Assembly: GCA_903848275.1 (NCBI GenBank)
Contig: CAINGB010000003.1
Location: forward strand, 1-34,146
Reading direction: 5' to 3'
From: Candidatus Uhrbacteria bacterium
Lineage (GTDB): Bacteria > Patescibacteriota > Patescibacteriia > UBA9934
Length of the DNA stretch: 34,146 nt
Shown here: positions 1 through 34,146 of the stretch, piece after piece
Layout of the letters: every line of letters begins with the position of its first letter
Numbering within the stretch: position 1 is the stretch's first letter
Notes under the pieces: generated by a model
What the model saw: the letters and a program-made list of their open reading frames with translations, nothing else
Database searches by the model: none
Told to the model about the DNA's origin: nothing
Program-made: the position numbers and the translations under genes

Positions 1-1653
1 TTCACTTTCACCAACGATCTCGATGACGTACTCGACCTGGCTAGCCGCCTTGTCGACGTCAATCGTCAGCTCGTACCGCCCGTTGCTGCCAAGCGGCATG
101 GGCCGACGTTGCCACTTGGGGTCGCTACCCACCCGAAAGATTAGCGTCCCTCGAGCACTCGGATCGTTCGGCATCAGTCCAGCGCTGAAGCCGAGACTAC
201 CGCTCCCAATCGTCCCACTCATTGCCGGCGCGACAATCCTCGCCTTCTCTGGCGTCTGGACTACTGGCGTCGTTACCACTGGCACCACTACAGGCTTAAC
301 CTCGCTCTTCACGACGTCAGGCTTCGGCTTCAAGGTCGGCGTGGTCTTGACTGCGATCTTGTCTGGCACCGTCACCGGCACCGGCTTGATCTCGGGTTGC
401 ACCTCGATCACTGGCTGCACTACCACCTCTACTGGCGCGACTTCAGGCTCCGCAATTTCTTGCTGTGCCATCATCGTTTTGACTCCCCAGCCGAGGCCCA
501 AGAGCAGTGTCAACGTCACACCAGCCTTGGTTCCAGCCTTCAGCCACCTCGCCCAACCAGCCGCGATCACTTCTTCACCGACCTCTTCCTCGACCACCTC
601 CACATGCGGCACCGCGGCAAACTCGGCGGTCAGCGAGGGCCTCTTCGGTACCTCCTCCGACACGGGCTCAACCGCGACGGTTAGTGGGTGCAGCGGCTTG
701 GGCTGGCTGAGCGCAATCTCCTCGGATGGCGGATCATGCACATAGGTTGTAGCAGGTTCGGTGACAGTTGCATGAACCACTGGTAGCACCTCGTGAGGCT
801 TGAGCGAGCCACTTTCGTAGCCGCGACACACCTCGTTGAAGGCCTTGAGGAACTCTTCGGCCGACTGGTACCTGTCTTCACGCTTGTAGGCCGTCGCCTT
901 ACGGACAATCGGCAGGAAGGCGGCCGGCACGGCACTCAGCCGCTGATCACCCTCTTCCGCGATGAACAAGTGCAGAGTGTTGCCGTTGCCAGTTAGGAGG
1001 AAGAACAAAAGCGCTCCGACCGAGTAGATGTCAGACCTCCAATCAGCGTTCTTGAGGTCCTCTGCCTGTTCTGGTGAACAATAGGAGGGCGTACCCATCT
1101 TGACGCCGGTCTTCGTCAGTCCTCGTTGACCGCTCGGGCTCTGCGCAATGCCGAAGTCCATTACTTTCACCTTGCCAGTCTTCGGCAGCATGATGTTTTG
1201 TGGCTTAACGTCACGGTGCACAATGCCGACGGCGTGGGCCGCCTGTAGGGCCTTCATGACGCCAGTCATGACCTCGACAATCGTCGGCCAGGGCAAGCGC
1301 TCGTAGTGCCCCAGCTCCTGGTCGCCGTCACTCGGTCGCCACATGAGTTGTTCGATGGTGTTGCCATCAATAAACTCCATCACGATAAAGTAACAGTCAC
1401 CGTCCACGCCCTGGGAAAAGACCCGCACGACGTTCTCGTGTTCTTCCAGCTGGGCCATGGATTGCGCCTCAACCTCCAGTCGCGCTCGCAATTCCTTGGA
1501 TTGTGATTTGTTGGGATGGAGAATCTTGACCGCTCGGTAGCGCCGCAGCTTCAGGTCAAACGCCAGGTAGACGTCAGCCATTCCACCAGAACCAAGCAGC
1601 TTACGCAGTTCATAAGCGCCACCAGCAATGATGGAGGGGAGTTCTTGAGTCAT
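1..1653 (-). CDS. Hanks-type Ser/Thr protein kinase with TM segment and C-terminal extracytoplasmic region (C-terminus truncated by window edge)
   Basis: Minus frame open from ATG at 1653 to the window edge (no stop seen in manual read); GSGGMADVYLAFD, AVKI, GIVHRDVKPQNIML, VMDFGIAQ, GTPSYCSPEQ, SDIYSVG motifs; hydrophobic segment after the kinase domain; AGGAGGT Shine-Dalgarno before ATG. Not in the supplied ORF track because it has no stop in the window. Confidence 0.93.
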   Translation of the reverse strand, partial: MTQELPSIIAGGAYELRKLLGSGGMADVYLAFDLKLRRYRAVKILHPNKSQSKELRARLEVEAQSMAQLEEHENVVRVFSQGVDGDCYFIVMEFIDGNTIEQLMWRPSDGDQELGHYERLPWPTIVEVMTGVMKALQAAHAVGIVHRDVKPQNIMLPKTGKVKVMDFGIAQSPSGQRGLTKTGVKMGTPSYCSPEQAEDLKNADWRSDIYSVGALLFFLLTGNGNTLHLFIAEEGDQRLSAVPAAFLPIVRKATAYKREDRYQSAEEFLKAFNEVCRGYESGSLKPHEVLPVVHATVTEPATTYVHDPPSEEIALSQPKPLHPLTVAVEPVSEEVPKRPSLTAEFAAVPHVEVVEEEVGEEVIAAGWARWLKAGTKAGVTLTLLLGLGWGVKTMMAQQEIAEPEVAPVEVVVQPVIEVQPEIKPVPVTVPDKIAVKTTPTLKPKPDVVKSEVKPVVVPVVTTPVVQTPEKARIVAPAMSGTIGSGSLGFSAGLMPNDPSARGTLIFRVGSDPKWQRRPMPLGSNGRYELTIDVDKAASQVEYVIEIVGESE

Positions 1654-1773
1654 GTCGACCTCCTAGGTCGGTGAAAGGTTGGAAAAGAACGAATCGGGGG
1701 CAAAGTGCCCAGCCGACCCCGAATGTTAGCGTAAAACCGCAGTTTTAGCAAGCCGGTCGGGCCGGTGCCACGG

Positions 1774-1802
1774 TTGACGTCAATCAGGATTTCAGCTAGA
1801 GT
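1774..1802 (+). promoter_or_regulatory. sigma70-like promoter for rpsF (TTGACG-N17-TAGAGT)
   Basis: -35 TTGACG 1774-1779, 17-nt spacer, -10 TAGAGT 1797-1802. Confidence 0.5.
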
Positions 1803-1870
1803 TACGCCACTTAATTCTTGTCCAACGCCCTTAAGTGGGCTCGCTCAGTGCAAAACTGAGCCAAGCACCT

Positions 1871-2356
1871 ATGATCTACGAGATCTTGACCATCGTCCCA
1901 GCCAAGTTCGCCGACACGGAAATCGACGCCGTTTCCGAGCGAATCGCCAAGCAAATCGCCGCTGCTGGCGGTAAGATTGAGAAAACCGAGAACCTCGGCA
2001 AGCTCAAATTGGCCTACGCTATTGATCACGTTCGTTACGGCACCTACGTCCTCTTCTACATCGAAGCCGCCCAAGAAATCATGGCTAAGGTCGACCAGGT
2101 CATGCGTTTGGCCGACGAAGTGCTCCGCCACATCATCGTCGCTTTGCCAAAGGGCATCCCAGCCCACACTGCTCGTCCAACTTCCTACGTTCCACCATTG
2201 AACGCTGAAGGTCGTCGTTCCAGTGAGAAGGGTGAGGAAAAGGCCCCACGTCACGAAGCTGCTCCTGCCAAGACTGAGGAAAAGCCCCTTTCTACCAAGG
2301 CTTTGGACAAAAAGCTCGATGAAATCCTGGATAGTGATATCATGAAGAGCATCTAA
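1871..2356 (+). CDS. rpsF: 30S ribosomal protein S6
   Basis: MIYEILTIVPAKF...; ATG at 1871 preferred over the upstream GTG at 1835; followed by ssb and rpsR. Confidence 0.93.
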   Translation: MIYEILTIVPAKFADTEIDAVSERIAKQIAAAGGKIEKTENLGKLKLAYAIDHVRYGTYVLFYIEAAQEIMAKVDQVMRLADEVLRHIIVALPKGIPAHTARPTSYVPPLNAEGRRSSEKGEEKAPRHEAAPAKTEEKPLSTKALDKKLDEILDSDIMKSI

Positions 2357-2374
2357 TAGCTCTCAGATATCTAT

Positions 2375-2851
2375 ATGGCCAACTCCTTAAACAAAGCCAC
2401 GCTCATCGGCAACTTGACCCGCGACCCAGAACTTCGCAAAACCGCTGGTGGCCAGGCTGTTACTTCCTTCAGTATCGCTACTAACCGTGTCTTTACTACC
2501 GCCACTGGCGAGAAGAAGGACCAAGCCGACTACCACAACATCGTCGCCTGGGGTCGTTTGGCCGAAATCTGTGCCCAGTACCTCACCAAGGGCAAGAAAG
2601 TCTACGTCGACGGTCGCATTCAAAGCCGTGAATGGGAAGGTCAAGATGGCGTCAAGCGTTACCGTACCGAAATCGTGGCGGAAAACCTCATCATGCTCGA
2701 CCGTCCAACTGGCGCCCAAGCAGGTGGTGGTTACGCCCAAGCCGGAGGCGGATACGGTAAGAACGATAGCTCCGGCAACGTGCCAAGCATGGACGACGCT
2801 CCACTCCCTCCCGCCGAAGAAGAAATTAAATTAGAAGATATTCCTTTTTAA
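2375..2851 (+). CDS. ssb: single-stranded DNA-binding protein
   Basis: OB-fold SSB sequence (NKATLIGNLTRDPELR...) with acidic tail ending DIPF. Confidence 0.96.
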   Translation: MANSLNKATLIGNLTRDPELRKTAGGQAVTSFSIATNRVFTTATGEKKDQADYHNIVAWGRLAEICAQYLTKGKKVYVDGRIQSREWEGQDGVKRYRTEIVAENLIMLDRPTGAQAGGGYAQAGGGYGKNDSSGNVPSMDDAPLPPAEEEIKLEDIPF

Positions 2852-2857
2852 ACCAAT

Positions 2858-3088
2858 ATGCCAAAGATGCAACAAACAACCGGAGGCGCCCGTCACTGCC
2901 CATTCTGCGTGCAGAAGGACCTCGTCATCGACTACAAGAACACGGATCTTTTGCGCCGTTTCCTCTCCTCCTTCGCTAAGATCGTCCCTCGCAAGCGCTC
3001 CGGCCTTTGCTCTGGTCACCAGCGCGAAGTCGGCAACGAAATCAAGCGTTCCCGTATCATGGCCATGTTGCCGTTCGTCCAGGAATAA
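2858..3088 (+). CDS. rpsR: 30S ribosomal protein S18
   Basis: CPFC..., YKNTDLLRRFLS...GKI-like core, RSGLCSGHQREVGNEIKRSRIMAMLPF. Confidence 0.95.
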   Translation: MPKMQQTTGGARHCPFCVQKDLVIDYKNTDLLRRFLSSFAKIVPRKRSGLCSGHQREVGNEIKRSRIMAMLPFVQE

Positions 3089-3104
3089 GAATATGCCAAG
3101 CAAG

Positions 3105-3129
3105 ACGGGGCTGCAGAGCTCCGTTTTTG
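3105..3129 (+). terminator. intrinsic terminator between rpsR and the epmA-like gene
   Basis: ACGGGGCT-GCAG-AGCTCCGT stem-loop followed by TTTTT. Confidence 0.65.
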
Positions 3130-3143
3130 CATAAAGTGAATCT

Positions 3144-4022
3144 ATGATGTCTCGTGAAGACGCTCTCCTCCGTGCCAAAATGTGGAATGATATGTTCGCC
3201 TACCTCCGCGACTTCTTCGCCAAGCGTAGTTATCTCGAAGTCCAAACCCCCATTGCCGTCGGGAGCCCCGATCTCTCGCCCAACCTCTTCCCGGTCGCTA
3301 TCGACTTAAACGTCCTCGGCCGTGGTCCAGTCCGTGCTACGCTCATCACCAGCCCTGAGTTCTCCATGAAAAAGCTCCTTGGTTCAGGCCTCGATAAAAT
3401 TTTCACCATCACGCCCGTCTTCCGTAATGTGGAAGAACTTGGCGGTGATCACTCCATCGAATTCACCATGCTCGAATGGTACCAGCAACACGCCGACTAC
3501 CACGCCCTCATGCAAGAAACGGAAGATCTCATCAACGGCTATCTTGGCTGGACCGACGTTTGGCCCCGCTTCAGCTTCGTCAAACTGCTAGCCGAATGGA
3601 CAGGGGAGACGAGCGACGACACCTTCAATCATCACATCCTCCCCGACCTCATGAAGAAGCACGACAAGTTCATGGTCATGGAGTTCCCAGTCGCCGAAGC
3701 CGCCCTAGCTCGCAAAACTCCAGACGGCTTGGCCGCCGAACGCTTTGAGGCCTACGCTTACGGCATGGAAATGTGCAATGGCTTTACGGAATTGGTCGAC
3801 GCAGCCGAACAACGCAGCCGTTTTCTCATCGAGCAGGCAGAACGTCGCGCCCTGGGCAAAGAAGTCTTTCCCATTGACGAAGACCTCCTTTCTCGGCTAT
3901 CCTCCGTGGCATCACCAACCTTTGGCAATGCCTTGGGCGTCGACCGTTTGGTCATGCTCAAAGCTGGTACCCAAAGCATCGATTCTATTCACCTGTTCCC
4001 ACCTTCGGAACGCTTTCGTTAA
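3144..4022 (+). CDS. epmA: EpmA/GenX-like lysyl-tRNA synthetase paralog (EF-P lysine lysyltransferase)
   Basis: Class II LysRS catalytic core without anticodon-binding domain (FLEVQTP-like YLEVQTPIAV, SPEFSMKKLL, FTITPVFRNVE, EFTMLEWY, GNALGVDRLVML); adjacent to efp. Confidence 0.85.
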   Translation: MMSREDALLRAKMWNDMFAYLRDFFAKRSYLEVQTPIAVGSPDLSPNLFPVAIDLNVLGRGPVRATLITSPEFSMKKLLGSGLDKIFTITPVFRNVEELGGDHSIEFTMLEWYQQHADYHALMQETEDLINGYLGWTDVWPRFSFVKLLAEWTGETSDDTFNHHILPDLMKKHDKFMVMEFPVAEAALARKTPDGLAAERFEAYAYGMEMCNGFTELVDAAEQRSRFLIEQAERRALGKEVFPIDEDLLSRLSSVASPTFGNALGVDRLVMLKAGTQSIDSIHLFPPSERFR

Positions 4023-4025
4023 ACT

Positions 4026-4592
4026 ATGGCCTCTCCAAATGACATCCGCAAAGGCACCGTCCTTAACTACGAAAACGACCTTTGGGTCTGCGTCGGTTTC
4101 CAGCGCGTTAGCCCAGGTAAAGGCAGCTCCTTTGTTCGTACCCGCCTTAAGTCCTTGAGCTCTGGCAAGGTTGTCGAGAACAACTTCAAGGCCGCCGAAA
4201 GCGTCACCTTTGAGCAAGTCGGCTTCAAGAAGATGCAATTCATCTTCGGTGACGAATACACCCTCACCTTCATGGACGGCCAAAGCTACGAGCAGGTCGC
4301 CATTGGTCGCGACGTGGTGGGTGACGACGCCAGGTTCCTCAAGGAGGGCTTGGACGTCACCATCATCATGCACGGCGAGAAAGCCATCAGCATGGAACTC
4401 CCAATCAAAATCGAATACGTCATCACCCAAACGGACACCGCCGTTAAGGGCGACACCGCTTCCGGCAACGTCCTCAAGGACGCCACTATGGACAACGGTC
4501 TCATGGTCCGCGTGCCAATCTTTGCCAAAGAAGGTGACCACATCTTGGTCTCTACAGAAACCGGTGACTACGTGGAGCGCATCGCTAAGTAA
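4026..4592 (+). CDS. efp: elongation factor P
   Basis: KOW-like N-domain, SPGKGSSFVRTRLKSL loop with conserved Lys, GDTASGNVLKDATMDNG, IFAKEGDHILVSTETGDYVER. Confidence 0.95.
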   Translation: MASPNDIRKGTVLNYENDLWVCVGFQRVSPGKGSSFVRTRLKSLSSGKVVENNFKAAESVTFEQVGFKKMQFIFGDEYTLTFMDGQSYEQVAIGRDVVGDDARFLKEGLDVTIIMHGEKAISMELPIKIEYVITQTDTAVKGDTASGNVLKDATMDNGLMVRVPIFAKEGDHILVSTETGDYVERIAK

Positions 4593-4643
4593 CATGCGAT
4601 TCCAGGGGTCTTCAGTCCCGTGGAATTATCCATTCACCCAAAC

Positions 4644-4674
4644 AAAACCCCCGTACTCACTGTACGGGGTTTTT
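4644..4674 (+). terminator. bidirectional intrinsic terminator after efp
   Basis: AAAACCCCCGTAC-TCACT-GTACGGGGTTTTT. Confidence 0.8.
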
Positions 4675-4720
4675 GGTACGGCACGAACGAGTTTAGATCT
4701 CGCTCATGCCAGAGGGGTCA

Positions 4721-5350
4721 TCAGTACCGACGAAGGCTGCCTCCAGCATCAAGAGGCTTGTTCCGCGGCAACTGGTAGACCATCCGCGAGCGTGGGTCAG
4801 GGCAGCGCTGCCAAACTTCTCCGACGCGCTCTTCGAACCAGGCTTTTTTTCCGTCGGAAGTCCACAGCAGATCGACCTCGCCAACGCCAGTGAGTAGCGC
4901 CCGATGCTTACGTAGCCAGTCAATTACGTTCTGGCCACTAAGCTCAAGTTTGAAGCAGCCATCCGAGTCCTTGCTGTCAGGTCTTCTCGGGTAGGTACTC
5001 TGCAGCTCTTCCTGGTTATCGCCCGTCCAGAAGACTCGCGGTTGATTCGCTAGAAGTTCGATCATCAGGCGCAGAGTGTAATCCTGACTACCGGTCCAGG
5101 TCTTCACACTCGGCAGCAAGCTCTCCGCATCGGCAATGGTGAATACCACCCGTTTGCCAACTAGCAACAGCGGATCGATCTCGGCCGCTGTTGGCCGGCT
5201 GCTGGCGTTCTCCGTGAGCAAGGACTTCTCGCGACGCCAACCATCAAATTGAAAGATTAGCAGTTCGCCATCGTCAGCCCGGATCACACCGGTTTTACGT
5301 CGGTGATCAAGACGGTATATAGTCCCAGACTCGGTTTTAGCGATTTGCAT
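4721..5350 (-). CDS. hypothetical protein with N-terminal cold-shock/OB-like stretch
   Basis: 209 aa; GGGAG Shine-Dalgarno 7 nt from ATG; N-term SGTIYRLDHRRKTGVIRADDGELLIFQFDGW resembles a CSD strand pattern. Confidence 0.7.
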   Translation of the reverse strand: MQIAKTESGTIYRLDHRRKTGVIRADDGELLIFQFDGWRREKSLLTENASSRPTAAEIDPLLLVGKRVVFTIADAESLLPSVKTWTGSQDYTLRLMIELLANQPRVFWTGDNQEELQSTYPRRPDSKDSDGCFKLELSGQNVIDWLRKHRALLTGVGEVDLLWTSDGKKAWFEERVGEVWQRCPDPRSRMVYQLPRNKPLDAGGSLRRY

Positions 5351-5445
5351 GGTTTAGCTCCCTAGGTGTTGGCGCCTTACCGCCGTTGAAAGAACATTGT
5401 TGACCGCGGAGTGTAGCTGCTGGCCAGACTTTAGTCAATCAACTT

Positions 5446-5475
5446 TTGGTCTCCCAATCTTCCTCGTGGTATCAT
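5446..5475 (+). promoter_or_regulatory. promoter TTGGTC-N18-TATCAT
   Basis: -10 overlaps the ATG at 5474, so the true start is likely ATG 5489. Confidence 0.45.
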
Positions 5476-5488
5476 GCAGCTAATATTT

Positions 5489-6322
5489 ATGACTACTAAG
5501 ATTTTTAAAGTTATCGTCCCAATCATCCTCGTGACGCTGCCTTTTGCTGTTCCTCCTTTTCACCTTTCCGCCGACATTGGTATTTTCCTGACCGTCATTT
5601 CTTTACTCTTCGCTATTCTCATCGGTTTCTTCATCTCTGGCGCCACTTCCAATTATCTCCGCATGCAAACTCTCATCAGCAGCATGAACACCTCACTGAT
5701 CAGCTTGCACAGTAACTCGGCTATCATCAACGCCCCCGAACATGCCGCTCTGACCAACGCTATCGACACCTACCTCATCGCCACCTTGGACTATGACCTC
5801 CTCGACTTTTCTGGTCTCGCCAACGCTGAATTCGACAATATCATCAACCTAGTTGACCAAACTCGAGCCCACGACGACATCGGCAACGCCATGCTCCAAC
5901 ATTTGCACTACGCCAAAGCCGACCTCGTGGCCAACGACGAAGAAATCGCTATCACCGCCAAAACTATCGTCAATCCGGAACATTGGCTAATCCTCGTCAT
6001 TCTCGCCAGCCTCATCGTTGTCCTACTTCTTAGTATGCGGGACAACAGCATTGCGGTCGCTGTCATTGTCGCCGCTCTCAACTTCACCATTCTTCACATT
6101 CTTATTTTGCTTTACGAACTAGACGCCAACATTTTCCTGGCCAAGAAATTAGCTTTTCAAGCCCCACAACGCGTCTTCTTGTCTCTCGGTCTCCACCCAT
6201 ATTTCCCGGACTTCGCTACCACCTTGTCGCACGTCACTTTACCCAAGCAGCAAACCTACCGCGTTGGTACTCTCTTACGTTCTGGCAAGCGCAAAATAAA
6301 TTTAGTCAAAGCTGGTCGGTAA
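5489..6322 (+). CDS. multi-TM membrane protein (possible DUF4239/bestrophin-like topology), uncharacterised
   Basis: ORF with paired hydrophobic segments at both halves; start moved from 5474 to 5489. Confidence 0.75.
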   Translation: MTTKIFKVIVPIILVTLPFAVPPFHLSADIGIFLTVISLLFAILIGFFISGATSNYLRMQTLISSMNTSLISLHSNSAIINAPEHAALTNAIDTYLIATLDYDLLDFSGLANAEFDNIINLVDQTRAHDDIGNAMLQHLHYAKADLVANDEEIAITAKTIVNPEHWLILVILASLIVVLLLSMRDNSIAVAVIVAALNFTILHILILLYELDANIFLAKKLAFQAPQRVFLSLGLHPYFPDFATTLSHVTLPKQQTYRVGTLLRSGKRKINLVKAGR

Positions 6323-6326
6323 ATGT

Positions 6327-8045
6327 ATGCGCTTTGAATTATTCACCAAAGAACAGAAACTTACTACCGAGTTCTGGCAAACTCTAGTCCACCGCGTCAC
6401 TCAGCGTATTGATTACTTCGACCACTGGACGCTCGAAGTCGCCTTCACGCCCAATCAACTTTTATTTTATCTAGAATCCAAGAAAGACTTTTCCGGCTTT
6501 GCCAACGAATTAGTTCCGTTCATCATCAAATGGGATAAGAATTATAAGGAAGAACTTTACCCTCAAATGAAGCGTTGTTACATCGACTTCTCCGACAAAA
6601 TTAACATCATCCGTCTCAAAGAACGCGAACAGCTCCGCAAATCTCGCACGCTCAAAGGCATTCGCTGGTCATTTTATCGTCTGCCCGTCGGTTCTTACAA
6701 TACACTCGAAATGTTCTTTGTCGACGCCAACGGTACGCCTTATCACTGCAAACGCCGTTTCTTAAAACCCCGGTTCACCTTCCTCGATCTCGATTTAACC
6801 GCTAGCGTCCAGTACAAACCCAAAGAAATCCCGCTTTACGTTCAAGTCCAAAAGACCGCCGAGTTACTTAGCGATAGCCCAGCCGGCGCCCTACTTCAGG
6901 TTCCTGGCTTCCCCTACTTTCAAGAGCCGAAGTATCTGCCCACCGCTCGTTACGACGTGGCTCGGCACGGACTCATTCTCGGTCAAACCGGCACTGGTAA
7001 ATCCCGTTACCTTACCCATTTCATAAAACAGCTTGAAGCTTCCGGTATCACAAAAACTCACACCGTGGTCGTTATTGACCCTCACGCCGCCCTCTACACC
7101 GACTTTTCGCATGATCCCACGCACGCCAACGTCGACTTTGTGCACACGGCCTGTCAGCTGTTTGCTCAGTTAGGTGAACCGACCCTCGCCTCGGAACTAA
7201 CCATCCTGCTGTTCAAAACCCTCATGCAGGATCAGTTCAACTCCAAAGCCGAACGTGTGCTCAAATACACGCTCTTCACGCTCTTTACTGGCGGCCGCAT
7301 GTCGCTCGAAACCCTGCGTAAGTTCTTAACCGACGTCATTACTCGCAAAGAAGTCTTACTAGGGAGTAACGTCGCGGAAGGTATTCAAATTTTCTTCGAC
7401 ACCGAATTTACGGAACTTCAAACTAAGTTTTATCAGGAAAGTACCCTCCCAATTCTCACGCTGCTCGACGAGTTAGCCTTTCTCCCTATCACCAACTTCG
7501 AAACCGCCGCCTCGCTCGGCGAGCTAATCGACGCCAACAACCTCGTCTTCCTCTCCCTCGACCGTACCGCTCTCGGTCAAAAAGCTACTAAACTGATTGC
7601 CGGCCTCCTCATTCAGCAAATCTTCCTCCTGGCCCAGAGCGGCAAGCTTAAAAAGAAAATTCTTTTCCTCATCGATGAAGTCTCTGTCGTCCAAAACGAA
7701 GCCTTGGCCGCTATTCTCTCCGAAGCCCGTAAGTTTGGCCTCTCGCTGACTCTATCTCAACAGTATCTCCAGCAAATCGACAAGAACATCCTCCAGTCCG
7801 TCATTACGAACGTCAGTAACTACGTCATTTTCAAAATTTCCGAAGAAGACGCTAATGATTTAGCTAACAACCTGGAATTCAGTTTCCCGGACGAGCTCTT
7901 CGACCAAGCTGCCGAGCGCTCCACTTACGAGAAACATCTCAAAGTCAAAATGATGACAGAACTACATCCGCGTGAGTGCTTAGTCCGGGTCTTCGCAGAT
8001 GGTAAGTTTTACCCTATGATTAAAGCACGAACTATTGATACCTAG
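6327..8045 (+). CDS. HerA/VirB4/TraC-like P-loop ATPase
   Basis: Walker A GLILGQTGTGKSRYLTHFI, Walker B KKKILFLIDEVS, EARKFGLSLTLSQQYLQQID. Confidence 0.85.
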   Translation: MRFELFTKEQKLTTEFWQTLVHRVTQRIDYFDHWTLEVAFTPNQLLFYLESKKDFSGFANELVPFIIKWDKNYKEELYPQMKRCYIDFSDKINIIRLKEREQLRKSRTLKGIRWSFYRLPVGSYNTLEMFFVDANGTPYHCKRRFLKPRFTFLDLDLTASVQYKPKEIPLYVQVQKTAELLSDSPAGALLQVPGFPYFQEPKYLPTARYDVARHGLILGQTGTGKSRYLTHFIKQLEASGITKTHTVVVIDPHAALYTDFSHDPTHANVDFVHTACQLFAQLGEPTLASELTILLFKTLMQDQFNSKAERVLKYTLFTLFTGGRMSLETLRKFLTDVITRKEVLLGSNVAEGIQIFFDTEFTELQTKFYQESTLPILTLLDELAFLPITNFETAASLGELIDANNLVFLSLDRTALGQKATKLIAGLLIQQIFLLAQSGKLKKKILFLIDEVSVVQNEALAAILSEARKFGLSLTLSQQYLQQIDKNILQSVITNVSNYVIFKISEEDANDLANNLEFSFPDELFDQAAERSTYEKHLKVKMMTELHPRECLVRVFADGKFYPMIKARTIDT

Positions 8046-8048
8046 CTT

Positions 8049-8756
8049 ATGAACGACGAATTAGCCCTCCAAATGTGCAACCTCATCTCCAAAGACGTCT
8101 TTGGCCGTGATTTAGGTCTTTCCCTCGACGCCATTCAGCAAAAACTAACGGCTGGCATTGCTTTACCAGCCTTAATGGAATGCGTTCGCACTCATGTTCC
8201 AGTTTATATTTACGACCCGCAACCAAAGCAGCAAGTCATCAGTGAAGCCGCTTTTATTGAGCAAGCTCAAAAGGACGACTGGATGATGCCTAAACGCGAA
8301 CTCAATACCATCGACGACTTCCTGGCCGCCTGGCAAGCTGCCAACTTCATGAAGGGCGACAAGGCCAACGAATCACAAGACGTCGCCAAGTCCGACTCGG
8401 TCATTTCCTCCCAAGGTGTCTACATGAGTACGCTTATCAGCAGCTCAAAAAATATTCTCTTTTCCCACGGTAACTATTTCTCCAACTATCTCCTTGCTTG
8501 TCGCGGCAATAGTTCTTGCAACTTCGGCATCCGTATCTTCGACAGCATCTACTGCTCATCTAGCTACGAAGTCCGCTGGTCTAACAAAGTCAGCAAGTCC
8601 ATGTTTATCAACGACTCGCTCGACTTATACGAATGCATCGCCTGTTTTGGCCTCCGTTCCAAAAAATATTGCATCGCTAACATTCAATACGAAAAAGAGG
8701 AGTACCTGAAAATCAAAGCCATGATTATCGACTGGATTTTTGCCCAGTGGCAGTAA
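8049..8756 (+). CDS. uncharacterised protein; C-terminal half repeat-like, ending ECIACFGLRSKKYCIANIQYEKEEY
   Basis: Immediately downstream of the ATPase; C-terminal signature resembles a recurrent CPR hypothetical protein family (recollection). Confidence 0.75.
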   Translation: MNDELALQMCNLISKDVFGRDLGLSLDAIQQKLTAGIALPALMECVRTHVPVYIYDPQPKQQVISEAAFIEQAQKDDWMMPKRELNTIDDFLAAWQAANFMKGDKANESQDVAKSDSVISSQGVYMSTLISSSKNILFSHGNYFSNYLLACRGNSSCNFGIRIFDSIYCSSSYEVRWSNKVSKSMFINDSLDLYECIACFGLRSKKYCIANIQYEKEEYLKIKAMIIDWIFAQWQ

Positions 8757-8788
8757 TAGGCGGGGTTACCACCCCCCGCCAATAAGAA

Positions 8789-8836
8789 GAACCGTACCAG
8801 CGAGGAGACCAGCCGGTCTCCTTTTTGGTACGGTTC
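8789..8836. terminator. nested bidirectional terminator
   Basis: Inner GGAGACC-AGCC-GGTCTCC-TTTTT (plus) inside outer 10-bp stem GAACCGTACC/GGTACGGTTC followed by TTCTT on minus. Confidence 0.7.
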
Positions 8837-8863
8837 AGACATTGCGGCCACTAGTCTCGGCCA

Positions 8864-9133
8864 TCAGACGAGGTCGAGGATGGTCTCTCGGAAGGCAGCT
8901 CGCACCTCGTTACTCGGGTGGAACATCTCGACGGCTTGCCAGAGTACCGTGATCGCCTCCTCGACGCTTGCCAACCCGTGGCAGATGCGGATCTTGTCGT
9001 CGTCACTCTCGTCTGGCTGCTGGAACCTCTCGTGCTTGGTCGGCCAGCCAACCACCAAGGTGAAGGTGCCGCGGCCGTCGGGCAACACGTCGAAAGTAAA
9101 GCCAAGGGCATTGTGTTTGAGGGTATTGGGCAT
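8864..9133 (-). CDS. small hypothetical protein (89 aa)
   Basis: AGGAG Shine-Dalgarno before ATG at 9133; MPNTLKHNALGFTFDVLPDGRGTFTLVVGW...; promoter TTGACT-N17-TAAGCT upstream. Confidence 0.7.
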   Translation of the reverse strand: MPNTLKHNALGFTFDVLPDGRGTFTLVVGWPTKHERFQQPDESDDDKIRICHGLASVEEAITVLWQAVEMFHPSNEVRAAFRETILDLV

Positions 9134-9164
9134 TCTGTTCTCCTGGGGTGAATGTTGACCGCGC

Positions 9165-9193
9165 AGCTTAGGCCATACGACCCAAAAAGTCAA
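9165..9193 (-). promoter_or_regulatory. promoter TTGACT-N17-TAAGCT for the 8864-9133 gene
   Basis: minus strand -35 at 9188-9193, -10 at 9165-9170. Confidence 0.5.
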
Positions 9194-9236
9194 TATAAAA
9201 GAAGAGACCAGCCCTTCTCGAAGAGAAGAACCGGTC
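9193..9236 (-). terminator. intrinsic terminator of the 9280-9630 gene
   Basis: minus strand 13-bp stem GACCGGTTCTTCT/AGAAGGGCTGGTC with GU pairs, followed by TCTTCTTTTAT. Confidence 0.65.
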
Positions 9237-9279
9237 AGGGGAGGGGATTCGGCGGGAGGAGTAAGGGCTCTAGCAGAGC

Positions 9280-9630
9280 TCAAGTGTCAGCATCAATGCC
9301 GTGTTGGCGTAGGAAGCGACGTCGCCGTTTGGCTCGGCGATCGCCAGGCCGGTGGGGATGCAGATGCCTCTCGCGGTGGGCGTTCATCACCCAATGGACG
9401 TACTCAGTCACTTCGCCGTCGGTCATGTACCGGCCCAAGTGAGCCGCACTCTGCTGCACGCGGCGCAGCCTCTCTCGCCGCCGCCGCTTGTTTTCTAGAC
9501 CCTCGTGGTACTCCTCGGGGATGTCTCGTGGGTCGAATTCCGAGGCCAGGCGTTTGCCGGCTGTTCGGAACTGGGCTCGTATCGCTTTGTCGTCTCCTTG
9601 GGTGGTATTCCTGAGTGGCTGGGCTGCCAT
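9280..9630 (-). CDS. small basic hypothetical protein (116 aa)
   Basis: AGGAGG Shine-Dalgarno; own promoter and terminator; Arg-rich. Confidence 0.7.
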   Translation of the reverse strand: MAAQPLRNTTQGDDKAIRAQFRTAGKRLASEFDPRDIPEEYHEGLENKRRRRERLRRVQQSAAHLGRYMTDGEVTEYVHWVMNAHRERHLHPHRPGDRRAKRRRRFLRQHGIDADT

Positions 9631-9716
9631 GGTGGCCTCCTGGGGTTTGGGGACGTGGACGTGGCTACGTTCCGTGCTGCATTACCGAACTCCTGGTTGA
9701 AATGTTGCCGAGGCTG

Positions 9717-9745
9717 ATTAAACCATACAATTTGTGTAAGGTCAA
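9717..9745 (-). promoter_or_regulatory. promoter TTGACC-N17-TTTAAT for the 9280-9630 gene
   Basis: minus strand -35 at 9740-9745 overlaps the TGA stop of the next upstream minus ORF. Confidence 0.5.
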
Positions 9746-10152
9746 ACGAAAATCCCCCCGCTCGATCGCTCGTCCACTATCATCGCTGGCTGGTGCCGGG
9801 TAAAGAAGCTGTCGGTAAAGTGGAAGCCGGCTGTCCAGGCTACGTTGTTCCAGTACATGGTACGGATTCCACATCGGCCACGCCGTGTTTGTAATACGCA
9901 GCCCCAAAAGCACAGCTCGTACTCTCGCCACTGGCGGGGGAGTCGGCTTTGCTCTGCCAAGCATTGCTCAAGTGCCACGTCGCCGAGCACTCTCTGGCCA
10001 GCCAGTCCATGGTACACGTTAAAGCCCGCCATCCAGGCCCGTTCCTGCTCCGGCAAGCAGAACGGTCTGCACCGCGCCAAGTCAACCTCACCTTCTCGGT
10101 TTACCGCCCGGGGCAGCTGCATGTCTGCCTTGTACTCAAACTTTCGTCTCAT
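9742..10152 (-). CDS. hypothetical protein (136 aa)
   Basis: AGGAGG Shine-Dalgarno 4-5 nt before ATG; divergent from ftsK. Confidence 0.6.
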   Translation of the reverse strand: MRRKFEYKADMQLPRAVNREGEVDLARCRPFCLPEQERAWMAGFNVYHGLAGQRVLGDVALEQCLAEQSRLPRQWREYELCFWGCVLQTRRGRCGIRTMYWNNVAWTAGFHFTDSFFTRHQPAMIVDERSSGGIFV

Positions 10153-10250
10153 GCTGCCTCCTGTAGTTAGGCCTCAGGAATATAGCTTAAAAATTATGCA
10201 CTGAACAGCTATTCGCCCCTCCTCCCAAAATTTGTTACAATGAACCTGTT

Positions 10251-12629
10251 ATGGCGAAAAAGAACAAAAAGCGCAGGCAGGTTATCGAAGACGAGCCCAT
10301 GATCAGTGACGACGTGCGGGAAAGTATTGTAGCCATTGGCTTAATCGCCGTGGGTGCCATTCTCCTCTTGTCGTTCTTTGGGCTGGCCGGCAACGTCGGC
10401 AAGACGGTCGACGGCGTGCTTGGTCAAATGATCGGCCTCGCTCGCGTCATTGTCCCTATTCTCTTTTTTGGCATCGGGGCCACCATCGTCTTGGGTGATC
10501 GTCGCTTCTTGACCGTCAAAAACGTCATCTGTCTCGGTCTCTTCCTAGTCACGCTTGACGGTCTCATGAACATGATCTTCGCTCACGGTATTACTGATCC
10601 AGCAATTGTCAGCAAATACGGTGGGGAACTGGGCCTTCTCGGCTCTATCAGCTTGGTCGGCGCCACGGGCTACGTCGGCGCGCTCACCATCATGGCTGCC
10701 ATTTTCCTTATTTCCGTGGTCATTCTTCTCAACACATCCTTGAAAACCCTACTCTCGCCGTTGACTGGCGCCTTCCATCTCTTCCGTGGCAAGTCAGCTG
10801 CCGAAGTTGAGGCTGAAGTCGACGAAGTTTCCTTCGACGAGCGCCAGGCTGAAGAAGAGGAAGAAGAACTAGTCGAGCCAACCGAGGAGGAAATTGAGGC
10901 CGAAGAGCGAGCCATCAAGTCAGTCGGTAGCGACGACGAGGACGGTGTGCCTTTCGTGACACCAACCGAGCAAGTCATGACGAGTAGTCAACATCGCAAG
11001 ATCGACATGCCTTTCGACCTTCTCGACGACCGCAGTTCCGACGCCAAGGCCGGCGACACTGAACGCGGCAAGGACATCATTGTCAAAACCTTCGGCCAAT
11101 TCGGCATTCCGGTGGAAGTCATGGATGTCAAAGTTGGCCCGACCGTCACCCAGTACGCCATTAAACCAAGCAACGGCGTCAAACTCGCCCGCATTGTCGC
11201 TTTGCAGAACGACTTGGCTCTGGCCCTCGCTGCTCACCCAATCCGTATTGAAGCGCCCATCCCGGGCAAGTCTCTGGTCGGCATTGAAGTTCCTAACCAA
11301 ACCATCGGCAAGGTCTGTTTGCGTGAATTGCTCGAAAGCAAGGAATTCAAGAACCGCAAAACCAGCTTTACCGTCCCAATCGGTAAGGACATTACCGGCA
11401 GCACCCAGCTCTTGGCCGTGGAAAAGACGCCGCACATGTTGGTCGCTGGCGCCACTGGTAGCGGTAAGTCCGTTTGTTTAAATACCATCATCATTTCCTT
11501 GCTCTACCAGAACGGGCCGGACGATCTCAAAATCATCATGGTGGACCCTAAGCGCGTCGAGCTCGGCGTCTACGCTGGCATTCCACATCTCCTCGTACCA
11601 CCTATCGTCAAAGCCGACGAAGCTATCAACGCTCTCAAGTGGGGCGTCAGGGAAATGGAACGCCGCCTGGATCACCTGGCCAAATTTGGTGCTCGCGATA
11701 TTGACTCCTACAACGCCAAAGCCAAGGAGAAGATGCCGCGCATTGTCATCATCATCGACGAGTTGGGCGACTTAATGAGCCAAAACAAGCGCGACGTGGA
11801 AGCTGTCATTGTCCGCATTGCTCAAATGGCTCGCGCTGCCGGCATCCACCTCATCCTCGCCACTCAGCGCCCTTCCGTTGACGTCATTACCGGTACCATC
11901 AAAGCCAACATTCCAACTCGCCTCGCCTTTGCCGTTGCTTCCGGCGTCGACAGTAAAACCATCCTCGACATTGGCGGTGCCGAAAAATTGCTCGGCCGCG
12001 GCGACATGTTGCTCTCGAGCCCCGACATGAGTAAGCCTCGCCGCATGCAAGGTGCTTTCCTTTCCGAGAAGGAAATCGAGCGCGTCGTTAAATTCTTAAA
12101 GGACGAGAATCCACCAGACTACAACTACCAAATCACGGAAGGTGCCTCAAGCAACGGCCTAGCTATCAATGCGGAAGACCAAGATGACCTCCTCGACGAG
12201 GCTATCAACATTGTCATCGAAAGCGGCAAGGCCTCCACTAGCTATCTACAACGCCGCATGAAGGTGGGCTATTCTCGGGCTGCTCGCATGATCGACCTCA
12301 TGCAGCAAATGGGTGTAGTCAGTGTTGGTGAAGGCGCCAAGCCGCGCGACATTCTGGTCACCGAATGGCCACCAGCTGGCAAGACTCGCGCCCCTTCGCA
12401 GTTCGCTGCCGTCAATCCTGCTCTCCGTGAACCTTTGCCGTCTAATCGCATCGATAACTCTTCCGACGAACACGACCTCGATGTTGACGACGAGGACGAA
12501 GATGACCTCGACCTAGATGAAGACGAAGAGCTCCTCGCCAACCTAGACGAAGATGCCGAAGCCCGCTTTATGGGTGCGCCAGTCGTCGCTGCTGCGGAAG
12601 GGGAAGAAGATTTAACCGCAGAGGGCTAG
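10251..12629 (+). CDS. ftsK: DNA translocase FtsK/SpoIIIE family with acidic C-terminal extension
   Basis: N-terminal TM segments, GATGSGKSV Walker A, IIIIDELGDLM Walker B, ATQRPSVDVITG, gamma-like winged helix, then ~65 aa Asp/Glu-rich tail. Confidence 0.95.
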   Translation: MAKKNKKRRQVIEDEPMISDDVRESIVAIGLIAVGAILLLSFFGLAGNVGKTVDGVLGQMIGLARVIVPILFFGIGATIVLGDRRFLTVKNVICLGLFLVTLDGLMNMIFAHGITDPAIVSKYGGELGLLGSISLVGATGYVGALTIMAAIFLISVVILLNTSLKTLLSPLTGAFHLFRGKSAAEVEAEVDEVSFDERQAEEEEEELVEPTEEEIEAEERAIKSVGSDDEDGVPFVTPTEQVMTSSQHRKIDMPFDLLDDRSSDAKAGDTERGKDIIVKTFGQFGIPVEVMDVKVGPTVTQYAIKPSNGVKLARIVALQNDLALALAAHPIRIEAPIPGKSLVGIEVPNQTIGKVCLRELLESKEFKNRKTSFTVPIGKDITGSTQLLAVEKTPHMLVAGATGSGKSVCLNTIIISLLYQNGPDDLKIIMVDPKRVELGVYAGIPHLLVPPIVKADEAINALKWGVREMERRLDHLAKFGARDIDSYNAKAKEKMPRIVIIIDELGDLMSQNKRDVEAVIVRIAQMARAAGIHLILATQRPSVDVITGTIKANIPTRLAFAVASGVDSKTILDIGGAEKLLGRGDMLLSSPDMSKPRRMQGAFLSEKEIERVVKFLKDENPPDYNYQITEGASSNGLAINAEDQDDLLDEAINIVIESGKASTSYLQRRMKVGYSRAARMIDLMQQMGVVSVGEGAKPRDILVTEWPPAGKTRAPSQFAAVNPALREPLPSNRIDNSSDEHDLDVDDEDEDDLDLDEDEELLANLDEDAEARFMGAPVVAAAEGEEDLTAEG

Positions 12630-12638
12630 GCCTGATTT

Positions 12639-13337
12639 ATGGTCTTCGTCATGCGTAAACTCGACCGTGTTCCGGCAACTCTCGGCGCCAAGCTGCGTGC
12701 TTTGCGCCGCGGTCAAGCTGTTTCGCTTGGTGACATTGAACGCGAGACTCATGTTCAGCGCGCTTACCTCGACGCTTTGGAGCATGGTGATTACGCCGCC
12801 TTGCCCGAACCAATCTATACTCGCAACTTCATTCGCGCCTACGCCCGTGCACTCAACGCCGACGAGAAATATTTCCTGGAACTCTACGACGAAGAATGCG
12901 GTCGCTCCGATCTCCTCGATCCTTCTCGTTTACCTCGCCAGCGTGTTAAGCGTGGTTCATTTTTTAATCTCCCTCGCGCCGTTACCGTTGGCTTCATGGG
13001 TCTCTTCGCTGCCATCGTTATTGGTTACTTCGGCTGGCAGTGGCACAACATGCTGCAAGCCCCAGTTGTCGTGCTCGACGCTCCTGGTGACGGTTTAGCG
13101 ACCGACACCGCCCTGCTCCCGGTCACCGGCAAAATAACCTCAGGTGAAGCCACTCTTACCATCAACGGCGAGCCAGTCGTCGTCAACGCGGACCATTCCT
13201 TCGCTACGGAAGTCGACTTACAGCGCGGCCTCAACGTCATCACCCTGGAAGCCAAGCGCCGCTACTCACATTCAGCCCTTATTTACAGGCGAATTGTCTT
13301 CGAGCCAAAATCATCCACAGTTAGCTTTGCACCCTAA
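12639..13337 (+). CDS. RodZ-like protein: N-terminal HTH, one TM, Ig-like C-terminal domain
   Basis: LGAKLRALRRGQAVSLGDIERETHVQRAYLDALEHGDYAALPEPIYTRNFIRAYAR, TM, PVTGKITSGEATLTINGEPV... Confidence 0.85.
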   Translation: MVFVMRKLDRVPATLGAKLRALRRGQAVSLGDIERETHVQRAYLDALEHGDYAALPEPIYTRNFIRAYARALNADEKYFLELYDEECGRSDLLDPSRLPRQRVKRGSFFNLPRAVTVGFMGLFAAIVIGYFGWQWHNMLQAPVVVLDAPGDGLATDTALLPVTGKITSGEATLTINGEPVVVNADHSFATEVDLQRGLNVITLEAKRRYSHSALIYRRIVFEPKSSTVSFAP

Positions 13338-13365
13338 AGCCCAGAGTGTAGTAGAATAGAGGAGG

Positions 13366-13391
13366 AGAGGACATTGTAGAGTCCTCTTTTG
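13366..13391 (+). terminator. intrinsic terminator between the RodZ-like gene and recA
   Basis: AGAGGAC-ATTGTAGA-GTCCTCT-TTT. Confidence 0.65.
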
Positions 13392-13457
13392 TTTTCCAGA
13401 CTGTATCCCCAAACAACTCTGAGCTCCCCGCTCTTATTTCTACACAATTATTTCACT

Positions 13458-14525
13458 ATGGCCAAAGACGCAACCGCCGCTCGTTTAGCCGCCGCTACGA
13501 GCGCCATTTCACAGATTAAACAACGCTTCGGCGAAGGCTCAATCATGCGCCTCGGAGAAGCTAGGCACACCACCGTCGACGTCATTCCGACCGGCTGCTT
13601 GTCGCTCGACCTCGCCTTGGGCGTTGGTGGCGTCCCTCGTGGTCGTATTATCGAAATCTACGGCCCAGAATCATCCGGTAAAACCACGCTCGCCAACCAC
13701 ATCGTGGCGGAAGTGCAAAAGCTTGGTGGCATCGCCGCTTACATCGACGCCGAACACGCTATGGATCCAGAGTACGCCAAAAAAATCGGCGTCAACATCG
13801 ACGAACTCTTCCTCTCGCAGCCAGACAATGGCGAGCAAGCACTCGATATCGTGGAAACTCTCGTCCGTTCTTCCGCCATGGACGTGATTGTCATCGACTC
13901 CGTGGCAGCACTAACTCCAAAGGCGGAAATCGACGGCGAGATGGGCGACTCACACATGGGTTTGCAAGCTCGTCTCATGAGCCAAGCGCTCCGCAAGCTC
14001 ACCGCTATCGTGGCTAAGAGTGGTTGCGTCGTTATCTTCATCAACCAGATCCGCATGAAGATTGGCGTTATGTTTGGCAACCCAGAAACTACCACCGGTG
14101 GTAACGCTTTAAAGTTCTACGCTTCACTTCGTATTGAAGTTCGTCGCTCCGCGCAAATTAAACAAGGCGAAAAAATTGTTGGTAACCGTGTCAAAGCAAA
14201 AATTGTCAAAAATAAAGTGGCACCTCCGTTCCGTACTTGCGAATTCGACATCATGTACAACGAAGGCATCTCAATTGCCGGCGACATGGTGGATCTCGGC
14301 GTCGAAATTGGTACCGTAGAAAAGCGCGGCAACAGCTATCTCTTCGGCGAAGAAAAACTCGGTGTCGGTCGTGAAGTCGCCAAGCAATATTTGCGCGACC
14401 ACCCAGACACTCTAGCCAAAGTCCGCGCTGTCACCTGGGACAAAGCCCAAGAAGCCGACATCGGCACCGTCCTCAAAAAAGCCTCGAGCAAACCCGCTGA
14501 CGACGCTGCCCCTGCAGCCGAGTAA
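13458..14525 (+). CDS. recA: recombinase RecA
   Basis: [56 protein letters not shown]; start at [10 protein letters not shown] rather than upstream ATG 13389. Confidence 0.97.
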
Positions 14526-14650
14526 CTCACCCTAACGAACCGAGACCATAACGAGCCAACATCCGAGGTAGACCCCGTCTTCCTCGGATGTCAACGGTAC
14601 AAGCCAGTCACAAAATTGCCGGTCAACCTTGAGAATCAGATTAATAAAAG

Positions 14651-14675
14651 GCGAAGCCTCGTGCTTCGCTTTTTT
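14651..14675 (+). terminator. intrinsic terminator downstream of recA
   Basis: GCGAAGC-CTCGT-GCTTCGC-TTTTTT. Confidence 0.8.
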
Positions 14676-14704
14676 GCATCATCTAATTCGTAAGATTAGC
14701 ATCT

Positions 14705-15088
14705 ATGGAAAAAGATTTCATTGGCTGGAATGCCCTTAAGGAAAACATTGATAATAGCAATCGCCCAACATACTTTCATCAAAGGGAAATCTGGTGGTGT
14801 TCGCTAGGAATAAATGTGGGAGTAGAAATCGACGGCAAGCATGAGAACTACGAGCGACCAGTAGTAATCATGAAAGTATACAATACACAAAGTCTCATTA
14901 TTCTGCCTCTAACTAGCCAAGTGAAAAACGATGTATATCACCACAGAGTTATTAATCGCAATAAAGTAGTGTGGGCCAAACTAACTCAATCCAGAGTTAT
15001 TAGTTCAAAACGATTACTCCGTAAGATCGACAAAGTACCGTTGCCAGAATTTCAAAAGCTCCGATCAGCCTGGCTACAATCGCTATAA
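14705..15088 (+). CDS. PemK/MazF-like type II toxin (endoribonuclease) homolog
   Basis: REIWWCSLGINVGVEIDGKHENYERPVVIMKVYNTQSLIILPLTS resembles the PemK/MazF core; no antitoxin ORF adjacent. Confidence 0.75.
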   Translation: MEKDFIGWNALKENIDNSNRPTYFHQREIWWCSLGINVGVEIDGKHENYERPVVIMKVYNTQSLIILPLTSQVKNDVYHHRVINRNKVVWAKLTQSRVISSKRLLRKIDKVPLPEFQKLRSAWLQSL

Positions 15089-15153
15089 AACACATCGGAC
15101 CCCGCACATTGCGAGGTCCTCGGAGGTAGTAGCTACAAAGCTAAAACCATAAT
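15085..15153 (-). ncRNA. candidate short non-coding RNA antisense-oriented to the 3' end of the PemK-like gene
   Basis: Perfect-consensus promoter with no ORF downstream except a 5-codon ORF; 9-bp hairpin GGACCTCGC/GCGGGGTCC then GATGTGTTTT; contains unpaired ACCTCC. Confidence 0.35.
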
Positions 15154-15159
15154 AATTCA

Positions 15160-15187
15160 ATTATACTCCTCTAAAAGTCTGTGTCAA
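15160..15187 (-). promoter_or_regulatory. consensus promoter TTGACA-N16-TATAAT on minus strand
   Basis: plus-strand attata(15160-15165)-N16-tgtcaa(15182-15187). Confidence 0.65.
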
Positions 15188-15225
15188 TGAAAGCGGGGGA
15201 TATCACTCGCTTTTGCTATTTTCGT

Positions 15226-15254
15226 TTGACTTTTCACCCAAAATATGCTATAAC
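15226..15254 (+). promoter_or_regulatory. promoter TTGACT-N17-TATAAC
   Basis: -35 15226-15231, -10 15249-15254. Confidence 0.65.
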
Positions 15255-15297
15255 ATGAGGTCGGCACCTCGTCGGCTAAACTACCCCCGGAGTCATC

Positions 15298-15444
15298 ATG
15301 GACAAGCTTATCGAGAGAGTCATCAGTAGTCCCTGGTTCTTCCTCGTCCTCCTCGTCGCTGCCGTCACCGCATTTTCGGCCGAGTACTACCTGGCCACCC
15401 ACGGCTTGCTGCCCCAAGATCCCTACGCTGATCCAACTCCCTAG
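15298..15444 (+). CDS. single-TM microprotein (48 aa), not in ORF track
   Basis: MDKLIERVISSPWFFLVLLVAAVTAFSAEYYLATHGLLPQDPYADPTP*; GGAG Shine-Dalgarno, promoter upstream, terminator downstream. Confidence 0.65.
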   Translation: MDKLIERVISSPWFFLVLLVAAVTAFSAEYYLATHGLLPQDPYADPTP

Positions 15445-15474
15445 TGGGTCAGCCTCGGGTCGCGTCATCTAGCG

Positions 15475-15520
15475 CCCGACAGACATCCCTCACGGCTGTC
15501 GTGTCGGGTGTTCTGTTTTT
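15475..15520 (+). terminator. intrinsic terminator after the microprotein
   Basis: CCCGACA.../TGTCGGG stem with GTGTTCTGTTTTT tail. Confidence 0.6.
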
Positions 15521-15541
15521 AGCAGAGGTTGCAAGCATTAT

Positions 15542-15569
15542 TTGACACGTCGAACAGTCGGTCTATACT
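15542..15569 (+). promoter_or_regulatory. promoter TTGACA-N16-TATACT
   Basis: -35 15542-15547, -10 15564-15569, upstream of the exported protein. Confidence 0.6.
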
Positions 15570-15603
15570 CATAGTAGGCTCTAATTTTTCAATTGGACTC
15601 CCT

Positions 15604-16260
15604 ATGCGTGCTTTTTTACTAGTACTGCTAACCTCAGCATTTTCGCTACTTCTGGTAGCCCCAGTGCACGCTGCGAGTCACTATTACGGTGAAGGGGAGT
15701 TAACTGCCGCCTCAACGGCCACCAACTATTTAGGTGGCTATTCACAATGGCTTACACCAGCAAAATATACCACCACGGATTCTGGCGGTTTTACGGAGGA
15801 GACTATTTGGGTTGGTACGCAAAATAGCTCCACTTGGGCAGAAACTGGTTTGACGATGGGCTGGTCAACGAGTACCACCGACTGGACCATGTATTGGGCG
15901 GAATTCACACCAACTTATAACGAATATAAAGTTACAACTATTAGCCCTGGCGCAACAGGAACTAATCACCGCTACCAAATTCAATACGATAGCTACAAAA
16001 AGTGGGGAGTCTATATTGATTACACCAAAGTCGGCACGTCTACCCAAAGTGCAGGCACCATGTTCATTTATAACGGTTCGGAAGTTACCAAGTCGGCCAA
16101 TACACTAACAGCCACCTATCCATCCTACATGCAGTGTTTGAAGGCCGGCACCTGGACTTACTGGAAATCCTGTGGCGGCTCACTAACCAGTACTGCCAAC
16201 ACGCCATACAAGTGGAAATGGTTAGACACCACCTACAAATTTGGTGAAAGCTACGAATAA
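15604..16260 (+). CDS. exported protein, predicted beta-rich (neprosin/lectin-like pattern, tentative)
   Basis: signal peptide MRAFLLVLLTSAFSLLLVAPVHAAS; GGYSQWLTP...FTEETIWVGTQ...WAETGLTMGW pattern; start moved from 15529 to 15604, downstream of the promoter. Confidence 0.75.
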   Translation: MRAFLLVLLTSAFSLLLVAPVHAASHYYGEGELTAASTATNYLGGYSQWLTPAKYTTTDSGGFTEETIWVGTQNSSTWAETGLTMGWSTSTTDWTMYWAEFTPTYNEYKVTTISPGATGTNHRYQIQYDSYKKWGVYIDYTKVGTSTQSAGTMFIYNGSEVTKSANTLTATYPSYMQCLKAGTWTYWKSCGGSLTSTANTPYKWKWLDTTYKFGESYE

Positions 16261-16273
16261 TTTGGTTATTTCT

Positions 16274-16828
16274 ATGCAAATCAAAAAATATCTCGTACCA
16301 TCAGTTGCTCTAGTCGCCATTATTCTTGGTTCAAGTCTCGTCGTTAAATCAATTCAGGCTGGCCAAGACAAGGCTGCTGTCACCACCGTTCCACTGCCTC
16401 TCAACGCTCCAGTTGGTGCAGCCTACACCACACCAACCAATCTTCCTGGTCCAACTGGCGGTCCGTATAAGGACGTAGCAACTGTCAAAACTCTAGTGCT
16501 TAATGCTGCAGTTAGTAACGCTGGATCGACTGCCAAGGTCTCGGCTGTAGTTCGCACTACTCACCTTGCTCTCATCACGGCCGGTATCTTCTCGTCATCA
16601 CCATCAGTAGCAGATAATCGCGAAGTATATCTCGCCACTGTTGAAGGCTCATTCGTTTTCAATCGAGTTCCGCGGGGTCAGGACCCAGTCCAAGCCTCTC
16701 ACATCAATGTGGAAATTGACGCCACGACTGGTGATGTCCTCGCAGTTGGTACATCCACCGTCACTCAAGACCAAAATATTGTAAAAAAACTCAGTTCAGT
16801 CGCCAATACTTACTGGGTCAATCCATAA
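16274..16828 (+). CDS. membrane-anchored/exported hypothetical protein
   Basis: N-terminal TM/signal anchor MQIKKYLVPSVALVAIILGSSLVV; C-terminal REVYLATVEG...VEIDATTGDVLAVGT (PepSY-like pattern). Confidence 0.7.
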   Translation: MQIKKYLVPSVALVAIILGSSLVVKSIQAGQDKAAVTTVPLPLNAPVGAAYTTPTNLPGPTGGPYKDVATVKTLVLNAAVSNAGSTAKVSAVVRTTHLALITAGIFSSSPSVADNREVYLATVEGSFVFNRVPRGQDPVQASHINVEIDATTGDVLAVGTSTVTQDQNIVKKLSSVANTYWVNP

Positions 16829-16844
16829 GAGCGCGTTGTGGAAG

Positions 16845-16870
16845 AAGCAGGGTTGATTTACCCTGCTTTT
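16845..16870 (+). terminator. intrinsic terminator
   Basis: AGCAGGGT-TGATTT-ACCCTGCT-TTTT. Confidence 0.8.
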
Positions 16871-17112
16871 TAGTTTATAGTCTGGCTAGCTCCTCGCCTT
16901 ACATTGCGGGGTAAACCGTGATCTCGTCATACTACTGTCTGAACACCTGGGCGGCGTCTGTCGCTAGGAATCTCTCTCTCCTTGTTCTCGCGCAATAGCT
17001 TGACCTCTCGTATCGCTGTGTTTACCTTGCATTGCCAGTTGGGGAGTTTTCTGTTACCTTACCCCCTCGATTTCGCCTCATCCCGAGGCTCTCGAGTCCA
17101 CCTGGAGCCATC

Positions 17113-17580
17113 ATGCCTGTCGCCTCTTCAGAACGTCGCCTCATCGCCTTCAACACCTCCGCCGAGCGTGTCAGGACCGCAATCACGTTCGTGGGCAATC
17201 TCGATCTCAAGGATCAGGTTGAGCAACCTTACTTCAGTATCGACGCCAAGAATTCAACGAGCACTGACCTCAGAGTAGGTCTGGTCATGCCCGACGGCGC
17301 CGATCCCCATCAGTACCAGGAGTTCTTTTTCAGCGAATGTGTGCCAACAGCTGCTCTGAACCGGTTGTGCATTTTTGACCTCCAACTCTTCGGCGGCAAT
17401 AGGGATCTCGTCTACGCGGTGAGTGATGCCTATGAAGTAGCTCTCAGCACTGTTGGGCAGCTCCGCTTCCGTCGTGCCACTGGTCGTCAGGTGGAGGTCC
17501 GCCTAGAACTCGGCCGCAGTGGCTATTACTTTACCCGCATCCAGACCGTCGACGCCGACCGTTTCTTCCTCTTTGACTAG
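17113..17580 (+). CDS. hypothetical protein (155 aa)
   Basis: GGAG Shine-Dalgarno (tggagccatcATG); start moved from 17032 to 17113. Confidence 0.65.
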   Translation: MPVASSERRLIAFNTSAERVRTAITFVGNLDLKDQVEQPYFSIDAKNSTSTDLRVGLVMPDGADPHQYQEFFFSECVPTAALNRLCIFDLQLFGGNRDLVYAVSDAYEVALSTVGQLRFRRATGRQVEVRLELGRSGYYFTRIQTVDADRFFLFD

Positions 17581-17602
17581 CCACCTCCTCTTCTCCTTCC
17601 CT

Positions 17603-17628
17603 GATCGGGCGCCTCACGGTGCCCGATC
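17603..17628 (+). terminator. hairpin, probable terminator
   Basis: GATCGGGCGCC-TCAC-GGTGCCCGATC; weak T tract. Confidence 0.4.
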
Positions 17629-17662
17629 CTGTCGTTTAAGAGCCTGAGCCTTGTAGGAGTGA

Positions 17663-17785
17663 GGAGTTGTCAGTTGGTCATCGACGACGCCAGCCTCGGC
17701 CCTGTGACGGCGCCCGAGTCCGACGAGGTGAGACGGCCGTTACGGTTGACGAGGCGCAGTTAGGAGAGGACTAACTGACAACTCC
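17663..17785. repeat. long-range 17-bp inverted repeat enclosing 89 nt
   Basis: GGAGTTGTCAGTTGGTC (17663-17679) / GACTAACTGACAACTCC (17769-17785), one GU pair. Confidence 0.75.
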
Positions 17786-17794
17786 GAACGACGT

Positions 17795-17823
17795 TTGACG
17801 ATAAGTCCAGAAACTGCTATAAT
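17795..17823 (+). promoter_or_regulatory. rpoB promoter TTGACG-N17-TATAAT
   Basis: -35 17795-17800, -10 17818-17823. Confidence 0.7.
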
Positions 17824-18066
17824 CGCGACCAATCGGCTCAACCTTTTTGCGCCGCCTCTGTTCAAGCCCCATTTGCAAGTGGGTTGCCTAACGGAATTGC
17901 TCAATTATTAGCCTCGTTTCTGGTGTTTTCTTCCCACCACTTGGTGACTGCTCACAACGTCGCAAGCGTTGCCGCGGCCGCCGGTCACAACGAGATTGTT
18001 ACCTAGTTCACCGCCCGGGTCGCACCCAGGCGATTTTCGCGTTCACCCCGGTAATCTACCCACTTT

Positions 18067-21000
18067 ATGGCCAAAGCAAAGGTGACAGTTCAAGCCCCGG
18101 TAACCCCTCAAGTCGTCCAAAAGGGTGCCAAAAGTGAGCCCCGCAAGTACTTTACGCCGCTCCGTGATGCCATGGATCTGCCAAACTTGATTGAGATGCA
18201 AATGGCTTCTTATGCCTGGTTCTTAAAGACCGGTATTCGCGAGCTTTTTGGCGAAATCTCCCCAATTAAGGACTTTATTGGCCGCGATCTGGAATTGACC
18301 CTCGGCGACTACTACCTGGACGAAGCCAAGTTCGACGAAGTAACCTCCAAGGTCAAAAACGTCACCTACGAAGCCCCTTTGCGTGTCAAAGCCCGCCTTA
18401 AGAACTTGCGCACGGAAGAAGTCAAAGAGCAGGAGATTTATTTGGGCGACCTGCCAGTTATGACTCCCCGTGGTACCTACATCATCAACGGCGTTGAGCG
18501 CGTCATTGTGTCCCAGTTGGTCCGTTCCGCCGGTGCTTTCTTTACCGCCGAAGTCTTGCGTGGCCGCCGCTATTACGGCGCCAAAATCATCCCTAACCGT
18601 GGTGCTTGGTTGGAATTCGAAACCGACGCCAAGAACGTTATTTGGGTCAAAATCGACCGTAAGCGTAAGGTGGCCATCACTGCCTTGTTGCGCGCTTTTG
18701 GTTGCAGCAGCAACGAAGAAATCATCCCACTTTTTAGTGACATCGACACCCACCCAACCAACCGCTACATCGAAGCAACTCTTGCGAAAGATATTTCTAC
18801 CAACGAAGACGAAGGTTTGCGTGAAGTTTACAAGCGTATTCGCCCAGGTGATTTGGCCACCGTCGACAACGCTCGTCAACTCATCCATGCCATGTTCTTC
18901 AACTTCGACCGTTACGACATGGGTGCCGTCGGTCGTTACAAGTTCAACCTCCGCTTTGGTTTTAACACCGAACCAGCCGTCGTGACTCCAGAAGAAAAGC
19001 GCATTTTGACCAAGGACGATCTTGTTGCCATCGTCCGCGAAATCATCCGCCTCAACATCACCCAAGACGAACCAGATGACGTCGACCACTTGGGTAACCG
19101 CCGTATTCGTTCCGTTGGTGAACTTATCCAGCAGCGTTTCCGCGTCGGTCTTGCTCGTATGGAGCGCATTGTTCGCGACCGTATGTCCACCCAAGACATC
19201 GAGTCGTTGACCCCAGCCAAACTCATCAACGCCCGCCCTGTCATTGGTGCGACCCGCGAATTCTTCATGTCTTCGCAGCTTTCCCAGTTCATGGACCAAA
19301 CCAACCCTCTTGCGGAGTTGGAGCACAAGCGTCGTTTGAGCGCCATGGGTCCTGGTGGTTTGTCCCGCGAACGCGCTGGCTTCGAAGTCCGCGACGTGCA
19401 CCAAACTCACTACGGTCGTATTTGTCCTATCGCGACGCCTGAAGGACCGAACATTGGTCTAGTCGGTCACTTGGCCAGCTACGCCAAGGTCAACGACTAC
19501 GGTTTTATTGAAACACCTTACCGCCTTGTCGAGAACATCAAGGGCCGCGTCAAAGTTACCAACAACATCGTCTACGTTTCCGCCTTCACGGAAGAAAAGG
19601 CTGTCACCTGTCCTGCCACCGTCCCTATGGATGCCGATGGTTTCATCACGGTCGAATACGTCGAAGCTCGTAAGTTCGGCGAACCACGTTTGGTGCCAGT
19701 CACTGACATCACCTACGTCGACGTTTCCACCACCCAGATCGTCTCGATCGGTACCGCGTTAGTGCCTTTCCTCGAGCACGATGACGCCACGCGCGCCCTC
19801 ATGGGTACAAACATGATGCGTCAGGCTGTGCCTACCATTCGTCCAGCCGCCCCAATCATCGGTACTGGTATGGAACGCCGCGCCGCCATTGACTCCGGTC
19901 ACGTTATTGTCGCTTCCGAAAACGGTACCGTCACCAAGTCCGACGGTGGCCAAATCGTTGTTAACTACGAAGAGAAGGGCGAGGTCACCTACAAGCTGAC
20001 CAAGTTCATGCGCAGCAACAACTCCACTGCCATCAACCAGCGTCCAATCGTCTTGCCGGGTGAAGTCGTCAAGAAGGGCGACGTCTTGGCCGACGGTCCA
20101 TCGGTCGACAAGGGCGAACTTGCTCTTGGCCAAAACATGATGGTCGCTTTCATGAGCTGGGACGGTTACAACTACGACGACGCTGTCATCATTTCCGAGC
20201 GTGTAGTTCAGGACGACCGTTTCACCACCATCCACTTGGAGCACCTCACGATGGAAGTTCGTGACACCAAGCTTGGTCCAGAAATCGTCACCTCTGACAT
20301 TCCAAACGTCTCCGAAGAAAAATTAAAGAACCTCGACGCCGAAGGTATCATCCGCGTTGGTGCGGAAGTTAAATCCGGCGACATCCTGGTTGGTAAAATC
20401 ACCCCTAAGGGCGAAACCGAACTCTCCGCGGAAGAAAAATTGCTCCGCGCCATCTTCGGTGAGAAGGCCCGCGAAGTCCGCGACAGCTCACTTTACTTGG
20501 AGCACGGTCGCAAGGGCAAAGTCGTGGACATCAAAATCTTCACCCGCGAAGACGGCGACAATCTTCCACCAGGCGTCATGAAGTCCATTCAAGTCACCGT
20601 CGCCGACCTCCGCAAATTGCAAGCTGGTGACAAGGTCGCCGGTCGTCACGGTAACAAAGGTGTCGTCAGCAAAGTCGTGCCAGTCGCCGATCTCCCATTC
20701 ATGGAAAACGGTCGCGCCGTGGACGTCATTTTGACTCCACTCGGTGTTGTTAGCCGTATGAACTTGGGTCAGATTTTGGAAGTTCACCTTGGCTTGGCCG
20801 CTGTTCACTTGGGCTACAAGGTTGCCACCCCAGTTCTCTCCGGCATCAAGCAGAGCGATATCCGCGCTGAACTAGTTAAGGCTGGCTTTGACGAAACCGG
20901 ACAGGTCAAGCTCATCGACGGTCGTACCGGTGAAGCTTTCCACCACAACGTCACGGTCGGTATCATGTACATGCTCAAATTGAACCACATGGTCGAAGAC

Positions 21001-21351
21001 AAGATGCACCAGCGTTCCATCGGTCCTTACTCCCTCATCACGCAGCAGCCGCTTGGTGGTAAGGCCCAGTTCGGTGGTCAGCGCTTCGGTGAAATGGAAG
21101 TCTGGGCGCTCGAAGCTTACGGTGCCGCTCACATGTTGCAAGAAATTCTCACCATTAAGTCCGACGACGTTCCTGGTCGTGCCAAGGCTTACGAAAGCAT
21201 TATCAAGGGCGAAACCATCACCAAGGTCAACATCCCAGAGTCGTTCAACGTGTTGGTCCGCGAGCTCAAGGGCTTGTGTCTCGACGTCGAGCTCCTCAAA
21301 AATAATAAAAAGGTCGACTTCGCTGAAGACGCCCGTGAGACTCAAGCCTAA
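18067..21351 (+). CDS. rpoB: DNA-directed RNA polymerase subunit beta
   Basis: 1094 aa with canonical RpoB motifs (RGAWLEFE, ETPYR, EGPNIGLV, KITPKGETELSAEEKLLRAIFGEKAREVRDSSL, GGKAQFGGQRFGEMEVWALEAYGAA). Confidence 0.98.
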   Translation: MAKAKVTVQAPVTPQVVQKGAKSEPRKYFTPLRDAMDLPNLIEMQMASYAWFLKTGIRELFGEISPIKDFIGRDLELTLGDYYLDEAKFDEVTSKVKNVTYEAPLRVKARLKNLRTEEVKEQEIYLGDLPVMTPRGTYIINGVERVIVSQLVRSAGAFFTAEVLRGRRYYGAKIIPNRGAWLEFETDAKNVIWVKIDRKRKVAITALLRAFGCSSNEEIIPLFSDIDTHPTNRYIEATLAKDISTNEDEGLREVYKRIRPGDLATVDNARQLIHAMFFNFDRYDMGAVGRYKFNLRFGFNTEPAVVTPEEKRILTKDDLVAIVREIIRLNITQDEPDDVDHLGNRRIRSVGELIQQRFRVGLARMERIVRDRMSTQDIESLTPAKLINARPVIGATREFFMSSQLSQFMDQTNPLAELEHKRRLSAMGPGGLSRERAGFEVRDVHQTHYGRICPIATPEGPNIGLVGHLASYAKVNDYGFIETPYRLVENIKGRVKVTNNIVYVSAFTEEKAVTCPATVPMDADGFITVEYVEARKFGEPRLVPVTDITYVDVSTTQIVSIGTALVPFLEHDDATRALMGTNMMRQAVPTIRPAAPIIGTGMERRAAIDSGHVIVASENGTVTKSDGGQIVVNYEEKGEVTYKLTKFMRSNNSTAINQRPIVLPGEVVKKGDVLADGPSVDKGELALGQNMMVAFMSWDGYNYDDAVIISERVVQDDRFTTIHLEHLTMEVRDTKLGPEIVTSDIPNVSEEKLKNLDAEGIIRVGAEVKSGDILVGKITPKGETELSAEEKLLRAIFGEKAREVRDSSLYLEHGRKGKVVDIKIFTREDGDNLPPGVMKSIQVTVADLRKLQAGDKVAGRHGNKGVVSKVVPVADLPFMENGRAVDVILTPLGVVSRMNLGQILEVHLGLAAVHLGYKVATPVLSGIKQSDIRAELVKAGFDETGQVKLIDGRTGEAFHHNVTVGIMYMLKLNHMVEDKMHQRSIGPYSLITQQPLGGKAQFGGQRFGEMEVWALEAYGAAHMLQEILTIKSDDVPGRAKAYESIIKGETITKVNIPESFNVLVRELKGLCLDVELLKNNKKVDFAEDARETQA

Positions 21352-21360
21352 GCCTCGTCT

Positions 21361-24300
21361 ATGTCAATGCAATTTGATACCCTCAAATCCACCGACTTCG
21401 ACGCCATTCGCTTGCGCTTGGCCTCACCAGAAGTCATGCGTGAATGGTCTTACGGCGAAGTCAGCAAGCCAGAAACCATCAACTACCGCACCCAAAAGCC
21501 AGAAAAGCAGGGCTTGTTCGCCGAAGAAATTTTTGGCCCGTCCAAAGACTGGGAGTGTTACTGTGGTAAGTATAAGAAGATCCGTTATAAGGGCATCGTT
21601 TGTGACAAGTGTGGCGTGGAAGTCACCCAAGCCTCCGTTCGTCGTGAGCGCATGGGTCACATCGAATTGGCCGCTCCAGTCACTCACATTTGGTACCTCC
21701 GCGGCGTGCCAAGCAAAGTTGGTACTTTGCTCGACATGAGCGTGCAGCAGCTCGAAAAGGTCGTGTACTTTGCTAGCTTCATCGTGACCGACGTCAACGA
21801 AGAAGCCCGCGAACAGACCATCGAACAGGTTAAGGAAGAATACAAAGCTAAACGCAAGATGATCGAAGGCGAGAAGAAGCGCGACCTCGGCCGCTTGGAA
21901 GAAAAATTGGCCGCCGATCCTAAGTCTCTTGCTGTCGAAATCAGCCGTTTGGACGAAATCGCTGACGCCAAGCTCCTCGAACTCGAGTCAGATTTTGAGC
22001 AGGTGGACAAAGACTTGAAGGAAATCAAGCCTTTCAAAGTCATCAGCGAAGCCACCTATCACGACTGGTCCATGCGTTATGGCCACATTTTTGACGCCGG
22101 CATTGGTGCCGAAGCGCTCTTAAAGATGCTGAACCGCATCAACGTTCCAGAATCCATCGCTACTCTCACCAAAGAACTCGCCGAAACCTCCAGCAAAGCC
22201 AAGGCCGACCGTTACATGCGTCGCCTCAAGTTGCTCCACAGCTTGGAGAAGAACGTCATTTCCCCAGGTTGGATGATTTTGCGCGTTATCCCAGTTATTC
22301 CACCAGACTTGCGTCCAATGGTTCCACTTGATGGTGGCCGTTTCGCCACTTCTGACTTGAACGACTTGTACCGCCGCGTCATTAACCGCAACAATCGTTT
22401 GCGTCGTTTGCATAGTCTCAACGCTCCAGAAGTTATCAGCCGCAACGAAAAGCGCATGCTCCAGGAGGCCGTCGACGCTTTGATCGACAACAGCGCTCGC
22501 CAGAGCAAGACCGTTATTGCCGCCACCGGTAAGAAGCGCCAGCTCAAGTCCTTGGCCGACATCTTGAAGGGCAAGCAAGGCCGTTTCCGTCAGAACTTGC
22601 TCGGTAAGCGTATCGACTACTCCGGTCGTTCCGTTATTATCGTTGGTCCTCATCTTAAATTGAACCAGTGCGGTATCCCTAAAAAGATGGCGCTCGAACT
22701 TTTCCGTCCGTTCGTTATCAGCAAGCTCATCAGCCGCGAACACGTCCACAATATTCGCTCGGCTAACCGCTTCATTGAAGCCGATCGTCCAGAAGTTTGG
22801 GACATTTTGGAAGAAGTTACCAAGAAGAGCTACGTGCTGCTTAACCGCGCACCAACGCTCCACCGTTTGGGTATTCAGGCTTTCCAACCACAGTTGATTG
22901 AAGGCAAGGCCGTCCAAATCCACCCACTCGTTTGTGACGCTTACAACGCTGACTTCGACGGTGACCAAATGGCCGTCCACGTTCCGTTGACGGAGGAGGC
23001 ACAGCGCGAAGCTGCGGAACTGATGCTTTCTACCCGCAACTTGCTTAAGCCATCATTTGGTGGTCCAGTTGCTAACCCAGGTAAGGACATCGCTTGGGCC
23101 TGTTACTACATGACCATGACGCTCGACCAGCCAGATGAGAAAATCATCCGCGCCTACGCCGACGAAATGGAAGCTATCTACGCCTACGAAATCGGCCACA
23201 TCTTGCTCCAGACCTGGATCCGTTGCCGCGTGAAGGGCGTCCTCATGACCACCACCGTTGGCCGTATCATCGTCAACCAAAAGTTCCCAGACCGTATTGG
23301 CTACCAGAACGAGCAGATGGGTAAGAAGTCACTCGCCAACATCGTGCGCGACGTTTTGGAGTACTACGGCAGCGAATTCACCGCCGTCTTGCTCGACGAC
23401 TTGAAGGAACTCGGTTTCAAGTACGCCACTTTGTCTGGTTACTCGTGGGGTATGAAGGCTCTTCCCGATATTCCAGCCAAGCCAGCTTTGGTTGCGGAAG
23501 GTGACAAGCGCGTCCGCGAAATCGAAGACTTCTACGGCCAAGGTTTGCTCACCTCGAGCGAACGTCACGCCCAGATTGTTAAGGTTTGGACGGAAATCAA
23601 GGACCGCGTTGCCGAAAGCGCTAAGGGTCTCTTGCCGCTCGACTCCTCACCATCAACCATGATCGAATCCGGCGCCCGTGGTAGCTGGACCCAGATGACC
23701 CAGATGATCGGTATGATCGGTATGAAAGCCTCGCCGAGTGGTGAGATTATCGAGTTGCCGGTGAAGTCTTCCTTTAAAGAAGGTGTCTCCGTACTGGAAT
23801 TCTTCATTTCAAGCCACGGTACACGTAAGGGTCTAACCGACACCGCGCTCCGTACTGCCAACGCTGGTTACCTTACCCGCCGTTTGGTCGACGTGGCCCA
23901 AGACGTCGTGGTTCGCGAAGTCGACTGTGGTGATAGCCAAGGCGTGGTCTTGACTCACACCGAATCCGAAGAAATCGGTGAGCCATTACTCATCCGTATT
24001 CTCGGTCGTGTCGCTCTTTCTCCTATCCTCATCCCTGGTACGGCCACAGAACTCGTCGCTGCTGGTGAATTGATTACGGAAGAACATATTCGCTCCCTCA
24101 AGAAGAGCGAAAAGGCTAACGGTCCCTTGCCAGAAGCTCACGTTCGTTCCGTTATGACCTGCCGCATCCGTCGCGGTGTCTGTCAGAAGTGTTACGGCTA
24201 CGACCTCTCCTACAACAAGCTCAGCAAGCTCGGTGCCGCCGTCGGTATCATCGCTGCTCAATCAATCGGTGAGCCTGGTACTCAGCTTACTATGCGTACT

Positions 24301-25425
24301 TTCCACACTGGTGGTGTCGCAGGTAAAGACATTACTCAAGGTTTGCCGCGTGTTGAAGAGTTGTTCGAAGCTCGTATCCCTAAGCGCAAGGCCATCATGA
24401 CCGAAGTCGCTGGTATCGTGGAAATCGAAAAGTCGGAACGTTCCCTTACTCAGTCTGGCACGGGCAAGCAAATGCTCGACGTCACTCCAGGCCAGCGCGT
24501 GGTCAAAATTCAATTCTCCGGCTTCGAAGAAAAGGTCTTCTTGCTCGGTCGCGGCGCCAAGATTGCTGTCGCTGACGGCGCTCACGTCAAGAAGGGCGAA
24601 ATCATGGCCACTAAGTCCGACGGTCAGGTCGTTAAGGCGGACATCGGCGGTACCGTTAAGCTCGCCAAAACCTCACTTGCTATCACCCACGAGGCCACCA
24701 AGGTCCGCGAATATCTCATTCCACTTGGTTACACCCTCTACGTGAAGGACGGCGACGAGGTCAAGGCTGGTGACGTGCTAACTGACGGTCACTTGGACTT
24801 GCAAGCCCTCTTCAAGTTCCAGGGCAAGGACGCTGTGCAGAAGTATTTGTCCAAGGAAATCCAGTTCATCTACTCCTCCCAGGGTCAGAAGCTCAACAAC
24901 AAGCACATCGAAATCATCGTCAAACAAATGTTCAGCCGCGTCCGCGTGCTCGACCCAGGTGACACGGATCTGTTGCCAGGCGAGATTGTGGAAAAGTCTT
25001 CTCTCTACGACGAACAAGAGAAGGCGGAGAACGCTGGCGGCAAGCTAGCCCAGTTCGAAGAGTTGTTCCTCGGTATCACCAAGGTCTCCCTCTCCACCGA
25101 ATCATGGTTGTCTAGCGCTTCCTTCCAAGAAACTGCCAAGGTGCTCATCAACGCTTCCATGACCGGAAAAGTCGATCACTTGGCCGGCCTCAAGGAGAAC
25201 GTTATCATCGGCCGCCTCATCCCAGCCGGTACCGGCTTCGGTGACAACGCCGTGAGCTTCGTGGAAGAAACTCGTCGCCTCAATAAGCGCGACGTCCCCG
25301 TCATCGACGAACTTCCCGTCACTTCCGTGGACGACATCGTGATCGCGGATCAGATCGTAGCCGACGGCCCCAAGGTCGCCTCCATGGTCGCCGACGACAC
25401 GACGCCAGTTGCGGATAAGGAGTAA
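21361..25425 (+). CDS. rpoC: DNA-directed RNA polymerase subunit beta'
   Basis: NADFDGDQMAVHVP catalytic motif, CYCGKY...CDKCGVE zinc finger, CQKCYG, AAQSIGEPGTQLTMRTFHTGG. Confidence 0.98.
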   Translation: MSMQFDTLKSTDFDAIRLRLASPEVMREWSYGEVSKPETINYRTQKPEKQGLFAEEIFGPSKDWECYCGKYKKIRYKGIVCDKCGVEVTQASVRRERMGHIELAAPVTHIWYLRGVPSKVGTLLDMSVQQLEKVVYFASFIVTDVNEEAREQTIEQVKEEYKAKRKMIEGEKKRDLGRLEEKLAADPKSLAVEISRLDEIADAKLLELESDFEQVDKDLKEIKPFKVISEATYHDWSMRYGHIFDAGIGAEALLKMLNRINVPESIATLTKELAETSSKAKADRYMRRLKLLHSLEKNVISPGWMILRVIPVIPPDLRPMVPLDGGRFATSDLNDLYRRVINRNNRLRRLHSLNAPEVISRNEKRMLQEAVDALIDNSARQSKTVIAATGKKRQLKSLADILKGKQGRFRQNLLGKRIDYSGRSVIIVGPHLKLNQCGIPKKMALELFRPFVISKLISREHVHNIRSANRFIEADRPEVWDILEEVTKKSYVLLNRAPTLHRLGIQAFQPQLIEGKAVQIHPLVCDAYNADFDGDQMAVHVPLTEEAQREAAELMLSTRNLLKPSFGGPVANPGKDIAWACYYMTMTLDQPDEKIIRAYADEMEAIYAYEIGHILLQTWIRCRVKGVLMTTTVGRIIVNQKFPDRIGYQNEQMGKKSLANIVRDVLEYYGSEFTAVLLDDLKELGFKYATLSGYSWGMKALPDIPAKPALVAEGDKRVREIEDFYGQGLLTSSERHAQIVKVWTEIKDRVAESAKGLLPLDSSPSTMIESGARGSWTQMTQMIGMIGMKASPSGEIIELPVKSSFKEGVSVLEFFISSHGTRKGLTDTALRTANAGYLTRRLVDVAQDVVVREVDCGDSQGVVLTHTESEEIGEPLLIRILGRVALSPILIPGTATELVAAGELITEEHIRSLKKSEKANGPLPEAHVRSVMTCRIRRGVCQKCYGYDLSYNKLSKLGAAVGIIAAQSIGEPGTQLTMRTFHTGGVAGKDITQGLPRVEELFEARIPKRKAIMTEVAGIVEIEKSERSLTQSGTGKQMLDVTPGQRVVKIQFSGFEEKVFLLGRGAKIAVADGAHVKKGEIMATKSDGQVVKADIGGTVKLAKTSLAITHEATKVREYLIPLGYTLYVKDGDEVKAGDVLTDGHLDLQALFKFQGKDAVQKYLSKEIQFIYSSQGQKLNNKHIEIIVKQMFSRVRVLDPGDTDLLPGEIVEKSSLYDEQEKAENAGGKLAQFEELFLGITKVSLSTESWLSSASFQETAKVLINASMTGKVDHLAGLKENVIIGRLIPAGTGFGDNAVSFVEETRRLNKRDVPVIDELPVTSVDDIVIADQIVADGPKVASMVADDTTPVADKE

Positions 25426-25439
25426 AAGTTAAGAGTTAT

Positions 25440-25466
25440 AAAAGAGGCTAGTATTAGCCTCTTTTA
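25440..25466 (+). terminator. intrinsic terminator after rpoC
   Basis: AAAAGAGGCTAGTATTAGCCTCTTTT. Confidence 0.8.
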
Positions 25467-25524
25467 TAGTAATAGGCAGAGCTGCTACGTCCCACTACGA
25501 AATCAATGTTATACTCAGTGTATT

Positions 25525-26460
25525 ATGCCTGCATCTCTACTAGTGACAAGTTACGTCAATCCCGATCTCGATGGCGTAGCTGGCGCTGTTGCCTATGGTG
25601 AATTTCTAGCTCAGACCAATCAAGAGAATACAGTAGCTTTTATAGGTGAATTACATCAAGAGACTAAATTTGTACTCAATTATTTCTCTTTGCAGCATCC
25701 ACTTATTATTGATAATACTGATAGCTTCGACCAAATAATCCTAGTAGACTCAAGCGATCTCGCCGCACTTGAAGGGCATATCAACCCAGCCAAGGTTATA
25801 GAAATAATCGACCATCGCAGCCTTCACGAAACAGACAAATTTAGCAACGCTAAATCACAAATTGAACTCGTTGGTGCCGCCGCTACCTTAGTCGCCGAGC
25901 GTTTCATGAACAGCCACATCGTACTTTCGAAATCCTCAGCAATCTTGCTCTATAGCGCTATCATCTCTAATACCCTAAACTTCAAAGGTAGTATTACTAC
26001 CGAGCGCGATCGTTTTGCCGCTACCTATCTCAATAACATAGCCGAGCTACCATCTGATTATTGGCGTCAATTATTTACTGCTAAATCAGATCTTTCTGGT
26101 TCAAAACTTAAAGCCACACTAGCTGGAGATTTTGCCACTTTCAGTATTAATAACAATAGGTTGGGCATTGCTCAAGTAGAAGTCATGAACGTCAAACAGT
26201 TAATCGCCTCACGTGTAGCCGAGATCACTGAAGCTCTCACCGGACTACAATCTGACAACTCATTAGACTTTATTTTCCTTAATCTTTTAGATCTAGAAAC
26301 AGGAACTAATTATTTAGTCACTTCAGATTTGAATACTCAAGCATTGCTCTCATCGGTTTTCAGCGCAAGTTTTGCTAATTGTGTTGCTCTGAATAATCCT
26401 CCACTGATGCGTAAACAAATCGTCCCACTTATCAAAGCTGAATTAGAATTAAACAGTTAA
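25525..26460 (+). CDS. DHH-family phosphoesterase, family II inorganic pyrophosphatase-like
   Basis: NPDLDG, LVDSSD, IIDHR, DHHA2-like MRKQIVPLI. Confidence 0.8.
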   Translation: MPASLLVTSYVNPDLDGVAGAVAYGEFLAQTNQENTVAFIGELHQETKFVLNYFSLQHPLIIDNTDSFDQIILVDSSDLAALEGHINPAKVIEIIDHRSLHETDKFSNAKSQIELVGAAATLVAERFMNSHIVLSKSSAILLYSAIISNTLNFKGSITTERDRFAATYLNNIAELPSDYWRQLFTAKSDLSGSKLKATLAGDFATFSINNNRLGIAQVEVMNVKQLIASRVAEITEALTGLQSDNSLDFIFLNLLDLETGTNYLVTSDLNTQALLSSVFSASFANCVALNNPPLMRKQIVPLIKAELELNS

Positions 26461-26462
26461 TT

Positions 26463-27788
26463 ATGGGCATAGATAAACCAAGTCCTAACGAAGCAGCACC
26501 AAAAAATCCTGAAAATATGGAAACTGTAAAATATAAAGGCAAATTATTTGAAGTAATTTCTGAACAAGTAGAAATTGATGGTCGAATCATGCATTTTGAA
26601 AAAGTGCGTCGCAGCCCAGGTGTTCGTCTGATTATTGGTGACGGTCAGGGCAATATCATGCTAACGCGTGAATTCAGACGTGAACTTAATAAATTCGACT
26701 ATCGTTTACCAGGTGGCAAAGTCTTCGACTCACTTGATGAATTCAATAGTTTTAAATCTCAAGGTGGAGACTTAATGATCAAAGCTAAAGAAGCCGCTAT
26801 TAAAGAGGCAAAGGAAGAAACTGGATTCACACCCTCTTCTCTTACTCATTATTCAACGTCACAGTTGGGCGCTACGGTCGAGTGGGATCTCCACTATTTT
26901 ATGGGCACGGTCGACCGTTCGGAGGGTAAAGCCCAAGAATTAGAGCTGGGAGAAAATATTGAAGTCACTTGGTTTTCAGAAGAGCAAGTTAAAAAAATGA
27001 TTCTCGATGCTACTACATTTTCCGAAGAGCGCAGCGTCGCTGCTTTAGTAAGATTCTTCAATCAACCTGAAACCAGCCACGAATCACAAGCCAAGAGTGA
27101 AGGCACTCTTTTAGCTGATGCAATTACCGAACGAGGATTGGGTAGTATTCGTTTACGAACAAAAAATCTTGCATCTTTAGCTCGTATTTCCGACGTCATT
27201 TTCGTTGGTTCGTCATTAGTTGGTAAGACTACATTAGTCGACTCAGTCAGAGCTGCCGTAGCCACCAATCCTGAGTTAGCTACTATATTTCAAATTCCAA
27301 AAAGAATAATAACTAGGCCAGAACGCGCTAATGACAATTTAGTAGAAAATACATTCGTCGGCAACGAAATATTTAATTCCATGGTCGAACATGGTGAAAT
27401 CGGAGTGCATTGGGTCAGGAAGATGGAGGGAAATCGTCAGGAACAATATGGCTTTTTAGCCACAGACAAAGACAAAATACCAGTTTTATCAGGAAATAAC
27501 GCTATTATTAACAACAAAGAAAGTGTCTCGCCGGCATCATTGTTACCCGAGGCATTAATTATCGCTGTTTATAGTCCTGAGGACGTTCGTAAGGAAAGAA
27601 TGCAACAACGCTCTCCAGACTTATTAGCAGAAAAACCGGAAGAAGCTAGATACCGTCTAGCTGATCGAGCGATTAGCATGTACCCAGAAGCTCATATTAT
27701 TATTAAAAATTTCGGACGCTATCAAGATGAGACTCGAGACGATACTGCTCAATTATTTGCTTTATTAGCAAAGTTGAAATCGAAGTAG
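26463..27788 (+). CDS. fusion: Nudix hydrolase + C-terminal guanylate kinase/PhnN-like P-loop domain
   Basis: Nudix: RLPGGKVFD...AAIKEAKEETGF; P-loop: VIFVGSSLVGKTTL; RIITRPERANDN; ERMQQRSPDLL. Confidence 0.8.
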   Translation: MGIDKPSPNEAAPKNPENMETVKYKGKLFEVISEQVEIDGRIMHFEKVRRSPGVRLIIGDGQGNIMLTREFRRELNKFDYRLPGGKVFDSLDEFNSFKSQGGDLMIKAKEAAIKEAKEETGFTPSSLTHYSTSQLGATVEWDLHYFMGTVDRSEGKAQELELGENIEVTWFSEEQVKKMILDATTFSEERSVAALVRFFNQPETSHESQAKSEGTLLADAITERGLGSIRLRTKNLASLARISDVIFVGSSLVGKTTLVDSVRAAVATNPELATIFQIPKRIITRPERANDNLVENTFVGNEIFNSMVEHGEIGVHWVRKMEGNRQEQYGFLATDKDKIPVLSGNNAIINNKESVSPASLLPEALIIAVYSPEDVRKERMQQRSPDLLAEKPEEARYRLADRAISMYPEAHIIIKNFGRYQDETRDDTAQLFALLAKLKSK

Positions 27789-27793
27789 GGCCT

Positions 27794-28273
27794 ATGCCCC
27801 AACAATCTAAACCCACCCGCATTCTCGGCCTCGACCCGGGTTATGGTCGCCTCGGTTACGGCGTCATTGAGGGGAGTACTGCCCTCGGCTTCGGCGTGAT
27901 TACTACGAGTAAGGACCGAACAGTGGGGGAGCGGTTGGCCGAAATTGCGGCCGATATTCGCGTGTTGTTCGCCAAGTACCAGCCCGACGTAGTCAGCATC
28001 GAGGCGCTATTTTTCAGTAAATCCGTTACCACCGCGTTAAAAGTGGCGGAAGTGCGGGGTGTCCTGTTATTATTGGCGGAGGAACATGGTGCGGTTGTAG
28101 TCGAGGTTAAACCAAACGAGGTCAAGCTCGCTATCACGGGCTACGGCAAGGCGGACAAGAAGCAGGTCACCGCCATGGTCCGCACCGTCTTCAAACTCAA
28201 AGCTGGCCCCAAGATCGACGATGCTGCCGACGCCCTGGCCATTGCCTGGACGGCCTTGAATCGCCGAGTCTAG
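27794..28273 (+). CDS. ruvC: Holliday junction resolvase RuvC
   Basis: ILGLDPGYGRLGYGVI, VSIEALFFSKSVTTALKVAEVRG, KIDDAADALAIA acidic residues. Confidence 0.95.
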   Translation: MPQQSKPTRILGLDPGYGRLGYGVIEGSTALGFGVITTSKDRTVGERLAEIAADIRVLFAKYQPDVVSIEALFFSKSVTTALKVAEVRGVLLLLAEEHGAVVVEVKPNEVKLAITGYGKADKKQVTAMVRTVFKLKAGPKIDDAADALAIAWTALNRRV

Positions 28274-28346
28274 TGGTGAATACCCCTGGGATATAAACCA
28301 GGGATATTCCCAGGCCTGCAAACATTGATCGATTACGAGTCTAGCC

Positions 28347-28375
28347 TTGAGATTAAGGTCGAAAGATTGTATTCT
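28347..28375 (+). promoter_or_regulatory. promoter TTGAGA-N17-TATTCT for ddl
   Basis: -10 ends 8 nt before the ddl ATG. Confidence 0.55.
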
Positions 28376-28383
28376 TATACAGT

Positions 28384-29472
28384 ATGAAATCAGAACAGAT
28401 TAAACTGTTTATAGAAAGATTTGGGAAAGAAGCATTAAACGTCGGCATAATTTTCGGTGGCGCTTCGGTTGAACACGAGGTTTCATTATGGTCGGCTCAG
28501 AATGTCATGAAAGCTTGTTTAGAAGCAGGGCACAGTGTACTTTTGATTTATGTTAAAAAAGACGGCTCCTGGCATTATACTACCGACTTCAAAGATTTAT
28601 TTACTACAGCTTCCTCAACAGAATTAGCGGAGAAGATACAGGCTCTAGCCACGTCTCAAGTTTCGATTATTCCAGGTTCAGGTTTTGAGGTAGGCGAGTC
28701 ATTGCTGGCCATTGATGTTATTTTCCCAGTTATACACGGCACGACAGGGGAGGACGGTGTCCTGCAGGGTTGCCTCGAAGTTTCGACTATTCCCTATGTC
28801 GGTTGCGGGGTTTCTGCCTCAGCTATTGGTATGGACAAGGTAGTTACCAAAATTCTTGCGGCTCAAGCAGGTATCCCAGTCGCCAAATATTTAGTCGCCA
28901 CACCAAATCTAATACCAACTTATGCAGACGCTATTAATGAATTAGGCCTGCCGTTATTCGTAAAGCCAGCCTCTCTCGGTTCGTCAGTTGGCGTCACCAA
29001 GGTTAGAAACGAAGCAGAATTTGTAGCAGCTATAGAAACTGCTTTAACTCTAGATTCAAAAGTTCTGATCGAAGAGGGGATCATCGGTCGAGAAACCGAG
29101 TGCGGAATTTTGGAGGCGGATGAATTAATAGCTTCTGGTGTCGGCGAAGTGGCGACTACTCACGACTTCTACTCTTACGAGGCAAAATATCTCGATGAGA
29201 AAGGGGTTACAATCTCCCTACCAGCTATGATTCCAGATGAAGCTAAGAAAATTATTCAGCAATACGCTCTAACTCTTGCTAGTGTTATTGGAGTACGAGG
29301 ATTATCTCGCGTCGACTTTTTCTATTCCGCTAAGGGCGAAGTTATTTTAAACGAAATCAATACCATGCCCGGCTTCACAGCTCTGAGTATGTATCCGATG
29401 CTGTGGAAGCAGGAGGGTTATACAAGTATTGACCTTATCAATACTCTGCTCAACAGTTCGTTGAAACGCTAG
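28384..29472 (+). CDS. ddl: D-alanine--D-alanine ligase
   Basis: VGIIFGGASVEHEVSLWSA, HGTTGEDGVLQG, PLFVKPASLGSSVGV, LNEINTMPGFT. Confidence 0.95.
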   Translation: MKSEQIKLFIERFGKEALNVGIIFGGASVEHEVSLWSAQNVMKACLEAGHSVLLIYVKKDGSWHYTTDFKDLFTTASSTELAEKIQALATSQVSIIPGSGFEVGESLLAIDVIFPVIHGTTGEDGVLQGCLEVSTIPYVGCGVSASAIGMDKVVTKILAAQAGIPVAKYLVATPNLIPTYADAINELGLPLFVKPASLGSSVGVTKVRNEAEFVAAIETALTLDSKVLIEEGIIGRETECGILEADELIASGVGEVATTHDFYSYEAKYLDEKGVTISLPAMIPDEAKKIIQQYALTLASVIGVRGLSRVDFFYSAKGEVILNEINTMPGFTALSMYPMLWKQEGYTSIDLINTLLNSSLKR

Positions 29473-29480
29473 AGTTTATT

Positions 29481-31052
29481 ATGCTCACCTCTAACGACTA
29501 TTTCGACGCCTCGACCCAATCCCTCCGTTCCCCGGGGGCCATTCGCGGCGCCCTCTTCTCTGCCGGGGCGACCGAACAAGCCGAGGCCTACCGCCTCATG
29601 ACCAAAGTGGCCCAAGCCTTTGCCGCCGCTGGTGGCCGCGCCCTCATGGTCGGTGGTAGCGTGCGCGATCTTTTGCTCGGCGAAATCTTCCATGATCTCG
29701 ACCTCGAGGTTTACGGCCTGTCCGCGGATGACGTCGAATTCATCGCTAGTCGCTTTGGCGAAGTTGGCACCGTGGGTAAAGCCTTTGCTATCGTCAAACT
29801 GGTCGCCGAGGGCGTGGATATCGATCTCGCCTTACCCCGTCGTGACAGCAAGGTTGCGGACGGTCATCGCGGTTTCGAAGTCGTCGCCGATCCTCATCTA
29901 ACTCCGGAAGAAGCTGCCCGTCGCCGCGACTTCACCATCAACGCTATCGCGGCCGATCCGCTGACCGGCGCCATCATCGACCCTTTCAACGGTTTGGCTG
30001 ACCTCGAAGCTGGCCTTCTCCTCGTCGTCGACGCTGACACTTTCGTCGAGGATCCTCTCCGCGTTCTCCGCGCCGTTCAATTCGTTGCTCGCTTTAACTT
30101 GGACGTCGATCCCGCCACTTTCGATCTCTTAAAATCAATGATCCCGTCCCTCACCGAACTTGCCCCAGAACGCATCGGCGGCGAATGGCGTAAACTTCTC
30201 CTTCAAGCTGCGCAGCCATCACTCGGCCTCGCCTTAGCTTTCAACCTCGGCGCTATCGAGTCACTTCACCCAGAACTCTTCGCCCTCAAATCAACCCCCC
30301 AAGAACCCGAGTGGCACCCCGAGGGTGACGTCTGGATTCACACCCTCATGGTCATCGACGAAGCTGCCAAAATTGTCTGGCAGTCGGGCTTGGGCTCCGA
30401 GCGCGCTCTCACCGTCATGCTGGGCGCCCTCTGCCACGACTTCGGTAAACCAGCCGTCACGCAGGTGGAAAATGGCCGTCTCCGTTCCCACGGCCACGAA
30501 GAAGCGGGGGAGGCGCCAACTCGCAGCTTCCTAGCCAAACTCTACATCGGCAGCGACATCGTGGAAGCCGTCGTCGGCCTGGTTCGCGATCACATGAAGC
30601 CTTTCCGTTACTGGTGCGACGACACCCAAAACGGTAAACCAATCACGGACGGCGCCATCCGTCGTTTAGCTGTGCGCATCGACCCCGGCACCATCACCGA
30701 ACTCGCCCTCGTCGCTGAAGCTGACTACTTCGGCCGCGGGTTCACCACGTTGGTCGCGACCGACGTGGCTGTTCGTACTTTCGAAGCAGGTCCCTGGCTC
30801 ACCGCCCGCGCTAACGCCCTCGGCGTCCTCACCTCACCTCCACCTCACCTCCTCCGCGGCCAAGAACTCCTGGATCTCGGCTTTCCCCCCGGCCCTCTCC
30901 TCGGCCGCCTCATCAAACTGGCGGATCTCCTCCGCGACGAGCATGAAATTAATCATTTCAAAATTATCTCGATTCTCAAGGAAATCCCCCTCACTCCCGC
31001 TGGCGGCCGTGATATTGCTGCTGCAATTGACGCTTTAGAGGCGCTTCGGTAA
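29481..31052 (+). CDS. cca: CCA tRNA nucleotidyltransferase with HD domain
   Basis: LMVGGSVRDLLLG..HDLDLEVYG, RRRDFTINAIAADP, EDPLRVLRAVQFVARF, LCHDFGKP HD motif. Confidence 0.93.
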   Translation: MLTSNDYFDASTQSLRSPGAIRGALFSAGATEQAEAYRLMTKVAQAFAAAGGRALMVGGSVRDLLLGEIFHDLDLEVYGLSADDVEFIASRFGEVGTVGKAFAIVKLVAEGVDIDLALPRRDSKVADGHRGFEVVADPHLTPEEAARRRDFTINAIAADPLTGAIIDPFNGLADLEAGLLLVVDADTFVEDPLRVLRAVQFVARFNLDVDPATFDLLKSMIPSLTELAPERIGGEWRKLLLQAAQPSLGLALAFNLGAIESLHPELFALKSTPQEPEWHPEGDVWIHTLMVIDEAAKIVWQSGLGSERALTVMLGALCHDFGKPAVTQVENGRLRSHGHEEAGEAPTRSFLAKLYIGSDIVEAVVGLVRDHMKPFRYWCDDTQNGKPITDGAIRRLAVRIDPGTITELALVAEADYFGRGFTTLVATDVAVRTFEAGPWLTARANALGVLTSPPPHLLRGQELLDLGFPPGPLLGRLIKLADLLRDEHEINHFKIISILKEIPLTPAGGRDIAAAIDALEALR

Positions 31053-31072
31053 GGTTCTTGGCGAGGTGAAAC

Positions 31073-31732
31073 ATGTTTCCAGTTCCTCGTTCCTTTCGTA
31101 ATCGTCGACCAACCGATCTGCAGGAAATCATCGACGGCCAGGCTCATGGCTTGCCCTCGAGTCCCATCACCTGCTTCGCCGAAGTCAGTGGCTTGGCTTC
31201 TGACGTCGAGCGTGCTCTACGTCACAACCAAACCGCCGAAGTGCGCGAGACCATGAGCCAGCTCGGCTACATGATCCTCGTCTCGGCCACCCGGTCGCAC
31301 GTTTTCATGAGCAACGCTCTGGCTCTCAAGTATCCCGGCTTCTGTCTTCGTTGCCAGAAGCGCCGCCGTTGCCAGTGCAAGCAGACGGATCGCCTGCCAG
31401 CCGTCGAGCTCATCGGTCAACCAGCACCTCATCTGGTTCGGTACTCGCTGCTCACCTGGCAGGGTCGACTGCACCGCCTGTACTACGCAGCGAACAGGAA
31501 GAACGGTCTGGTGGTCACCTGGGGTCGTCTCATGGCAGAGATCGGTGAAGCCTGGCGCGAGATTGGTCGACGGGGGAGTCCCAATCAAGCCGACCACTAC
31601 CCATTGCACAACGAGTTCGCGGACGTCTTCGCTTGGTGGTTGGCCCTGGTCAACCTTCTCGACCTCACCGCCGAGGAACTCATCTACGAAGTCTACTCGG
31701 CCCGCGCCAATTCCTCTCGCCATCAAGCCTAG
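31073..31732 (+). CDS. MazG-like protein with two alpha-helical halves and a Cys cluster
   Basis: C-terminal MAEIGEAWREI...NEFADVFAWWLALVNLLDL (ExxE/ExxD); CLRCQKRRRCQCK; Shine-Dalgarno GAGGTGA. Confidence 0.65.
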   Translation: MFPVPRSFRNRRPTDLQEIIDGQAHGLPSSPITCFAEVSGLASDVERALRHNQTAEVRETMSQLGYMILVSATRSHVFMSNALALKYPGFCLRCQKRRRCQCKQTDRLPAVELIGQPAPHLVRYSLLTWQGRLHRLYYAANRKNGLVVTWGRLMAEIGEAWREIGRRGSPNQADHYPLHNEFADVFAWWLALVNLLDLTAEELIYEVYSARANSSRHQA

Positions 31733-31752
31733 CGCTGACCCTGTAGCCCCTC

Positions 31753-31787
31753 CGACCCGACGTGTCCGCACGCCGGGTCTTGCTTTT
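31753..31787 (+). terminator. intrinsic terminator
   Basis: GACCCGACGTG-TCCG-CACGCCGGGTC then TTGCTTTTT. Confidence 0.75.
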
Positions 31788-31842
31788 TATCGTCTTTACT
31801 TAATCGCCAATTCTGTTACAATTCTCCCGTACCGATATCCCT

Positions 31843-31917
31843 GCGGGTGTCGTATAACGGCTATTATTCGTGGTTTCCAACCATGTGACGCGGGTTCGAT
31901 TCCCGCCACCCGCTCCA
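31843..31917 (+). tRNA. tRNA-Gly (anticodon UCC), 3' CCA encoded
   Basis: Acceptor GCGGGTG/CACCCGC, anticodon arm CGTGG-TTTCCAA-CCATG, T arm GCGGG-TTCGATT-CCCGC, discriminator T, CCA. Confidence 0.93.
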
Positions 31918-31947
31918 AAAACTCCCCGGCTTCGGCTGGGGAGTTTT
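31917..31947 (+). terminator. tRNA terminator
   Basis: ACTCCCCGGC-TTCG-GCTGGGGAGTTTTT. Confidence 0.85.
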
Positions 31948-31983
31948 TGTATATCGGCAATTTTTTTAGTGTCGTTGCTCCAC

Positions 31984-32019
31984 AAAAACAAGACTCCCGG
32001 CCAACAGGCAGCAGGAGTC
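31984..32019 (-). terminator. terminator of the minus-strand zinc-ribbon gene
   Basis: minus GACTCC...GGGAGTC then TTGTTTTT. Confidence 0.6.
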
Positions 32020-32044
32020 AGAACGACGGGGGGAGGGCGGGGCA

Positions 32045-32263
32045 TCACTTGTTCTTCTTGGACTGCGCGAGCGCGATCGGCGTTTGGTCGACCGTCTCAC
32101 CGTTTTCACCACCAGTCCTGATTCTGATTGGTTTGCCACAGTATTCGCAGTCGAAGTCATAGCCACTACCATTGCTGAATGTTCTACTGGCAACATTAGC
32201 GTAGCTGGTCGGCTGTTTACACTTTTCGTAAGGGCAGATTACCATCTGTTTCGTTTGAGCCAT
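32045..32263 (-). CDS. small zinc-ribbon-like protein (72 aa)
   Basis: CPYEKC...CEYC pairs; GGAGGTGA Shine-Dalgarno before ATG. Confidence 0.75.
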   Translation of the reverse strand: MAQTKQMVICPYEKCKQPTSYANVASRTFSNGSGYDFDCEYCGKPIRIRTGGENGETVDQTPIALAQSKKNK

Positions 32264-32315
32264 GTTTCACCTCCGAGCACTATTCAACCACATTAAACCG
32301 AACAGTGCCAGGTGT

Positions 32316-32343
32316 GTGCTAGGTACTACCCAGTACCTAGCAC
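32316..32343. repeat. perfect 12-bp inverted repeat, 4-nt loop
   Basis: GTGCTAGGTACT-ACCC-AGTACCTAGCAC. Confidence 0.85.
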
Positions 32344-32346
32344 GAA

Positions 32347-33393
32347 CTAAGCACTGGCAACTTCTAGAAAATTCACATTCATGTCACCACTTCTAATTAG
32401 TGGCTTTTCGTCGACCAATACAGTCTTCTCGGTCCGCACAATCTTCCATGCCCCTTCCACCTCTTGTAGTCTGGCTTCCGCAATCCGGAACCCAGCCGCC
32501 AGTTTATGCCCACCTCCGCCATACCTAGCCGCCACTGCCGCCACATCCCGTCCTCGTGATCTCATACTTCCCTTAACACTCCCATCCTCACTCTCCCGCA
32601 AAATCAAAATCGCTTCTGCGTCGACCAGTGACGCATTCAAAAAATTAGAAATACTCGATGTATCGACTTCCGGATTCCCAAACTCCGCCAAATCACTTTG
32701 CAACAATACCGTACACAAAGCGTCGAACTCAGTATTAAAATGCAGTCGTGAAAATAATCGTCCCCAAATCTGCAACACACTGACGGACTTGTTCATCATC
32801 GTCTTCTCAATCACCTGGTTGAGCTTAGCCCCGAGCTTGGTCAATTCCACCGCCGCTTCAAAGGCCGCCGTAGTCGTGTTGCTCGTCGTAAAAAGGGAAG
32901 TGTCGGTGCAAACACCAGTCAACAAACTCTGCGCCGCCTGCTTGTTCATGGGCAAGTCATGACGCTTCATAAACCGCCAGACTACGTCCGCTGTGCTGGC
33001 CGCCTTTGGTTCCAGCACATTGTAAGTGCCGTACTTCGGGTTGGTCGCATGATGATCAAACATGATGAGCGGAACTTTGCGCGGCATCAGCGGCAACTTA
33101 TTTTTTATGTAGAGCCCGTCCGAGCAATCACAAATTATCAGCAGGTCGACAGTCTTATCTGCAAACACCAGGTCATCTGTCCGAATTACTTTCACATTCG
33201 GCAAAAACGCGAACTGCTCGGGGATCTCTTTGGGCGAGTAAACCGTCACCTCTTTACCCATCTCAATCAGCACCGCATACCAGCCCAAAGTCGACCCCAA
33301 AGTATCGCCGTCGAGTCTCTCATCCGTCAACAACAAAACATGGCCAGCCCGACCGAGCAACTCGACAATTGGCTTCTCCGCAATGCTCGTCAT
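32347..33393 (-). CDS. DHH/DHHA1 phosphoesterase (NrnA/oligoribonuclease-like)
   Basis: LDGDTLGS, ICDCSDG, MFDHHATN, GGGGHKLAAGF. Confidence 0.88.
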   Translation of the reverse strand: MTSIAEKPIVELLGRAGHVLLLTDERLDGDTLGSTLGWYAVLIEMGKEVTVYSPKEIPEQFAFLPNVKVIRTDDLVFADKTVDLLIICDCSDGLYIKNKLPLMPRKVPLIMFDHHATNPKYGTYNVLEPKAASTADVVWRFMKRHDLPMNKQAAQSLLTGVCTDTSLFTTSNTTTAAFEAAVELTKLGAKLNQVIEKTMMNKSVSVLQIWGRLFSRLHFNTEFDALCTVLLQSDLAEFGNPEVDTSSISNFLNASLVDAEAILILRESEDGSVKGSMRSRGRDVAAVAARYGGGGHKLAAGFRIAEARLQEVEGAWKIVRTEKTVLVDEKPLIRSGDMNVNFLEVASA

Positions 33394-33450
33394 AATTTAG
33401 ATTAAAACCCAACCAGGCAGCTTACATTTTATCCCAATAAAACGCAATTA

Positions 33451-33490
33451 TTTGGTCTACATCGAATGTATACACTCGATGTAGACCAAA
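33451..33490. promoter_or_regulatory. 40-bp near-perfect palindrome between divergent genes (candidate operator/cruciform)
   Basis: TTTGGTCTACATCGAATGTATACACTCGATGTAGACCAAA; 19 of 20 symmetric pairs complementary. Confidence 0.85.
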
Positions 33491-33495
33491 CCCCG

Positions 33496-33525
33496 TTGAC
33501 GCTTCGCCCCATTTTCCGCTATATT
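33496..33525 (+). promoter_or_regulatory. promoter TTGACG-N18-TATATT
   Basis: 5 bp downstream of the palindrome. Confidence 0.55.
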
Positions 33526-33548
33526 TTAGCAGTCATAGGAGTGACATC

Positions 33549-33998
33549 ATGGCCAGAACTCGTCAAATTCCCATTCCCAATCAATCCCCAGCAGCCACCT
33601 TCGGTTTGGGCGGCGTCAGCTCAGTTGACATCGAGCCTCGTTCCGCCCCAGGCCTCGCCGGCGTGCCACAGCAGGCCCCGTACAGTCCCGGTCAGTTCGA
33701 CCGCATGCACGGTGCGCCAACACCACCAAGGATGCCGCGTTTGACGCCAGACTTCGAGGACTTCACGCCAGACGGCGACAACACCGCCAACCCAGGCTCG
33801 CAAAGCCCAGCGGCCATCTTGCATGCCGAGTTCATCATGCGACTCCAGGACTTCCGCACCGACGCGGTCGCCCTGGCCAACCTCGGCGACACCATCATCC
33901 CGCCCGACGCCGAACTGGCCAAGATGAAGCTCGGCGAACTGCGCACTCTCCTCACCCAGGCTGGCTACCAGTCACCCCTGCCCACTACGTCAACCTGA
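33549..33998 (+). CDS. hypothetical protein, Pro-rich disordered N-terminal half (149 aa)
   Basis: GGAG Shine-Dalgarno (aggagtgacatcATG), own promoter and terminator. Confidence 0.7.
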   Translation: MARTRQIPIPNQSPAATFGLGGVSSVDIEPRSAPGLAGVPQQAPYSPGQFDRMHGAPTPPRMPRLTPDFEDFTPDGDNTANPGSQSPAAILHAEFIMRLQDFRTDAVALANLGDTIIPPDAELAKMKLGELRTLLTQAGYQSPLPTTST

Positions 33999-34010
33999 CG
34001 TTCAGCCGTT

Positions 34011-34052
34011 GCCGCTCCGTCTCTCACCGAGGCGCGAGCGGCCTCATTTTTT
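34011..34052 (+). terminator. intrinsic terminator
   Basis: GCCGCTCCGTCTC-TCAC-CGAGGCGCGAGCGGC or alternative GAGGC-GCGAGCG-GCCTC, then ATTTTTT. Confidence 0.75.
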
Positions 34053-34146
34053 CTACTAAGCGAAACCCCCCGCGCGAGGGCAGGGGGTCGACGACGCTCT
34101 CAGCTTCTCACTCTATGCGCGGCACAGTTCTGCTGCCTACGGTCAA

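Follow-up and report, generated by a model that had tools for sequence, protein, structure and literature searches.

A long palindrome in a Candidatus Uhrbacteria contig as a probable copy of a REP-type element paired with a RAYT-like transposase

We found that a 40-bp palindrome in a 34,146-nt stretch of Candidatus Uhrbacteria DNA is very probably a copy of a non-autonomous REP-type element, whose cognate enzyme would be a RAYT/TnpA_REP Y1 transposase encoded between two further copies on contig C27 of the same genome. The stretch (the window) is the entire contig C3 of the source genome, G000 (985 kb in 48 contigs, 99.3% complete). This assignment, made from sequence comparison, draws on a dispersed family of palindromes, a flanked HUH-Y1 transposase, intergenic placement, species-specific presence, an empty orthologous site and variation that preserves pairing. 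Most likely, then, the palindrome is a remnant of mobile DNA and not a switch for genes.

The palindrome at 33451-33490 consists of two abutting 20-nt arms with no loop, in which 19/20 positions pair (95% complementary in a repeat search), and it is the best zero-loop 40-mer of the window. Markov surrogates (n=20) reached a maximum of 15/20 pairs, and 1.8e-6 windows of 19/20 quality are expected by chance. The sequence-only reading, which had described a near-perfect symmetry far beyond chance length, is borne out on both points. Its divergent setting is likewise confirmed, with a minus-strand DHH/DHHA1 (NrnA-like) gene on one side and a plus-strand orphan ORF, which matched no Pfam family, on the other, and so is the promoter-like sequence beginning 5 bp past the palindrome (Table 1). 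Since sequence, symmetry, surrogate statistics and promoter position all agree, the observation of the palindrome stands. That reading had also thought a terminator role unlikely, and indeed no T tract directly follows the stem on either strand. The foot of the window palindrome reads TTTGG/CCAAA on both sides, with GT(A/G)G on neither, and past the stem the flanks are AAA/CCCC on the plus strand and TAATTG on the minus strand. The family consensus contains three GTMKAC hexamers with a 13-bp spacing.

Table 1. Features around the palindrome, in window coordinates
Feature	Position	Strand	Remark
Putative REP-type palindrome, window copy	33451..33490	.	ATCGAAT/ACTCGAT arms, TTT/AAA both sides, no GGATAAG-GTGG head
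36-bp core homologous to family consensus TGGTCTACATTCAATGTATACATTGAATGTAGACCA	33453..33488	.	
Promoter-like TTGACG-N18-TATATT of orphan gene	33496..33525	+	TTGACG 33496-33501, TATATT 33520-33525
Orphan ORF, 149 aa	33549..33998	+	Neighbour of window palindrome
NrnA-like DHH/DHHA1 phosphoesterase gene	32347..33393	-	Neighbour, outside the element; putative REP-type palindrome on each side
Putative copy of a second REP-type family, CAGTGCCAGGTGTGTGCTAGGTACT...	32303..32356	.	Same palindrome flanks the C48 RAYT (L157)

A half-site search of G000 returned related sites on many contigs. Scanning G000 and its relatives with a symmetric pattern (up to three mismatches), we found 20 sites in G000, 13 in the congener and sister species G001 and one in G004, while G002, G003 and 91 other relatives gave no site; the sole site of the genus outside G000 and G001 is a divergent one. 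The sequence-only reading had left it to a search of related genomes whether the palindrome is unique, dispersed or conserved: it is dispersed in its own genome, and conservation holds for one sister species and fails for the others. When one genome for each of about 85,000 species was scanned, the pattern appeared only in DeMMO3_42 and once in a Roseburia MAG, the latter match being no more than chance expectation. A viral origin was rejected, as a viral contig collection gave no match to the family palindrome, and so was a competence-uptake sequence, for which the copies are far too few. The weakest G000 match (C5, 28054) is probably unrelated, having 12/16 pairs and lying inside a 308-aa ORF, so that 19 clear copies remain, the window copy included.

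Fourteen of these 19 copies carry the identical perfect 36-bp palindrome TGGTCTACATTCAATGTATACATTGAATGTAGACCA; the others, among them the window copy, have different arms in which complementarity is retained. The usual head of a family copy is GGATAAG-GT(A/G)G. GGATAAG (CTTATCC on the opposite strand) adjoins the palindrome on at least one side in 17/19 G000 and 11/13 G001 copies and on both sides in two copies; it is found on no side of the window copy and its G001 orthologue. The head-side foot of the hairpin, GTGG or sometimes GTAG, takes part in the pairing of the palindrome. No ORF of at least 150 aa, as called by a simple longest-ORF rule, contains any of the 19 clear G000 copies. Many copies follow closely, within a few bases, on a stop codon. 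Short intervals separating co-directional genes are a frequent location, and the genes that the copies adjoin, in either orientation, are functionally unrelated (ileS, leuS, tmk, bipA, tatD and a transposase among them; one copy lies between lexA and metK).

Two copies on C27, at 3561 and 4394 with their heads inward, bracket an ORF of 227 aa (3707-4390), whose final codons and stop fall in the head of the downstream copy. This ORF belongs to Pfam Y1_Tnp (25.1 bits against a cut-off of 23). Its nearest NCBIfam model is REP_Tyr_transpos ('REP-associated tyrosine transposase', E 1.8e-10), and because the score is below the curated cut-off the protein is not assigned to the strict equivalog. Across 39 homologues there is no variation in the HxH motif and at some other positions. 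In a fold comparison, the AlphaFold model (pLDDT 93.5) matched 4er8 as the top solved structure (E 2.9e-7, probability 1.00), which is the E. coli REP-associated tyrosine transposase in complex with a REP hairpin, followed by the IS608/ISDra2 transposases; sequence searches against the PDB gave no match, so fold comparison alone provided one. Among the hits in G001, whose genome is 92% complete, no RAYT is flanked by the family palindrome, and the copies there are more varied, which fits relics. The dispersed copies flanking a RAYT-type transposase support the mobile-element site that the sequence-only reading had listed among its options.

We then investigated the relatives. Homologues of the C27 transposase occur in 50/96 relative genomes. 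The same palindrome lies on both sides within 400 bp in 31/66 of the RAYT genes whose flanks were read, against 2/236 control ORFs, both trivial (one is a RAYT itself and the other the neighbour of the C27 RAYT). Nearly every palindrome-flanked RAYT gene has a palindrome sequence of its own; the longer homologues (292-293 aa, n=4) have no shared flanking palindrome. Some of these palindromes are also dispersed: TGCAACCCTWAGGGTTGCA at 14 sites in G013, GGACGACGT... at 11 sites in G002 and 10 in G001, and a perfect palindrome of 46-60 bp at 3 sites in G064. Of 73 such RAYT palindromes, 13 have TTATCC or GGATAA no more than 16 nt away, mostly as TTATCCACA, and since TTATCCACA recurs beside unrelated hairpins, this flank may be a head, or else a leader signal, that one RAYT subgroup has in common.

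As separate observations, G000 contains about eight RAYT-type genes (contigs C27, C31, C17, C26, C48, C15 and C16), a heavy load for a reduced genome, and the RAYT genes L096, L097, L126 and L127 have a conserved upstream leader in which TTATCCAC precedes the start codon by about 115 bp. This leader, which is possibly regulatory, also has a CTCCCC...GCTGGGG hairpin before the gene.

We also compared orthologous sites. At least eight G000 sites have a palindrome at the same place in the G001 orthologue. Comparing these orthologues, we counted 28 mirrored position pairs in which both members differ, 24 of them still able to pair, and 13 in which a single member differs. Independent change of the two sides would give about 8 pairs of the former kind, an approximate expectation because changes cluster at certain positions. 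The ileS site is empty in G002, with well-conserved flanks. At the window site, G002 has no palindrome and keeps TTGAC...TATATTT, and the promoter is kept in G001 too. As the window site is common to G000 and G001, it is no recent insertion.

These comparisons bear on the proposal of the sequence-only reading that the palindrome is an operator, at which a dimeric transcription regulator would control the divergent NrnA-like and orphan genes and for which the roughly 20 sites would form a regulon. The symmetry would suit a dimeric protein, a promoter-like sequence lies 5 bp downstream, the window site is kept in G001 and one copy lies between lexA and metK. We nevertheless consider an operator improbable. 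The genes flanking the copies are unrelated, and orientation and distance relative to them are inconsistent. The sequence is not constant across copies and species, as the spacer arms vary freely yet symmetrically, with the mirrored changes counted above. Finally, G002 and G003 lack the palindrome, yet G002 retains the promoter, and this speaks against an essential operator. The regulator hypothesis is thus unsupported, and an annotation as operator would be misplaced, so that a false lead is removed. Sites of BlaI/CopY, LexA and XerCD-dif kind do not suit freely varying symmetric arms.

A site of chromosome organisation (parS-, matS- or DnaA-titration-like) appears still less probable. Such a role would agree with the genome-wide dispersal and with the recurring TTATCCACA or TTATCCCCA flank, TTATCCACA matching a DnaA box. 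The element is, however, missing from close relatives that need the same functions, and about half of the RAYT loci of this class show unrelated palindromes in the same architecture around the transposase. Against DnaA titration, which TTATCCACA had suggested and which we rejected, stand the many flanks with TTATCCCCA, a poor match to the DnaA box, and the absence of the element from congeners. Equally slight is the chance that the palindrome originated as an RNA hairpin acting after transcription (a terminator, an mRNA stabiliser or an RNase III site): the stem is long, copies often come directly after stop codons and REPs can act in this way (PMC3733652), but no T tract follows the stem, orientation to genes is inconsistent, the window copy precedes a promoter between divergent genes, and such a role could be a secondary effect of a REP rather than its origin.

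Under the REP-type reading, several facts count against the assignment, namely that there are only 19 clear copies, that the transposase scores below the equivalog cut-off and gave no PDB match by sequence, that GT(A/G)G is paired, that no palindrome-flanked RAYT of this family turned up among the G001 hits despite 13 copies there, and that the headless window copy is shared with G001. By the sequence criteria that we applied, a flanked transposase, a related HUH-Y1 enzyme and dispersed intergenic single copies are all found, and a copy number above 100 is not. Classical REPs often exceed 100 copies per genome, which is usual and not obligatory. Judged by these sequence features, the element is a REP/RAYT system except in copy number and, less clearly, in the GT(A/G)G foot, which is paired instead of forming a free head. 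Since the window copy has no GGATAAG-GT(A/G)G head on either side, it is predicted to be an immobile relic and is probably old. An effect on the neighbouring promoter is possible and would be incidental at most.

A second palindrome (32303-32356), unrelated to that at 33451-33490, has 10 bp in common with the 3' end of the NrnA-like gene. Its left arm is identical to the palindrome around the C48 RAYT, its right arm is partly decayed, and matches in G000 fall on five contigs, in six palindrome places. The NrnA-like gene is therefore flanked by REPs of two putative families.

TnpA_REP proteins recognise a single-stranded hairpin, cleave alongside it with a catalytic tyrosine and join it elsewhere (PMC8266576). 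On this model, the palindrome, when single-stranded (for example, on the lagging-strand template), would form a hairpin whose foot is GT(A/G)G; a RAYT dimer would bind the hairpin and cleave beside it through a phosphotyrosine; and the cleaved hairpin would be joined elsewhere, frequently where a hairpin of this sort is present already. Some slots hold different hairpins in different species. At C4:8058, G002 holds a palindrome of the family that adjoins the C31 RAYT; where G000 has the C27 RAYT (C27:3561-4440), G003 holds the palindrome of a different RAYT family; and at C25:45118, G001 does so. This hints at a turnover of hairpins in place at conserved intergenic slots, as read from a handful of slots at which chance co-occurrence is possible. 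We tentatively suggest, as a possibility that we rate below even, that REP hairpins turn over in place, either through symmetric replacement of the arms within a family or through a swap for the hairpin of an unrelated RAYT family. That would suggest that RAYTs work chiefly through strand exchange from one hairpin to another at sites already occupied, as opposed to free insertion.

Two other structured repeats were seen in passing. Upstream of the rpoB ORF (18067-21351), the window holds at 17656-17795 a copy of another dispersed element, in which a nearly invariant core of about 85 nt (GACGACGCCARCCTCGGCCCTG...CCCGAGTCAKACGAGGTGAG...CGGTTGACGAGGYGC...CTAGGA) lies within a variable, complementary outer stem. 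Twelve aligned copies from G000, G002 and G004 give 42 pairs, 23 with compensatory changes, and Rfam gave no match at E<=1; the element looks like an undescribed structured RNA or an RNA-like mobile element. The other repeat, of about 150 nt and structured in appearance (GTTCGTCGGGTCCTGCCRCT...CGCGTCACCCGACTA), occurs at L065 5825-5990 (G000:C7) and at about 20 places in G002, again with no Rfam match at E<=1. In L167 it lies about 60 bp from a copy of the 17656-17795-type element.

The REP/RAYT kind is already known, and the notable aspect here is the possible turnover of hairpins in place at conserved intergenic slots. In our literature search, no paper joined RAYT/REP with the candidate phyla radiation, Patescibacteria or such reduced-genome lineages. 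For the question of how REPs spread, the genomes considered here have the advantage of being small and rich in RAYT genes, many of which have a long palindrome of their own in few to about 20 copies. Each copy, empty site or swapped hairpin can therefore be followed individually from species to species.

REPs have a GT(A/G)G tetranucleotide at the hairpin foot (PMC2817692, PMC6006769). Like the REP/RAYT systems (REPtrons) of E. coli and Stenotrophomonas, the present one has a short extragenic palindrome scattered through the genome, an HUH-Y1 transposase gene between two inverted copies, and a palindrome of its own for each transposase (PMC2817692, PMC6006769). The likeness at the hairpin foot is partial, GT(A/G)G standing there on the head side but as part of the paired palindrome. 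It differs from them in its perfect palindrome of 36-56 bp with the GTGG foot itself paired, in the extended GGATAAG head, in a copy number of about 20 per genome (3-14 sites in other families of the class) and in a C27 transposase that scores below the NCBIfam equivalog cut-off. In their repeats, the two-headed copies on C25 and C43 have exactly the form of the 'double foot' REPs of TnpA_Y1 subclass 2.4, a 5' GT[AG]G and its 3' complement C[TC]AC, and in those REPs too the tetranucleotide is paired; an extra outer head, GGATAA, is present here (PMC6006769). In TIRYTs (TIRtrons), RAYT-like genes are also flanked by self-complementary inverted repeats that are moderately repeated in the genome, but those repeats share GGGGWSAS in some cases, whereas (T/G)GGATAAG stands here beside several different hairpins (PMC3733652). 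IS200/IS605 elements likewise employ a Y1-HUH transposase that acts on subterminal hairpins; the present repeats, in contrast, are dispersed without the gene, and the C27 protein is closer to RAYT by both profile and fold.
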